Shown piece by piece: positions 1-57,494 of a DNA stretch of 57,494 nt. A program made the translations under genes and the position numbers. The number at the start of each line of letters is the position of its first letter. Positions within the stretch are counted from its first letter, which is position 1. The notes beneath the pieces are model-generated. The model worked only from the letters and a program-made list of their open reading frames with translations, had not been told where the DNA came from and made no database searches. The stretch comes from Bacteroidales bacterium (GTDB lineage: Bacteria; Bacteroidota; Bacteroidia; Bacteroidales; WCHB1-69), in contig JAFYAW010000003.1 in NCBI GenBank assembly GCA_017540505.1, positions 1 to 57,494 on the forward strand, in the 5' to 3' direction.

Positions 1-1060
1 GACTTGCGACAACGAGCCTTACGTATGGGAGGGCCACGCCAATGTGACGATTCCGACGGCTTCCGGCACGTACATCCTGTGGGACAGCCTGAAGACGGTG
101 AACAACTGCGACAGCGTGTATAAGCTGACGCTGACGGTGAATCCGAGCTATTACTACGAAGAGACTGCCACGACGTGCGACAACGAGCCGTACGTATGGG
201 CGGGCCACTCGAACGTGACGATTCCGACGACGGCCGGCACGCATATCGTATGGGATAGCCTGAAGACGGCGAACTACTGTGACAGCGTGTTCAAACTGAC
301 ACTTACGGTAACCCAATCCTTTGTGACCAACATCAGGGATACCATTTGTTTGGGCGACAGCTACCAGATGTATGGCTTCGATACCCTGCCGCAGACATAC
401 GGCACGGTGTATGCGCAGCAGCAGCTCCAGACAGTGACTGGTTGCGACAGCGTCGTGAACCTGATTCTGACGGTGAATCGCACCTACCTGTTTGTGACGG
501 ATGACAACACCTGTGCGAACACCCCGTACACGTGGCGCGGCCATACCTACTCCACGTCGGGTACCTACTACGATAACTTTACGACCGTGAATGGCTGCGA
601 CAGTGTCTATATGCTCAACCTTACCGTCAACCCGACGTATGAAGTGGATGTGGAGGACAGCATCATCGTCTATCACAACTATACCGGCTACGGCATGGAT
701 ATAACCCCGACCGAGGTGGGCGACCAGTATTATCCAATCCATTACTATACGGTGGACGGCTGCGACAGCATCATCAATCTGACCCTCCATGTACTTCTGA
801 ACATTGGTGTGGAGCATTATGAGCAGGCCAACATCTCCGTCTATCCGAATCCTACCCGCAACATCGTGAACATCAAGGGTGAGAACCTGAAGCGGGTCTA
901 TGTCTATGACGGCCGAGGACGCCTGCTGCGGATAGAAGAGGCCGACAGCGATGTCTTCACCTCCGTCCAGATGGGCCAGTATGCCGCTGGATATTATGTA
1001 CTTAGAATACAATTGGCCGATGGTCAATATGTAAATAGAAAAATTATGGTAAGACCATAA
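1..1060 (+). CDS. T9SS-sorted repeat surface protein, C-terminal part (5' end outside window)
   Basis: The frame is open from base 2, so the N-terminus and signal peptide lie outside the window. The remaining 352 residues form about 55-57-residue units. Each unit opens with a Cys, carries a G-H or G-F turn, and closes with CDSV or CDSI followed by a strand like LTLTVN. Four units are clear; a fifth has lost its first Cys. The last ~75 residues start with YPNPTRN, continue through VYDGRGR and end KIMVRP, which is the type A T9SS C-terminal sorting domain. Known biology of that domain predicts export through the Sec and type IX systems and attachment to the cell surface; a porT homologue lies at 36661. 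The repeats are probably an adhesive or stalk region, but I do not recognise a specific ligand. A strong hairpin terminator follows. Confidence 0.88.
   Translation, partial: TCDNEPYVWEGHANVTIPTASGTYILWDSLKTVNNCDSVYKLTLTVNPSYYYEETATTCDNEPYVWAGHSNVTIPTTAGTHIVWDSLKTANYCDSVFKLTLTVTQSFVTNIRDTICLGDSYQMYGFDTLPQTYGTVYAQQQLQTVTGCDSVVNLILTVNRTYLFVTDDNTCANTPYTWRGHTYSTSGTYYDNFTTVNGCDSVYMLNLTVNPTYEVDVEDSIIVYHNYTGYGMDITPTEVGDQYYPIHYYTVDGCDSIINLTLHVLLNIGVEHYEQANISVYPNPTRNIVNIKGENLKRVYVYDGRGRLLRIEEADSDVFTSVQMGQYAAGYYVLRIQLADGQYVNRKIMVRP
2..343 (+). repeat. Two tandem 171-bp coding repeats
   Basis: Unit 1 (2-172) and unit 2 (173-343) keep an exact 171-bp period (57 codons), and both begin at a Thr-Cys-Asp-Asn-Glu-Pro stretch. 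Their first ~130 bases differ at only a few positions. The next unit again starts 171 bp later (344) but is diverged, and the one after that starts at 509. The near-identity of the first two units suggests recent duplication or gene conversion. Confidence 0.85.
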
Positions 1061-1087
1061 TTTTAAGGGTAAATTTGTTTTCATTGG

Positions 1088-1119
1088 AAGCATGGGCGCG
1101 AGAAATCGTGTCCATGCTT
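1088..1119 (+). terminator. Intrinsic terminator after the T9SS protein
   Basis: A 14-bp stem (1088-1101 with 1106-1119, two G-U pairs) closes on a GAAA tetraloop. It is followed by TGTTTGT at the 3' side. It lies 27 bases after the stop codon and just before the promoter of the next gene. Confidence 0.8.
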
Positions 1120-1144
1120 TGTTTGTAAATCCCGACAAAATATG

Positions 1145-1152
1145 TACATTTG
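1145..1152 (+). promoter_or_regulatory. Bacteroidetes-type promoter (-7 box TACATTTG)
   Basis: TACATTTG matches the TAnnTTTG consensus, with TTTG copies at 1119-1126 at a plausible -33 distance. It overlaps a TTG codon at 1150 that could be mistaken for a start. The box places transcription start near 1157, so the ATG at 1177 is the credible start of the dehydrogenase. Confidence 0.65.
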
Positions 1153-1176
1153 CACTTTCAAAAATTGAAAGTTAAA

Positions 1177-1956
1177 ATGGAAGGTACAAAACAGTATGCG
1201 CTTGTGACGGGTGCCAGTTCGGGCATCGGATTCCAGTATGCCAGGGTGTTGGCAGAAAAGGGTTATCCGTTGATTATGGTCAGCAATGAGGAGGCCATCA
1301 TGGAAAAGGCGGAGATGGTGCGGCAGGAGTTCGCCGTGGAGGCCATCCCGCTGGTTCGCGATCTGGGCACGCCGGACGCTGCGAAGGAACTGTACGGGTA
1401 TTGCCGCTCGCAGGGTTGGCCGGTGGAGGTCATCATCAACAATGCTGGCGTCTATCATGACCGCGACTTCCTAGATGACTCAGAGGCTTTCAACGAGCTG
1501 ATCCTCCACCTGCATGTGACCACTCCCGCCATGCTGACCTATTATTTCGGGCAGGATATGGTACAACAGGGTAGGGGCTATATTTTGAATATGAGTTCGA
1601 TAACCTCGGAGATTGCTGTGCAGCGTCTGGCTACCTACAGTGCCACCAAGGCTTTCTTGAAGAATTTCTCACGTTCGATGCATGTGGAATTGTACCACAA
1701 GGGCGTGTATGTCACCGCCGTCCGTCCGGGTGCAGTGAACACAGGCTTGTACAACATACGGCAGTGGGCCACGAAGATTGGGCTTGTGCTCGGATACATC
1801 ACCACGCCGGAGAGTCTGGCGCGTCGAGGCGTGCGCGCCCTCTTCCGAGGCCGTGCACAGGTCACCCCCGGCGTGTGGAACCATATCCTGCTGTTCTTGG
1901 TGGCCCTGCTGCCCACGTGTGCCTTGCGACTGATCCGCCGCTGGAAAATATTCTGA
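1177..1956 (+). CDS. Short-chain dehydrogenase/reductase (SDR)
   Basis: This 259-residue classical SDR has the NAD(P)-binding motif TGASSGIG at residues 11-18, NNAG at 88-91, Ser 140/141, and the catalytic pair Y154 and K158 in YSATK. The substrate is unknown; the family reduces carbonyls or oxidises alcohols in the cytoplasm. The C-terminus (about 235-259) is hydrophobic and ends in RRWKIF, so it may touch the membrane, as in the DltE/YqjQ-like group. I chose the ATG at 1177 because an in-frame TTG at 1150 lies inside the promoter. It is separated from the next gene by 130 bases that contain a structured element. Confidence 0.85.
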   Translation: MEGTKQYALVTGASSGIGFQYARVLAEKGYPLIMVSNEEAIMEKAEMVRQEFAVEAIPLVRDLGTPDAAKELYGYCRSQGWPVEVIINNAGVYHDRDFLDDSEAFNELILHLHVTTPAMLTYYFGQDMVQQGRGYILNMSSITSEIAVQRLATYSATKAFLKNFSRSMHVELYHKGVYVTAVRPGAVNTGLYNIRQWATKIGLVLGYITTPESLARRGVRALFRGRAQVTPGVWNHILLFLVALLPTCALRLIRRWKIF

Positions 1957-1998
1957 TAGGGGGACGAAAATATGCCGCCCGACTGCGTCCCTCGCCCC

Positions 1999-2037
1999 TT
2001 CAGGGCTGGTGTGCTGGATGGCACGGTTGGCCCTGAA
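1999..2037 (+). other. Structured intergenic hairpin element
   Basis: TTCAGGGC (1999-2006) pairs with GCCCTGAA (2030-2037). The loop contains a second small stem, GTGC (2011-2014) with GCAC (2021-2024). It is not followed by a T-run, so it is not a standard terminator. It sits between the SDR stop and the msrC start and may be a dispersed repeat or an mRNA processing or stability element. Confidence 0.4.
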
Positions 2038-2086
2038 AAGGTCCTGGCGCACAAAAGATTGCCAATTTCCGAAAATAGATAGAACA

Positions 2087-2536
2087 ATGACTAAAACCGA
2101 CAAATACAAATCCCTACTGCCGCAGATAGCGGCCTTGGTGGAAGGCGAATCTGATATGATCGCCAAGATGGCAAACGCAGCGGCCGCCTTGCACGAGGCG
2201 TTCGGTTTCTGGTGGACCGGATTCTATCGTGTTGTGGAGGATGAGCTGGTGCTCGGACCATTCCAGGGTCCGCTTGCCTGCATACGCATCCCGTTCGGTC
2301 GCGGGGTGTGCGGTACTGCGTGGCAACGGGGCGAGACGGTCATTGTGCCGGATGTGCATGCGTTTGCCGGACATATTGCCTGCTCGTCAGCGTCGAACAG
2401 CGAGATTGTGGTGCCTCTCTTCCGCAACGGCACTGTCATTGCAGTACTCGACATTGACAGTACCGACTACGCCACCTTCGATGACACTGATCGCTGCTAT
2501 CTGGAACAGATGTTGGCTTTTATGACAAAGGGGTGA
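2087..2536 (+). CDS. msrC: Free methionine-(R)-sulfoxide reductase (GAF fold)
   Basis: This 149-residue single GAF-domain protein has three cysteines, C65, C75 and C99 (in ACIRIP, GVCGTAW and IACSSAS). Their spacing of 10 and 24 is the same as that of the three redox cysteines of E. coli fRMsr (YebR, C84/C94/C118). The N-terminal FGFWWTGFY stretch (39-47) is also typical. The enzyme reduces free Met-R-O with thioredoxin in the cytoplasm, protecting against oxidation. The ATG at 2087 gives the usual family length; earlier in-frame codons run through the structured intergenic element. Confidence 0.92.
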   Translation: MTKTDKYKSLLPQIAALVEGESDMIAKMANAAAALHEAFGFWWTGFYRVVEDELVLGPFQGPLACIRIPFGRGVCGTAWQRGETVIVPDVHAFAGHIACSSASNSEIVVPLFRNGTVIAVLDIDSTDYATFDDTDRCYLEQMLAFMTKG

Positions 2537-2554
2537 TTGTTTTCAGATTATTTT

Positions 2555-2562
2555 TATTTTTG
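2555..2562 (+). promoter_or_regulatory. Promoter (-7 box TATTTTTG) for the 2624-8283 gene block
   Basis: TATTTTTG is followed by C, with a TTGTTTT at 2537-2543 that fits a -33 element. It leaves a leader of about 55 bases before the HdeD-like gene. No comparable box is visible before the genes from 3198 to 6661, so it is the best candidate promoter for that run. Confidence 0.6.
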
Positions 2563-2623
2563 CAGACAAATAACAGAAATTGTTGTTGAATCACAAATTA
2601 TTAAAAATTAAATCATTGCTATT

Positions 2624-3187
2624 ATGAAAAAAAGTACAAAAATTTGGATGGGAATTACAGGTGTCCTGCTCATCGCATTGGGCGTTGTGTGTTTCGTTAA
2701 TCCGCCTGCGACCTTGTTTAGCTTGGCCGTGCTGATCGGTTGCCTCACGCTTGCCGCCGGTATCTCACGCTTTGTGTTTACTTTGCGCACGCAACGTTTC
2801 ATGCCGAACAGTGGCACACGCATGCTCTCTGCGTTGTTGCAAATCCTCGTGGGTATCATCTTCCTTTGCAATTCCATTTGGTTGGCCATCTCGCTGCCTA
2901 TCATTTTTGCTATGTGGGTGATGTTCGAAGGTGTCATGCTCTTTGTCCAGAGCTTTGATTACAAGAAATTTGGATTCCCGTATTGGTGGGCCCTTATGCT
3001 CCTCGGCATTGCTGGCGCCGTCTTGGGATGCCTCGGATTGTATCATTTGGACGCTTCTGGCATCACGCTCTCCTGGTTGCTCGGCCTTGGCCTTGTCCTC
3101 ATCGGTGTGGCCTATCTCGTGGCTCTCTGCGGTATCAACCGTTTCGAGAATACCGTTAAAGACCAAATCGACCAAGTCTTGGGATAA
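2624..3187 (+). CDS. HdeD-like (DUF308) inner-membrane protein
   Basis: The 187 residues hold six predicted transmembrane helices in three pairs, with the family pattern of Gly-rich helices (GVLLIALGVVCF, LGIAGAVLGCLGLY, LGLGLVLIGVAYL) and an NP turn after the first helix. DUF308/HdeD proteins are linked to acid resistance in enterobacteria, but their biochemical role is unclear. It is the first gene of a co-directional run: the sensor phosphatase starts only 10 bases after its stop codon. That context hints at a membrane-stress link. The family assignment is good; function is unproven. Confidence 0.8.
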   Translation: MKKSTKIWMGITGVLLIALGVVCFVNPPATLFSLAVLIGCLTLAAGISRFVFTLRTQRFMPNSGTRMLSALLQILVGIIFLCNSIWLAISLPIIFAMWVMFEGVMLFVQSFDYKKFGFPYWWALMLLGIAGAVLGCLGLYHLDASGITLSWLLGLGLVLIGVAYLVALCGINRFENTVKDQIDQVLG

Positions 3188-3197
3188 AAACAACGGA

Positions 3198-5240
3198 ATG
3201 CCCTCCAAAAAATCGTATGCGGGATTATGGATTATAGTGGTTGCGGCGGTGGTGTTGGAGACCATCTCCTGCATCCAGTATTTCTACAGCCGTGCGGGTA
3301 TTCGTGCCGAAGCAGAACTGCGGGCACAGAGTGAGTTGCGCCGCGCCGAGTTGGAAATCAATGTGGTGATGGTGGAGATGGAAGCCGCGGCAAAGATGTT
3401 AGCCGCTGTGGCGGAGCAGCATATTGACAATCCGGACTCCATAGCCGCGGCTACGCGGATGCTGTTGAATACCATCCGGAATGTGAGTAGTGCCGGCATA
3501 GCCTGCCAGGCAGACCTGTTCCCGGAGAAGGGACGTTGGTACGAGATGTGTAGCAGCCGCCAGCCGGATGGCACTGTCTATACGCGCCAGATAGGAGGGG
3601 CGGACCATGACTATTTCCAGACGGAGTGGTACCACAATGGCCTGACTTTCAACGGTTGCAAGTGGAGCGAGCCCTATATGGACGAATATGGAGCCCGCAC
3701 AATGGTGGTCAGCTGTACGTATCCTGTCCGCAATGGGCAGGGCGACGTGGTGGCGGTGGCCTGTGTGGATGTGTCGCTGAATTATCTACAACGCATGTCG
3801 GAGTATTTGCAAATCTACAAGGACAGCTATTACTCCATCCGCTCCGGCAATGGCTTGGTGATCGTCTCCGGTGAGGATACGGTTCCAGGTCGCGACTATC
3901 AGATTTACAATGAGGACATTGACAAAACGGGATGGAAAATATCGATCATCATCCCAGAGGATGTTATCTTCGCCGACCTCAATCGTGTAGGTATGATTGT
4001 CGGATTGTTGATGCTGCTTGGTCTGGCATTGCTCATCTTTATTGTTTGGTACATCGGGCGCAGCAACAAGCGTCTCATCCGCTCTATTGAAAAAAACCAG
4101 CGCATGGAGAACGAACTTCATGTTGCCCGAACGATACAGATGGCGATGCTGCCGAAAGTGTTCCCTCCGTTTAGCGACCGTCCGGATCTCAACCTCTATG
4201 GCATCGTCAATCCGGCCAAGGAGGTGGGTGGCGACCTGTATGATTTCTTTGTGCGGCAAGACAAGCTGTTCTTCTGTGTCGGCGACGTGAGCGGCAAGGG
4301 TGTGCCGGCCGCACTGCTGATGGTGATGACCCATTCGATGTTCCGCAGCGTCACGGCGCACGAGGAGAACGCGGCAGCCATCGTCAGCGAGATGAACAGG
4401 GCCATCGCCGAGCAGAACACGGAGAATATGTTCCTCACGCTTTTCCTCGGAGTGCTTGACTGCAAGACAGGCCGGCTCGACTACTGCAACGCCGGACATA
4501 ATGCGCCAGTGCTGAAATCAAATGGCCAATGGCAAGTGGTTGATGTTGTGGCGAATCTTCCGTTGGGCGTTGAGCCGGACTTCACATACGAGGCGCAGAC
4601 GACACAGATGGCGTACGACGACCTGCTGTTCCTTTACACCGACGGCCTGACTGAAGCGGAGAACAGCAGCTACGAACAGTTCAAAGACCATCGGATGCTG
4701 CAAAACCTGTCCTCCATGACCTGCAGCCGCCCGCGCGAAATCATCGAAAACATGCAGTTGGGTGTGGAGGCCTTCGTGGACGGCGCTCAGCAGAGCGACG
4801 ACCTGACCATGCTCGCTATCCGCTATCAGACTCCGGCCATCGTCATGCGCAACGACATACAGCAAATTCCCACACTCGCCGAATGGATCGACGGGCTGGG
4901 TATCCCTGACGAACTGAAAATGCCGGTGAACCTCGCCTTGGAGGAGGCGGTGAGCAACGTCATGCTGTATGCCTATCCGAAGGACAAGAGCGGACAGGTC
5001 TTCGTTGAATTCACCCAACACCCAACACTCAACACCCAACATCCAACACTCGTCTTCACAGTCACCGACAGCGGCATCCCCTTCGACCCGACGCAACAGA
5101 AGGAGGCCAACATCACCTTGTCGGCGGAAGAACGGGACATTGGCGGTCTGGGCATCCATCTCGTCCGCCAGCTTATGGACGAAATCCACTATCGACGCGA
5201 GGAGGATAAAAATATTTTAACGTTAATAAAGAAATTTTAA
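3198..5240 (+). CDS. Membrane sensor with PP2C (SpoIIE/RsbU) phosphatase and RsbW-like HATPase domains
   Basis: Order in the 680 residues: TM helix (~9-27); extracytoplasmic Cache-like domain (~30-255); second TM (~257-280); coiled linker; SpoIIE/RsbU phosphatase with metal-binding GGDLYD (344-349, D346) and GDVSGKG (D363); C-terminal GHKL ATPase/serine kinase with an N-box LEEAVSN (E582, N587) and a GGLGIHLV glycine loop. Proteins joining a PP2C phosphatase and an RsbW-like kinase, such as SypE of Vibrio and CrsR of Shewanella, set the phosphorylation state of a STAS partner. The adjacent STAS gene at 5274 is the obvious substrate. The ATG at 3198 lies 10 bases after the HdeD stop. A five-copy heptamer repeat (5013-5047) adds a Thr-Gln-His-Pro-rich stretch inside the kinase domain. 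Confidence 0.9.
   Translation: MPSKKSYAGLWIIVVAAVVLETISCIQYFYSRAGIRAEAELRAQSELRRAELEINVVMVEMEAAAKMLAAVAEQHIDNPDSIAAATRMLLNTIRNVSSAGIACQADLFPEKGRWYEMCSSRQPDGTVYTRQIGGADHDYFQTEWYHNGLTFNGCKWSEPYMDEYGARTMVVSCTYPVRNGQGDVVAVACVDVSLNYLQRMSEYLQIYKDSYYSIRSGNGLVIVSGEDTVPGRDYQIYNEDIDKTGWKISIIIPEDVIFADLNRVGMIVGLLMLLGLALLIFIVWYIGRSNKRLIRSIEKNQRMENELHVARTIQMAMLPKVFPPFSDRPDLNLYGIVNPAKEVGGDLYDFFVRQDKLFFCVGDVSGKGVPAALLMVMTHSMFRSVTAHEENAAAIVSEMNRAIAEQNTENMFLTLFLGVLDCKTGRLDYCNAGHNAPVLKSNGQWQVVDVVANLPLGVEPDFTYEAQTTQMAYDDLLFLYTDGLTEAENSSYEQFKDHRMLQNLSSMTCSRPREIIENMQLGVEAFVDGAQQSDDLTMLAIRYQTPAIVMRNDIQQIPTLAEWIDGLGIPDELKMPVNLALEEAVSNVMLYAYPKDKSGQVFVEFTQHPTLNTQHPTLVFTVTDSGIPFDPTQQKEANITLSAEERDIGGLGIHLVRQLMDEIHYRREEDKNILTLIKKF
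5013..5047 (+). repeat. Five tandem heptamers inside a coding sequence
   Basis: There are five consecutive 7-mers of the form A(C/T)(C/T)CAAC. They encode about residues 606-617 of the phosphatase/kinase as a TQHPTL-type duplication while keeping the frame (with flanks about 42 bases, 14 codons). The repeats resemble the intergenic heptamer arrays of this window. Confidence 0.85.
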
Positions 5241-5273
5241 TAGGGATACTTATATTCTGGATAAATTGAAATT

Positions 5274-5576
5274 ATGACAACTCAAATTCAAGAAAACGGC
5301 AACCAGATCATTGCCAAATTCTCCGGCAGGCTTGACACCGCCGCCGCCGTGCAGACCGCCGAGGATGTGAAACTTTTGCAGGAAGCCGCAAACAAGGTGA
5401 TTGTCCTGGACTGCAGCGAGCTCGAATATATTTCCTCGTCGGGTCTGCGCATCTTCCTTGGCATCCGAAAAGAGGCTGCCAATCACGGCAGCAAGGTCAT
5501 AGTCCGCAACATCAACGCCGACATCCGCCAGGTCTTCATGATGACTGGCTTTATCAGTCTTTTTGAAATACAATAA
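5274..5576 (+). CDS. STAS-domain anti-sigma factor antagonist
   Basis: This 100-residue single STAS domain resembles SpoIIAA/RsbV/SypA. It has a GRLDT start of strand 2 (18-22), VIVLDCSELEYISSSGLR (42-59) with the phosphorylatable Ser in the SSG motif (S55 or S56), and a closing helix. STAS proteins of this type bind a partner only in one phosphorylation state. Its modifying enzyme is probably the product of 3198-5240. No RsbW-type anti-sigma gene stands alone nearby, so the downstream target is open. Only 2 bases separate it from the alarmone synthetase, which makes co-translation likely. Confidence 0.93.
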   Translation: MTTQIQENGNQIIAKFSGRLDTAAAVQTAEDVKLLQEAANKVIVLDCSELEYISSSGLRIFLGIRKEAANHGSKVIVRNINADIRQVFMMTGFISLFEIQ

Positions 5577-5578
5577 AT

Positions 5579-6661
5579 ATGGATCCGCATACCGAAATCA
5601 TCTTGGCGGAGTACGACCAGCAGTTGCCGCTTTTCCGGCGATTGGAACGCATCGTGCAAATCACGCTACAGGATATCCTGGATAACAACGGACTGGCGGT
5701 GACGGCTGTCAGCACGCGCGTGAAGACACGCGAGAGCCTAGCCGGCAAGTTGGAGCTTAAAGGGGACAAGTACCAGTCCATCAGAGACATTACGGATATC
5801 CTCGGGGCGCGCATTGTCACCCTTTATACGGATGACGTGGACCGTATAGCCGCCATGGCGGAGCAGATTTTCGACATCGATTGGGAGAATTCCGTCGATA
5901 AGCGCCGCCTGCACAGCACGGACAGCTTTGGCTACAACTCATTGCACTATATTTGCCGTCTGCCCAAGACGCTGGTCAACGAGCCCGAATGGCCGCAACT
6001 GAACGAGGTGCGTTTCGAGCTGCAACTGCGGACCACTCTACAGCACGCGTGGGCATCCATCAACCACGACATCGGCTATAAGACGGGTGTGGAGATACCG
6101 CATGTCTATATCCGTCAGATAAATCGTCTGGCGGGTATGCTGGAGATGGCGGACGACGAGTTCAGCCGCATCCGCACGGAGATCACCAACTACCGCCGGC
6201 GCGTGCAGCAGCTTGTACAAAATGGTGAACTGGACGATGTGCAGTTGGACGGCGACACCTTCCGAAGCTATTTGGAGGCGCAGCCGTTCCGTCTGCTCAA
6301 CCATCGCATCGCCGCCATCAACCAGGCGGAGATACAGGAGGTGCCGTTGACCGGCTACTTGCGTGTGTTTGTGGCCTTTGGCTGCAAGACACTCGGCGAC
6401 GTGGACCGCATACGTGCGCAATATACGGACCATGCCTATACCCTCGCACGTCATCAGCTCGGCAACACCGATCTTGACATCCTTTCCTCGTCCGTCGGCA
6501 TACAGAATATCTGCATCGTCTGTATCCTCGCCAACGGTGGCGGCAAGATCGGCCTTACACGACTCTTCAACGCCCTTAACGGCGAAAACCCGCAAAATGA
6601 GCTGTTGGCGGAAATGACCTATAATCAGGCAATGAATTTACCTTTTATGCAGAATAAATAA
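5579..6661 (+). CDS. RelA/SpoT-type (p)ppGpp synthetase domain protein
   Basis: These 360 residues carry an alarmone synthetase domain at about 30-190. Hallmarks are RVKTRESLAGKLELKG (substrate-binding Arg/Lys), DILGARIVTLYTDDV (catalytic Asp region), GYNSLHYI, and the FELQLRTTLQHAW stretch with the expected Glu just before it. No HD hydrolase or TGS domain is present, so it is a small-alarmone-synthetase relative with a ~150-residue C-terminal extension of unknown role. It should transfer pyrophosphate from ATP to GDP/GTP. Its stop codon overlaps the next start by one base (TAATG). Placement straight after a STAS gene is unusual and suggests post-translational control. Confidence 0.9.
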   Translation: MDPHTEIILAEYDQQLPLFRRLERIVQITLQDILDNNGLAVTAVSTRVKTRESLAGKLELKGDKYQSIRDITDILGARIVTLYTDDVDRIAAMAEQIFDIDWENSVDKRRLHSTDSFGYNSLHYICRLPKTLVNEPEWPQLNEVRFELQLRTTLQHAWASINHDIGYKTGVEIPHVYIRQINRLAGMLEMADDEFSRIRTEITNYRRRVQQLVQNGELDDVQLDGDTFRSYLEAQPFRLLNHRIAAINQAEIQEVPLTGYLRVFVAFGCKTLGDVDRIRAQYTDHAYTLARHQLGNTDLDILSSSVGIQNICIVCILANGGGKIGLTRLFNALNGENPQNELLAEMTYNQAMNLPFMQNK

Positions 6662-7500
6662 TGGAAGCTATAAAAATAGACCTCAACGACTATGTGCGTA
6701 CGGGCGAAGGGGCCAACGGCGCCAGTTACGATCACAAGACGGACAAGAGCATCATGCTCAAGTTGTATTTCCACAACTTTGAGGCCGCCCAGGTGGAGTT
6801 GGAGATGGCGCAGAAAGTGTATGCGATGGGAGTTCCCACCCCCGAGCCTGGCGATCTGGTGACCGACGGCAAGGCGATGGGCATCCGTTTCCGCCGTATC
6901 GAAGGCAAGAAATCCTATTCGCGGGCCTGCGGTGACAACCCCGAGCGCACCGAAGAGTATGCCCGGGAGTTTGCGCAACTGTGCCGAAAACTCCATGCCA
7001 TCCATGTGGACACCACACAGTTCGAGAATGTCAAGGACCGTCTGTACAAGCTGCTGGCGGACAATCCCTTCTTTACCGACGAACAGAAACAGAAAATACA
7101 CGATTTCATCGCTGCCGCCCCCGATGCCGACACTGCCATCCACGGCGACCTGCAGTTCAGTAATGGTATTTTTGTGGAAAAAGATGGTGTGCGCACGCCC
7201 TATTTCATCGACCTCGGCGATTTCTGCTATGGCTATCCGATGTTCGACATCGGCATGGTCTATCTATGCTGCTGTCTTAACGACGAGTCATGGACGCGGG
7301 ATGTGTTTCACATGACAAATGCCACGGCCAGACGCTTTTGGGACGCTTTTGCACCGGAATATTTCGGACCTAATGCGGATCTTGCCGAGATTGAGAAAAC
7401 CGTCCGCATTTATGCTGGCCTGAAGACACTCATTGTGGAGCGCGACACGCACCGGCCCATGCCCGAGTTCCGTGCCATGCTGGAGGGGACGGTGTATTAG
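6661..7500 (+). CDS. Phosphotransferase-fold kinase (APH/choline-kinase-like)
   Basis: The 279 residues have the Brenner motif HGDLQFSN (161-168; catalytic D163, N168) and a DLGD metal-binding motif (184-187), as in aminoglycoside phosphotransferase/choline kinase folds. It resembles the TIGR02172 subgroup, whose substrates are unknown. There is no signal peptide, so it is cytoplasmic. It shares one base with the synthetase stop codon, implying translational coupling. The context argues against a simple antibiotic-resistance role, though small-molecule phosphorylation remains possible. Downstream comes a repeat-rich gap. Confidence 0.82.
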   Translation: MEAIKIDLNDYVRTGEGANGASYDHKTDKSIMLKLYFHNFEAAQVELEMAQKVYAMGVPTPEPGDLVTDGKAMGIRFRRIEGKKSYSRACGDNPERTEEYAREFAQLCRKLHAIHVDTTQFENVKDRLYKLLADNPFFTDEQKQKIHDFIAAAPDADTAIHGDLQFSNGIFVEKDGVRTPYFIDLGDFCYGYPMFDIGMVYLCCCLNDESWTRDVFHMTNATARRFWDAFAPEYFGPNADLAEIEKTVRIYAGLKTLIVERDTHRPMPEFRAMLEGTVY

Positions 7501-7704
7501 TTCAAAGTTGAGAGTTAATAGTTTAGAGTTTAGAGAAAGCCAATAATCAACTCCCAATGCCCATAACACCTTAACTCCTTATTTTCTTAACTTCTTACCT
7601 ATTGTCACCCCCCCCCAAAAAAAAAAATATATATATATATAAGCCAACGGCCAACGGCTAAAGGCTAACGGCCAAGTTGTTTTACGGAAAAGAAATAAAA
7701 AAAA
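7501..7704 (+). repeat. Repeat-rich gap: heptamers, C9, A11 and (TA)7 tracts
   Basis: Four heptamers (GTTGAGA, GTTAATA, GTTTAGA twice; 7507-7534) start 7 bases after the stop codon. Then come a C9 run (7608-7616), an A11 run (7617-7627), seven TA dinucleotides (7628-7641) and five GCCAACG-like heptamers (7643-7677). The hydrolase gene begins at 7705. The homopolymer and dinucleotide runs are slippage-prone. No TAnnTTTG promoter is visible. Confidence 0.85.
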
Positions 7705-8283
7705 ATGGCAAACAAATTCATGGATACAGGCCTGCTTGATCGGGCGATTGTTTTTGCGGTTAAGGCGCACCACAACAGTGAGCGGCGTGGCAAGGGTTTT
7801 CCGTATATCGTGCATCCGATGGAAGCGGTTGAGATAGTGGCCACCATCACGCCCGACCAGGAACTGCTGGCTGCTGCGGCCTTGCACGACACCATTGAGG
7901 ATACGGACGTAACGATGGAACAGATACGTGCGGAGTTCGGCGACCGTATTGCGAACCTCGTGCAGGCAGAGAGCGACCAGTTTGTAGAGGGTGTAAGCGA
8001 AGCGGAGAGTTGGCACGACCGCAAGCAGGCGGCAATTGACCGGTTAGCTGCCGCTCCGCACGACGCGAAGATAGTGGCGTTGGGCGACAAGCTGAGCAAT
8101 ATGCGGGCCATTTGGCGCGATTATCAAGTTGAAGGCGATGAATTGTGGAAGATTTTCCATGTGACGGACAAGGCCTCGCACGAATGGCATTACCGCGGCC
8201 TGGCTGCGTCGTTGAGTGAACTGGGTGACACCTTCGCCTATAAAGAATTTGTGCGGTTAATAGATGAAGTTTTTGAAAAATGA
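7705..8283 (+). CDS. MESH1-like small alarmone hydrolase (HD domain)
   Basis: This 192-residue HD-domain protein matches the hydrolase half of RelA/SpoT. H37 (in IVHPMEAV), H61-D62 (LHDTIEDT) and D128 (LGDKLSN) fit the Mn-binding set, and E65-D66 fits the catalytic ED pair; the HD and ED numbering coincides with human MESH1. It should remove the 3' pyrophosphate of ppGpp-like alarmones, opposing the synthetase encoded at 5579. The start ATG follows a run of nine A's. Its stop overlaps the next start (ATGA). Alternative nucleotide pyrophosphates, or NADPH as shown for MESH1, could also be substrates. Confidence 0.9.
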   Translation: MANKFMDTGLLDRAIVFAVKAHHNSERRGKGFPYIVHPMEAVEIVATITPDQELLAAAALHDTIEDTDVTMEQIRAEFGDRIANLVQAESDQFVEGVSEAESWHDRKQAAIDRLAAAPHDAKIVALGDKLSNMRAIWRDYQVEGDELWKIFHVTDKASHEWHYRGLAASLSELGDTFAYKEFVRLIDEVFEK

Positions 8284-9020
8284 AAGTCAAAATTACAGCC
8301 ATACGGAAGGCCGATTATACGGATTTGCAGTCGGTTTACGAAAATCCCATCGAACATGCTTGTGATGTGCGCGAGGGGCAGATATGGATTTCTGAAGACG
8401 GCGAAAAGCCGGACGGTTTGTGTGATAGTGCGTGGGAATCCATGCGCTGGTTTGTGCAGGAGTTGGCGGCCGGGCGCGGCAATTTCTACGATGGCTGGAT
8501 GAAGAATCCCAATTCGGCTATGATCAGCTGCAACGACGGCTTCCGTCCGGTGAGTTTCTATTTGGAAAGAATGGAAGAAACTGTCCGACCGTTCAGGACA
8601 ATCTTGCTGGTGGTCTGCTGCTTCCTGATGATGGCTTGCAGTAGTAGTGACCATCTGACGGGTGGAAGTCGTGTGAAGACAGTGTCAGACACTTTGTGGG
8701 CATACAGCATCTCCCATCCCGACGGTTTTACGGTGAATATTACTACGCTAACAGAACCCACTGAAGGAGTGGTGGTTGCGTATGCCGCCACACAGGGATG
8801 CCACTCTCAAAAACAGCTCAATCGTGTGGTACGTCATGCGATGCGGCACGACGGTTATGTGGGGGGATGGCTCGACAAAACCGACAGTCTTTACTATTTT
8901 GACAGTTCGCGCATCTTTCCGGAGGATTCTCTCGACGCTGCTATCCGCTTTGGTGTCAAGAATAAACAGATAGCGATATATGTCCTGTCGGAAGGTCGCG
9001 AGGTGCGGCTGGACAAATAA
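8280..9020 (+). CDS. TIGR04076-family domain fused in frame to a lipoprotein
   Basis: Residues 1-97 match the small TIGR04076 family (MKVKITAIRK start; KPDGLCDSAW; GRGNFYDGW; ISCNDGFRPVSFYLER), whose members normally end there. The frame then continues into a classic lipoprotein signal, MEETVRPFRTILL to LMMACSSS, and a ~125-residue exported domain containing GGWLD, YYFDSSRIF and NKQIAIYVL. An internal ATG at 8571 would give this lipoprotein its own start. So this is either a stop-codon loss that merged two genes, or one message with two translation starts. A lipobox 110 residues into a protein cannot act as a normal signal. The first start overlaps the hydrolase stop (ATGA). Confidence 0.78.
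   Translation: MKVKITAIRKADYTDLQSVYENPIEHACDVREGQIWISEDGEKPDGLCDSAWESMRWFVQELAAGRGNFYDGWMKNPNSAMISCNDGFRPVSFYLERMEETVRPFRTILLVVCCFLMMACSSSDHLTGGSRVKTVSDTLWAYSISHPDGFTVNITTLTEPTEGVVVAYAATQGCHSQKQLNRVVRHAMRHDGYVGGWLDKTDSLYYFDSSRIFPEDSLDAAIRFGVKNKQIAIYVLSEGREVRLDK
8571..9020 (+). CDS. Possible internal-start lipoprotein
   Basis: Starting at the ATG at 8571 gives a 149-residue protein with a short charged N-terminus, a hydrophobic core (TILLVVCCFLMM) and a lipobox ending in Cys at about residue 24. This is exactly what an exported lipoprotein needs. The mature domain is seen in other Bacteroidales secreted hypotheticals; its function is unknown. It is listed separately because the fused reading at 8280 would bury this signal. 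Confidence 0.55.
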   Translation: MEETVRPFRTILLVVCCFLMMACSSSDHLTGGSRVKTVSDTLWAYSISHPDGFTVNITTLTEPTEGVVVAYAATQGCHSQKQLNRVVRHAMRHDGYVGGWLDKTDSLYYFDSSRIFPEDSLDAAIRFGVKNKQIAIYVLSEGREVRLDK

Positions 9021-9021
9021 A

Positions 9022-9059
9022 TTTTGTACCTTTGCCGCACAATGCGGAAAGGTACAAAA
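9022..9059 (+). promoter_or_regulatory. 38-bp palindrome overlapping the ECF sigma promoter
   Basis: A 12-bp arm, TTTTGTACCTTT (9022-9033), has its perfect complement at 9048-9059. Inside it CCGCA (9035-9039) pairs with TGCGG (9043-9047) around CAA. Only G9034 is unpaired. The left arm contains the -7 box TACCTTTG (9027-9034), so a protein bound to the palindrome would cover the promoter. The sigma-factor ATG follows at 9061. Confidence 0.75.
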
Positions 9060-9060
9060 A

Positions 9061-9645
9061 ATGCAAACTGACACCAACATCTCCCGACTGGATGAATCAC
9101 TATTTGAGCGGCTGTTCTTTGAATACCAGCCCCGATTGGTGCGCTTTGCCATGCACTTTGTGGATGAAGAGACAGCCGAGGATATTGTGCAGAACTGCTT
9201 CCTGCGATTGTGGAACAAACGCGAGAACACAATCCTTACGAACGCTAAAGGACTGCTTTTCATGATGGTGCGCAATGAGTGCCTCAACGAGCTGAAGCAC
9301 CGCGTGGTGGCCAGCACGGATTCGTTGGATGTCCTCGTGGAAGAGAAAGGCTCGGAGCAGCTGTACTGGCAGGACTTCGCCCCGGGTGCGGAGGCTATTC
9401 TCGTTGGCAAGGAACTGCAACAGTTGGTGGATGAAGCCCTGATGCAGACAAGTGAAAAGTCGAGAGAGATATTCATTCTCAGCCGCAAAGATGAACTGAA
9501 ACCCAAGGAGATTGCCGAGCAGATGGGCATTTCGCGGCAGGCGGTGGAGAAGCATATCCATGCCGCCTTGGACATTTTGAAAAAATATTTATTAAAAAAC
9601 TTTATTTTGATGGTTGCATTTTGCATCCTTTGGTTGTTGTTCTGA
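9061..9645 (+). CDS. ECF sigma factor (Bacteroidetes sigma-70 family)
   Basis: The 194 residues contain region 2 (about 12-75, with EDIVQNCFLRLW) and region 4 (about 120-175, with SREIFILSRKDELKPKEIAEQMGISRQAVEKHI, the last half a helix-turn-helix). The final ~17 residues, from KNFILMVAF to LWLLF, are strongly hydrophobic, like a membrane helix. The ATG at 9061 is preferred because upstream in-frame codons run through the promoter palindrome. The FecR anti-sigma gene follows after 13 bases. By family, it directs RNA polymerase to surface-signalling target genes and is held inactive by the FecR partner. Confidence 0.92.
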   Translation: MQTDTNISRLDESLFERLFFEYQPRLVRFAMHFVDEETAEDIVQNCFLRLWNKRENTILTNAKGLLFMMVRNECLNELKHRVVASTDSLDVLVEEKGSEQLYWQDFAPGAEAILVGKELQQLVDEALMQTSEKSREIFILSRKDELKPKEIAEQMGISRQAVEKHIHAALDILKKYLLKNFILMVAFCILWLLF

Positions 9646-9658
9646 CAAAGAAGCACTT

Positions 9659-10660
9659 ATGGATATAGATTTCTACAAAATATCACAAACCTATTTTCAA
9701 GGCACAATAACGGACGAGGATGAGAAACTCCTCTCCCGATTCCTGCAAGAAAATGAACAAAACCGCGCCCAGTTCCAACAATGGGAGGCAGAGTGGCGCG
9801 ATGCGTCCCGGAAGCAGGCCTCCGACAAGACTTCCGATGCCTGGAAACAGATGATGGAAGCCCAGAAAACCAAAGGAAAGAAGGAAACAAGTGAAGTTGC
9901 TTTAACGGTTGAAAAAGACACTTTCTCGAAAAAAAGATATTGGTACTATGCGGCTGCTGCTGTGGCCTTGCTGCTCATCGGTTCTGCCCTGTGGCTGTTC
10001 TTGCCTAAAGGCACACAAGAGCCCTTCTTCGCGCAGACCGCCCCGCACGAGCAGCAGACAGTGACGCTGCCCGACGGCACACAGGTGACGCTCAACGGCG
10101 GATCCAAACTCACTTGTGCCAAGGACTTTGGCAAGCGTGACAGGAACATCACCTTCGAGGGCGAGGGCGTGTTTGATGTGCAGAAAGATGCGAAGAAACC
10201 ATTTGTCATCCAGGTGGGCGACTACAACGTCACCGTATTAGGTACGCAGTTCAACCTCTCTGCTTATCAGCAGGATGAGGCCTATACGCTTGCGCTGATG
10301 GAGGGCTCCGTGAAGATCAAGTACAAGCAGGATTCCGTCATGGTAAAACCTGACGAGCAGGTGCGTTTCGACCGAGAATCAGCCACCTTTGCCAAAGAGC
10401 CGGTGCAAGCCGCTGATGCCGATGCCTGGACGGAAGGGCGGTTGGCCTTCGAGAACATCCCGTTGCGCGACCTTACTCGGAAGTTGGAGCGGATTTACGA
10501 CGTGCGCATCTCCATTGCCGATGACCAGATTGCAAACGAGCAGGTCTATATCTCGATTTCCACGGAGGAATCTTTTGGGGACGTGTGTGCCGCATTAGAG
10601 GCTTTGCTGCCGATTTTCATTCAAGAACAAAACGGAATTTATACTATTGCCAACCAGTAA
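9659..10660 (+). CDS. FecR-family anti-sigma factor (with DUF4974)
   Basis: Order in the 333 residues: cytoplasmic N-terminal domain (1-92) that would bind the sigma factor; one TM helix (about 94-115, YWYYAAAAVALLLIG); periplasmic FecR beta domain with LPDGTQVTLNGGSKL and GEGVFDVQKD; C-terminal DUF4974 (about 265-333, IPLRDLTRKLERIYDVRI). Such proteins transmit a periplasmic signal from an outer-membrane STN domain to the ECF sigma. The next gene, one base away, encodes a protein with such an STN domain. The ATG at 9659 was chosen because upstream in-frame codons overlap the sigma gene. Confidence 0.93.
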   Translation: MDIDFYKISQTYFQGTITDEDEKLLSRFLQENEQNRAQFQQWEAEWRDASRKQASDKTSDAWKQMMEAQKTKGKKETSEVALTVEKDTFSKKRYWYYAAAAVALLLIGSALWLFLPKGTQEPFFAQTAPHEQQTVTLPDGTQVTLNGGSKLTCAKDFGKRDRNITFEGEGVFDVQKDAKKPFVIQVGDYNVTVLGTQFNLSAYQQDEAYTLALMEGSVKIKYKQDSVMVKPDEQVRFDRESATFAKEPVQAADADAWTEGRLAFENIPLRDLTRKLERIYDVRISIADDQIANEQVYISISTEESFGDVCAALEALLPIFIQEQNGIYTIANQ

Positions 10661-10661
10661 G

Positions 10662-11804
10662 ATGCGCCGGTTTCTGATAGTCTGCTTTCTCTTTACCACG
10701 CTTTGTGCCACGGCCGGAGGTCCCTTCAACCGGACGTATAAGTCTGCGCCGGTCTCCACGGTGTTGCATGACATTGAGGCGTACTTCTCCTTGCAGATAA
10801 TGTACCGTCCGCAGGATATTGCTAATGTCCCAGCGTTTTCTGGCACCATCAATACCTCGAACTACCAAGCGGCGCTGAAACAAGTACTTGGCAGCAGACT
10901 GACTTTCACGGTCCGCAATAACGTGGTCGTTATCAAGGCCGCGCCGCCGCAACCGAAGACGGAACCGAAATCTCCGCCGCAATCACAGTCCAAGCCGAAG
11001 CCACAGGCACAGGCAAATCCGCAGGCGCAACCGAAAGCCTTGCCGCAAAAGCCGGCCTCGGTTCAGCCCAAACCGAAACCGCAAACTCCATCATCTTCGC
11101 AAAATATGGCGGAAACGAGAGGTGCTGAAAGTGGCACAGGCAAAACCGATAGCACGATATTTCGTTCTTCTCAAAAAGAACAAAACTCCGAATCCGAATT
11201 GCCTGAAAAGCAAGAATCACCTATTCTTTCATTCCCTCTCCTTAACCTGCAACCTCTCTCCCTTCCCACAACGCCGTCTATTTCGGCCGTGCGTCTGCCC
11301 AAGCGGATGACGGTGCCTAGGCCAACGAATCGGTCGCCCATCCCATTCTCCAGACGTCACGTTTTCCAGCCAGTTGTTTCATTCGGTTACGGCAGCGAGT
11401 TGATGACCCGTCTTGACCTCCGTTACGTGTTCTATTTCCACGATAATTGGGGTGTCGGCGGCGGTCTCAATTTCGCGTATGCGGCCAAACCGGACGCTCC
11501 CGCGTGGCGCGAGGAGGGTAGGATAGGGCTGCCCATCGTTCTCAACACACGCTGGCCACTTACCCGCCAATGGGGAATTCACGCCACATTGGGCGCCATA
11601 CCCTCTTTCCCTGTCTATTCGGGTCGCTCGGGCACAGGTATATCGGGTAGGGAAGTGGATGTCATCCCCTTCTTGGAAGTGTCCGCCCAGCACCCCGTTT
11701 CTAAACACGTTGACCTACTAATGGGTTTATACTCACAGCTTTCCGCAGTGGGAGTCAGTCCGTGGTCGGTAGGAGTCTGCTTGGGGCTGGAGATTGGGAA
11801 GTGA
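10662..11804 (+). CDS. STN domain - Pro/Gln/Lys linker - outer-membrane barrel protein
   Basis: This 380-residue protein has a signal peptide (1-18) and an STN (secretin/TonB short N-terminal) domain at about 25-88: VSTVLHDIEAYFSLQIMY through NVVVIK. A low-complexity Pro/Lys/Gln linker follows (about 90-150) and then a Ser/Pro-rich stretch. The C-terminal ~160 residues alternate as short beta strands typical of a small outer-membrane barrel (PVVSFGYGSELMTRLDLRY). In FecA/SusC-type receptors the STN domain signals to FecR, but here there is no plug and no large TonB barrel. It probably forms the sensor of a three-gene sigma/anti-sigma/transducer set. Confidence 0.78.
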   Translation: MRRFLIVCFLFTTLCATAGGPFNRTYKSAPVSTVLHDIEAYFSLQIMYRPQDIANVPAFSGTINTSNYQAALKQVLGSRLTFTVRNNVVVIKAAPPQPKTEPKSPPQSQSKPKPQAQANPQAQPKALPQKPASVQPKPKPQTPSSSQNMAETRGAESGTGKTDSTIFRSSQKEQNSESELPEKQESPILSFPLLNLQPLSLPTTPSISAVRLPKRMTVPRPTNRSPIPFSRRHVFQPVVSFGYGSELMTRLDLRYVFYFHDNWGVGGGLNFAYAAKPDAPAWREEGRIGLPIVLNTRWPLTRQWGIHATLGAIPSFPVYSGRSGTGISGREVDVIPFLEVSAQHPVSKHVDLLMGLYSQLSAVGVSPWSVGVCLGLEIGK

Positions 11805-11868
11805 TAGGGAAAAACCAGTTTGTAGAAGTAGTAGAATCTGCAAAGAATTTATCTATATAGCATTATTT

Positions 11869-12294
11869 ATGAAAGTCAAATGTATAGAATCATCCGCGAA
11901 AAACTTTGATCTGTCAGATGTGAAAACAGTCTTTAACCGCAGGTATGAATATGATGTTGTAATTGGGGATGAGTATCTCGTAATGGGTTTCAGAATTGAT
12001 TGGGACAGTTCATGTATCTATTATCTGATTAATGTTTCGGGAATAGAAGCAGGCTGGTATCCTTATCTTCTCTTTGAAACGGTTGACGATGATATACCTT
12101 CTGATTGGCATGGCTGTAGTTTTCATCGAAGAACCAAATTTGTGGAAGATGTGCGTTTTATTTGCGGTTTTAAAGAACTTTGCGATCCGCAATTTTATTA
12201 CAATCTCGTTTTGGGTGAAGAAAAGGAGCAAAGAATCTATTTCAGGAGGAAAATGGAGTTGGAGGAATATTATTCGGAAAAAGATTTACAGTAG
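11869..12294 (+). CDS. Hypothetical cytoplasmic protein
   Basis: I do not recognise this 141-residue protein. It begins MKVKCIESSAKNFDLSDVK and is rich in aromatic and acidic residues, with six Cys and no signal peptide or TM helix. It is AT-richer than its neighbours and lies between two convergently placed genes, which suggests an accessory gene. No promoter box is obvious. The stop codon lies in a 17-bp tandem duplication. A longer reading from 11794 would overlap the upstream gene and has no support. Confidence 0.6.
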   Translation: MKVKCIESSAKNFDLSDVKTVFNRRYEYDVVIGDEYLVMGFRIDWDSSCIYYLINVSGIEAGWYPYLLFETVDDDIPSDWHGCSFHRRTKFVEDVRFICGFKELCDPQFYYNLVLGEEKEQRIYFRRKMELEEYYSEKDLQ

Positions 12295-12316
12295 CAGTAG
12301 ATTTACAGTAGCAGTT
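12283..12316 (+). repeat. 17-bp tandem duplication across a stop codon
   Basis: GATTTACAGTAGCAGTA (12283-12299) is followed directly by GATTTACAGTAGCAGTT (12300-12316). The first copy holds the TAG stop (12292-12294) of the hypothetical gene. The duplication leaves the stop intact. Confidence 0.85.
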
Positions 12317-12333
12317 TATTAGTGCTGTTGCAA

Positions 12334-13671
12334 TCACAATAATCCTGTCATATACACCGGCACAAGCAAGGTCCTCCCGTCTTTGCGTAAATCTTTGGTA
12401 TAAACCAGATACCGTTCACCGATACGGGAGGAATACTTTTTACAGAACTCGTCAAGCGAACGGTGCGTGTTGTATCCTTCTGATTTGACCTCTATTGGGA
12501 CTATCTTGTTGCCGCGGGACAGAAGAAAGTCTATCTCATAATTGTGTTTGTTGCCGTCTGGGAATGTGTGATAAAACAAACGATTTCCGGATGCGGCAAG
12601 CATTTGTGCTGCCATATTCTCATACACGTAACCCAAATTGACGGACAGTTTGTCATTGAGCAGTTTCTGATATATAACATTGTTTGAAAAGGAATTGTCC
12701 CAGAATGCCATCGTGACGAACAATCCTGTATCGGCCATATATATCTTGAATGCGGAACGGTTGGTCGACAAATCCAATCCCACATTGGGGTCGTTGGCGT
12801 GATAGCAGACATTCACCACCTTGCTGTCCTGCATCATAAAGATAAGGTTGTCCAGCTGCTTTGCCCGTGTTTTTTCAATCACCGTAGATGGTTGAAAGCG
12901 GTTTGCGTTACGTGATAGTTGCGACGGAACTGCCATAAACATCGACTTCGCTTTACCGGTTTTGTCTATCTTCTGGAAATCGTTCACATACAGGCGGATA
13001 ATTCCCCTTTTGGTTTTGTCAACAGCCGAAAGGTCTCTGGTCTCCAAATACTTGCTCACTGCCTGCGGCATCCCGCCAACAAGCATATACAGTCGGAAAT
13101 CCCGCATCAGTTTGCGGTTGACAGCGTCTCCAAAACCCTGCCTGCTTTTCAGAGCATCCCGCAACAAATCCATACTCCCCAAGTCTCCCATTGCCCAAAG
13201 GAACTCTTCGTAATCCATAGGAAAAAGCTCCAGCACTTCTTCCTCTGACGGGATGATGATTTTTTCAACATTTTGGTGAATGCTGATAAGCGATCCTGTC
13301 TCGATATAATCATACCGTCCATCTTCCACCAATGCCTTTATCGCTTGGCGAGCAATGGGGAATCTCTGCACTTCGTCAAAAATGATGGCAGTTTCCCGCT
13401 CGTGGAGGGGAATTCCTTTCAGCAGCCTCAACCGGTTGAAGAAAGTGTGCATATCTGACATGTCCTCAAACAGATCCATTTCTTCCTTCGACGCTTTTGA
13501 GAAGTCAAATAGGGCAAAGGACTTGTATTCGTTTTTCGCAAATTGGCGCACAAGGGTAGACTTGCCCACACGTCGTGCACCCTCGATCAACAAAGCCGTT
13601 TCGCCCTGTGACTCTTGTTTCCATTGCAGCATTCGTCCGTATGCCTTTCGTTGGAAATAATAATCTTCCAT
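12334..13671 (-). CDS. AAA ATPase with DUF4143 domain
   Basis: The 445 residues have a Walker A motif GARRVGKST (31-39), a Walker B AIIFDE (95-100), then an ETGSLIS sensor-like stretch, and a C-terminal DUF4143 region that ends in the PD-(D/E)XK-like IDFLLSRGNKIVPIEVKS. This architecture is common and mobile in Bacteroidetes; its role is unknown, and members are often treated as archaeal-type/STAND-like ATPases acting alone. The gene points left. Its promoter lies at 13693-13700, and three 33-bp repeats sit just upstream of that promoter. Confidence 0.9.
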   Translation of the reverse strand: MEDYYFQRKAYGRMLQWKQESQGETALLIEGARRVGKSTLVRQFAKNEYKSFALFDFSKASKEEMDLFEDMSDMHTFFNRLRLLKGIPLHERETAIIFDEVQRFPIARQAIKALVEDGRYDYIETGSLISIHQNVEKIIIPSEEEVLELFPMDYEEFLWAMGDLGSMDLLRDALKSRQGFGDAVNRKLMRDFRLYMLVGGMPQAVSKYLETRDLSAVDKTKRGIIRLYVNDFQKIDKTGKAKSMFMAVPSQLSRNANRFQPSTVIEKTRAKQLDNLIFMMQDSKVVNVCYHANDPNVGLDLSTNRSAFKIYMADTGLFVTMAFWDNSFSNNVIYQKLLNDKLSVNLGYVYENMAAQMLAASGNRLFYHTFPDGNKHNYEIDFLLSRGNKIVPIEVKSEGYNTHRSLDEFCKKYSSRIGERYLVYTKDLRKDGRTLLVPVYMTGLL

Positions 13672-13692
13672 ATCAGTCTTTTATTTGAACTG

Positions 13693-13700
13693 CAAAAATA
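13693..13700 (-). promoter_or_regulatory. Promoter (-7 box TATTTTTG on minus strand) of the DUF4143 ATPase
   Basis: CAAAAATA on the plus strand reads TATTTTTG on the minus strand, 22 bases before the ATG at 13671. The 33-bp repeats begin about 36 bases upstream of the box, where an activator or repressor array could sit. Confidence 0.6.
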
Positions 13701-13736
13701 CTAAAAATAAATGAATTATACAATATATTATAAAAT

Positions 13737-13828
13737 AATGTTCCATCAGCGCAGTTTTTATTTACTCGAAATGTTCCATCAGCGCAATTTTTATCTACTC
13801 GGAATGTTTCATCAGCGCAAATTTTAGA
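13737..13828. repeat. Three direct repeats with 33-bp period (iteron-like)
   Basis: Copies start at 13737, 13770 and 13803, exactly 33 bp apart. All share AATGTT(C/T)CATCAGCGCA followed by a T-rich tract; the third copy is cut short at about 13828. There are no unique spacers, so it is not a CRISPR array. A 33-bp spacing is close to three helical turns, which would put binding sites on one face of the DNA. It lies between a leftward ATPase and a rightward glycosyltransferase. Confidence 0.85.
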
Positions 13829-13929
13829 AGAATAATTCAGGTTGCATTTTCTCCAACAGCATTGTTATACCTATAGAACGGCTTGATAAAAGTCTCAAAA
13901 TGGAATGTATAACTTAAAAATATGCTGTT

Positions 13930-15075
13930 ATGAAAATCTTATTTGTCATCGACACCTATCAGACGAACAACAACGGGACGAGCATCTCGGCGCAGCGTTT
14001 CGCTGCTGAACTGCGCAAAAGAGGCCATGAGGTGCGCATCCTCACCACCGGTGAACCTTCTGAGAACATTTACGCCTTAGATGTGTTCAGAATCCCCGTA
14101 TTCCAAGGACTAATCGAGAAACACGGCTTTCAGTTCGCCTCCCGCGAAGCCGATGTGGTGGCCGAAGCCGTCCAATGGGCCGACGTGGTACACTGCTTCA
14201 TGCCCTTCGCGTTAGAGTCCTATGCCAAGAAGATGGCCGACCGATTCGGCAAGCCCGCCACCGCTGCTTTTCACATCCAGCCCGAGAACCTGACCTCTTC
14301 TGTGAACCTCGGCAAGGTGACTTGGATTACCAACGCCGTCTATCGTGTTTTCCGTCGCCGTATCTACGACCGCTTCAAGCACGTGCACACGCCGTCGCAG
14401 TTCATGGCCGACGAGATTACTAAGCGCGGCTACTCTGCCAAAATCCACGTCATCTCCAACGGCATCCAAGACGATTTTGTCTGGACGAAACGTCCGAAGT
14501 CTCCGGAATTTGAAGGCAAAATTCTGATTATGATGGTGGGTCGCCTTTCCGTGGAGAAGCGCCAGGATGTTATCATCAACGCGGTGAAACACTCCAAATA
14601 TGCCGACAGAATCCAGCTCATCTTTGCCGGAAAAGGTCCCAAGTATGAGGACTATATGGAACTCGGTCAGTCGCTGAAGAATCCGCCCATCTTCGGCTAC
14701 TACAACCGTCAGGAACTTATCAACACGTTGGCGCAGTGCGACTTGTACGTCCACTCCTCGGACATGGAGTCGGAGGCCATCTCCTGTATAGAGGCCTTTG
14801 CCACGGGTTTAGTGCCTGTCATAGCCAATAGCGAGCTTTCTGCCACCCCGCAGTTCGCCCTCGACGGCCGCAGTCTCTTCACCGCAGGCAGTCCCAAAGA
14901 TCTCGCTCGCGCCATCGACTACTGGCTCGACAACCCCGCCGAGCGCACCCGCATGGAACGTAAATACGCTGAACACGCCAAACGATACAACATCGACCAC
15001 TCTATCAGCCAGTTTGAGGATATGCTTCAGGAAGCGGTGACAGAGTTTGAACCTGCGGAGTTGATGTATGCGTGA
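13930..15075 (+). CDS. Family 4 glycosyltransferase
   Basis: This 381-residue GT-B enzyme starts MKILFVIDTYQTNNNGTS (donor/acceptor loop) and has the nucleotide-sugar half at about 195-365, with VGRLSVEKRQD and the E-x7-E region DMESEAISCIEAFATG (E near 277 and 285). It resembles glycosyltransferases that act on lipids, such as diacylglycerol glucosyltransferases, but the acceptor cannot be read from sequence. No signal peptide is seen; action is at the cytoplasmic side of the membrane. It stands alone, followed by a REP-like palindrome. Confidence 0.88.
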   Translation: MKILFVIDTYQTNNNGTSISAQRFAAELRKRGHEVRILTTGEPSENIYALDVFRIPVFQGLIEKHGFQFASREADVVAEAVQWADVVHCFMPFALESYAKKMADRFGKPATAAFHIQPENLTSSVNLGKVTWITNAVYRVFRRRIYDRFKHVHTPSQFMADEITKRGYSAKIHVISNGIQDDFVWTKRPKSPEFEGKILIMMVGRLSVEKRQDVIINAVKHSKYADRIQLIFAGKGPKYEDYMELGQSLKNPPIFGYYNRQELINTLAQCDLYVHSSDMESEAISCIEAFATGLVPVIANSELSATPQFALDGRSLFTAGSPKDLARAIDYWLDNPAERTRMERKYAEHAKRYNIDHSISQFEDMLQEAVTEFEPAELMYA

Positions 15076-15090
15076 TTATAAAATGAGAAT

Positions 15091-15118
15091 GTAGAGACGC
15101 GGCGCGCCGCGTCTCTAC
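15091..15118. repeat. 28-bp perfect palindrome, copy 1 (REP-like)
   Basis: The half-site GTAGAGACGCGGCG is followed by its exact reverse complement. The element lies 15 bases after the glycosyltransferase stop. Related palindromes with GTAG/CTAC ends occur at 16163, 52556 and 53852 in this window. It could act as a bidirectional terminator or an mRNA-stabilising hairpin. Confidence 0.9.
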
Positions 15119-15146
15119 TAAACCGAAAACCTTAAAATCAAAAATC

Positions 15147-16166
15147 ATGTCCAGAAAAAATCTTATAACCATCAGTTTAATATGCATGGCGGCAATGCTT
15201 TCCGCCCAAACACAGCTTCCCAATTCGGATTTCGAGCAGTGGACTTCCACTGCGGCAGGCAACGCGATGCCCAAATACTGGCACTCCTTCGCGGATGCCG
15301 ACTGCCAGCTAAAAGGGATCTATGCGTGGGGCTGTCCCTGTATGCTTAAGAACCATAGCAACCGCGTGGCGGGACACAGCGGCTACGGTTGCGAAATCTA
15401 TTCCGCCTTCATCGGGGGCGTGGCCTTGGTGAACGGGGTGATGACCACCGGACAGATGCAGTTCGCTACGCCGGATACGAAAAGTGCAGATAATCATAAC
15501 TATACCGACAAGAACAACACTGCCGGACATAATGCCGCCATACCGTTCACCGGCCGCCCCGATTCCGTTTCCTTCTGGTGCAAGTTCGTGATGAAAAATC
15601 CTTCTAACGTGGCGGAGGCCAAGTTCCACCTGCACGGCAACGTGGCCTATAAGGATGTGAGTACGCACCAGTCTGCCACGCCACAAAAAGGCAAGGTCGG
15701 CAATGCGTTCTGCGCGATGAAGGATCCCAACGACCAGAAATGGCACAAATATCAATATAAGTTTACATATTATAACGACCAAAACCAGCAAGTGAGTACC
15801 GCTACCCATCCGAACTATATCTTGGTAACGTTTTCCACCAACAAAATCACAAAGGGTGGAAGCAATGGCGACAAGCTGATCATTGACGACATCAAGATGA
15901 TTTACAACAAACGGTTAGCCTCTTTGGAAGTGGACGGTTTCGCGTTGCCCGATTTCAATCCGGATGTACTTGATTATGAGTTGTATGCAGATGCCAATGA
16001 AATGCCTGTCATTACGGCTACCGCGCAGTCGCCCAATGCCACGGTGCGCGTGGAGCAGGCATCAACAGAAAACGGTCGCACTGCTCGTGTCACGGTCACG
16101 CACGATGACGGGGAGTGGGTTTACACGGTACGGTTCATGCCGTTGGCGCAGATGGCAGGGCGGTAG
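15147..16166 (+). CDS. Secreted PCMD-domain protein
   Basis: The 339 residues include a signal peptide (about 1-20, ending LSAQ). After it comes a PCMD (putative carbohydrate metabolism) jelly-roll domain (about 22-255), recognisable by LPNSDFEQW, PDSVSFWCKF and a closing IIDDIKMIY, and then a ~75-residue Ig-like domain. PCMD proteins are Bacteroidetes surface or periplasmic proteins with a predicted glycan-binding fold; no enzyme activity is established. There is no T9SS tail. The TAG stop codon (16164-16166) lies within a REP-like palindrome. Confidence 0.83.
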   Translation: MSRKNLITISLICMAAMLSAQTQLPNSDFEQWTSTAAGNAMPKYWHSFADADCQLKGIYAWGCPCMLKNHSNRVAGHSGYGCEIYSAFIGGVALVNGVMTTGQMQFATPDTKSADNHNYTDKNNTAGHNAAIPFTGRPDSVSFWCKFVMKNPSNVAEAKFHLHGNVAYKDVSTHQSATPQKGKVGNAFCAMKDPNDQKWHKYQYKFTYYNDQNQQVSTATHPNYILVTFSTNKITKGGSNGDKLIIDDIKMIYNKRLASLEVDGFALPDFNPDVLDYELYADANEMPVITATAQSPNATVRVEQASTENGRTARVTVTHDDGEWVYTVRFMPLAQMAGR

Positions 16167-16190
16167 GGACGTTGCGCGCAACGTCCCTAC
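16163..16190. repeat. 28-bp perfect palindrome, copy 2, carrying two stop codons
   Basis: The half-site GTAGGGACGTTGCG is followed by its exact reverse complement. TAG at 16164-16166 ends the PCMD gene on the plus strand, and the mirror-image TAG (16189-16187) ends the ORF6N reading frame on the minus strand. Confidence 0.92.
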
Positions 16191-16811
16191 GATTCCTCTT
16201 TGTCGTTCACCATTCGTTTCAGTTCCTGTTTCAGTTGAGCAATTTCATCATTGTTTTCCCGTTTTACCGTGTGCCTGAGCTTGAACATGGCGAGGTTCAG
16301 TTCAACAGAGGTTTCGCTGCTTTGGATTGGCAGGTTGTCCGACAGAAGCTCCGCCGCCAGCTGTCCGCCACGTTGCATCAGCGATTGCTGGACCGCTTTG
16401 TCGTCCTCATATTGAGGAATCTCCGTAATCACCCGTGAAAGTTCGCGCAGTTTCGCATACGCTTCCACGATAGCGATGGTGGTTTCCTCCGCTTTAGGAC
16501 CCTTGAGGATTGTAGCTAACATATATAATCCTCGCTCGGTGAAAGCCTTAGGATTTACAGTTGAGTGTTTTTGTTTTTCGAACCGGTCAAATTTTTTGAC
16601 TGGTTCACCTTCTAAGGCCGAAATATTCGACCTTAAACTTGCAACTTCTTGGTTATCAAGCTTGGAATATATAATCTTCGGGGAATTTCCGAGGATTGTT
16701 CTTGACAGCTTGATTGATTTCTTTTGTTTGAACTCCGTAGAGCTCAGCTACGTCATAGTCCAGAATCACCTGCTGGTTTTTCAGGGTAATCATCTTGTCT
16801 TCTACATCCAT
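16187..16811 (-). pseudogene. ORF6N-domain DNA-binding protein, broken by a 1-base frameshift
   Basis: From the ATG at 16811 the minus strand reads MDVEDKMITLKNQQVILDYD, then VAELYGV, KEINQAVKNN and FPEDYIFQ. This is a clear ORF6N N-terminus, but it stops at a TGA at 16658-16656. The expected continuation (LDNQEVASLRSNIS, later AFTERGLYMLATILK) is open in another frame and runs to 16187. Dropping one base at about 16661 joins the two frames exactly. ORF6N proteins are phage- or mobile-element-linked DNA-binding proteins. The downstream part (111 residues from 16522) is intact, and a sequencing error must be excluded. Confidence 0.85.
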
Positions 16812-17159
16812 AATATTCGTCGTAACAATTAAATTTTAATGATAAAATATTTTAATAATTCAAGGCTACAAACATATAAAATCATTACGGGAAAATCATA
16901 TGCAAAATAAACTTAACTAATTAAATGTCAGATATATAAAAATAATATTTTTCGAAATATAAATTGCAGTTTTCGATATAAAAGTTGCAAATTATAAAAT
17001 TGTACGAATTTAATGCCGTCGATTCGTCAGGTGGAACGTGGGGATTTTTGGAAGAATTTGGTGAGTTTGGTGCAAAGCATAGGAAGCCTTTCAGGCTACG
17101 CAGTAACCAACATTCACTTAAAAATCTTACCTTTGCCGACAATTTAAATTCCTCAAAAA
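16812..17159. other. AT-rich intergenic region
   Basis: These 348 bases separate the ORF6N pseudogene from the symporter and hold no credible gene. A short open frame at 16985-17185 lacks family features and overlaps the symporter start. The only recognisable signal is the TACCTTTG box at 17128-17135. Confidence 0.7.
17128..17135 (+). promoter_or_regulatory. Promoter (-7 box TACCTTTG) of the symporter
   Basis: TACCTTTG is followed by CCGAC, the same extended context seen before other genes here (41937, 42830). It leaves a leader of about 18 bases to the ATG at 17160. Confidence 0.65.
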
Positions 17160-18803
17160 ATGAACCCCGCTTTTCACACTATTGACATCGTCATTTTTGC
17201 TGCCTACCTGCTGTTGATTGTGGGCCTGGGCATCTGGATTTCCCATCGGAAAAAGAATAAGGACAAAACCGCCGAGGACTATTTTCTTGCGGGTAAGTCG
17301 CTGCCATGGTGGACGATAGGTGCGTCGCTGATTGCCGCCAACATATCGGCGGAGCAGTTCATCGGGATGTCTGGTTCGGGTTTTGCAGGCGGTTTTGCCG
17401 TGGCCTCCTACGAGTTCATGGCCGCACTCACCCTCATCATTGTAGCCAAGTTCTTCATGCCTGTGTTTGTGAAACAAGGCATCTACACCATCCCCCAATT
17501 CGTGGAGCAACGCTATTCCCGGAACCTCAAGACCATCCTCGCGGTGTTCTGGTTGGGCCTTTTCATTTTCGTGAATCTCACCTCGGTGCTTTTTCTTGGT
17601 GCCAAGGCCATTGACACCATCATTGGAGTGGGTGATGGCACGCTGATTATGCCCGCTATCATTGGATTGGGCCTCATCGCAGCCCTATATTCCATCACTG
17701 GGGGCCTCTCCTCCGTGGCATGGACCGACATCCTGCAGGTTTTCCTGCTTGTTTTAGGCGGTCTCATTACGACCGTGGTCGCATTGCATGTGATCAGTCC
17801 CGATGGGAGTGTGACACAAGGTGTGCGCCATCTCACGGATGTGGCGGGCGACCGCATGCATCTGGTTCTGCCCAAAGACAACCCCGAATATCACAATCTG
17901 CCTGGCATTGCGATGCTAATTGGTGGCTTGTGGGTGGCGAATCTCTACTACTGGGGCTTCAACCAGTATATCATCCAACGCGCGTTTGCGGCAAAGTCGC
18001 TGCCTGAGGCGCAGAAAGGTTTAGCATTCGCTGCATTCCTGAAGCTGCTCATCCCGTTCATTGTGGTCATTCCTGGCATTGTCGCCTATGTGATGTTCAC
18101 CGAAGGTCATCCCGGAGCCGTGGAAGCTCTCACCAAAGCCAACGGAGCTCTCAACAACGATAATGCCTACCCGTGGCTCATCAGCACTTTTATCCCCACA
18201 GGACTTAAGGGGTTGGTCCTTGCGGCGTTAGCGGCGGCCATCGTCTCTTCGTTGGCCTCCATGCTCAATTCGGCATCCACCATTTACACTATGGATATCT
18301 ACAAACCCTATATTGCTCCGAAGGTGAAGGAGAAAACGGGAAAGGATGTGAGTCTGGTGCTGGTGGGACAGGTTTCCGCCGGCCTTTTCCTTATAATAGC
18401 CTGTCTCATTGCTCCGTTGCTCGGCAGTGTGGGCCAGATGTTCCAATACATACAAGAGTACACCGGTTTGGTGAGTCCGGGCATCCTCGCCTTGTTCCTG
18501 TTGGGATTGTTTTGGAAGAAAACCACCAACAAGGGTGCTATCACGGGTGTGGTGCTCTCGATTCCCATTGCGCTGGCACTCAAATTCTTACCTGTGGATA
18601 TGCCGTTTATAGACCAGATGTTTTACACCTGTCTGCTCACCATGGCCATCATCGTGATGGTGAGCCTGTGCACTTGCGAAAAAGAGGATGATGTGCGTGC
18701 CATTTCCTTGACCGCTGATATGTTCCACACCAAGCGTGACTTCCACATTGCGGCGTACGCGATATGTGTGCTGTTAGTGGTGATCTATGTGGTGTTCTGG
18801 TAA
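17160..18803 (+). CDS. Sodium/solute symporter (SSS family, SGLT-like)
   Basis: The 547 residues hold about 14 TM helices. SSS features include DYFLAGKSLPWWTIGASLIAANISAEQFIGMSG in the first repeat (sodium-site region), the ITGGLSSVAWTDILQ loop, and LAALAAAIVSSLASMLNSASTIYTMDIY with the conserved Ser cluster of the Na2 site. It is closest in look to sodium/sugar cotransporters such as vSGLT, so sugar uptake driven by Na+ is a fair inference; the substrate is not proven. It is a monocistronic gene convergent with the next one. Confidence 0.9.
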   Translation: MNPAFHTIDIVIFAAYLLLIVGLGIWISHRKKNKDKTAEDYFLAGKSLPWWTIGASLIAANISAEQFIGMSGSGFAGGFAVASYEFMAALTLIIVAKFFMPVFVKQGIYTIPQFVEQRYSRNLKTILAVFWLGLFIFVNLTSVLFLGAKAIDTIIGVGDGTLIMPAIIGLGLIAALYSITGGLSSVAWTDILQVFLLVLGGLITTVVALHVISPDGSVTQGVRHLTDVAGDRMHLVLPKDNPEYHNLPGIAMLIGGLWVANLYYWGFNQYIIQRAFAAKSLPEAQKGLAFAAFLKLLIPFIVVIPGIVAYVMFTEGHPGAVEALTKANGALNNDNAYPWLISTFIPTGLKGLVLAALAAAIVSSLASMLNSASTIYTMDIYKPYIAPKVKEKTGKDVSLVLVGQVSAGLFLIIACLIAPLLGSVGQMFQYIQEYTGLVSPGILALFLLGLFWKKTTNKGAITGVVLSIPIALALKFLPVDMPFIDQMFYTCLLTMAIIVMVSLCTCEKEDDVRAISLTADMFHTKRDFHIAAYAICVLLVVIYVVFW

Positions 18804-18809
18804 TAAAAG

Positions 18810-18827
18810 TTGCTCTTTTGGGAGCAA
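18810..18827. terminator. Weak hairpin between convergent genes
   Basis: TTGCTC (18810-18815) pairs with GAGCAA (18822-18827) around a 6-base loop. It lies in the 63-base gap between two convergent genes. No T-run follows, so its terminator role is only suggested by position. Confidence 0.35.
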
Positions 18828-18866
18828 GGAAGGGTAATACGTTTTAAAACAGATTATTCTGAAGAC

Positions 18867-20390
18867 CTACTCCTCAATGGAGAACTTGTTGAGGTAGAAA
18901 CCGTTTTTGCTGATGCCGGAAACGTAGAAATTCTCATCGTCGGCAAATTCGATTCCGCGCATCACCTGATCGCCGTTGGGCAGGACGCGTTGCGTGATTT
19001 CCTGGTCCGGTGTGAGGGTCATCAGCACACACTTGTCAGAGGTGTTCATCTTCAGTCCACCCATGTTGCACACGGTGCCGTTGCCAGGGTAGGGGATGTT
19101 CTTCGAATCGTCGTTGAAGAGGAAATAGAGGTTGCTCTTATGTGTGAAGGCAGAGTAGGAGATGTTGTGCAGCTTCCAGTCTTGCGGAACGCTGGATCCG
19201 CCGCCGATCTGCTGTTTCTCAATCATGGAGAAGGCGGAGGTGCCGTCAGTTTTCAGTGTGGCAATCAGGATGTTCTTGGTCAACAGCTGATAGGTGGTGG
19301 AGTGGGTGTTCATGTCATAGATCTCCTTGACGAAATGGTGTTCGCCACAGAGGGCAAGGCTGCCGTTCTCCAGCTCGTAAATGTCGTCTGCCGTGATGGA
19401 ATATTGCTGGTTGGCCAGCACGCGGGCCAGTCGGGCAGGGGCGTTCTTCTGCGCGTAGTTGCTGCTGAAGTCGAAACTCTTGGCCTCGGAGAAGGTCTCG
19501 GATTTGGTGTCGAAACGGTAGAAGAAGTAGCCGTTCGACTGCGTCATGGTGTTCTGGTAGGTGTCGGTGAAGAAGCCGGCGATGGCCAAATCGCCGTTGG
19601 AGAGCACCTTGCCTGTGAAGTTCTGCGGTTTTCCGAAGGTGGCGTCGGCGGTGAAGGTTTCCGAACCGCTGCTGTTGGCCCGGATGACCAGGAATTGCAC
19701 GTCCGACACTTTGTTGCCCTTGACGTTGCAGGTGTAGGCCGGCACGTATATGTTGCCGTCGTTGTCCACCGACAGGTTGCCCAACGAGAACGACTGTCCT
19801 TTGAATTGCGGCTTGACAGGCCCGTTCCACACGAACTTGCCCTCGTCATTGATGACGACGGCGTGGATGTTCTCCAGCATGCTGTTCTTACCGGTGACCA
19901 TGACCAAGGCGGCCATCAGTTTGCCGTTCGGGGATGTTGCCGTTTTGTAGGAAGGCCAGAAGTGGGAGTTGGCTGTCGTGTTCACGGAGTTGATGTCCGT
20001 GACCGAAACAGCTTGGTCCTTTTTTTCAAAGGCGGCGATGGAGAAGGTGACCAGGTCTCCTTTCTTGTTTGTGCTTCGGTAGAGGGCCACAATTTGGTCA
20101 TCGGTGTTCAAAGCCCCCAGCAAGGTGTGCATGCCGGACAGGCTTACGGTTATATCCTCGAATTTCATGGTGTTTTTGTCCACCACGTAGATGTGATTGG
20201 TGTTGGTCTTTGATTTGCTGGGCACGCCCACATAGAAATAGTTGTGGTCGGCATCTTGTCCGATGGGGGTTCCCACTATCATCGGGCGCATGAGCCACAT
20301 GTTGGAAACTGGCTTGGAAAGCATGGTCTTTTGTGCCTGAAGGTTGAGAAGTGCCAGAATCAGACACAAGAGGATAGTCGTTTTTTTCAT
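18867..20390 (-). CDS. Secreted protein of unknown function
   Basis: This 507-residue protein has a clear signal peptide, MKKTTILLCLILALLNLQAQ. The mature part is built of many short beta-strand stretches with repeated phrases such as DNDGNIYVPAYTC and LSNGDLAIAGFF, suggesting a beta-propeller. There is no T9SS tail, lipobox or catalytic motif that I can name. The start at 20390 is supported by the signal peptide and by a promoter 45-52 bases upstream. It is convergent with the symporter. Confidence 0.75.
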   Translation of the reverse strand: MKKTTILLCLILALLNLQAQKTMLSKPVSNMWLMRPMIVGTPIGQDADHNYFYVGVPSKSKTNTNHIYVVDKNTMKFEDITVSLSGMHTLLGALNTDDQIVALYRSTNKKGDLVTFSIAAFEKKDQAVSVTDINSVNTTANSHFWPSYKTATSPNGKLMAALVMVTGKNSMLENIHAVVINDEGKFVWNGPVKPQFKGQSFSLGNLSVDNDGNIYVPAYTCNVKGNKVSDVQFLVIRANSSGSETFTADATFGKPQNFTGKVLSNGDLAIAGFFTDTYQNTMTQSNGYFFYRFDTKSETFSEAKSFDFSSNYAQKNAPARLARVLANQQYSITADDIYELENGSLALCGEHHFVKEIYDMNTHSTTYQLLTKNILIATLKTDGTSAFSMIEKQQIGGGSSVPQDWKLHNISYSAFTHKSNLYFLFNDDSKNIPYPGNGTVCNMGGLKMNTSDKCVLMTLTPDQEITQRVLPNGDQVMRGIEFADDENFYVSGISKNGFYLNKFSIEE

Positions 20391-20435
20391 AGCTTTATTT
20401 TTATTTGGTTTATTATTGATATTCAAATTGAGCGG

Positions 20436-20443
20436 CAAAGATA
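20436..20443 (-). promoter_or_regulatory. Promoter (-7 box TATCTTTG, minus strand) of the secreted protein
   Basis: CAAAGATA on the plus strand reads TATCTTTG, followed by CCGC, on the minus strand. Transcription would start near 20430, giving a leader of about 40 bases before the ATG at 20390. Confidence 0.65.
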
Positions 20444-20545
20444 TGCTTTTTTTTTTAGCAAGATGAAAAAATGCTGAATGGTTGCAGTCTGTATGTGATT
20501 TTTTTCTTTATAATAATAGAATGTCGTTTACAATAGAAAAAATGA

Positions 20546-20553
20546 TATTTTTG
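20546..20553 (+). promoter_or_regulatory. Promoter (-7 box TATTTTTG) of the S8 protease
   Basis: TATTTTTG is followed by C, 16 bases before the ATG at 20570. No clean -33 TTTG is present. Confidence 0.55.
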
Positions 20554-20569
20554 CATTTTTAATGAAAAG

Positions 20570-22249
20570 ATGTTCCGACAAATTCTATTTTCCTTCTTCT
20601 TGTTATTGATGATGGCCGTGCCGCAGTGCATTCAGGCCCAATCGCCCGCGAAATACTGGATCCGTTTCAAGGATAAGGCGGGGACGCCCTATTCCGTACA
20701 ACATCCTGAGGAATTTCTGTCCCCGCGTGCGATAGAGCTCCGCCAGAAGCATGGGATTGCCATTGATGAGACGGACCTGCCGGTGAATCCGGACTACATA
20801 CGCCAGGTGCTCGCCACCGACAGCGCCAACCGTCTTTGTGTGCAGTCGCGGTGGTTGAACGCTGTGACCGTGTATGTGGAGAATCCTCAGGCTGTTATGG
20901 CGATTTTGGAGTTGCCGTTTGTGGTGGAGATGGAGCGTACTATACGCATGTCGCAACCCGAGGCTGACACGCTGCCGGCGGTGCGCTACTCCTCCAAGGC
21001 GAAACCCGCCTGCCATTATTATTCGGACGTACAGTTGTGGAAGGATTTCAACTACGGCAAATCCCAAGAGCAGATCTGGATGACCAACGTCCATTGGCTG
21101 CACAGGATGGGCTTCCGTGGGGAGGGTATGCGGATGATGGTGCTGGATGGCGGCTTCCGCAATGCCGACACGTTGGGATTTTTCAAACGTATGCGTAAGG
21201 ACCATCGGTTGCTGGGCGCACGCAACATGGTGATGGCGTCGGACAACATGTTCCGCACGGCCACGCACGGCACGTCGGTGCTCTCGTGCATCGCCTCGTA
21301 CAAGCCCGGCGTGCTGGTGGGCACCGCCCCGATGGCGCAGTTCTACCTCTGTCAGACGGAAGATGGGCGCACGGAGAACAAGGTTGAAGAAGATAACTGG
21401 GTGGCTGGCATTGAGCTGGCCGACAGCTTGGGCTGCCAGATTCTAAACTCTTCGTTAGGCTACACGGTGTTTGACGATTCCACCCAGATGCGCTCGTATG
21501 AGGATATGGACGGCACGGTGAGTCGTGCTTCGATGGCTGCCTCTATAGCTGTCTCGAAGGGTATGATTGTGTGTAACAGTGCTGGCAACGAGGGGGCGAA
21601 GGATTGGAAACATATTGGTGCTCCGGCGGACGCGAAAGGCATCCTGACTGTCGGGGCAGTGGATTCCAAAGGCGAGCATGCTTTTTTTAGCTCTATTGGT
21701 CCTGCGGCGGATGGACGTGTGAAGCCGGACGTGTGCGCCGTGGGCTTCGGCACGTGGACGGCCAATGCCGGCGGTGGTGTCAGCAAGTCCAGTGGCACCT
21801 CGTTCTCTTCGCCGCTGATGGCGGGCATGGTGACCTGCCTGTGGCAGGCCTTCCCCGAGAGATCCAATGTGGAGGTCATGGAGGCGGTGCGTGAGAGCGG
21901 CAGCCGCCACTATATGCCGGACGAGCAGATAGGCTATGGTATCCCGGATTTCCTGAAGGCATACAATGCGCTCCGCCAGCCGGCTCCCAATTACAATATT
22001 ATTTTTGACTCTTTTGTAGCAAAGGAAAATGTGATCAGACTGCACATTGGGGCAGAGAACAAACCGTATGTCGCTCTGCCAAAGCAAGTTGCCCGCAAGG
22101 TTCATTCTCCTCAGATTGAGTATGAGAATGGTCTTTACCATGTTACTGTTGAGTTGCCTTCGCTGCCGAAGTCCAAGCATTACCGTGTGATGGATTTGGC
22201 GGTTCAGATTGGGAATGAAATGTTTTTTTATACCATTGCACAAGAATAA
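20570..22249 (+). CDS. Secreted subtilisin-like serine protease (S8)
   Basis: The 559 residues start with a signal peptide (about 1-23, ending IQAQ), then a ~150-residue propeptide-like region, and an S8 catalytic domain. The triad is visible: D193 in MMVLDGGF, H233 in THGTSV, S411 in GTSFSSP, with oxyanion Asn 340 in SAGNEG. About 110 C-terminal residues form a beta domain ending TIAQE, without a T9SS signature. It is likely periplasmic or exported, cleaving peptides or proteins. Only 7 bases separate it from a small lipoprotein gene, which may share its transcript. Confidence 0.92.
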   Translation: MFRQILFSFFLLLMMAVPQCIQAQSPAKYWIRFKDKAGTPYSVQHPEEFLSPRAIELRQKHGIAIDETDLPVNPDYIRQVLATDSANRLCVQSRWLNAVTVYVENPQAVMAILELPFVVEMERTIRMSQPEADTLPAVRYSSKAKPACHYYSDVQLWKDFNYGKSQEQIWMTNVHWLHRMGFRGEGMRMMVLDGGFRNADTLGFFKRMRKDHRLLGARNMVMASDNMFRTATHGTSVLSCIASYKPGVLVGTAPMAQFYLCQTEDGRTENKVEEDNWVAGIELADSLGCQILNSSLGYTVFDDSTQMRSYEDMDGTVSRASMAASIAVSKGMIVCNSAGNEGAKDWKHIGAPADAKGILTVGAVDSKGEHAFFSSIGPAADGRVKPDVCAVGFGTWTANAGGGVSKSSGTSFSSPLMAGMVTCLWQAFPERSNVEVMEAVRESGSRHYMPDEQIGYGIPDFLKAYNALRQPAPNYNIIFDSFVAKENVIRLHIGAENKPYVALPKQVARKVHSPQIEYENGLYHVTVELPSLPKSKHYRVMDLAVQIGNEMFFYTIAQE

Positions 22250-22256
22250 CACAATT

Positions 22257-22490
22257 ATGAAAACAGCCAACAATAGGGTGTTCCCAACCAAAATTCTAAC
22301 ATTTATCCTGATGGTTTTCGGGATGATGTTACTTTCGTCGTGTACCGCGTTGGACCGCTGGCTTTTCCGCGCCTCCGATTATTCCATCTTCCCGTCTAAA
22401 AACGAGGATGACAGCATGATTCAGGAGTGGGATCAATATTGGGATGATCTGGATTACGACATTTGGTATGAGGAGAATGAGTACGAATAG
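22257..22490 (+). CDS. Small acidic lipoprotein
   Basis: This 77-residue protein has a hydrophobic signal (KILTFILMVFGMMLLSSC) with Cys in the lipobox LSSC. The mature part is only about 48 residues, very acidic and rich in Trp and Tyr (QEWDQYWDDLDYDIWYEE). The ATG at 22257 lies 7 bases after the protease stop, so co-transcription is likely and a role as inhibitor or helper of the protease is possible but unproven. No named family is recognised. Confidence 0.7.
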   Translation: MKTANNRVFPTKILTFILMVFGMMLLSSCTALDRWLFRASDYSIFPSKNEDDSMIQEWDQYWDDLDYDIWYEENEYE

Positions 22491-22496
22491 TGGAGA

Positions 22497-22587
22497 GTTT
22501 AAGGTTTAGAGTTGAGAGGATGCGTTGGATTGTTGAAGATTCCCAACTACTAATCGCAAATCACAAACCGCAAATCGAAAACCGCCA
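22497..22587 (+). repeat. Heptamer array between convergent genes
   Basis: Three heptamers, GTTTAAG, GTTTAGA, GTTGAGA (22497-22517), are followed after a gap by five more at 22553-22587 (ATCGCAA, ATCACAA, ACCGCAA, ATCGAAA, ACCGCCA). It fills most of the 110-base gap between a lipoprotein and a convergent gene. Confidence 0.8.
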
Positions 22588-22600
22588 ACCCTCTCCTTGC

Positions 22601-24007
22601 TTACGGTACTAAGCCGAGCTGGCGGATGTAAACCTCGATTTCGTTGACGAGAATGTTTTTCCGGATGACCCGTTTGTCTTTGTCTAACAGGAACATATAT
22701 GGGATGGTCCGGGTTTCGTACAGGTCTTCTTTTTCGATGGATTGGTCGAAGTTCCAGCCATGCAGGTAGTTGGCGGCGGCTTCGGATTGGAGATAGTGCT
22801 TCCAAAGTGCGCGGTCGTTTTCCAGATACATGGTCAGCACCTTGAACCTTCCGCTGGCGATGGCCGCGTCCAAAACGGCGAATTGTTTCATGCGGCGGCG
22901 CACTTCCCGGCATGTGCTGCACGACGGGTTGTGCAGGAACAGCAGCATATACTCGCTTTGTGTCTCATACAGGGTTGTGGTGTCGCCTTGGGGAGTGAGA
23001 TAGCGGAAATTGGCCGCCTGCGTGCCGTCCACATTCTTGTTGATGGTCTTCAACTCGTGTTCGTAATAGGTCTTGCGCACCTGCTCAAGGTCGGGACGGG
23101 TGCGGAGGATGTGCTGCAGCATCTTGATGTAGGTGTGCTCCACCTTGTAGTCCGACATGTAGAACCCGAGGTCACGTTCCAGCCGGTCGAAGAACAGCAG
23201 ATGCGATTCGGGGTTGGCTTGTGCCTTTTCCAACGCCTTGACGACGAAGGTGTCCAGCTCGGGCCGGTCCCATTGATAGACCAACTCGCGGCAGTAATAG
23301 GAGAGTTTGTCCTCCGCTATGGGCGAGTTGAAGACGCGCGGGTCATTCCACGGGAAGTTGTCGAAATAGTGTTCCATGATGAAAGCCTGTATCATGGGCG
23401 GATTGCCGTAATAGGCGGGGGGCAGCTCCGGCATGGGGCGGTTCAGCTGTATGACGGAGGCTAACAGTGATTTGGGATTCTGCGCACAAAGCTGTTGGAT
23501 GTACTGCTCGCGGGCCTGCTGGATGCGTTGTGCTCGGACGGTCAAAGAGTCCACGATACTGCGCAGCATGTATTGCGGAAGCTTCTGCGCATCCCGGAAC
23601 TCGTTGTCCAGTACCGCCAACTGTTGGTCATACAATCTCATCATCCGGTTGTATTCCTGATGTTGTGTGTTCTCCGGATTCTTGGAAAACAGCAACCCCG
23701 TGTCGCACAAGGTGATGGTCATCTGCTGTTTGCTGGATGAGAGCAGGATGACCCCGCGGTGCGTAGTGTCGGTGGTGAGCCAGTAAACGCCGGGCTTGAG
23801 GGCGTTCTTCTCCTTAAATTGGACCTCATTCTGATAGGGACGCACCAGGTTGGTGCCGGATTTTTTCTTCCAATTGAAACTCTGTATCTTGACGGAGTCG
23901 CAGGTCACCCCGAACATCTTGATCCGGATGTCCAATTGGGCGGAAGCGGGTAGGCCAATTAGGATACTACATATAATGGTGAGAAACAAAAGGATGTGTT
24001 TTCTCAT
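22601..24007 (-). CDS. Secreted thioredoxin-fold protein, paralogue B
   Basis: The 468 residues have a signal peptide (about 1-23, ending PASA), an N-terminal beta domain like DUF4369, a long helical middle resembling DUF5106, and a C-terminal thioredoxin-like domain (about 325-468) with CSTC (NPSCSTCREV) and the cis-Pro segment TRTIPYMFLLDKDK. It should work in periplasmic thiol-disulfide exchange or as a TlpA-like reductase. It lies 6 bases downstream of a paralogue of identical length (24014-25420), both read leftward. A third relative is at 28732. Confidence 0.85.
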   Translation of the reverse strand: MRKHILLFLTIICSILIGLPASAQLDIRIKMFGVTCDSVKIQSFNWKKKSGTNLVRPYQNEVQFKEKNALKPGVYWLTTDTTHRGVILLSSSKQQMTITLCDTGLLFSKNPENTQHQEYNRMMRLYDQQLAVLDNEFRDAQKLPQYMLRSIVDSLTVRAQRIQQAREQYIQQLCAQNPKSLLASVIQLNRPMPELPPAYYGNPPMIQAFIMEHYFDNFPWNDPRVFNSPIAEDKLSYYCRELVYQWDRPELDTFVVKALEKAQANPESHLLFFDRLERDLGFYMSDYKVEHTYIKMLQHILRTRPDLEQVRKTYYEHELKTINKNVDGTQAANFRYLTPQGDTTTLYETQSEYMLLFLHNPSCSTCREVRRRMKQFAVLDAAIASGRFKVLTMYLENDRALWKHYLQSEAAANYLHGWNFDQSIEKEDLYETRTIPYMFLLDKDKRVIRKNILVNEIEVYIRQLGLVP

Positions 24008-24013
24008 AACAGG

Positions 24014-25420
24014 CTAATTAAGAATGTGTAATAGTTTGATTTGGTCTTCCAAGTCGTTTTCCATCACGTTTCTCTTGATGATTTTCTTGTCTTTGTCCAG
24101 AATGAACATGTAGGGGATGGCTCGGGTGTCGTACAACGCTTTGTCGGTGATGCTCTGGTCGAAGTTCCAGCCGTGCAGGTAGTTGGGGTTGGCTTCCGGC
24201 GAATGGATGTAGTTGTTCCAGATTTCGTTTTCATCTTCAAAATAGACGGTGAGCACTTTCAGTCTGCCGCTAGCGATGGCTTTGTTAAGGAAAGGGAAGT
24301 CTGCCATCATTTTCCGTACCCGTTGGCAGGTGGGGCAGGTGGGATGCTGAAGGTAGAGCAGAAGATATTCGCTTTGGATGTCATAGAGGGTTGTCGTGTC
24401 GCCGGTGCTGGTCACGATGCGGAAGTTGTTGGCCCGCTCGCCCTCGTTGTTCTTGTCAATGGCATTCAGCTCATAGGTGTAATGCCGCTTGTTGAGGTCG
24501 GAGATACCTTTGGTGGTGAGCATGTCCTTGAGCATGGCAATGTACACGCGCTCAATACGATAGGGTGATGCATGGTCGCCGAAGACTTTCTCTATCTCTT
24601 CAAAGAAGATACGATGGGAGGTTGGGTCGGCTTTGGATGCACGGAAGGCGGACAGGATGGCGGAGTCTATAATGGGACGGTTCCATTGCTGCATCAGCAG
24701 CGACTGGAATTCTTGTATTTTGGAGTCGCCTAGGGGGGTGTTGAAGATACGGGGATCCTCCCACGGGAAGTTGTCGAAGTAGTGCATTGTGTAGTATTCC
24801 ATCATCTTGTAGCGGTTGTTGATTATGTCTTCCGGCGGTGTTTGGATTTCAGTGGATATTCGGATGATGGAGGCTAAAAGCGTGCCTTTGTTGGTGGCTG
24901 CCATCTGAGCTTGGTACTCTTTTTGGGCTTTCTGGATGCGTTTTGCCTTGACGTTCAACGAGTCCACCAGTGTCTTCAACATGTATTGCGGCATGCTTCG
25001 CTGGGCATCTTGATACTCTCGATTAAGAGCCCCCATTTGTTGTTCGAAATTATGCATCTGCTTAAGATACAGCGCGTATTGTTCGTTTTCAGGACTTCCG
25101 GAAAACTGGATTTCCTGTTCTCCTATGGTGACGTTGAAATTTTGGTTTTTTGAGGATGAGAGGATGAAGGCGCCTGTCATGGAACTGTCGCAAAGGATGA
25201 AGTACATCCCTGGGTCCAGTGCCGTTTTGTTTTTGAATACCAGCGTTTTAGAATAGGGGAGGGTTGAGAGTGTGTAATAGCTGGTGTCGGCCTGATACCC
25301 TTGAATTATGACCGTTTTGTAGTTCTGGGGTGTGTTGAATTGGATGGAAATGTTGGCCTGTCCGAAACAATTTCCGAAAGTGATGAGGAAAACTATAAAA
25401 TAGAATAGTCTTTTATGCAT
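24014..25420 (-). CDS. Secreted thioredoxin-fold protein, paralogue A
   Basis: Same architecture and length (468 residues) as the downstream paralogue: signal peptide ending CFGQ, beta domain with YFILCDSSMTGAFILSSSK, helical middle (MPQYMLKTLVDSLNVKAKRI, matching LPQYMLRSIVDSLTVRAQRI in the paralogue), and a thioredoxin-like C-terminus with CPTC (HPTCPTCQRV) and ARAIPYMFILDKDK. The two share long aligned stretches, so they arose by tandem duplication. It starts 11 bases before the end of the NAD(P)HX gene and may be the second gene of that transcript. Confidence 0.85.
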   Translation of the reverse strand: MHKRLFYFIVFLITFGNCFGQANISIQFNTPQNYKTVIIQGYQADTSYYTLSTLPYSKTLVFKNKTALDPGMYFILCDSSMTGAFILSSSKNQNFNVTIGEQEIQFSGSPENEQYALYLKQMHNFEQQMGALNREYQDAQRSMPQYMLKTLVDSLNVKAKRIQKAQKEYQAQMAATNKGTLLASIIRISTEIQTPPEDIINNRYKMMEYYTMHYFDNFPWEDPRIFNTPLGDSKIQEFQSLLMQQWNRPIIDSAILSAFRASKADPTSHRIFFEEIEKVFGDHASPYRIERVYIAMLKDMLTTKGISDLNKRHYTYELNAIDKNNEGERANNFRIVTSTGDTTTLYDIQSEYLLLYLQHPTCPTCQRVRKMMADFPFLNKAIASGRLKVLTVYFEDENEIWNNYIHSPEANPNYLHGWNFDQSITDKALYDTRAIPYMFILDKDKKIIKRNVMENDLEDQIKLLHILN

Positions 25421-25431
25421 ATCGTAAGGTG

Positions 25432-27015
25432 TTAAAGTTCTTTATCTTGGCTGATGTAGGAAAATGCTTTCCCGAAATAACGGGGCAGGTCAGAGGCGAT
25501 GAGCGAGGCCGGGTGGTTTTCTTGAGCGTAGAGGTCGCCGGCGAGACCGTGGATGTGAACGCCAAGGAGTGCGGTGGCCGCTGGCGAATAGCCTTGGGCC
25601 AGCAGGGCTAACAGCAGGCCGGTGAGCACGTCGCCGGAACCAGCGGTGGCCATGCCCTCATTGCCCGTGGTGTTGTAGAATTGATGGCCGTCGGGCATGC
25701 TGATGAGGGTGTGATGGCCTTTCAGGATGAGTATAATATTGTATTTTTGGGCGAAGACTTTGGCTTTTTCGGCTCTGTCGAAGCTGTCGGTGGAGGGCCC
25801 TGCCAAGCGCTCGAATTCCTTGAGGTGCGGTGTCAGGATGCTGTTGGCTGGCAAATAGGGGAGCCAGGCCTTGTTTTCGGATAGTATGTTTAGCGCATCC
25901 GCGTCAATGATAAGCGGTGATTGGACACTGTCTATCACGTCTTTGAGGACGGAAACCGTCTGTGCGTCGTGGCCCAGTCCGGGCCCGATGGCGATGGTGC
26001 GGATGTCCGTTTGCAAGGTGTCCCATTGGATGTTGCTGACGTGGTGGTCGTTGTTGTCCCGATGCAGGATGGCTTCCGGAAGTACGGCGGGGATGACTTG
26101 TGCGGCGAGGGCGGCGGTGTGTACTGTCACCTTGCCGATGCCTCCGCGAAGGGCGGCAGTGGCGGCCAAGATGGCGGCTCCGGGCATGTCGGCACTGCCG
26201 GCCACCAAAAGGCCGTGTCCGAAAGTGCCTTTGTGGGCAAAGGGGGTGTCGGAACGGAACAGCATCCGTGCGATCTCACGCGTGATGAACTCTTTACACC
26301 ATAGTAGGTCCGGTGGCACGCGCATGCCAATATCCATGATTTCGACGTTTCCGCAGAAAGGGTATGCTTCCGGATGGAAGAACACTTCCTTGGGGAATTG
26401 CATGGTCAAGGTAGTCTGCGCCATGACTATGTTGTCAAATGTCGGCACGGCGCGGTCAGCGTAGAGCCCGGAAGGGATGTCAATGGCGATGGTGTGGGCG
26501 TTCGATGCGTTGATGGCACTGATGGCTTCAGCATAAAGCCCGCCGACGGGCTTGTTCAGTCCGATGCCGAAAAGCGCGTCCACTATAAGGGCGTTTTCTG
26601 GGATTTCTATGGAGTTTTGAGGATCGAAGATACTCGAATAGGCATGTTGGTTGCTTTGGACAAGGTCATCCCAACGTTGTTGGTTGATGCGCATGTCGTC
26701 TGTGGTCCGGGAGTTTTCCTCCTGACACAGAATGACATGGATGTTGCAGGTTTGTAGGCTGGCGTATAGTAACTGTCGGGCAATCACAAGCCCGTCGCCG
26801 CCGTTGTTCCCCGGTCCGCAGAAGATGTAGATGTCCGGAATGTGCGTGACGGGGAATGTGGCGAGGATGTGTCGGGCGCATGCCGTACCCGCCCGCTCCA
26901 TCAGGTCGGTGGATGAAACCGGTTCGTGGAGCATCGTATATTGCTCGCATTGTCGGATGGCTTCCGCTGACAGGATGCAGGGTGGCTGTTGCAGTTGTTT
27001 TTCTCTCATATCCAT
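25432..27015 (-). CDS. nnr: Bifunctional NAD(P)HX epimerase/dehydratase
   Basis: The protein has about 527 residues. The N-terminal half (about 15-215) is the NnrE epimerase with GPGNNGGDGLVIAR and VDALFGIGLNKPV. The C-terminal half (about 235-520) is the ADP-dependent NnrD dehydratase of the ribokinase-like superfamily, with KGTFGHGLLVAGS, GPGLGHD, LTPHLKEFERL and the catalytic ATAGSGDVLTG. It repairs hydrated NADH/NADPH in the cytoplasm. Two ATGs are possible, 27015 and 27009; the promoter box at 27024-27031 lies so close that either gives an almost leaderless message. Confidence 0.92.
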   Translation of the reverse strand: MDMREKQLQQPPCILSAEAIRQCEQYTMLHEPVSSTDLMERAGTACARHILATFPVTHIPDIYIFCGPGNNGGDGLVIARQLLYASLQTCNIHVILCQEENSRTTDDMRINQQRWDDLVQSNQHAYSSIFDPQNSIEIPENALIVDALFGIGLNKPVGGLYAEAISAINASNAHTIAIDIPSGLYADRAVPTFDNIVMAQTTLTMQFPKEVFFHPEAYPFCGNVEIMDIGMRVPPDLLWCKEFITREIARMLFRSDTPFAHKGTFGHGLLVAGSADMPGAAILAATAALRGGIGKVTVHTAALAAQVIPAVLPEAILHRDNNDHHVSNIQWDTLQTDIRTIAIGPGLGHDAQTVSVLKDVIDSVQSPLIIDADALNILSENKAWLPYLPANSILTPHLKEFERLAGPSTDSFDRAEKAKVFAQKYNIILILKGHHTLISMPDGHQFYNTTGNEGMATAGSGDVLTGLLLALLAQGYSPAATALLGVHIHGLAGDLYAQENHPASLIASDLPRYFGKAFSYISQDKEL

Positions 27016-27023
27016 AAAGCCTG

Positions 27024-27031
27024 CAAAAGTA
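27024..27031 (-). promoter_or_regulatory. Promoter (-7 box TACTTTTG, minus strand) of nnr
   Basis: CAAAAGTA on the plus strand reads TACTTTTG, followed by CAGG, on the minus strand. The ATG at 27015 follows only 8 bases after the box. The box also lies just downstream of the radC stop codon. Confidence 0.6.
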
Positions 27032-27037
27032 CATTTT

Positions 27038-27745
27038 TTATAATAAATTGTTCTCCACAAAACTGAAGTATCTGCTTTTATGTATAATGACATGATCCAT
27101 CAGCTGGATATTGAAGATGCTGGCCGCTTGTTGGATTTGTCGGGTGAGCTGGATGTCGCTCTGGCTCGGTTTGACGGATCCTGATGGGTGGTTGTGGCAT
27201 AGGATGATGGCGGTGGCATCCTGCATGATGGCCTGCTGGAGGATGATTCGTACATCGACGAGCGTGCTTGTCACGCCGCCTTTCCCGATTTGGCATACGT
27301 TGAGGATGTGCGTGGCGGCGTTGAGCAGGATGACCCAGAACTCTTCGTGTTTCAGGTGCGCGTTCCGTGTCTGCATGATCTTGACAATGTCCGAAGAGTC
27401 GTGGATCCGCTGCCGCTCGCCCACATTTTCCGCCTGCATACGTCTCCCGATTTCAAAGGCGGTGAGGATGGAGATGGCTTTTGCCGTTCCGATGCCTTTG
27501 ATGTCGGTGAGCTGTTGTAGGGAAAGGTCCGAAACGTTGTTGAGTTTGTTGTCGCAGCTGTTGAGCAGGCGTTTGGCCAGATCCACCGCATTGTCCGTGG
27601 CATTGCCCGTGCGGAGCAGGATGGCTATCAGCTCGGCGTTGGAAAGGGCGGAGGCTCCATTTGTGGCGAATTTTTCCCGGGGACGGTCCTCTTCGCTCCA
27701 GTCCGGAATGGTGAGCCGATCGGCAGATTCGCTCGCTTTCATCAA
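27038..27745 (-). CDS. radC: RadC-family JAB-domain protein
   Basis: The 235 residues have an N-terminal helix-hairpin-helix-like domain (LSNAELIAILLRTG; LTDIKGIGTAKAISIL) and a C-terminal JAB/MPN metalloprotease-like domain with the metal motif HNHPSGSVKPSQSD. The family is widespread (also called YsxA/RadC); a role in DNA repair is doubtful and its substrate is unknown. Its start overlaps the DUF58 gene stop by 4 bases, so the two are translationally coupled. All key metal ligands are intact. Confidence 0.92.
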   Translation of the reverse strand: MMKASESADRLTIPDWSEEDRPREKFATNGASALSNAELIAILLRTGNATDNAVDLAKRLLNSCDNKLNNVSDLSLQQLTDIKGIGTAKAISILTAFEIGRRMQAENVGERQRIHDSSDIVKIMQTRNAHLKHEEFWVILLNAATHILNVCQIGKGGVTSTLVDVRIILQQAIMQDATAIILCHNHPSGSVKPSQSDIQLTRQIQQAASIFNIQLMDHVIIHKSRYFSFVENNLL

Positions 27746-28677
27746 ACGGTGTGTGCGCGCTTCAGCAGGTAGGGTAGGAGGATCTGGTCAAAACCCTGGG
27801 TGATGTCTGCCGGGATGACGTCGATCTGGTATTGCCCGCATTTGACCTTGATCTCGTGGAAGAAGTCGTGGATGGTATTCTGGTAGAACTCGCGTATGTT
27901 GTTGGCATGGACCTTGATTTCACGTCCGGTCTCCATGTCCACGAATTTGTACAACCGGTTCTCGAAGGCGAAGTCGTATTCGAGGCTTTTGTCGAAGGTA
28001 TGGAACAGCAGCACCTCGTGCTTGTTGTGTCGAAGGTGTCCCAATGCCAGCATCAGCTCGTCCAGATTCCGTTGGCTTTCCAGCATATCGCTGAAGATGA
28101 TCACCAAGGAACGGCGGTGGATTTGTTCGGCAATCTGATGGAGCGTGTCGGTGACCAAAGAGTTCCGATGAACGTCCTGCCCGATGGGTTGGAGTATCTT
28201 TTCCAATTCGCGGTAGATCATCTTCTGATGGGCATCCCCGCCCCGTGCGTGGGTGTGCAGCTCCAGCTTGTCGGAGAACACGCTCAACCCCACCGCGTCC
28301 CGCTGGCTCTTGAAGATCTGCATCAGCACCGCTGCAGCATAGACGGCGAAGAATATCTTGTTGGGTGAGGCCAGGGAGTACTTCTCCCGGATGGGGAAGT
28401 ACATGGAGGAGGAGTTGTCGATGATGAGGTGGCATCGGAGGTTGGTCTCCTCCTCGTAGCGTTTCACGAACAGCTTGTCCGTGCGGGCGTACAACTTCCA
28501 GTCGATATGGCGAATGGGTTCCCCCGTGTTGTACTGGCGGTGCTCGGCGAACTCCACCGAGAATCCGTGCATGGGGCTCCGGTGCAACCCGGTGATGAAG
28601 CCTTCCACCACTTGCTTGGCAACAAATTCAACGTGGTCGTATTGAGTGATTTTCGTCAGATCTATCGTATAAGCCAT
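27742..28677 (-). CDS. DUF58 (vWA-like) protein
   Basis: The 311 residues carry the DUF58 core: RHIDWKLYARTDKLFVKRYEEE, then a von Willebrand A-like domain with a MIDAS-type DNSSSM near residue 90 and IIFSDMLES later. DUF58 proteins usually stand beside MoxR ATPases in complexes that mature other proteins, but no MoxR gene is in view here. The start at 28677 agrees with a promoter box 20 bases upstream; the frame continues upstream into that promoter and was not used. It is coupled to radC. Confidence 0.88.
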   Translation of the reverse strand: MAYTIDLTKITQYDHVEFVAKQVVEGFITGLHRSPMHGFSVEFAEHRQYNTGEPIRHIDWKLYARTDKLFVKRYEEETNLRCHLIIDNSSSMYFPIREKYSLASPNKIFFAVYAAAVLMQIFKSQRDAVGLSVFSDKLELHTHARGGDAHQKMIYRELEKILQPIGQDVHRNSLVTDTLHQIAEQIHRRSLVIIFSDMLESQRNLDELMLALGHLRHNKHEVLLFHTFDKSLEYDFAFENRLYKFVDMETGREIKVHANNIREFYQNTIHDFFHEIKVKCGQYQIDVIPADITQGFDQILLPYLLKRAHTV

Positions 28678-28696
28678 GTCCTCTTCATTTTGGCGG

Positions 28697-28704
28697 CAAA
28701 GGTA
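28697..28704 (-). promoter_or_regulatory. Promoter (-7 box TACCTTTG, minus strand) of the DUF58-radC pair
   Basis: CAAAGGTA on the plus strand reads TACCTTTG, followed by CCGCC, on the minus strand, 20 bases before the ATG at 28677. It lies in the short gap downstream of the 28732 stop codon. Confidence 0.65.
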
Positions 28705-28731
28705 CACATTTTTTTGTTGGCACTTATCATT

Positions 28732-30393
28732 TTAGTGATTTTGGGTGAAACGCACCCACTCCTGTTCGAAGTCTGCCCTGAAACGGAAACTGTAAGGATC
28801 GTCTTCAAAAATGTGGTCGAGGTCGTAGAAAATGGGAGCCTTACCCTTCTCGTATAAAAGAATGCCTGCATCATCGGAGAATCCGACTGATAGGATGTTA
28901 GAGCGTGGATTCCGGACGCTCCGACGGCCGGCCAGGAAGTAAAGCCCGAAGGGCCTTTCCAGATACTGCCTGATGTTCTTTGCCATCTCCCGCTGTTGCA
29001 AGGCTCCCGGTATGTAATCATGAAGTATGCCGATGTGAATGAGTTTCGAATCCGTTGCGTTGAGCCGTCCGAGCAGGACTTTCATGCAGGCGGAACAGGA
29101 TAATGCTTTGGTGACCAGAAAAACATTCTTCTGCGTAGGCAGGTCCTGAAGCGACAGAAGATGCCGTTCCTCATCGTATAGGATGGCTCGTGTTTCCGGT
29201 CGGCTGTTTTTGTGACGCATTGTTCTGATCTTGATGATGGGTTCGTTCCGCTTGAAGAACTCCTCCTGTCGGAGATGGTACTCCGCCGGCGAAAGACCCG
29301 TCCAGCTTACGGTGCTTTCAGCACAAATCTCTATCAACAGGTCGTTCCAGCTGATACGGGCCTTGTCCACGTCGGATTCAAATAGGAAGAAAGGAAACCG
29401 CTCCCCACCGTACACATCCCGACAGGTGTCTTTTTTTTGGAACAGACAGGTGTTCCCAGATGGATCAAGATAGGCGTATTGCAGGTGCGATTTCCTTGTT
29501 GTCGTGTCGTATTGTGTGTAGTATAGCAGATGCCCCCCGCCAATGGGAAAGTCATACTTCGGATAGGAATACTGCCAGATTTCATTCATGGTGGCGCGAA
29601 TCCGCTCGATACCGTACGGTACGGAAAGAGATTTGCGAATATATTCATCTTCAAAGGGATGCCAGTTGGGAATGTCGAAGACGATGTCTTGGACCCAGGA
29701 GCCATCCAGCCCGTACTGGTGGAGTAGGGGGAATCGTGTGCTTAGGAAGTAAACATACTGTTGGTCGTGGAAAAGATAACGGTTTGGACTCGCTTGGACA
29801 ACGTGAGGCGCTTCGTAGGATAGTACTCGCACAAGCTCCTCTTGTCCCCCGCGGAGCGGACGATGAAACCATTTGTACCCCGTATCATGCTCTTCTTCAA
29901 AATAATGAAGCGTGTCATGGAAGATGTATGCTGCCTTGATGTTGGGATGTTGGTACATGGTGTCGAACGTCACAGTGTCCGACTCTCCCCGATGATAGAG
30001 GATAATCTGGTCCTGTGTTGAAACCACGACCCTGTCTGGGTATATGCTGAAATCGTGGATCCAGTACTTGCCGGCAGTCTCCTCCTTTTTTTTAACCGTT
30101 TGGGGTAAAGGAATAAGAATGGAAGATGTCACAAAATTGTCCAAACGAATGCTATGGATGACGGCTGTGTAATTGCGCGTTGCCTGTTGGTACGATGTCA
30201 TGTCCGTGTAGTAGAACGTACCGTCGCTCACCCTGTATTTCAGATGCGAGAGGTCGGAAGGCAATGCGCCAGCCCCCAGAACTACAGCCGTGTCCCACTC
30301 AAAAAGGGTGCCAATCCATGGCTGGCATCGGATGGTTGTACAAACCAGGATGCCGATTGTCGTAAGGATTATTCTGTGCGGTTTCATCGTCAT
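28732..30393 (-). CDS. Secreted propeller-like protein with C-terminal redox-type CxxC domain
   Basis: These 553 residues have a signal peptide (about 1-23, MKPHRIILTTIGILVCTTIR). A long beta-rich middle (about 40-370) reads like a propeller. A C-terminal domain contains CSAC in VTKALSCSACMKVLLGRL, placed like the active site of thioredoxin-fold proteins, followed by SVGFSDDAGILLYEKGKAP. The CxxC domain suggests a link with the thioredoxin-like pair at 22601-25420, but the rest is unrelated. It follows a small secreted protein gene by 12 bases, probably in one transcript. An ATG two codons later (30387) is an equal start candidate. Confidence 0.72.
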   Translation of the reverse strand: MTMKPHRIILTTIGILVCTTIRCQPWIGTLFEWDTAVVLGAGALPSDLSHLKYRVSDGTFYYTDMTSYQQATRNYTAVIHSIRLDNFVTSSILIPLPQTVKKKEETAGKYWIHDFSIYPDRVVVSTQDQIILYHRGESDTVTFDTMYQHPNIKAAYIFHDTLHYFEEEHDTGYKWFHRPLRGGQEELVRVLSYEAPHVVQASPNRYLFHDQQYVYFLSTRFPLLHQYGLDGSWVQDIVFDIPNWHPFEDEYIRKSLSVPYGIERIRATMNEIWQYSYPKYDFPIGGGHLLYYTQYDTTTRKSHLQYAYLDPSGNTCLFQKKDTCRDVYGGERFPFFLFESDVDKARISWNDLLIEICAESTVSWTGLSPAEYHLRQEEFFKRNEPIIKIRTMRHKNSRPETRAILYDEERHLLSLQDLPTQKNVFLVTKALSCSACMKVLLGRLNATDSKLIHIGILHDYIPGALQQREMAKNIRQYLERPFGLYFLAGRRSVRNPRSNILSVGFSDDAGILLYEKGKAPIFYDLDHIFEDDPYSFRFRADFEQEWVRFTQNH

Positions 30394-30405
30394 GTCGCTT
30401 TGGAA

Positions 30406-30891
30406 TTACGGAATTCGAAGGCTTAGGGGTGTCACATAGATGTACATGGTGCATCCACCGCGCGAGTCGTACTGCCAACTGCCCTTCACCGCGTATGTCT
30501 CCGTGCCGCGACCGGCCTGGATGGCTATTTTCTTGGATTGAGAGCCTCGCGTGCACCCGTTAGATGCCTCCCGCTCACTAATCTCAATGATTTGGTTGAT
30601 GACATCGGCAAACATAGGACTGAGGTTGGGATTGCCAATCGCGCCTTGCGAACAAAGCGAAAGAGCGTTGTTTCTCGGTACACGGCAGGAACTGTAACCA
30701 GAACCGGTGCAGTCCAGCGTGGCCGGATGCTCTTCGTCCTGCGCCGGCGTGTACAGGATGTCATTGTAGAGGTTGAGGAAAGCCCACGGACCTCCGTTGC
30801 TCTTGTGGATGATAATGGTGGGCAGTTCTCCCGTCGCCCAAACGGAGCATGCCAAAAACATGGCTCCGAAAAGTAAAAGTACTCGTTTCAT
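30406..30891 (-). CDS. Small secreted protein of unknown function
   Basis: The 161 residues have a signal peptide (MKRVLLLFGAMFLACSVWA). The mature part has several Cys, of which DCTGSGYSSCRV and NGCTRG are close together, so disulfides are likely. No family is recognised. It is the first gene of a leftward pair with 28732-30393. Its promoter appears to lie about 200 bases upstream (31095-31102), leaving a long leader. Confidence 0.7.
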   Translation of the reverse strand: MKRVLLLFGAMFLACSVWATGELPTIIIHKSNGGPWAFLNLYNDILYTPAQDEEHPATLDCTGSGYSSCRVPRNNALSLCSQGAIGNPNLSPMFADVINQIIEISEREASNGCTRGSQSKKIAIQAGRGTETYAVKGSWQYDSRGGCTMYIYVTPLSLRIP

Positions 30892-31094
30892 TTTTCTGTT
30901 TTTTTCGTTTTTGATTCTTTTAATAATGGTTTCTCCTGTTTCGTGGATGCGGCCTCCGCCTTTTACGCCCCGATTCTTGCCCCTTGGACTTGTCTCGGAG
31001 TGGTTCGATCTCTGTAGGCTTCCTTTCTTTTTCCTGTCATGCTCTCGTCCTACTTGGGATTGCCAGCCCTTCGTCGTCTCTCTTGAACACGCCG

Positions 31095-31102
31095 CAAATA
31101 TA
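31095..31102 (-). promoter_or_regulatory. Promoter (-7 box TATATTTG, minus strand) with long leader
   Basis: CAAATATA on the plus strand reads TATATTTG, followed by CGGC, on the minus strand, with TTGAC about 22 bases upstream (31127-31123). The first start codon downstream is at 30891, giving a leader of roughly 195 bases. Confidence 0.65.
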
Positions 31103-31279
31103 CAACCACCCCTTACCCCTTGTCAAGAGTAAAATGAAAATTTTTTCATTGTGATTTACAATAAGTTAAAAATTCACTATTTCAAAATTAACAATCAATT
31201 GTTAAGATTGTAATTTGATTTCGGAGAAATTTGGCCTAAACACGTCATATTTGAACAAGGCGGATAACGGATTATTCCG

Positions 31280-31287
31280 TATCTTTG
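31280..31287 (+). promoter_or_regulatory. Promoter (-7 box TATCTTTG) of the M3 peptidase
   Basis: TATCTTTG is followed by CCGCC, 46 bases before the ATG at 31334. A TTTG at 31250-31253 is slightly far (26 bases) for the usual -33 spacing. Confidence 0.65.
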
Positions 31288-31333
31288 CCGCCGTAATCCG
31301 AGGGATGAATTATACAATAAAACATTATACAAT

Positions 31334-35532
<4,199 letters not shown>

Positions 35533-35570
35533 GAACTCTCACCACCCGTTAAACCCTCTTGTTTTTTTTG

Positions 35571-35578
35571 TATTTTTG
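35571..35578 (+). promoter_or_regulatory. Promoter (-7 box TATTTTTG) of the heptose-7-phosphate kinase gene
   Basis: TATTTTTG is followed by CAGCCC, 19 bases before the ATG at 35598 and 38 bases after the ligA stop. Confidence 0.6.
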
Positions 35579-35597
35579 CAGCCCAAAATTTTTTGTT

Positions 35598-36608
35598 ATG
35601 GATATGGATAAAATCAACGAGGTCTTCGACCAGTTCCGCAACACGAACGTGTTGGTTATCGGCGATGTGATGATTGACTGCTACATCACCGGCAAGGTGA
35701 CGCGCATCAGCCCCGAGGCGCCGGTTCCCATCGTCAACGCGCAAAGCCGTACCTACCGGCTTGGCGGTGCTGCCAACGTGGCCCTCAACCTCAAATCGCT
35801 CGGTGCCCACCCGATTCTCTGTTCGGTGATCGGCAGCGATAATAAAGCCAAGGTCTTCTATGACCTGATGGAGGATTGTGATCTGGATTCCGTGGGTCTG
35901 GTTCCCATGTACGGCCGTCGCACGACGGTGAAATACCGCATCATCGGCAACAACGCCCATATCGTGCGCGTGGATGACGAGCGCGACGAGCAGCTGAAAG
36001 AGCGCGAGAAACGCCAGCTGATCACCACGGTGGAGCAGCTCATAGACCATCATTCCATTGATGCGTTGATTTTTGAGGACTATGACAAGGGCCTTTTCTC
36101 CAAAGACCTGATTCAGGAGATTATCAATTTTGCCCATAAGAAGAATATCTTCATTGCTGTGGATCCTAAGAAACGGAATTTCAACAACTATTCCAACGTC
36201 GATTTGTTCAAGCCTAACTTGAAGGAATTGACCACCGGTCTTAATCTTGAGGATAATGTGGAGCTTACGTTGGAGGATATTCACGACATCGCGAAGAAAT
36301 TCGCCGCTGAAAAGAAAATTGGCAAGGTGATGATCACCATGTCGGCCAAGGGCATCGCATTCTACGACAGCAGCAATGGGCATTTCCATCACCAGAAGGC
36401 TTTCAAGCGCCGTGTGAGCGATGTGTCTGGCGCGGGCGACACGGTCATTTCGGTGGCCACCCTCTTCCTGCTCAAGGGCGAATCGGTGGAGCTGACCAGC
36501 CTGGCCTCCAATTTGGCCGGCGGCCTTGTGTGCGAATATGTGGGTGTGGTCCCCGTTAATGTGGCCCAGTTGAAAAACGAGATTCTGAAGAATCAGCCCG
36601 CTGAATAA
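35598..36608 (+). CDS. rfaE1: D-glycero-beta-D-manno-heptose-7-phosphate kinase (PfkB family)
   Basis: This 336-residue ribokinase-fold protein matches the kinase half of HldE: VIGDVMIDCYITGKVTRISPEAPVP at the N-terminus, RLGGAANVALNLKSLGA, VDPKKRNF, PNLKELTTGL, and the catalytic DVSGAGDTVISV. The adenylyltransferase half of HldE is absent, so it is the single-domain RfaE1 type. It makes heptose-1,7-bisphosphate for lipopolysaccharide inner core. The ATG at 35598 follows a promoter box; an earlier in-frame start would lie in that promoter. porT follows after 52 bases. Confidence 0.88.
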   Translation: MDMDKINEVFDQFRNTNVLVIGDVMIDCYITGKVTRISPEAPVPIVNAQSRTYRLGGAANVALNLKSLGAHPILCSVIGSDNKAKVFYDLMEDCDLDSVGLVPMYGRRTTVKYRIIGNNAHIVRVDDERDEQLKEREKRQLITTVEQLIDHHSIDALIFEDYDKGLFSKDLIQEIINFAHKKNIFIAVDPKKRNFNNYSNVDLFKPNLKELTTGLNLEDNVELTLEDIHDIAKKFAAEKKIGKVMITMSAKGIAFYDSSNGHFHHQKAFKRRVSDVSGAGDTVISVATLFLLKGESVELTSLASNLAGGLVCEYVGVVPVNVAQLKNEILKNQPAE

Positions 36609-36660
36609 TAAAACGCACACATTTCCGTTAGGCTATTGTGTTGAAAATTATTGAGATTAG

Positions 36661-37443
36661 ATGAAATCCTTGCAAAAATTCCTGCTGTTGGCGATGCTGG
36701 TGTGTGTCACATCGGCATCTTACGCCCAGTCCAAGGTCTTTGGCGTGCCCAACCTGCAGAAATATGACACCCGGCGATTCCATTTTGGAATCCTGCTGGG
36801 CGGCTCCAGCCTGAACTACTATTCCAAGGTCAATCCCGATCTGACAGATTACCCCTACAGCATTGTGGAAACGAAAGGCGGTCTGGCCTTCAATATCGGC
36901 ATCGTCACGGATATGCGGATGGGCAAGTATTTCGACTTGCGATTGATTCCTGCTATTACTGTGGGAGACCCGGTAGTGGTTTATTACAAAGCAAATTACG
37001 AACTTATTGACCAACCCCGCACCCAACATGTCTTTCTGGATATTCCGTTGCTGCTCAAGTTCAAGAGCTCCCGTATGGCCAACAATATTCGGGCCTACGT
37101 CATCGGCGGTGCCCAGTACAGCCTTGACATGACCTCCAACGCCAAATACAATAAGGAGAATCACCAGAATACAAAGAGTTCGTTCGTGATGAAGGCTGGA
37201 CGTGATGAGGATAAAATATACCTGAACACGAAATTCCACGATTTCCTTGGTGTGGCTGGCGTAGGCTTCGATTTCTACTGTACCTATTTCAAACTCGCTG
37301 TGGAGCTTAAGATGTCGTTCGGGCTCCGCAACCTGCTGATCACGGATCCATCACGATATCCATCGTATGTGGATCTCCAATATGTGGAATCGTTACAATA
37401 TCTGAAATCCAGAAATTTCCAATTATCTATTACTTTTGAATAA
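36661..37443 (+). CDS. porT: PorT-family type IX secretion protein
   Basis: The 260 residues include a signal peptide (1-22, ending SYAQ) followed by an outer-membrane beta-barrel. The start of the mature part (NLQKYDTRRFHFGILLGG) and the closing strand (YLKSRNFQLSITFE) are characteristic of PorT. In Porphyromonas and Flavobacterium PorT is needed for T9SS export. The T9SS-tailed protein at the left edge of the window is a likely client. It sits 2 bases before glyQS, an arrangement that would link its expression with a translation gene. Confidence 0.88.
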   Translation: MKSLQKFLLLAMLVCVTSASYAQSKVFGVPNLQKYDTRRFHFGILLGGSSLNYYSKVNPDLTDYPYSIVETKGGLAFNIGIVTDMRMGKYFDLRLIPAITVGDPVVVYYKANYELIDQPRTQHVFLDIPLLLKFKSSRMANNIRAYVIGGAQYSLDMTSNAKYNKENHQNTKSSFVMKAGRDEDKIYLNTKFHDFLGVAGVGFDFYCTYFKLAVELKMSFGLRNLLITDPSRYPSYVDLQYVESLQYLKSRNFQLSITFE

Positions 37444-37445
37444 AA

Positions 37446-38960
37446 ATGGCAAATAACGAAGAACTTTTCAAACAGATTGTGGCCCATGCCAAGGAGTATG
37501 GCTTCATTTTCCCGTCCAGTGAAATATATGACGGCTTGAGTGCCGTTTACGACTATGGTCAGAATGGCGTTGAACTGAAGAACAATATCAAACAATATTG
37601 GTGGAAGGCGATGGTGCAGTATCACGACAATATTGTCGGATTGGACAGTGCCATCTTCATGCACCCCACCATCTGGAAGGCTTCCGGTCATGTGGATGCG
37701 TTCAACGATCCGCTCATCGACAACAAGGATTCCAAGAAACGCTACCGCGCCGACGTGCTGATTGAGGACCATATCGCCAAAATCGAGGACAAAATCAACA
37801 AGGAGGTGGAAAAGGCCCGCAAGCGTTTTGAGAATTTCGATGAGAAGATGTTCCGCGAGACCAATGGTAGGGTGCTGCAATACCAGAAGCAGATTGACGA
37901 CATCACGGCCCGCTTTGCGGAGATGATGAATGCCAACGACTTGGCTGGCCTGAAGGCGCTGATTGAGGAGCTCGGCATCGCCTGCCCGATTTCCGGCACG
38001 CGCAACTGGACCGATGTGCGCCAGTTCAATCTCATGTTTGCCACGAAGCTCGGTTCCGTCTCCGACGGCGCCGACACCATCTATCTTCGTCCGGAGACGG
38101 CGCAGGGCATCTTCGTCAATTTCCTGAATATCTACAAGACGGGACGTATGAAGCTGCCGTTCGGCATTGCGCAGATAGGTAAGGCCTTCCGCAATGAGAT
38201 TGTGGCCCGCCAGTTCATCTTCCGTATGCGCGAGTTCGAGCAAATGGAGATGCAGTTTTTCGTGAAACCCGGCGAGGAGCTCAAATGGTTCGACTATTGG
38301 AAGCAGACGCGTCTGCAATGGCATCAGGCACTGGGTATTCCAGCGGAGAACTACCGTTTCCACGACCACGAGAAGCTGGCCCACTATGCCAACGCTGCCA
38401 CCGATATCGAGTTCAAGTTCCCGTTCGGCTTCAAGGAGCTGGAGGGCATCCATTCCAGAACCAATTTCGACCTCTCGCAGCATGAGAAATATTCCGGCAA
38501 GAAACTCCGCTATTTCGACCCGGAGCTCAATGAAAACTATGTGCCATACGTGATTGAGACCTCCATCGGGGTGGATCGCATGTTCTTGGCGGTGTTCAGC
38601 CATGCCTACACGGAGGAAACCTTGGAGGACGGCTCCACGCGCGTGGTGCTGCGTCTGCCCGCCAAGCTGGCCCCGTACAAGGCAGCAGTGCTTCCGTTAG
38701 TCAAGAAGGATGGGCTTCCCGAAATCGGACAGGAAGTCTTCGACATGCTGAAGAAGGACTTCATGGTGCAGTACGAGGACAAGGATGCCATCGGTCGCCG
38801 CTATCGCCGGCAGGATGCCATCGGCACGCCCTTCTGCATCACCATTGACAACCAGACCAAGGAGGACAACACAGTCACCGTGCGCGAGCGCGACACCATG
38901 GCCCAGTACCGCCTGCCTATCGAGGGCCTGGCGGAGGAGCTTTGGAAGAAGTTGCGGTAA
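37446..38960 (+). CDS. glyQS: Glycyl-tRNA synthetase (dimeric type)
   Basis: This 504-residue class II synthetase of the eukaryal/archaeal-like alpha2 type starts with KQIVAHAKEYGFIFPSSEIY. Class II motif 2 (FRNEIVARQFIFRMREFEQMEMQFF) and motif 3 (GVDRMFLAVF) are intact, and the C-terminal anticodon-binding domain (PYKAAVLPLVKKDG to IGRRYRRQDAIGTPFCITID) is complete. It charges tRNA-Gly in the cytoplasm. The start is 2 bases after the porT stop. The FMN reductase gene follows after 17 bases. Confidence 0.97.
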   Translation: MANNEELFKQIVAHAKEYGFIFPSSEIYDGLSAVYDYGQNGVELKNNIKQYWWKAMVQYHDNIVGLDSAIFMHPTIWKASGHVDAFNDPLIDNKDSKKRYRADVLIEDHIAKIEDKINKEVEKARKRFENFDEKMFRETNGRVLQYQKQIDDITARFAEMMNANDLAGLKALIEELGIACPISGTRNWTDVRQFNLMFATKLGSVSDGADTIYLRPETAQGIFVNFLNIYKTGRMKLPFGIAQIGKAFRNEIVARQFIFRMREFEQMEMQFFVKPGEELKWFDYWKQTRLQWHQALGIPAENYRFHDHEKLAHYANAATDIEFKFPFGFKELEGIHSRTNFDLSQHEKYSGKKLRYFDPELNENYVPYVIETSIGVDRMFLAVFSHAYTEETLEDGSTRVVLRLPAKLAPYKAAVLPLVKKDGLPEIGQEVFDMLKKDFMVQYEDKDAIGRRYRRQDAIGTPFCITIDNQTKEDNTVTVRERDTMAQYRLPIEGLAEELWKKLR

Positions 38961-38977
38961 TACTATAACTCACCCTT

Positions 38978-39529
38978 ATGAAAAAAATCCTCTTCATCGT
39001 CGGTTCCTTGAGAAAAGACTCCTTCAACCGGCAGCTCGCCCAAGAGGCGGAAAAGAACCTGGCTGGTCTCGCCGAAGTCACTTATTTGGACTACACGGAC
39101 GTGCCATTTATCAATCAGGACATTGAATATCCCGCGCCCGCATCGGTGGCCAAACTGCGCGAGACAGTGGCCAACGCCGACGGCCTCTGGATTTTCACCC
39201 CCGAGTACAATTTCAGCTACCCTGGGCATCTCAAAAACGTGCTGGACTGGCTCTCCCGCCCCGTAGGGGCTTACGACTTCGCCACGCCCACGGTTATGAA
39301 CGGCAAGAAGGTGGCGTTGAGCGGCGCTGGCGGTCAGATGGCCACGGGCAAGTGCCGCGAGAAGCTCACCGAACTGCTCACCTTCATCAAGGCTGACGTG
39401 ATGGCCGAGCCGCAGACGGGCATCGTTCTCAACGCGGAAGCCTGGACGGAGGGTCGCATGATCCTCACCGACGAGCAACGCATCGCGCTGAAAGCCCAGA
39501 CGGAGGCGTTTGTGAAATATTTAGGATAA
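38978..39529 (+). CDS. NADPH-dependent FMN reductase family protein
   Basis: This 183-residue flavodoxin-like fold has the phosphate-binding loop GSLRKDSFNRQLA (9-21) and TPEYNFSYPGHLKNVLDWLSRP in the middle, both typical of the NAD(P)H:quinone/azo/chromate reductase group. It likely binds FMN and reduces quinones or similar compounds in the cytoplasm. No metal or heme site is present. It lies 17 bases after glyQS, so it may be read through from it. A large heptamer hairpin begins 5 bases after the stop codon. Confidence 0.9.
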   Translation: MKKILFIVGSLRKDSFNRQLAQEAEKNLAGLAEVTYLDYTDVPFINQDIEYPAPASVAKLRETVANADGLWIFTPEYNFSYPGHLKNVLDWLSRPVGAYDFATPTVMNGKKVALSGAGGQMATGKCREKLTELLTFIKADVMAEPQTGIVLNAEAWTEGRMILTDEQRIALKAQTEAFVKYLG

Positions 39530-39533
39530 TTTA

Positions 39534-39604
39534 GTTTCAGGTTTCAGGGTTCAAGTCTCAGTATACTACCTGAAACTTAAATCTTGAAACATGAAACCTG
39601 AAAC
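39534..39604. repeat. Heptamer-phased inverted repeat, left of the 39615 gene
   Basis: Four heptamers of type GTTTCAG (39534-39561) are followed by an 8-base centre and five heptamers of the complementary type CTGAAAC (39570-39604). The whole can fold as a long imperfect hairpin. It fills the gap between two convergent genes and could terminate both. Confidence 0.85.
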
Positions 39605-39614
39605 CTATATATTT

Positions 39615-40811
39615 CTACTCCTCGTACATCTCTTTCTTCCACCAGTCAAACGTCTGGTTCCAATCTTTGGACAACTGTTTGCGGTATTTTTCGAAAAGGG
39701 CGGGATTTTCCTTTTGTAGTTCGATGTAATCGTCAAAAAGCCCCTCCGATATTTCCCCGTCGGAGAACTCGCCCATGCGCATGTAGGCGAACATGATGCC
39801 CGCGCTATCGGCGTGCGCATAGTCGCTCACCCGTGGCCAAAGATAGCACTGTTGAGCCTCAGCAGGTGAGTTTATGCTATACCATACCGAAAATTCTTCC
39901 TCCGTTGCCGGAATAGTACCCAACACAACTTTGGCGGTAGGGTGGCAGTTTTTGTGACCATATTCTTTCAGATACCGCTGCAAACGCCCGGAAAAGGGGA
40001 TAATATAGTCTTCCTCGTGGGTAAACCATTGTTCGTCAGCCTGATACAGAGCCCGTAGAGAATCATACTCCGACCGGCCGTAAGTATATACTTGCCATCC
40101 GCGGTCGAGACACGAATCTCGGGGGATAAACTCAGCCTCACCCGACCCTAAACCTCTTGAGTCCGGTATCCAGAAGTCGCCCCAATTGCACTTCTCCATA
40201 CGGGTGAGGTCTTTTGATGTCCACACCCCCTCGTATTGGTTGTTATCGTAACCATCAGCAATGAGCATGAAGGCATCGTAGTAGAACCGTCCGTTAATCT
40301 TCGCAAAGTCGATCTTCATCTTGCCGGTCAGGATACCGCCGCCAGAAAACTCGTCCTCGTCAAATTGGTAATGCCCGTACAAGCTCCCGTATTCACCTGT
40401 TGACGGCAGGTATTCCTCATGGTACAGACGCATGGAATCTAACGTGATTATTCCGGAGAAAAGCCGGATGGTGTCGCGGTAGCGGGTGCGTCCATACACG
40501 TCATAGATCCCATTGCCCTTGAAACGGACACTGTCGTAATGGATGTAGAACCGCTGGAAATCGCGGCCCCGATACCCGATTGGCTCGAACCAGCACGGCT
40601 CAAAGGCCTTTTCGTTGAAAACATACTCCTTCGTTTGGGAATCGTAGTCGGGCTCAATCAGGATGGTGTCCGGCATAATCACCTGCGAGAGATCCGTGTT
40701 CCGGATTTCCTCCATCGTGACAGCCGTCGTCTTCCCACCGTCCTTGCAGGCGGTCAGAGTGAGCGCTGCCACCAACGCCACCAACAGGATGCTAAAGATT
40801 TTCTTTGACAT
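39615..40811 (-). CDS. Lipoprotein of a two-member paralogous family (copy 1)
   Basis: The 398 residues have a lipoprotein signal (KIFSILLVALVAALTLTAC). A ~200-residue central region is shared with the secreted protein at 51192: YRGRDFQRFYIHYDSV against FRGDNFQRFYIHFDTV, MLIADGYDNNQYEG against MIVADGYNNNQYTG, and CNWGDFWIPDS against CNWGDFRIPES. No known domain is recognised. The C-terminal ~130 residues are acidic, Trp- and Tyr-rich and unlike copy 2. Heptamer hairpins flank the gene on both sides. Confidence 0.75.
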   Translation of the reverse strand: MSKKIFSILLVALVAALTLTACKDGGKTTAVTMEEIRNTDLSQVIMPDTILIEPDYDSQTKEYVFNEKAFEPCWFEPIGYRGRDFQRFYIHYDSVRFKGNGIYDVYGRTRYRDTIRLFSGIITLDSMRLYHEEYLPSTGEYGSLYGHYQFDEDEFSGGGILTGKMKIDFAKINGRFYYDAFMLIADGYDNNQYEGVWTSKDLTRMEKCNWGDFWIPDSRGLGSGEAEFIPRDSCLDRGWQVYTYGRSEYDSLRALYQADEQWFTHEEDYIIPFSGRLQRYLKEYGHKNCHPTAKVVLGTIPATEEEFSVWYSINSPAEAQQCYLWPRVSDYAHADSAGIMFAYMRMGEFSDGEISEGLFDDYIELQKENPALFEKYRKQLSKDWNQTFDWWKKEMYEE

Positions 40812-40887
40812 AATTTTGATTCTAATTTACGTTTTTCAAATTCACTAACAACCTTGCTATGTGCCGTTTCTTCTCTGAAGCAGTTCG

Positions 40888-40964
40888 GTTTCAGGTTTCA
40901 GGTTTCAGGTTTCAAGATTCAAGTATGACCTGAAACCTGAAACTTGAAACTTGAAACTTGAAAC
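40888..40964. repeat. Heptamer-phased inverted repeat, right of the 39615 gene
   Basis: Exactly eleven heptamers fill 77 bases. Five are GTTTCA(G/A)-like, one is a central GTATGAC, and five are (C/T)TGAAAC. It is the mirror partner of the array at 39534. It lies 77 bases upstream of the lipoprotein start and so could affect its promoter. Confidence 0.88.
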
Positions 40965-41048
40965 TCTTTAATGTTATGATGCAAAAAATCCAAATGGTTG
41001 CAGTTTGTTCAAAATAATTCCGTAAAACACTGAACTATTGCCTGTTGC

Positions 41049-41804
41049 CTAATGCCTAAAATGATACTGCCCTTTCCCCTTCGTGGCCTTCCCGTACTGG
41101 ATGGCGTGTTTCGGGCAGTGGTGGTAGCAGGCGTCGCAGGTGATGCAGTGACCGTGCCATTTCGGGTGACCATCCTCCAATGTGATGTTTTGCAACGGGC
41201 ATACTTTCACGCACTTGCCGCAGGAGATGCAAGCGTCGGTAGAGAAGAACGGCTCGTCGGAGACCCACTTGTGGAAGCTTTTTCCGATGATGTTTGTCTT
41301 GAACCTCGGAAAGAGGCCGCGCCGCATCTCCGCAGCACTCTTCCGTTCGGTAATGCTCTGGATAACAGCGGGAAGGTGCGACTTGGCATTCTCGATTTTG
41401 CGAGCTGCCTTCTCGGGCTTGTCGATGCTCATACCCGCCATGTTGACGTAGGTGTTCGGCATCTGGAAGCAGAAGTCGGCGTGCAGCGGCAGTCCGATTT
41501 CCTCCAACTGCTGCCGGAACACACGGTCGGCATAGCCTCCGTTGTCGCCGCAGGTCACCGCCATCCACACGTAGGAGGGCTGCCGGCTGAAGTGCAGCTT
41601 TTTCACGAAATCCAGCACCAACTGCGGAGGGCACCAGGAGTAGATGGGGAAGACGAAACCTAAGCGTTCCTCGTCGCCCAATTCATAGTTAAACTTACCG
41701 TTGCGTTCCTCCTCCGGAATAAACAACAGTCTTTCATCCAATGCCTTAGCGATGCTCTCGGCGACAAACCGGCTGTTTCCGCAGCCCGAAAAGTAAAAGA
41801 TCAT
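41049..41804 (-). CDS. EFR1-family flavodoxin/ferredoxin protein
   Basis: The 251 residues have an N-terminal flavodoxin-like domain (IFYFSGCGNSRFVAESIA; later FVFPIYSWCPP) and a C-terminal 2[4Fe-4S] ferredoxin with CISCGKCVKVCP and CITCDACYHHCP. The EFR1 family couples a flavin domain with two iron-sulfur clusters for low-potential electron transfer under anoxic conditions; physiological partners are unknown. The start at 41804 follows a promoter box at 41824-41831. Both four-Cys motifs are intact. Confidence 0.9.
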   Translation of the reverse strand: MIFYFSGCGNSRFVAESIAKALDERLLFIPEEERNGKFNYELGDEERLGFVFPIYSWCPPQLVLDFVKKLHFSRQPSYVWMAVTCGDNGGYADRVFRQQLEEIGLPLHADFCFQMPNTYVNMAGMSIDKPEKAARKIENAKSHLPAVIQSITERKSAAEMRRGLFPRFKTNIIGKSFHKWVSDEPFFSTDACISCGKCVKVCPLQNITLEDGHPKWHGHCITCDACYHHCPKHAIQYGKATKGKGQYHFRH

Positions 41805-41823
41805 AGTGGTTCGTTTTTTGGGG

Positions 41824-41831
41824 CAAAAATA
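41824..41831 (-). promoter_or_regulatory. Promoter (-7 box TATTTTTG, minus strand) of the EFR1 gene
   Basis: CAAAAATA on the plus strand reads TATTTTTG, followed by CCCC, on the minus strand, 19 bases before the ATG at 41804. Confidence 0.6.
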
Positions 41832-41838
41832 TAATTTT

Positions 41839-41900
41839 CCCGCAGAATTCGCAGACCTGCGCATAAAAAAAGATCTGCGTCATTTTGCGTGATCTGCGGG
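41839..41900. repeat. Heptamer-like inverted repeat between divergent promoters
   Basis: CCCGCAG (41839-41845) and CTGCGGG (41894-41900) bracket a region with several more TCTGCG/CGCAGA-type 7-mers in opposite orientation. It lies between the divergent promoters at 41824-41831 and 41937-41944. Confidence 0.6.
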
Positions 41901-41936
41901 ATGTTTTCATGCAGTATGGCATGTGTTAAAAAATAG

Positions 41937-41944
41937 TACCTTTG
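41937..41944 (+). promoter_or_regulatory. Promoter (-7 box TACCTTTG) giving an almost leaderless message
   Basis: TACCTTTG is followed by CCGACC, and the ATG of the EamA transporter starts at 41953, only 8 bases after the box. Transcription probably begins within a few bases of the start codon. Confidence 0.65.
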
Positions 41945-41952
41945 CCGACCAA

Positions 41953-42816
41953 ATGATTTATCTCGTTTTAGCCATACTATTTTCATCCGGTGTCTTCGTC
42001 ACCATGCGCTTCTTCAAGCGTTTCGAGTTAGACAACCACCAGGCGCTGATGTGGAACTACGTCTTCGCCGTGGTCACCGGTTTCCTGATATGCAGGCACT
42101 ACGATACGCTCCCCCAATTGGTCCACGAATCTTGGTTCGGGTTGTCGTTGCTGACGGGCTTCTGGTTCATCTTCACCTATTTGCTGATGACCGCATCGAC
42201 CCAGACCTCTGGCGTCACTATCACATCGCTCTCCAGCAAGCTGTCGGTGGTGCTGCCCACCTTAGCCGGTGTGCTCATCTTTCATGAACAACTGAATCTG
42301 AAGGTCTCGACAGGTATTGTTTTGGCTCTGTTAGCCTTGGTTTTGGTGGTGGGAGGAGATGGCAAATCATCCGATAATACAGGAAAAATCAACTGGCTGC
42401 TTCCTGTTTTGATTTTCTTCGGCACGGGAACTGGCGATATTTTGATGAAGCTTAACGAGCAGCTCAATACGGGTGACAACATGGGTTTTATGATTGCTTT
42501 TATTTATCTGATTTCCATGTTGTTCGGTGCTGTTTTGGTGGTTTATGACCTCATAACTGGCAAATCCAAATGGCAGAACAAGAACCTTCTCGGCGGTATT
42601 GCGTTGGGTGTCATCAACTTCTTCTCCACCTATTGTGTGTTTCATGCGATGCGCTATTTTGATAATGTAGTGCTGTTTCCCATCTACAACATCGGGGTAG
42701 TCTGCCTCACCGCCCTGATCGGCTGGCTCCTTTTCAAAGAGAAACTGACGTGGAAGAACTATCTGGGACTCGCCATCGCCATTGTCGCTGTGCTGCTGAT
42801 TACGGTGAGACTGTAA
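41953..42816 (+). CDS. EamA/DMT-superfamily transporter
   Basis: The 287 residues form about ten TM helices in two five-helix halves, each ending with the EamA-type lysine- or glutamate-containing loop (LAGVLIFHEQLNLKVSTGI; ALIGWLLFKEKLTWKNYLG). The two LxxLxxxEx-like repeats are the family signature. Substrates of such drug/metabolite transporters vary (amino acids, nucleotides, sugars) and cannot be predicted here. The ATG at 41953 lies right after the promoter box; the upstream in-frame codons would be in the promoter. Confidence 0.9.
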   Translation: MIYLVLAILFSSGVFVTMRFFKRFELDNHQALMWNYVFAVVTGFLICRHYDTLPQLVHESWFGLSLLTGFWFIFTYLLMTASTQTSGVTITSLSSKLSVVLPTLAGVLIFHEQLNLKVSTGIVLALLALVLVVGGDGKSSDNTGKINWLLPVLIFFGTGTGDILMKLNEQLNTGDNMGFMIAFIYLISMLFGAVLVVYDLITGKSKWQNKNLLGGIALGVINFFSTYCVFHAMRYFDNVVLFPIYNIGVVCLTALIGWLLFKEKLTWKNYLGLAIAIVAVLLITVRL

Positions 42817-42829
42817 GCTAATAATTGTG

Positions 42830-42837
42830 TACTTTTG
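42830..42837 (+). promoter_or_regulatory. Promoter (-7 box TACTTTTG) of the erythromycin-esterase-like gene
   Basis: TACTTTTG is followed by CCGACGG. It lies 20 bases before the ATG at 42858 and 13 bases after the EamA stop, so the gene is probably transcribed on its own. Confidence 0.6.
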
Positions 42838-42857
42838 CCGACGGAAAAAATCTGCTT

Positions 42858-44168
42858 ATGGCAAACAAAGGTTCAAAAAAGCACACTCTACGCTGGATTC
42901 TGCTGACGTTGTTCTTCGGCGGCATTTTTGTTCTCTGTTTCTACGCTTACTTTGGAGGTTTTAAAAAAGTAAAACCAATTGATACAAAAGGATTTGCGAT
43001 GTATGCGGGTGATATTTCGGGTATCACCATTCCCGATTCTGTGCGCATCATCGGATTGGGCGAAGCCACGCATGGCAATGCCGAGTTCCAGCAGCTCAAA
43101 CTGGATGTTTTCAAGCTGATGGTCGAGAAATACGGTGTGCGGGCGTTTGCGCTGGAGGGAGACTACGGCGGCTGTGAGGCGGTCAACCGCTACATCCATG
43201 GCGGTGCGGGTACGGCGCAAGAGGCGGTTGCGGCCATAGGTTTCCCCATCTACAGGACCGAGCAGATGGCGCAACTCATCGATTGGATGCGCCAATACAA
43301 CGCAACGGCGAAAGAAGGCGAAGACCTTCGTTTCTATGGTTTTGACATGCAAATTTACGAAAACAATTATAAGTATCTGTTAGAGGCCGCCAAGACATAC
43401 GCAGTGCCGACGGCAGAATTGGAGAAGTTGTGGGATAATCAAGAAGGCAAGTACTCAGCCTCCTGTACTGCCGATCAAAAAGCGAAAGTGATAGAGGAGG
43501 TAAAGCAGGAGTTGTTGCGGTTAAACGACTCGACAACGGCGCAGGCGCTGCATTTTGCGGATATGCTGCTCCAAAACATCGCCCTTGGTAAGGTGTTTGA
43601 CAACAGGTCGAAAGGGGTTGCGTTGCGCGACTCGCTGATGTTCGTGAACACGCACTGGATTATGGAGCAGGAAGCGGTCCGTGGCAACGAATGTATTTTT
43701 ATCTCAGGGCATAACGGGCACATCCAGCGTGTCCATGACTATGGAAGGGATGGGAAGGCCATGGGTGCGCTTTTGTCTGACGAACTCGGCGAGGCTTATT
43801 TCGCCATCGGCACCGATTTCTACAAGGCGAGAGTCAGTTTGCCAAAGGGTTTTGGTACGGGTAAGAGCAACAAACGCAGCAACCACACCTTCTTCTCAAA
43901 AGACCCGCTGTCCAATGCTGCCAAAAAGTGTAGATACGAGACCTGCTGGCTCGACTTCTCAAAAATTCCGGACGGTTCCACACTCAAACATCAGATTGCC
44001 GATTACATGTGGATGGGTGACGTGGGCGAGGGCTACTCCCCGCTCATGGCCGTTTTCCCCATGTCGTACCGCGATTGGGTTTCCCCCTCAGGACTCTATG
44101 ACGGGGTGATTTTGGTGACAAATGCACACCCAATCACCGTTCTCCAATCAACAGAAAATAATCGTTAA
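42858..44168 (+). CDS. Erythromycin-esterase-family protein, membrane-anchored
   Basis: The 436 residues begin with a signal-anchor helix (about 12-35, LRWILLTLFFGGIFVLCFYAYFG). The rest matches the EreA/EreB fold family, with GLGEATHGNAEF (catalytic Glu and His), a FALEGDYGG segment, RFYGFDMQ and ISGHNGHIQR. Known members hydrolyse macrolide lactones or unknown esters. A membrane anchor facing outward is unusual for a resistance enzyme, so a housekeeping substrate is as likely. A short heptamer array follows. Confidence 0.85.
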   Translation: MANKGSKKHTLRWILLTLFFGGIFVLCFYAYFGGFKKVKPIDTKGFAMYAGDISGITIPDSVRIIGLGEATHGNAEFQQLKLDVFKLMVEKYGVRAFALEGDYGGCEAVNRYIHGGAGTAQEAVAAIGFPIYRTEQMAQLIDWMRQYNATAKEGEDLRFYGFDMQIYENNYKYLLEAAKTYAVPTAELEKLWDNQEGKYSASCTADQKAKVIEEVKQELLRLNDSTTAQALHFADMLLQNIALGKVFDNRSKGVALRDSLMFVNTHWIMEQEAVRGNECIFISGHNGHIQRVHDYGRDGKAMGALLSDELGEAYFAIGTDFYKARVSLPKGFGTGKSNKRSNHTFFSKDPLSNAAKKCRYETCWLDFSKIPDGSTLKHQIADYMWMGDVGEGYSPLMAVFPMSYRDWVSPSGLYDGVILVTNAHPITVLQSTENNR

Positions 44169-44176
44169 ACAAATAC

Positions 44177-44218
44177 CATTCACCAATTCACTGATCACTA
44201 ATCACTGTTAACTGATCA
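44177..44218 (+). repeat. Heptamer array in the 44169-44226 gap
   Basis: Six 7-mers in phase: CATTCAC, CAATTCA, CTGATCA, CTAATCA, CTGTTAA, CTGATCA. It occupies most of the 58-base gap between the esterase-like gene and the next membrane protein. Confidence 0.7.
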
Positions 44219-44226
44219 CTAAAACT

Positions 44227-44724
44227 ATGAACTGGACCATCATCATCATCGAAACCCTCGTCATGACCGCCGCGTTCACGGCCATGATTCTGATTCCGCT
44301 CGTGAAGAATCCCGTGTGGTGGATTCACGACTACCCGGAGGACATCCAGGAGGAGTACTTCAAGACACACGAGCGCGTGCCGTCGAAGTTCTTCACCAAG
44401 ACTATACTGCTCAAGAAAAGCCTTGCACTGCTCATCACCCTGGCTGTAATGCTCGGGCTGATGAAGCTGGCCGGCGCCTACAACTTCTGGTCGGCGTTCG
44501 CCCTGAGCTACGGCATCTGGCTCGTCATCGACTGGTACGACTGCTTTTTCCTCGACTGGGTGCTCTTCGCCAATATGAAGTCCGTGCGCCTGCCCGGCAC
44601 CGAACACATGGACGCGGCCTACCATCAGAAAAAGTACCACTTCGTGCAGTCGCTGTGGGGAATGCTCATCGGGCTGATCCCGTGCCTGATCGGAGCGGGG
44701 ATCTATGCGTGGGTGTGCTGTTGA
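44227..44724 (+). CDS. Hypothetical integral membrane protein (4 TM)
   Basis: The 165 residues have four predicted TM helices (about 4-25, 62-82, 85-110, 140-163) and a ~30-residue cytoplasmic loop with HDYPEDIQEEYFKTHERVP between the first two. No family is recognised; Trp and acidic residues in the loops suggest conserved structure. There is no clear promoter directly upstream, only the heptamer array. Its stop is 20 bases before the promoter of the toxin-antitoxin pair. Confidence 0.75.
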   Translation: MNWTIIIIETLVMTAAFTAMILIPLVKNPVWWIHDYPEDIQEEYFKTHERVPSKFFTKTILLKKSLALLITLAVMLGLMKLAGAYNFWSAFALSYGIWLVIDWYDCFFLDWVLFANMKSVRLPGTEHMDAAYHQKKYHFVQSLWGMLIGLIPCLIGAGIYAWVCC

Positions 44725-44744
44725 TTGTATCTCTATTTTTTGTG

Positions 44745-44752
44745 TATCTTTG
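44745..44752 (+). promoter_or_regulatory. Promoter (-7 box TATCTTTG) of the toxin-antitoxin operon
   Basis: TATCTTTG is followed by CCGC, with TTGATTG at 44721-44727 as a well-spaced -33 element (21-base spacer). The antitoxin ATG is 20 bases downstream. Confidence 0.7.
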
Positions 44753-44772
44753 CCGCTTGAAAATATAGTAGA

Positions 44773-44973
44773 ATGAAAAAATCATACAAAACAAAAGAAC
44801 AGAAACTTCCAGAAGCAGCGGAACCTGTCGTTGCTTATAACAGGGAATCTCAGTTTGCTCCAGATATTGTATCGAATGGTCCCAATGATTATTTGACATT
44901 GGAACAATTCGGAGAATTTTTCCATCAAAAGTTGGATGATTGCTATGAGAAGTTACAAAATACTTGTCAGTAA
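44773..44973 (+). CDS. Probable antitoxin
   Basis: The 66-residue protein has a Lys/Glu/Pro-rich N-terminus, an ANDYLT-like middle (PNDYLTLEQFGEFFHQKLDDCYEKL) that should form helices binding a toxin, and no signal peptide. Its end overlaps the RelE/ParE-type toxin gene by about 30 bases, the usual antitoxin-first arrangement. No DNA-binding motif is evident, so autoregulation is uncertain. Assignment rests on size and position. Confidence 0.72.
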   Translation: MKKSYKTKEQKLPEAAEPVVAYNRESQFAPDIVSNGPNDYLTLEQFGEFFHQKLDDCYEKLQNTCQ

Positions 44974-45253
44974 AGCGGCTTTATTCGACCTTGATGGTAT
45001 CGCACAATATGTATCCAGCCTTTACAGACCAGAGAGTGGCCATAAGTACGTCAACAAGATACTTGGACGATTAGCTTCTCTCAGTTTTACGGCGGATATA
45101 TACCAAACTAGTAGATTTGCAATAGCCAAAGAAATACATCCGATGGCCAAAACAATGTCCATTATTAATCACCGTTGGACAGTCGTTTTTCACACGAACG
45201 AAGATTATTTGATCATTGACCGGATTATTCCCTCGAAAATGATGGTAAAGTAA
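44945..45253 (+). CDS. RelE/ParE-superfamily toxin
   Basis: The 102 residues (105 if the ATG at 44936 is used) start RSYKILVSKAALFDLDGIAQYV, a typical RelE/ParE helix-strand opening, and end with the hydrophobic strand pair of the fold (WTVVFHTNEDYLIIDRIIPSKM). The RelE/ParE fold is clear, but whether it cuts mRNA or poisons gyrase cannot be told. The stop (TAA, 45251-45253) overlaps the next ATG, so a membrane protein gene is translationally coupled to it. Confidence 0.83.
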   Translation: MRSYKILVSKAALFDLDGIAQYVSSLYRPESGHKYVNKILGRLASLSFTADIYQTSRFAIAKEIHPMAKTMSIINHRWTVVFHTNEDYLIIDRIIPSKMMVK

Positions 45254-45666
45254 TGACAAAACTTGAAAAATCCCTGACCCTTTTCATCGGCATCGGCGCA
45301 ATTGGCGGTGCTGTGATGATGTGGATTGACCCTACGGGTGTAGCGTGGGGCGGCGAGCCACTGTTAGAGATGCTGCGTGACAAGATGCCTTGGCCGGACA
45401 TCTTCTTCCAGAACTTCATCCCCTCGGGCTTCGTGCTGCTGTTCCTGAACGGCATCACCCAATTGGTGACGGCGTACCTGCTCTTCAAAAAGCACCCGCT
45501 CGCCCAATGGGCGGTTCTCGCCTGCGGCATCATCCTGATGTTGTGGATCGTCCTCGAATGGTGGGTGTGGGGCTTCAATGCCATCAGCAACCTCTATTTT
45601 GTGCTCGGGCTGGTGGAGGTTGTGGCGGCCATCGTGAGTTTGAGGAAAGAAAAGGAGGTCAAATGA
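45253..45666 (+). CDS. Hypothetical membrane protein (4 TM) coupled to the toxin gene
   Basis: The 137 residues have four TM helices (about 7-27, 55-75, 82-105, 110-130). No recognised family; Trp-rich and partly like small DoxX- or DUF-type membrane proteins. Its ATG shares a base with the toxin stop, and its own stop overlaps another short frame (ATGA at 45663). That tight coupling ties it to the TA operon, either as a cargo gene or a functional third component. Confidence 0.75.
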   Translation: MTKLEKSLTLFIGIGAIGGAVMMWIDPTGVAWGGEPLLEMLRDKMPWPDIFFQNFIPSGFVLLFLNGITQLVTAYLLFKKHPLAQWAVLACGIILMLWIVLEWWVWGFNAISNLYFVLGLVEVVAAIVSLRKEKEVK

Positions 45667-45836
45667 AACGTATCCGACAATACAATGGCATCTAATTGCT
45701 GATCCCCGAGATGGCTGCCGCCATTGTTTTCGGAATTGTCTTCGTGCTCAATCTGGTGGTGTTGTGGAAGGTACTTCTCCCGAGGTATCATAGGGCTTTC
45801 TCCACAGCTTCTTTCAATTCCTCCCCACGGAAATAG
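45663..45836 (+). pseudogene. Small membrane-protein frame interrupted by a stop
   Basis: An ATG at 45663 overlaps the upstream stop (ATGA) but reads only MKRIRQYNGI before TAA (45693-45695). The same frame continues LLIPEMAAAIVFGIVFVLNLVVLW and later FSTASFNSSPRK to a TAG at 45834-45836. The continuation has one good TM helix and an ATG at 45711. It may be a remnant of a small membrane protein; its 3' end overlaps the end of the convergent TlpA-like gene. Confidence is low. Confidence 0.4.
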
Positions 45837-46912
45837 CCCAATATGATGCCGTTACGGTCGATGAGGAGCACTCGCGGAACACTCGAAATGCCATAAAGCA
45901 AGGATGAATTATTGCGGTCGGTGTCAACCAACTGCGGATAGGTGATACCCATTTCCTTAACAGCTTTATCGTGATCCTCAATCTTGTCCCATATATCAAC
46001 GCCTACCACCACAAGCCCGCTGTCGGCATATTTCATGTGCAAGGGCTTCAGTGTCTCCTCTATTTCCCTTCGGCAAGGTCCACACCACGACGCCCAAAAA
46101 TCCACCACAGCCACTTTGCCTGCGATGACTGCACTGAGAGTGGTTGGTTTGCCCGTGGCATAATCCACGGCCTCAAAATCGCGGAAGGATGAACCAGTTT
46201 TCACCTGTATTCGTGTAGATATTTTCTGCATATATTGGCTGAGATTTGGGTGGCTCTTGACAACTGGAGAGGCAGAAGCATAGTTCAAAAGGAGACGCCG
46301 GATGGCCGGAGTTGGCTCTTCGTTATAAAGGTCAACACCCATAGTCAGAACATAGGCATTATTCAATAGGATTTCCCCACCGATCTTGTTCTCGGAATTG
46401 GCTTCGTATAGCAACCAGCTTGCCGAATCCACATAGTCCTTCATTTGTTGGGTATAAACATCATAGATTGCAACCAGCGAATCATACATCACCTTATCCT
46501 CATCCAACACACGTACCGCCTGACGGGCTACCTGTTGCTGGACATTTTTCAAGGCTTTTAATTTTTCTGTCTGCTGATTGAGCTGCACTGAAGGCCGATC
46601 CCCGCTCACTGTTCCAGTAGCTGCATCAATGCTCAAGGTAGTGCCATCTTGAATAAGAAGAGTATGATTCATGCGCCAGTCTGCGGTATTGACCACGACC
46701 AGCATGGCGGTGTCTGTATGCCCACGAAATTGGAATTGTCCGTTGGCGATGAGGGTGGAGTCCATATCCACATTTGTCTCCTTGTTGTGCATTTTCACAT
46801 ACGTCCCGTCATAGCCTGTTATAGTGCCAACAATGGAATAATTGTTCTTCTGCGCCACAACTGCCGGTAAAATCACCAGCAAGAGTCCAAGCATAAATGT
46901 CACTTTCTTCAT
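45788..46912 (-). CDS. TlpA-like thiol:disulfide oxidoreductase
   Basis: The 374 residues have a signal peptide (1-20), a DUF4369 N-terminal domain (about 25-115, SIVGTITGYDGTYVKMHNKE), a helical middle, and a C-terminal AhpC/TSA-thioredoxin domain (about 235-374) with WASWCGPC and the cis-Pro loop ISSVPRVLLIDRNG. It should keep periplasmic thiols reduced or help cytochrome maturation. The WCGPC active site is intact. It points toward the TA operon. Confidence 0.9.
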   Translation of the reverse strand: MKKVTFMLGLLLVILPAVVAQKNNYSIVGTITGYDGTYVKMHNKETNVDMDSTLIANGQFQFRGHTDTAMLVVVNTADWRMNHTLLIQDGTTLSIDAATGTVSGDRPSVQLNQQTEKLKALKNVQQQVARQAVRVLDEDKVMYDSLVAIYDVYTQQMKDYVDSASWLLYEANSENKIGGEILLNNAYVLTMGVDLYNEEPTPAIRRLLLNYASASPVVKSHPNLSQYMQKISTRIQVKTGSSFRDFEAVDYATGKPTTLSAVIAGKVAVVDFWASWCGPCRREIEETLKPLHMKYADSGLVVVGVDIWDKIEDHDKAVKEMGITYPQLVDTDRNNSSLLYGISSVPRVLLIDRNGIILGYFRGEELKEAVEKAL

Positions 46913-47037
46913 TTTTTTTCTTTTTCCAAGACGGCCAACGATGTCCGTCGTATGGCATCAGTCGCAAATTTCAGCCAAAACGTTACACCTTGTGTGATTT
47001 TTTGCGAGTTTATGAAACATCCACACGCAAAACATTG

Positions 47038-47045
47038 TATTTTTG
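47038..47045 (+). promoter_or_regulatory. Promoter (-7 box TATTTTTG) of the GNAT/zinc-ribbon gene
   Basis: TATTTTTG is followed by CGGCC, with TTTG at 47011-47014 as a -33 element (23-base spacer). The first ATG is 20 bases downstream. Confidence 0.65.
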
Positions 47046-47065
47046 CGGCCTCAAAAATTCCTTGA

Positions 47066-48154
47066 ATGATGCAAACCGACCGAATTATCCTGCGTCCGTG
47101 GCGCGACAGCGATGCCGAGACGCTTTTCAAGTACGCTTCCGACCCGGAGGTGGGTCCCCGTGCGGGCTGGGCTCCGCACCAAAGCGTGGAGGAGAGTCTG
47201 GAAATCATCCGCACGGTGTTCAATGACGCGCTATGCACGTGGGCCATTGAGTTAAAGGAGACGGGCGAGGCCATCGGTGCGATGGGTTACGGACCTTCCT
47301 GCGACTGCAAACTGCCCGCCCGCGAGAACGAGCCCATCTGCGGCTACTGGGTGGCCAAACCGTACTGGAACCAGGGCATCTGCACCGAGGCCCTACGGCT
47401 GATGCTGGATCACATCCGCAAAACTACGGAGATCAAATCTCTCGTCAGCGGCCATTTCATCGACAACCCCGCCTCGGGCCGTGTGATGGAGAAGTGCGGC
47501 TTCGTCCCCACCGGCGAAACCTGCATCGATGAGACGCAGTATCAGGGGGAGGGTAGGCCAATCAGAGTGCTGCGGCTGGAGTTATATTGCCAAAGCTGCG
47601 GAATGCCGCTCACCAATGAAATCCTCGGCACCAACGCCGACGGCAGCCAAAACGAAGAATACTGCATCTACTGCTACAAGGACGGCGCGTTCACCGGTGA
47701 CTTCACGATGGAGGAGATGGTGGAGTTCTGCAGCCAGTTCGTGGAGGAGTACAACAAGAATACTGGCCAAAATCTCAGTCGCGAAGAGTATAAGGACGTG
47801 CTCCGGCAGTATTATCCCAACCTCAAACGTTGGCAGTTGCCCGCCGACCAGCTTCCGCACGCTACTTCGCCCATCAAGCAGCAGCTTATTGACGAGGTCA
47901 ATGCATTGGGCATCCAGGATATGCCGCGAATCAATAACCTCTTTGTGCTGCAGGGATCGTTCGTCAATCAGGAGTACACTATCAACAGCAACAAGGTGAA
48001 ACTCCTCGACGACAACGCAACCTATTGGGGCAATCAAGTGGAAAAAGGTAACGGTCGCTGCTACGGCATTGCCTGCGACGAACAATATATACTTGTGAGC
48101 GAGTACGGAAAAGACGGCGCAGATGCGGAATTGGTGGTATTCAAAAAGAGATAA
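47066..48154 (+). CDS. GNAT acetyltransferase fused to a zinc ribbon and a C-terminal domain
   Basis: Order in the 362 residues: a RimJ/RimL-like GNAT domain (about 5-170, RIILRPWRDSDAETLF; acetyl-CoA site region YWNQGICTEALRLML); a putative zinc ribbon (about 174-255) with CQSCGMPL and YCIYCYKDG, then TMEEMVEFCSQFVEEYN; and a ~90-residue C-terminal beta domain of unknown family. The zinc ribbon is normally found as a separate small protein, so this is a gene fusion. Likely N- or O-acetylates a small molecule or protein in the cytoplasm. An ATG one codon later (47069) is equal. The CAT-like gene follows after 2 bases. Confidence 0.85.
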   Translation: MMQTDRIILRPWRDSDAETLFKYASDPEVGPRAGWAPHQSVEESLEIIRTVFNDALCTWAIELKETGEAIGAMGYGPSCDCKLPARENEPICGYWVAKPYWNQGICTEALRLMLDHIRKTTEIKSLVSGHFIDNPASGRVMEKCGFVPTGETCIDETQYQGEGRPIRVLRLELYCQSCGMPLTNEILGTNADGSQNEEYCIYCYKDGAFTGDFTMEEMVEFCSQFVEEYNKNTGQNLSREEYKDVLRQYYPNLKRWQLPADQLPHATSPIKQQLIDEVNALGIQDMPRINNLFVLQGSFVNQEYTINSNKVKLLDDNATYWGNQVEKGNGRCYGIACDEQYILVSEYGKDGADAELVVFKKR

Positions 48155-48156
48155 GT

Positions 48157-48774
48157 ATGAAAACCGAAGTACAACCCCAAGAGACCAACAGGGCCTTCGC
48201 ATTCGAGATGTGGATGACCGCACCGATGCCCATGGTGACACTGGTGAAGACGATGGATGTCAGTCACTTGCTGAGACTTGGCCGAAAGAATGGCATCAAG
48301 TTCAACACGCTGATGTGCTGGTGCATTGGCAAGGCGGCCAGTGAGACGGAGGAACTGCATTTGTTGCCGGAGAACGGAAAGTTGTACCGGTACGACCAGA
48401 TCGCCATCAACGTGGTGGTTCGCAACCGCAAGGGCGGCATCAACTCCTGCGACATCCCCTTTACGACCGACATCCAGCAGTTCAACCGCAACTACCTGGA
48501 GCTAACGACAAAGGTGGCGGAGGCGTGCCAAAGCTCGTTCCTTGACGGCTACATGATTGTCGGTACCTCGGCGATGATCCAGACCGAACTCGATTGCATC
48601 GTCAACCAGTACACCGACAAGTTCCTCAACCCGATGGTGATGTGGGGCAAGTATCGCAAAAGTTGGTTCAGGACGCTGCTGCCGGTCTCTTTCCAGTTCC
48701 ACCACGTGCAAATGGACGGCGGCGACGCGGCGCGGTTCTTGGAGCGGTTGCAGAGAACCATCTATGCGCTATGA
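48157..48774 (+). CDS. CAT-like (chloramphenicol acetyltransferase family) enzyme
   Basis: The 205 residues are close to CatA length. The catalytic motif HHVQMDG is at 182-188, with H183 and D187 matching CAT H195 and D199. Other CAT family marks are FNTLMCWCIGKAA and PVSFQFHH. This is a trimeric acetyltransferase; some members acetylate chloramphenicol, others have unknown acceptors. The setting, behind a GNAT protein in one transcript, leaves the substrate open. No mobile element is nearby to suggest a resistance cassette. Confidence 0.85.
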   Translation: MKTEVQPQETNRAFAFEMWMTAPMPMVTLVKTMDVSHLLRLGRKNGIKFNTLMCWCIGKAASETEELHLLPENGKLYRYDQIAINVVVRNRKGGINSCDIPFTTDIQQFNRNYLELTTKVAEACQSSFLDGYMIVGTSAMIQTELDCIVNQYTDKFLNPMVMWGKYRKSWFRTLLPVSFQFHHVQMDGGDAARFLERLQRTIYAL

Positions 48775-48822
48775 TTTTGCTGTATGCTATCTTGTTTTTG
48801 CGGTCGCGAATTTTATAGTCAA

Positions 48823-49320
48823 ATGAAACATATCCCCAATCTCATAACAGCCATCCGGTTCCTTGGCGCTCTCGGTCTCCTCTTTTTCGATGTTGACGGT
48901 GTCGCCTTTTGGGTAATATATGTTGCTTGCGGATTGAGCGATATGGCGGACGGATTCTTGGCTAGAAAACTCCATTGCGAAAGCAAAACAGGAGCACTGT
49001 TGGATAGTCTGGCCGATTTGGCGTTTGTGGTCTGCTGCTGCATAAAGCTGATCCCTGTCCTGGCATTCCCCAAATGGCTTTGGATTTGGGGAGCAGCAAT
49101 TGTTCTCATCAAACTCATCAATCAATTATCCTCGTTAGTGTTATACAGGAAGTGCGTTTTCCTGCACACCATCGCCAACAAAGCGACAGGTCTTCTGCTT
49201 TTCGTAGGAGTTCCATTGACTCTGTTTTTGGAATCCATTGTGCCGATGGTCATCATCGCTGTTGTTGCGACATTCGCTGCGGTGCAGGAGGGGCATTTCA
49301 TTAGGACAATGGACGCGTGA
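48823..49320 (+). CDS. CDP-alcohol phosphatidyltransferase
   Basis: The 165 residues form about five TM helices. The family active-site signature is complete: DGFLAR, then 8 residues, G, 3 residues, D, 3 residues, D (DGFLARKL to DSLAD), with an Asp three residues earlier. It makes a phospholipid such as phosphatidylglycerol phosphate or archaetidyl-type products from a CDP-alcohol at the inner membrane. The product cannot be fixed from sequence. The start at 48823 gives the usual length. It is convergent with the DUF3990 pair. Confidence 0.88.
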   Translation: MKHIPNLITAIRFLGALGLLFFDVDGVAFWVIYVACGLSDMADGFLARKLHCESKTGALLDSLADLAFVVCCCIKLIPVLAFPKWLWIWGAAIVLIKLINQLSSLVLYRKCVFLHTIANKATGLLLFVGVPLTLFLESIVPMVIIAVVATFAAVQEGHFIRTMDA

Positions 49321-49338
49321 TATCGTTGTGTTAGTCCA

Positions 49339-49989
49339 TTATGAATGGCAAAGGATTTCCGGGGCGCAGCCAAGCACCCGCGACAGTGACAGAACTGTCT
49401 GCGCCTCTGCTTTCCTGATATCCTGATCCTCTTGTTCGTAGGCCTGAATCATGCGAAGCGAAACACCAGAAAGGTCGGACAATTTCTTTTGAGTCATTTG
49501 CATCTGTTTCCGTATAACTTTCAAAGCACTCCGTCGGTTGGCCAAGTGCCGTTCAATAATAGTGTCTGCAGTAGTGACAAATTTGGTGAGATCCGCTTCG
49601 TGCAAGGCGGGATATAATGACAATACAGTGCTTATGTCCAATCCGTTCCGATGAATAAAGGAGAAAGAATACCCGGTATGCCATTGGTAATAGGCCAAGG
49701 CCCACCCAACCCAGTATTCACGGGTTCGCTCCGACGGATTGTATGTGGTTTCGGGCATTGGAAGGTCTGACGCCCTTGACAGCACAACACTCATCAGCTC
49801 CATTCCGGACAAACCGGCAATGTAACGGGGGTTGCCCGACTCCATTTGCGAGGCGACACCACTGGAGAGAAACATCTCGTAAAAGACGGCCAAATCACAA
49901 TTGGCTACGCGGACAGCGCAGTCAAGCATCGTGCCCATATTATGCATGGCGTCTTCAAGGTACAATCGGTTGTAAGCGTGGGTCATCAT
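49339..49989 (-). CDS. HTH (XRE) antitoxin-like partner of the DUF3990 protein
   Basis: The 216 residues have a C-terminal helix-turn-helix of the XRE type (about 165-216, MTQKKLSDLSGVSLRMIQAYEQ) and an N-terminal ~130-residue domain of DUF-like character (YNRLYLEDAMHNMGTMLDCAVRV). The start at 49989 (or 49986) overlaps the toxin end by about 35 bases; the toxin gene is upstream here. Antitoxins of DUF3990 systems commonly pair with such an HTH protein. It probably neutralises and represses the pair. Confidence 0.82.
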   Translation of the reverse strand: MMTHAYNRLYLEDAMHNMGTMLDCAVRVANCDLAVFYEMFLSSGVASQMESGNPRYIAGLSGMELMSVVLSRASDLPMPETTYNPSERTREYWVGWALAYYQWHTGYSFSFIHRNGLDISTVLSLYPALHEADLTKFVTTADTIIERHLANRRSALKVIRKQMQMTQKKLSDLSGVSLRMIQAYEQEDQDIRKAEAQTVLSLSRVLGCAPEILCHS

Positions 49990-50647
49990 TGGTCCATTTT
50001 TGTCTAAGAATATCAATCATATAGATGGCGTCCGCAGCGGGCACCAAGTTTTTTTCGTTTTGAAAATCCTCTCTTGCCTGATGGTCGCGCGCCATCCGTT
50101 TGGGATAATAGAGACTGCTGTCCACAGGGATACAATCCAGAAATGTCAAATGAGAAAACGCCTTTTCGCTTTTCAGTACCACTTGTTCCCCTAATTTTCC
50201 CAAAAGCATTGCTTTTCCTAACTGTTCCAATGAAATGGTGTTGTTCAAAAAGGCATTCGCAAACGCAAAATAGGAGTCATCTGCACGATAGCCGACGATC
50301 AGGTCATACTGCTCGTATTCGGGCAAGAAGTTCTTCAAAAGATATTCTCTTGCCTCTAACGGTAGGCCTTGAGACAAAACAAATGTCCTGTTTTGTAGCA
50401 AAATGGAAAGCCAATTCAAAATGTGATATGGTCTGTCGTTCAAATGGAGAATGTTCAATCCCTCAGTGTTGATTTCATATTGGTTGGCAAATCCATCGCT
50501 CTTCTCAGTACTGGCCCATTCTTTTGCAAGCTCCAGATTTTCAGTACAATAAAACCCCAATCCGTAGTCGTTTTTAGGATTTCCCATTCCGAAGGCAGGT
50601 CGCTCTATAACCTTTGTTGAGCCGTGATATAAAGTTGTTTTTTTCAT
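49955..50647 (-). CDS. DUF3990 ADP-ribosyltransferase-fold toxin
   Basis: The 230 residues start MKKTTLYHGSTKVI, with the H-G-S strand of the ART fold, followed by NDYGLGFYCTE (the DxGxGFYxT-type loop) and a C-terminal Glu-containing segment. DUF3990 proteins belong to the mono-ADP-ribosyltransferase superfamily and act as toxins in TA-like pairs. The target is unknown. No signal peptide. The next gene downstream is the HTH partner. A strong promoter lies 26-33 bases upstream. Confidence 0.85.
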   Translation of the reverse strand: MKKTTLYHGSTKVIERPAFGMGNPKNDYGLGFYCTENLELAKEWASTEKSDGFANQYEINTEGLNILHLNDRPYHILNWLSILLQNRTFVLSQGLPLEAREYLLKNFLPEYEQYDLIVGYRADDSYFAFANAFLNNTISLEQLGKAMLLGKLGEQVVLKSEKAFSHLTFLDCIPVDSSLYYPKRMARDHQAREDFQNEKNLVPAADAIYMIDILRQKWTNDDPRLQPIVP

Positions 50648-50672
50648 AAACTATCGTTATAACGAGACTTTG

Positions 50673-50680
50673 CAAAAATA
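50673..50680 (-). promoter_or_regulatory. Promoter (-7 box TATTTTTG, minus strand) of the DUF3990 pair
   Basis: CAAAAATA on the plus strand reads TATTTTTG, followed by CAAAG, on the minus strand, 25 bases before the ATG at 50647. It is divergent to the next promoter. Confidence 0.6.
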
Positions 50681-50721
50681 CACTTTTTTTGATTCCAACA
50701 ATTCCATTGATGAAAATATGT

Positions 50722-50729
50722 TATTTTTG
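50722..50729 (+). promoter_or_regulatory. Promoter (-7 box TATTTTTG) of the first hotdog gene
   Basis: TATTTTTG is followed by CAAAAA, 58 bases before the ATG at 50788 and divergent to the DUF3990 promoter at 50673. Confidence 0.6.
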
Positions 50730-50787
50730 CAAAAAAATAATCATTTAAAGCACAACAAACAAAAGTTATATCAACAGATTTCCCAAT

Positions 50788-51171
50788 ATGACAGAATTTG
50801 ACACATTGAAAGGTCTCCGCCACAGCGAACAGTTGGTGGTGGAGCACAAAGACACCGCCGCGGTCTATGGCTCCGGCGCACTGGAAGTGTTTGCAACGCC
50901 CGCCATGATTGCCCTGATGGAGAAAACCTGCCTCATGGGCGTGTGCTACAAAATCGGCGAAGGCAACACCACCGTCGGCATCGCCGTCAACATCAAGCAT
51001 TTGAAAGCCAGCCCCGTGGGCGCGACCATCCACTGCGAGGCCGAACTCATGGAAGTCGATCGCCGCCGTCTGGTCTTCTCCGTAAAATGCTTCGAAGGCG
51101 ACACTCTCGTCGGCGAAGGCTCCCACGAGCGGTTTGTGGTGGAGAGCGCGAAGTTTATGGCGAAGCTGTAG
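50788..51171 (+). CDS. FlK-like hotdog thioesterase, copy 1
   Basis: This 127-residue single hotdog domain carries T37, E45 and H71 with spacings of 8 and 34. These match the Thr-Glu-His triad (42/50/76) of fluoroacetyl-CoA thioesterase FlK. The glycine-rich GEGNTTVGIAVNIKHLKASPVG stretch is the substrate loop region. It likely hydrolyses a small acyl-CoA. A second copy lies at 53459, about four fifths identical. The start agrees with the promoter at 50722. Confidence 0.87.
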   Translation: MTEFDTLKGLRHSEQLVVEHKDTAAVYGSGALEVFATPAMIALMEKTCLMGVCYKIGEGNTTVGIAVNIKHLKASPVGATIHCEAELMEVDRRRLVFSVKCFEGDTLVGEGSHERFVVESAKFMAKL

Positions 51172-51191
51172 TTTTAACGCGAATGGTTAGT

Positions 51192-52541
51192 ATGAAAACA
51201 ATATTTCTCAGAGGGTTACGGATAATGACGGTGGCCATCACAATACTGCTGCTGGGACGGATGACCGGCATTGCACAAAGCCACGAGCAATCATTCCTGA
51301 AACGTTATGATCTCTCCACCACGGTCATCAATCCCGACACGGCACCTACCGACGAAATCTATTCCTGGTGGACGGAGTCCGCGAAAGAAGATTGGAGCAG
51401 TTACGGCAATGAACCTATGGATGACGGTTGGTTGCATCGTCCGGAACCGTTGGGCTTCAGGGGTGACAACTTCCAGCGTTTCTATATCCATTTCGATACG
51501 GTATATAAAGTCTCGCCAACGGTCTATCAGATGAAAGCGCGCTCTCGCTGCAAGGATGAGATCTGCCATATCCACGGCCGCATCCTCATTGATTCGGTAG
51601 CGACTTTTGACGAATGTCGTGCTGTTGACGGTGTTATCCAAGACGTGTCGGAATGCGGAGCTATCTATGCCCATTATGAGATGGAGGCTTTTTTAGGACC
51701 CACACCTGTTGCCCGGCTCTTCGGCCACTCCACTTACGACTATCTGGTGCATAATGACAATGTTTATTATGATGCTATGATGATTGTTGCAGACGGATAT
51801 AACAACAATCAATATACTGGCAAATGGGTTGATCTTGTCATGGGCGACACCCTCACCTGCAACTGGGGCGACTTCCGGATTCCCGAATCCAATGAGCTGG
51901 ATGGCGGATGCGGATTGTTTAGTCCTCGCGAGGATTACTATAATTTCGGCTGGAAACCTTACATTGATATTGTCAGACATGGTTATGTAGGGGATCCTCT
52001 AGGTATGTATTACGACTTCTTGTACTCCATTGATGAGGATTGGTGGAAGTATGAGACGAAACCTCAAGGCAAAGCGCCAAAGGTTGAAGGGCACTACGGC
52101 TATGCACATGCCTTCAAATATGATCTCAAAGGCGCCCATCTCGATGTGCACGAGACCGGCACGATGGACTTCCACTCCGATGGCACCGCCCTCGACTCCG
52201 CAAGGCAAGTCTATACGGCAACGATGGAGGATGGCTGTGAGGTTACCTTCGTGTTCAACTACATCAGTCCGAGCCGCTGGCGACTTGAGGGTGAGGACTT
52301 CTACTTTGCCGGCATCAAGGAGACTTTCCGGATGGAGCTAATGAAGACGGATACTGGAAAGTGCGACTCTGTGCGCGCCGAAAAGCTGGCGCAGGAGATC
52401 ATTAAGGTCATCAGCGGCAGTTGCGACTATGAGTACAAGTTCCACCTCGACACGTTGACGGACCAGAAGCTGCAGTGGAGTTTCACCTACCGCGACGGGC
52501 ACAGCGACACGTGGGAGTTCTTCCGGGAATCTTCAAGATAA
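51192..52541 (+). CDS. Secreted protein of the two-member paralogous family (copy 2)
   Basis: The 449 residues have a signal peptide (about 1-30, LRIMTVAITILLLGRMTGIAQ). The region from about 80 to 270 is shared with the lipoprotein at 39615 (FRGDNFQRFYIHFDTV, MIVADGYNNNQYTG, CNWGDFRIPES). The C-terminal ~180 residues form a separate domain with AFKYDLKGAHLDVHETGTMDF and a lipocalin-like look. No activity is known. Starts at 51183 or 51192 are possible; the second gives the better signal peptide. It follows the hotdog gene by 20 bases. Confidence 0.75.
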   Translation: MKTIFLRGLRIMTVAITILLLGRMTGIAQSHEQSFLKRYDLSTTVINPDTAPTDEIYSWWTESAKEDWSSYGNEPMDDGWLHRPEPLGFRGDNFQRFYIHFDTVYKVSPTVYQMKARSRCKDEICHIHGRILIDSVATFDECRAVDGVIQDVSECGAIYAHYEMEAFLGPTPVARLFGHSTYDYLVHNDNVYYDAMMIVADGYNNNQYTGKWVDLVMGDTLTCNWGDFRIPESNELDGGCGLFSPREDYYNFGWKPYIDIVRHGYVGDPLGMYYDFLYSIDEDWWKYETKPQGKAPKVEGHYGYAHAFKYDLKGAHLDVHETGTMDFHSDGTALDSARQVYTATMEDGCEVTFVFNYISPSRWRLEGEDFYFAGIKETFRMELMKTDTGKCDSVRAEKLAQEIIKVISGSCDYEYKFHLDTLTDQKLQWSFTYRDGHSDTWEFFRESSR

Positions 52542-52555
52542 TAAAACACAAATTT

Positions 52556-52583
52556 GTAGAGACGCGCCATGGCACGTCTCTAC
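52556..52583. repeat. 28-bp palindrome, copy 3 (one mismatch)
   Basis: The half-site GTAGAGACGCGCCA is answered by TGGCACGTCTCTAC, which is one base off a perfect mirror. It lies 14 bases after the stop of the secreted protein. Confidence 0.88.
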
Positions 52584-52617
52584 ATACGGCTATGCATAGG
52601 TATATTCGAAATTTATG

Positions 52618-52625
52618 TATATTTG
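52618..52625 (+). promoter_or_regulatory. Promoter (-7 box TATATTTG) of the DUF2807 gene
   Basis: TATATTTG is followed by CAAAAA, 28 bases before the ATG at 52654 and 35 bases after the REP-like palindrome. Confidence 0.62.
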
Positions 52626-52653
52626 CAAAAAGAATCATTAAAAACATTGGATT

Positions 52654-53412
52654 ATGAAAAATATTATCATCCTGCTCTTCTTGGGGACCATGTTCTTCGG
52701 ATGTACGAAAGATTGGGGCGCACCCACAACAAAAAATTACTCCATTGACGGTCCATATACCGGTCTTGATGTTAGCTCTGCTTTTCACGTGACGATGAGC
52801 GACCAGGTGAACGATGTCGTGGTCACGGTGGGTGAACTCGCCCATGATAGAGTGGTGGTGAAAGTGAAAGACGGCACGTTGTATATTGGCTTCAAACCGC
52901 ACACGAGATACAATGGTGAGGCTATGGCTGTTATCCCGCTTTCTGTCCTTCGTGACCTTGATCTCAGTGGAGCCTCTTCCTTCACTGGCGACCTCAGTGG
53001 CGAGGAGGTGGATGTTGATTTGTCTGGTGCGTCAGGCTTTAAGGGCAATGTAGTGGCAAATGATCTTGATATGGATCTGTCTGGGGCTTCCTCCTATAAT
53101 GGGGATATTCTCGTCAACAAATTCGATGTCGATTTGTCTGGAGCCTCCGTGGCATTTGTCAATGGTTCCTGCCGGAATACGATGGAACTCGAACTCAGCG
53201 GCGCCAGTCAATTAAAGGCTCTCACCCTTGATGCTCCGGTGGTACGTGGCAGCATGAGTGGTGCCAGCCAGGCGGATGTTACCTGCTGTACCAGTCTGAA
53301 TGTGGAGCTCAGCGGAGCCAGTGAGCTCACATACGGAATCATTTCCGATGACTGCAAACCGGTTGTCAACTGTCCCGCCTCTGGGGGCTCAACGGTCAGA
53401 CCGCGTTTTTAG
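52654..53412 (+). CDS. DUF2807 (GIN-domain) lipoprotein
   Basis: The 252 residues have a lipobox (FLGTMFFGC) and the DUF2807/GIN domain of Bacteroidetes, starting FHVTMSDQVNDVVVTVG. Seven SGAS motifs recur every 18-20 residues (first LSGASSFTGD, last LSGASELTYG), the rungs of a right-handed beta-helix. The family is called putative auto-transporter adhesin head domain; its role is unknown. It is probably anchored in the outer membrane. The hotdog copy 2 follows after 46 bases. Confidence 0.88.
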   Translation: MKNIIILLFLGTMFFGCTKDWGAPTTKNYSIDGPYTGLDVSSAFHVTMSDQVNDVVVTVGELAHDRVVVKVKDGTLYIGFKPHTRYNGEAMAVIPLSVLRDLDLSGASSFTGDLSGEEVDVDLSGASGFKGNVVANDLDMDLSGASSYNGDILVNKFDVDLSGASVAFVNGSCRNTMELELSGASQLKALTLDAPVVRGSMSGASQADVTCCTSLNVELSGASELTYGIISDDCKPVVNCPASGGSTVRPRF

Positions 53413-53458
53413 TCATATTGCGAGAACAAGTAAAGATAATAATCTCAAATTTCCCACA

Positions 53459-53845
53459 ATGATAGAATATGACACATTGAAAGGTCTTCGCCACACCGAG
53501 TGGTTGGTGGTTTTGCCTCAGGATACTGCCGCCGTGTATGGCTCCGGTGCGCTGGAGGTTTTTGCCACGCCCGCCATGATTGCCCTGATGGAGAAGACTT
53601 GCCTGATGGCTGTTTGCGACAAGATTGGCGAAGGTAACACCACCGTCGGCATTGCCGTCAATATCAAGCACCTGAAGGCCAGTCCCGTAGGTTCCACTAT
53701 CCGTTGTGATGCCGAACTGGTGGAGGTGGACCGTCGCCGTCTGGTTTTCTCCGTTAAATGCTTTGAAAACGAAACCCTTATCGGGGAAGGCATCCACGAA
53801 CGGTTCGTGGTGGACAGTGCGAAATTCATGTCGAAATTGTTTTAA
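53459..53845 (+). CDS. FlK-like hotdog thioesterase, copy 2
   Basis: The 128 residues repeat copy 1 with about 80% identity: T37, E45 and H71 are retained, and the stretch LEVFATPAMIALMEKTCLM is shared. Differences are concentrated near residues 14-20 and 50-54. The start is the ATG at 53459; the same frame is open further upstream but overlaps the DUF2807 gene. No own promoter is clear, so it may be cotranscribed with that gene. A large hairpin follows. Confidence 0.87.
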   Translation: MIEYDTLKGLRHTEWLVVLPQDTAAVYGSGALEVFATPAMIALMEKTCLMAVCDKIGEGNTTVGIAVNIKHLKASPVGSTIRCDAELVEVDRRRLVFSVKCFENETLIGEGIHERFVVDSAKFMSKLF

Positions 53846-53851
53846 AAAAAT

Positions 53852-53919
53852 GTAGCGACGTCACATTGTGGCGTCGCAACCGATTTAAAAAAAACGACGC
53901 CACAATGTGACGTCGCTAC
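53852..53919. terminator. Bidirectional hairpin built from two palindrome copies
   Basis: A 25-base arm (53852-53876, starting GTAGCGACG) is perfectly complementary to 53895-53919 around an 18-base loop. Each arm is itself an imperfect GTAG...palindrome, so two copies of the REP-like element lie in opposite orientation. It sits between the hotdog gene and convergent gcvT, with T-rich flanks, and should stop transcription from both sides. Confidence 0.85.
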
Positions 53920-53944
53920 CGAATTTTTTTGAAAATTCCCCTGA

Positions 53945-55039
53945 TTACTCTGCCTTGTAGAACGGCATCTTCACGGTGACGGCCTTCAGCAGGCGGTTGC
54001 GCACCTTGATGAAGATTTCCGTGCCGGCTTTCGCAAACTCCTTCTTGATGAGCGCGGTGCCGATGCCCTTGTTGACGGACGGTCCGAACGTGCCGGAACG
54101 CACTTCGCCAATGAGGTTGCCCTCAGCGTCGCACACCTCGTAGCCGTTTCTCGGGATGCCGCGGTCGATGAGCTCGAAACCGGCAATGCGGCGTGTCACG
54201 CCGTTGGCCTTGAGGTCTTCCATGAATTTGCGGTCGATGAAGTCCTTGCCGTCCACGAATTTGGTGATCCAGCCCAAACCGGCCTCAATGGGGGAGATGG
54301 TGTCGTCAATCTCGTGGCCGTAGAGGCAGAAGCCCATCTCCAGACGGAGGGTGTCGCGTGCGCCCAAGCCGATGGGTTTGATGTCAAATTCGGCACCAGC
54401 CTCAAACACGGCGTCCCAGATCTGCATGGCATATTCGTTGGGGAAATAGATCTCACAACCGCCGGAGCCGGTGTAGCCCGTGGTGGAGAAGAGGATGTTG
54501 TCGAAACCGGCGAACTTGATGATCTTGTTGGTGTAGTACTCCATGTCGATGACGGAGGCGTCGGTCAGCTTCTGCATGGCCTTGAGCGCCAGAGGACCCT
54601 GGACGGCCAGCTGGGAGATGTTGTCGGAGATGTTCTCGATCTCGGCGCCAAAATTCTTGTTCTGTTCCACCACCCAAGCCCAGTCTTTGTCGATGTTGGC
54701 GGCATTGACCACCAAAAGATAATCTTCATCGTGCAGATTATAGACCAGCAGGTCGTCCACGATGCCGCCCTTGCCGTTGGGGAAGCAGCTGTATTGCACC
54801 TTGCCGGGGTAGAGGGCAGCCACGTCATTGGTGGTGATGTGCTGCAGCAGGGCCAGCGCCTTCGGGCCCTTCACGGTGAACTCGCCCATGTGGGACACGT
54901 CAAACACGCCCACCTTGTTGCGCACCTGCAGGTGCTCGTTGGTGATGCTGTCGTATTGGATCGGCATGTAAAAGCCGGCAAACTCTTCCATTTTGGCTCC
55001 TAAAGCCTCATGTTTCGCTCTGTAAACGGTTTCTTTCAT
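53945..55039 (-). CDS. gcvT: Aminomethyltransferase (glycine cleavage T protein)
   Basis: This 364-residue GcvT is complete: [17 protein letters not shown] at the N-terminus, [27 protein letters not shown], then [19 protein letters not shown] and GLGWITKF near the folate site, and a closing [16 protein letters not shown]. It transfers the methylene group from the H-protein-bound aminomethyl to tetrahydrofolate. Other glycine cleavage genes are not in the window. The promoter lies at 55090-55097. Confidence 0.97.
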
Positions 55040-55089
55040 AATGATTTTTTATTTGTGTTGTTAAAAATGACATTCGGTTTTTACGGCTG

Positions 55090-55097
55090 CAAAGATA
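55090..55097 (-). promoter_or_regulatory. Promoter (-7 box TATCTTTG, minus strand) of gcvT
   Basis: CAAAGATA on the plus strand reads TATCTTTG, followed by CAGCC, on the minus strand, 50 bases before the ATG at 55039. Confidence 0.65.
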
Positions 55098-55184
55098 GTA
55101 TAAAAAATTGGGAAAACCGTACAAAGATTTCGTATGTGTCTGTCAAAATAAATTTTCTATGGGAGAGATGGGATAAGGGTGTCT

Positions 55185-55712
55185 CTATTGCCATTGATAG
55201 ACAATGCTGCTGTCAGGCTTGTAGGAGAATTGATGGAAATGATAAACATTGGTGTCTGTTTTTTGATAAGGATAATTTGAGGGGTATCGTACAAATGTGG
55301 TGTCATTGAGTACTGTGGCCGAGTACACAATGGCGGTGGTCTGTCTGGGACCAAATGGCCAGGTGTTCCAATACAATGTGTTACCAAATTCTTGGAACAT
55401 CCCCCACCGCCCTTGAGAAGGTGAAAGGTCATTAAATCTGTTTCGAATGGAGTCCACCGTGATTTCATTCACATTTTCAATACTGTCGAATCCTGGAATA
55501 TCTATCCAAGTGCCATCTCTATAAAGGAAAAACATGTATGTTCTGGTAACGGTGTCCCGTTGCGTTTTGGAGCAATAGGTGTAATAATAAAAGCCGTCCG
55601 TGCGCAGATTCCCATTATAGGGGGTGCGTTCAATCTGCATTGAGGGTGTTTTCCCGCAAGATAGACAGCATAATCCCAAAGAAAAGAGGGTGTAAAAGAT
55701 ATGATGTTTCAT
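55185..55712 (-). CDS. Lipoprotein of unknown function, distal gene behind the RHS toxin
   Basis: The 175 residues have a lipobox (SLGLCCLSC) after a short signal. The mature part is Tyr/Trp/Asn-rich and beta-like (TDGFYYYTYCSKTQRDTVTR). No family is recognised. It begins 1 base after the stop of the barrel protein, and both follow the RHS toxin gene in the same direction, so it could be an immunity factor or an unrelated secreted protein. Confidence 0.68.
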   Translation of the reverse strand: MKHHIFYTLFSLGLCCLSCGKTPSMQIERTPYNGNLRTDGFYYYTYCSKTQRDTVTRTYMFFLYRDGTWIDIPGFDSIENVNEITVDSIRNRFNDLSPSQGRWGMFQEFGNTLYWNTWPFGPRQTTAIVYSATVLNDTTFVRYPSNYPYQKTDTNVYHFHQFSYKPDSSIVYQWQ

Positions 55713-55713
55713 T

Positions 55714-56442
55714 TTACAGAATGTTATTTTTTCTAATGCCAAGAACATTTAAACCACACCTCACATAAAAATTCCACATCAAGCCATTTTTGTATAAGGT
55801 TTCACCTGTGCTATAGTCCACAAGGTCTGCTGTGCAGGGTATGAGGGATGAGCCCAAGGTTATGCAGAGAAATCGTCTGATGTTGATGCCTGCTGCCATT
55901 CCGCCATAGAATCCTCCCGCCTTCATCGGCCCCTGAAAGCCCGGTTCCGGATAATAGGTGTTTGTTCGGGAGAACACCTCGCCATTCGAATATGCGTAAA
56001 CCGTCCGAAGCGGGAAAGCATAACCCGCTTTCAACTCCAATATAGTCTTCACGGCGCGTTTGCCGATAGTGTATCGGAAGTTGGCATACACAGGTAGCGT
56101 AAGCAAATCTTTGTAGTAAAGGGTTAAATCATTGTTTAGCAGACCTCCGAAACACCATAATCCGTCGCTGCCGTGAAACTCGGTTCCAACTCCCAAACTC
56201 CAGTGTCGGTTAAAATGGAAAAGATAAAGAACACCTGCATCGTAATGACCGAATCTTAATTCTCCCGTTGTGCAGTACTGAATAAGCCCCAGCATTATAT
56301 CCCCAACTCCTATGCTGCCATATACATACAAGGAGTGGTGACATTTATTTTCATTGTATTGTGCTACAGTGTCTTTTTGGGCCGCCAGTTGTCCAGTTAA
56401 TAGTAAAGTGATGGATATGAGAATGATCTTTCTTTTTTTCAT
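55714..56442 (-). CDS. Outer-membrane beta-barrel protein behind the RHS toxin
   Basis: The 242 residues have a signal peptide (MKKRKIILISITLLLTGQLAA). The rest alternates as membrane strands with aromatic belts (HHSLYVYGSIGVGDIMLGLI, GVLYLFHFNRHWSLGVG), ending VRCGLNVLGIRKNNIL. No PorT or OmpA domain is seen. It starts 40 bases after the RHS gene and is the nearest downstream gene, the usual place for an immunity gene, though an outer-membrane location would be unusual for that role. Confidence 0.72.
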   Translation of the reverse strand: MKKRKIILISITLLLTGQLAAQKDTVAQYNENKCHHSLYVYGSIGVGDIMLGLIQYCTTGELRFGHYDAGVLYLFHFNRHWSLGVGTEFHGSDGLWCFGGLLNNDLTLYYKDLLTLPVYANFRYTIGKRAVKTILELKAGYAFPLRTVYAYSNGEVFSRTNTYYPEPGFQGPMKAGGFYGGMAAGINIRRFLCITLGSSLIPCTADLVDYSTGETLYKNGLMWNFYVRCGLNVLGIRKNNIL

Positions 56443-56482
56443 TTAAGAATAGATTTAGGGTTATATATAAGATAATCTCAGA

Positions 56483-57494
56483 TTACCATAAAGTGTTTCC
56501 ATTTCCTGTTCCGAAATACCAAAACCAAGTTGAGGAAATGTCCAAAACTTTGAACCAGAAGGCACGTCCCCCTGTTAAATAGTCGTGGGCGAATCTGTTT
56601 TGAAAAACGTGTCTGATACTTTCCGAATTATATCCAAGTCGAAAAGCACCTGTCCCAAAACTGAGCACACCTGCTCGCTGATTTGCATTATTTGCATCTA
56701 ATTGACTGTATGCATTATGTTCCTTGCCGTCATTCCATAATATAATTTCGGGATTCGCATATCTAATAACGTCACTTACTCCCGGGTCTCCAGTAAACAT
56801 GTTAAGATTGGCTGAAAAGATTCCGAAATTGAATTGAACAGCAGCAGAACGCCAGCGATCCCCTCCATCAGCGTTATATATGCCTAATACTTTGCCTATT
56901 CCAAACAGCTGGTCATTCTCATATGTTCCATTGGTGAATGCATCACCGAGTGTAATCTTGTTGATAACCTGCGAGTATTCTCCTGCGGTAAATCGAGTAC
57001 CCGAAATGCTTGCCACACCATACAAGCGAATTTCGGCCCCGTCGCGGAATTCCCATCCGTTATATTTGCCGTAGGCGTTATCGCCAAAATAGTAACTAAC
57101 ACCACCGTGCCAGCGGTAATCCAATATGCCGCCAGGCCCAAACGAAGCATCAAACCCGATATGGTTGCGGGAACCAAAACCGTAACTAAACTTGAAAGCA
57201 ACAGGTGAGACTAATTTCTGCATCTCATAACCAATATTGGTACTTGAGAAGGCCACGGAGGTCCCTAATAAAGATGCTGCCGTAGAGACAGCCCCTCCTG
57301 TCAAGAAATCTAATCCTAAACCAATCAGCAGATTCTGCCACCATTTCAACTTCTCCCCGCTCGGGTCCACATATTGCAACGGGTTGTTCAGGCAGTACGA
57401 ATACCGGTTATAGCTCTGAGTGAAGTCGGGCAGCTGCACAAAGTTGTCAGGCGAAAAGAAACGGGCAATCACAGGGTCGTACAGGCGGCCGTTC
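56483..57494 (-). CDS. RHS-repeat protein with polymorphic toxin type 23 C-terminus (5' end outside window)
   Basis: The frame is open to the right edge. The first visible part, NGRLYDPVIARFFSPDN then YNRYSYCLNNPLQYVDPSGE, is the RHS-associated core domain that ends the toxin cage. The ~290 residues after it are the variable toxin part: a helical linker (about 50-90), then GSRNHIGFDASFGPGG, WHGGVSYYFGDNAYGKYNGW, NADGGDRWRSAAVQ, LNMFTGDPG, and a conserved end SSTWFWYFGTGNGNTLW. This matches predicted polymorphic toxin type 23, whose target is not known. It is likely delivered by contact. Confidence 0.85.
   Translation of the reverse strand, partial: NGRLYDPVIARFFSPDNFVQLPDFTQSYNRYSYCLNNPLQYVDPSGEKLKWWQNLLIGLGLDFLTGGAVSTAASLLGTSVAFSSTNIGYEMQKLVSPVAFKFSYGFGSRNHIGFDASFGPGGILDYRWHGGVSYYFGDNAYGKYNGWEFRDGAEIRLYGVASISGTRFTAGEYSQVINKITLGDAFTNGTYENDQLFGIGKVLGIYNADGGDRWRSAAVQFNFGIFSANLNMFTGDPGVSDVIRYANPEIILWNDGKEHNAYSQLDANNANQRAGVLSFGTGAFRLGYNSESIRHVFQNRFAHDYLTGGRAFWFKVLDISSTWFWYFGTGNGNTLW

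Follow-up and report, generated by a model that had tools for sequence, protein, structure and literature searches.

Five genes in the window, the whole 57,494-nucleotide stretch of Bacteroidales DNA that was analyzed, probably (at a probability of about 0.56) encode a partner-switching module with an alarmone-type pyrophosphokinase as its output. Alarmone levels are usually ascribed to starved ribosomes, to transcription of small synthetases, or to metabolites. If the reading is right, a phospho-switch would feed an outside signal straight into a synthetase, linking two familiar forms of bacterial signaling in a counterpart to the partner switches known from c-di-GMP. A fuller version, more tentative and somewhat short of even odds, makes this the first partner switch to set an alarmone synthetase: an extracytoplasmic ligand of the Cache domain would act through serine phosphorylation of the STAS protein to drive production of a pyrophosphorylated nucleotide, separately from the long Rel, which the genome also encodes. 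The C-terminal domain of the synthetase (SYN) would be the docking site, its invariant Asp115 may allow a product other than classical (p)ppGpp, and the phosphatase, kinase and STAS parts, some of them exchanged between loci while the outputs were kept, would form a replaceable front end.

Table 1. Features of the gene block and of its surroundings in the window
Feature	Position	Strand	Evidence
DUF308 gene, where the region described in the earlier note starts	2624-3187		
Cache (PDC), SpoIIE/PP2C and HATPase_c_2 sensor in a single chain; predicted sensor and two-way switch enzyme	3198..5240	+	Pfam
Sensor subdomain, PP2C phosphatase	4257-4826	+	Pfam
Sensor subdomain, HATPase_c_2 kinase	4875-5231	+	Pfam
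STAS protein, anti-sigma-antagonist type; likely phosphoserine Ser55 at 5436-5438	5274..5576	+	Pfam, NCBIfam, PDB match
SYN, RelA/SpoT-type synthetase; RelA_SpoT match 5714-6088, C-terminal domain about 6194-6658	5579..6661	+	Pfam
KIN, TIGR02172-family APH/kinase-fold protein	6661..7500	+	NCBIfam, Pfam
Repeat-rich gap, KIN to HD	7501..7704	.	sequence
HD, HD_4 alarmone hydrolase of RelH/MESH1 type	7705..8283	+	Pfam, solved relatives
ECF sigma	9061-9645		
FecR-type gene	9656-10660		

Pfam, NCBIfam and the sequence place all five genes, with the domains claimed for them, where the earlier note had put them (Table 1), including the 2 bases between STAS and SYN and the 1-base overlap of SYN and KIN. 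In Pfam the sensor scores 172.3 bits for SpoIIE/PP2C, 83.4 for HATPase_c_2 and 53.8 for MCP-like_PDC_1, the last exceeding its own cut-off; its dCache_1 score of 30.9 is below the cut-off of 45. The STAS, APH and HD_4 matches reach 60.5, 59.1 and 72.8 bits. KIN passes TIGR02172 (240.3 bits; cut-off 228.2), and elsewhere that model gives 237.8 bits in L107 and 223.4, slightly below the cut-off, in L105.

Residue conservation was read from rows comprising the window and the loci up to L110. PP2C residues D346, D363, D482, D534, and D535, which we take to be the metal-binding acidic residues, are kept in 79-80 of 80 rows, the remainder being gaps; HATPase residues E582, E583, N587, D624, G626, and G649-G652, presumably the N, G1 and G2 boxes of a HATPase serine kinase, are kept in 78 of 80 rows, with 2 gaps. 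Judged by these motifs, the sensor is a membrane Cache protein with both its PP2C phosphatase and its RsbW-like kinase motifs intact. The "SypE/CrsR type" assigned to it earlier holds for the kinase and phosphatase in one chain but not for the input, which is here a Cache-type sensor. The best PDB match of the STAS protein is SpoIIAA (1th8), and it passes TIGR00377. Its Ser55, present in 82/82 rows, aligns with what we take to be the phosphorylated serine of SpoIIAA and is likely the phosphoserine; the phosphosite had been given as Ser 55/56, and Ser56 is kept in 80 of 82 rows. A second HATPase_c_2 gene of the window's genome (C21) was set aside; it lies among iron-sulfur ORFs that, by eye, look hydrogenase-like (L147).

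The synthetase is similarly well preserved. Its R47, K49, S53, K57, D73, G76, R78, E147, and Q149, which correspond in motif and spacing to FaRel2 R64, K66, S70, K74, D90, G93, R95, E145, and Q147, occur in 86/86 rows, and with the roles that a passage of PMC11782079 gives to the FaRel2 pyrophosphate-donor residues, the predicted donor site is intact. RelA_SpoT is the sole domain found in the chain (65.9 bits versus 27), with HD, TGS and ACT absent in Pfam, which by domain content places SYN among the SASs. Against the NCBIfam model YjbM it scores 63.8 bits, under the cut-off of 320 and so outside RelQ/YjbM; the RelQ Lys before GY aligns with Asp115 of SYN, invariant in 86/86 rows. The C-terminal domain of the window's SYN has zero Pfam matches at E up to 1. 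It is 45-69% identical in 6/6 HD-linked relatives, five-gene or rearranged, and of the 24 solitary relatives 20 resemble it no more than shuffled sequences do. A synthetase on an Agrobacterium plasmid, beside a HerA-type gene, is weakly similar there (29% over 115 residues, above 100/100 shuffles). The idea that the domain is unique to the module was rejected on this clear though weak similarity (L171) and the marginal similarity in L112, L114, and L115 (z 2.3-3.7) among the 24 solitary relatives; as judged from these comparisons, the domain is conserved within the module lineage but not strictly limited to it.

KIN H161, G162, D163, and N168 are kept in 77/77 rows and D184 and D187 in 76/77, and HD R27, H37, H61, D62, E65, D66, D128, and N132 are kept in 76/76. 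The best solved relatives of HD are 7qoc/7qod, 4yf1, and 7qoe; a passage of PMC10434055 places 7QOD, 7QOE, and Lmo0812 (4YF1) in the MixSpo/RelH family. "MESH1-like", as HD had been called, is accordingly loose, and by its motifs, all intact, the protein is a single-domain hydrolase of RelH/MESH1 type, fused to KIN in L107 and L110.

Relatives were found with SYN as the only query, and the best 80 of 129 were used; these loci come from one query and are mutually related (65-94% identity). The hosts of the conserved block are uncultured Bacteroidales, many of them from ruminant guts. All five genes occur together in 64 of the 80 loci. Where the contig leaves room (set at 400 bases for STAS, 2700 for the sensor, 950 for KIN, and 2000 for HD, which excludes 2, 7, 3, and 6 of the 80 rows, respectively), STAS is found in 78/78 loci, the sensor in 71/73, KIN in 72/77, and HD in 68/74; the sensor count scores L105, where the sensor lies downstream of HD, as present and L039 and L090 as without it. 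Losses were judged on the locus contigs, and missing genes may be elsewhere in those genomes. KIN is missing from L071 and L076, which retain STAS, SYN, and HD, and HD from L028, L041, and L062, in which STAS still adjoins SYN. L032, L040, and L096 consist of sensor, STAS, and SYN alone, with KIN and HD absent over 5-9 kb more contig; the gene next after this trio is a radical-SAM gene in L040 and a transketolase gene in L096. The STAS-SYN spacing ranges from -4 to 117 bases in 79/79 pairs (78 loci and L107, with start codons assigned by script) and is 7 or less in 62. The same parts stand in three other gene orders, in L105, L106, and L107/L110, the last two also having the HATPase separate from a Cache-HAMP-PP2C protein. 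The neighborhood is conserved beyond chance and the set persists through rearrangement. In the conserved-neighborhood search suggested in the earlier note, the lack of conserved gene order that it had named as grounds against its idea was not seen, and that idea is partly supported. KIN-HD spacing is highly variable among relatives, and the gap at 7501-7704 is not a conserved element.

Across 295 genomes of the order, strong matches to SYN (E at most 1e-124) and to HD (E below 1e-54) fall in the identical 7 genomes. Strong KIN matches (E at most 1e-60) fall in 5, exactly those with the switch linked to SYN; they are absent from G101 and G286, where the switch is unlinked. At E 1e-20, KIN matched just the window's own genome among 395 genomes of the class, and it had no plasmid match. 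In G101 and G286, SYN and HD have no adjoining STAS, an observation that speaks against the proposed module, and a SpoIIE-STAS pair lies on another contig. That SpoIIE and SYN co-occur within the order was not counted as evidence; it proves nothing, because SpoIIE is common there (221/295 genomes).

The flanks turn over around the conserved set. A phosphatase family, assigned from one member scanned with Pfam, flanks 45 loci, and the next commonest family flanks 11; these counts are lower bounds because the longest overlapping ORF was kept, which can select an antisense frame, as happened for the window's ECF gene. Coverage extended 3 kb downstream in 71 rows and 3 kb upstream in 65. The DUF308 gene had no match in 85 relative loci searched. 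The earlier statement that no sigma factor is encoded here overlooked the nearby ECF sigma gene, although neither this gene nor its FecR-type neighbor was found in any of the 85, nor was a conserved sigma/anti-sigma gene of the kind that an RsbUVW/SpoIIA type requires; a sigma target encoded outside the locus may still exist.

The distance tests drew on 65 complete rows, the window's among them, less 2 that were short and 3 that were nearly identical, leaving 60. STAS-SYN distance correlations are 0.09 (catalytic part) and 0.21 (C-terminal domain) raw, and -0.04 and 0.01 as partial correlations. APC-corrected mutual information, at an effective number of sequences of about 44, did not single out SYN either, so neither distances nor covariation gave a STAS-SYN signal, while PP2C-STAS coupling was seen (distance correlation 0.63). 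The distance test is weak both ways, because HATPase and STAS, a pair expected to bind, also stand at -0.02. Distances and mutual information were set aside as a means of finding the STAS target; they name none, and both point to PP2C-STAS, the distances also to KIN-HD.

Tree comparisons concern a divergent STAS type. A single change accounts for it on the STAS tree, as expected by construction because the label was defined from STAS, and likewise on the PP2C tree; the SYN tree, a quick tree with 12/57 branches starred, requires 3, of which at least 2 are forced. A swap of PP2C and STAS alone was rejected, as the HATPase of L045 also leans to the other type, which makes exchange of a switch cassette simpler. 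That exchange is not clean across nine loci, for which 3 changes are required on the HATPase tree, 3 on the Cache tree, and 2 on that of the second half of PP2C. For the divergent type, the trees indicate that the output genes stayed as the front end changed, and on this ground the switch appears to behave as a replaceable front end.

The preferred mechanism would run as follows. A ligand on the Cache domain would shift the kinase/phosphatase balance, and phosphorylation of STAS at Ser55 would thereby mirror the outside signal. One form of STAS, most likely the unphosphorylated one by analogy with SiaC, would dock on SYN, most likely on its C-terminal domain, and set the activity of the enzyme, with activation likelier than inhibition. 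The product would most likely be (p)ppGpp or a related 3'-pyrophosphorylated nucleotide, which the co-encoded HD would remove, resetting the signal; KIN may act on or with HD, since one lineage has them as a single fused protein. The earlier note had left SYN, KIN, and HD side by side as possible STAS targets. SYN is favored because its link to STAS is the one never lost where visible in the 80 loci, some of which lack KIN, HD, or both; the lack of a STAS-SYN signal in the distance and covariation tests counts against this choice.

An unlikely alternative is that SYN is a toxSAS-like effector, acting by tRNA 3'-pyrophosphorylation or through (p)ppApp, with HD as antidote and the switch triggering a growth-arrest or defense module. 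The best PHROG match of SYN, at 225.6 bits, is to the functionally uncharacterized phage family phrog_9640. One SYN relative, 44% identical in the catalytic part, stands alone on a phage-like Bacteroides plasmid, and another is the HerA-adjoining Agrobacterium one. Passages of PMC11782079 report that a co-encoded SAH neutralizes FaRel products and that tRNA-modifying FaRel2 has a smaller acceptor-side positive patch, with which the replacement of the RelQ Lys by Asp115 would agree. PADLOC matches SYN to PDC-S33 alone (55.7 bits over 135 residues) but none of sensor, STAS, KIN, and HD, and the eight Pfam-scanned window proteins include no antitoxin family, unless HD, the possible neutralizer, is one. 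The three loci without HD and KIN would hardly be tolerable with a toxic enzyme unless STAS restrains SYN. This proposal is about what SYN makes and could hold alongside control of SYN by STAS.

Less probable again is a STAS target on the degradation side (KIN, HD, or a KIN-HD complex), with SYN constitutive or set by small molecules. The KIN-HD fusion, a KIN-HD partial distance correlation of 0.33, beyond the rest, and the restriction of strong KIN matches to genomes with switch-SYN linkage would fit; yet STAS adjoins SYN in the loci without KIN, without HD, and without both, and its partial correlations with KIN and HD are -0.21 and -0.01. Least probable is that the block is a transcriptional unit only, in which the alarmone genes share a promoter with a switch whose target is encoded elsewhere: the separate contigs in G101 and G286 would suit this, as would a second sensor-STAS pair adjoining an NRPS gene in L031, because of which such pairs are known to occur in other settings, but the set is retained in three other gene orders, no locus among the best 80 of 129 relatives lacks STAS where the contig would show it, the window's ECF sigma and FecR genes were not found in the 85 relative loci searched, the window's genome (91% complete) shows one SpoIIE and one stand-alone STAS and no others, and two genus mates without SYN likewise lack both.

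A partner-switching module with a pyrophosphokinase output, the preferred reading, has counterparts in several known systems. In the open-licence PMC literature no system was found linking STAS or a partner switch to an alarmone synthetase; the earlier claim that no such system has been described holds to that extent for alarmones, but STAS or STAS-like control of a c-di-GMP synthase is known from passages of PMC8457831. A 2011 superfamily survey, in the portion drawn on here, gives Rel plus RshB as the typical Bacteroidia combination, has one more mark in the Bacteroidia row, under divRel by column count, and does not describe a switched small synthetase in that class (PMC3153485). The FaRel toxSAS operon similarly co-encodes a small synthetase with a small hydrolase (PMC11782079, in part), and RelQ, RelP, and Tde-SAS have SAH partners, both being present in one genome in Treponema denticola (PMC10434055, in part). 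The passages cited from the FaRel and Tde-SAS accounts mention no partner switch, and SYN falls under the YjbM cut-off and has its own C-terminal domain. RsbU-RsbV-RsbW and SpoIIE-SpoIIAA-SpoIIAB share the PP2C, STAS, and HATPase parts, with the STAS protein aligning to SpoIIAA, but target sigma-B or sigma-F, and the window's sigma gene was not met again in the 85 relative loci.

Closer precedents are the c-di-GMP systems with partner control, BgrV-BgrR, HsbA-HsbD, and SiaC-SiaD (PMC8457831 and PMC6482189, in excerpt). HsbR-HsbA-HsbD and CrsR-CrsA have, as here, phosphatase and kinase in one chain with an anti-sigma antagonist as partner, and phosphorylated HsbA binds the messenger synthase HsbD; unlike here, HsbR is a response regulator, RpoS and FlgM are other partners, and the messenger is c-di-GMP (passages of PMC6482189). 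SiaABCD of Pseudomonas aeruginosa (PP2C SiaA, kinase SiaB, STAS-like SiaC, and diguanylate cyclase SiaD) likewise unites a PP2C, a kinase, a phosphorylatable STAS-like protein, and a GTP-using messenger synthase in one operon (PMC8457831, in part), and SiaC docks on the non-catalytic stalk of SiaD (excerpts of PMC8457831 and PMC7647112). There, as far as these excerpts go, the output is a diguanylate cyclase, SiaC is a DUF1987 protein phosphorylated on Thr68, and kinase and phosphatase are separate; here the output is of RelA/SpoT type and is mostly accompanied by a hydrolase and a kinase-fold protein.

The five genes described in the earlier note were all recovered at the coordinates it reported, each domain match exceeding its curated threshold (see the table). 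STAS ends 2 bases before the synthetase gene (SYN), SYN overlaps the kinase-fold gene (KIN) by 1 base, and the hydrolase gene (HD) is preceded by a 204-base repeat-rich gap. Genome contigs were scanned with SYN as the sole query, yielding 129 relatives. The best 80 of these carry the titles Bacteroidales, Bacteroidetes, Paludibacteraceae or Bacteroidaceae, and many are ruminant-derived. The earlier note had proposed examining conservation of the neighbourhood, and all five genes are present in 64 of these best 80 loci. Gene presence was rechecked by tblastn, which tolerates frameshifts and contig ends; among the best 80 of 129 loci, where the contig left room for the gene, STAS was found in 78/78, the sensor in 71/73, KIN in 72/77 and HD in 68/74. 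The STAS-SYN interval ranges from -4 to 117 bases across the 79 measured pairs (7 or fewer in 62), and three of the best 80 loci have no more than sensor, STAS and SYN; in two of these, the next gene is of radical-SAM or transketolase type. Collectively, the five-gene block is very probably a conserved functional unit.

Coordinates of the block and of other features discussed (in the window unless a locus or genome is named)
Feature	Location	Accession
Sensor (Cache-PP2C-HATPase)	3198-5240	
Repeat-like stretch in HATPase domain	5018-5055	
STAS	5274-5576	
SYN (RelA/SpoT-type synthetase)	5579-6661	
KIN (TIGR02172 kinase fold)	6661-7500	
Repeat-rich gap, KIN-HD	7501-7704	
HD (RelH/MESH1-like hydrolase)	7705-8283	
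ORF with TIGR04076 domain	8280-9020	
ECF sigma factor and FecR-type gene	9061-10660	
KIN-like stretch	G286:C1:40375-40599	
MmeI-like restriction-modification gene	L026:6510-9671	
Second Cache-PP2C-HATPase and STAS pair	L031:13409-15741	
ORF with different HD domain	L041:12010-12636	
Y_phosphatase3-type gene	L097:12504-13394	
Solitary SYN relative	L156:5989-7062	NZ_OY725946.1
Synthetase, unmatched ORF, HerA-type (DUF87) gene, in that order	L171:5878-10097	NZ_CP011248.1

The flanks of the block vary, the commonest neighbouring family, phosphatases aside, occurring in at least 11 loci. A Y_phosphatase3-type family, typed from one member scanned with Pfam, follows HD in at least 45 relative loci and is not found behind HD in the window; it is a possible sixth member of the block, and the phosphatase perhaps counteracts KIN. 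HD is followed in the window by an overlapping ORF of TIGR04076 type, with that domain at residues 2-100 and a remainder that by eye is lipoprotein-like with its own signal; the ORF may be two genes joined. Neither this ORF nor the DUF308 gene with which the earlier note's finding opened had a match in the relative loci, and the ECF sigma and FecR-type genes further downstream were not detected in the 85 relative loci searched. Within the HATPase domain, TQHPTLNTQHPTL resembles an in-frame tandem repeat of CAACACCCAACA type and differs among relatives.

Other gene orders were also observed. L105 reads STAS-SYN-KIN-HD-sensor and L106, in transcription order, SYN-HD-KIN-sensor-STAS; L107 and L110 carry HATPase, Cache-HAMP-PP2C, STAS and SYN followed by an HD-KIN fusion, and L108 and L109 have SYN-HD without an adjoining switch. 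In L026, a close relative of the window, a restriction-modification gene (1,054-aa frame) splits the sensor gene from STAS. The second sensor-STAS pair in L031 is divergent, lies downstream of the block and adjoins an NRPS gene, and the L041 ORF (PF01966, 27.3 bits) stands in place of the missing HD.

Across the order, strong matches to SYN were found in 7 of 295 genomes (E <=1e-124; next best 5e-18), to HD in the same 7 (E <1e-54; next best 2e-17) and to KIN in 5 of them. Genome G286 yielded no KIN match beyond a 75-codon stretch (42% identity, one internal stop) far from SYN-HD. SpoIIE is widespread (221/295 genomes); two genus mates lacking SYN also lack SpoIIE and a stand-alone STAS. The genome of the window, 91% complete, contains one long Rel frame (719 aa) plus SYN, one SpoIIE and one stand-alone STAS, its other STAS lying inside a 573-aa frame.

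Key residues of the PP2C, kinase, STAS, synthetase, kinase-fold and hydrolase domains are unchanged in every, or almost every, one of 76-86 aligned sequences, and by these residues the enzymes of the module look active. The donor-site residues given for FaRel2 in an excerpt of PMC11782079 map to SYN residues invariant in 86/86; on the acceptor side, the invariant SYN Asp115 aligns with the RelQ lysine preceding GY. As a first guess, on family grounds, the SYN product would be (p)ppGpp.

SYN residues 206-360 form a C-terminal domain that is 45-69% identical in all six of L105-L110. Among the 24 relatives in hand without the module, 20 showed no C-terminal similarity above shuffles (z <2), and L112, L114 and L115 were borderline (z 2.3-3.7 in at least one of the two segments tested). 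An Agrobacterium plasmid synthetase (L171) showed clear similarity (29% over 115 residues, 0/100 shuffles as high; also by BLASTP). The domain is thus conserved in the module lineage and largely, but not strictly, confined to it. Since L108 and L109 retain the domain and HD without an adjoining STAS, its role could extend to HD in addition to STAS. No sensor, STAS, KIN or HD was detected nearby at E 1e-4 in L111-L120, L138-L146, L148 or L149. The genes annotated around the L171 synthetase include no STAS, HD or kinase; its arrangement with the HerA-type gene could be a defence module. The L156 synthetase, 44% identical in the catalytic part, has terminase and portal genes as neighbours on a Bacteroides finegoldii plasmid of phage-like character; the best phage family for SYN is phrog_9640.

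Coupling between the parts was measured in 60 aligned sequences as the partial correlation between domain distances. It was 0.63 for PP2C-STAS, 0.46 between the SYN halves, 0.41 for Cache-HATPase and 0.33 for KIN-HD; in the same 60, the values for STAS were -0.04 and 0.01 with the SYN halves, -0.21 with KIN, -0.01 with HD and -0.02 with HATPase. A divergent STAS type occurs in nine loci (mean identity 60% between types, 79% within), tracked by PP2C but not by the output genes: fitting the type label to the SYN tree takes 3 changes, of which at least 2 are forced, and the PP2C and STAS trees each accommodate it with 1. One of the nine, L045, is placed far from the remaining eight in the SYN tree; its first PP2C half, HATPase and STAS lean to the divergent type by 8-14 identity points, and Cache, KIN, HD and SYN by 0-3. 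Both types share the STAS segments GRLDT and ISSSGLR, along with the majority of positions 80-99. PP2C-STAS pairs evolving on their own would fit kinase and phosphatase docking interfaces that overlap only partly, as described in an excerpt of PMC11418112.

In the proposed mechanism, a ligand would act through Cache on the kinase/phosphatase balance and hence on STAS Ser55, steps that call for nothing novel. The state of STAS would then set SYN, a step to which we assign a probability of about 0.6. We infer it from the unbroken juxtaposition of STAS and SYN, from the loci with just three of the genes, from the additional conserved domain of SYN and from c-di-GMP precedents. Its direction is not transferable from those precedents, since SiaD is activated by unphosphorylated SiaC (PMC8457831, in part) and HsbD is bound by phosphorylated HsbA (PMC6482189, in part). 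Activation of SYN by unphosphorylated STAS seems slightly more likely.

The earlier note knew of no described system linking these parts. This holds for the alarmone version, which was not found in the open-licence literature searched, but not for the principle: an excerpt of PMC8457831 describes c-di-GMP systems with a messenger synthase under the control of a STAS or STAS-like protein. The block would be of the same kind as these known systems, a partner switch whose output is a synthase of nucleotide second messengers, here in an alarmone version.
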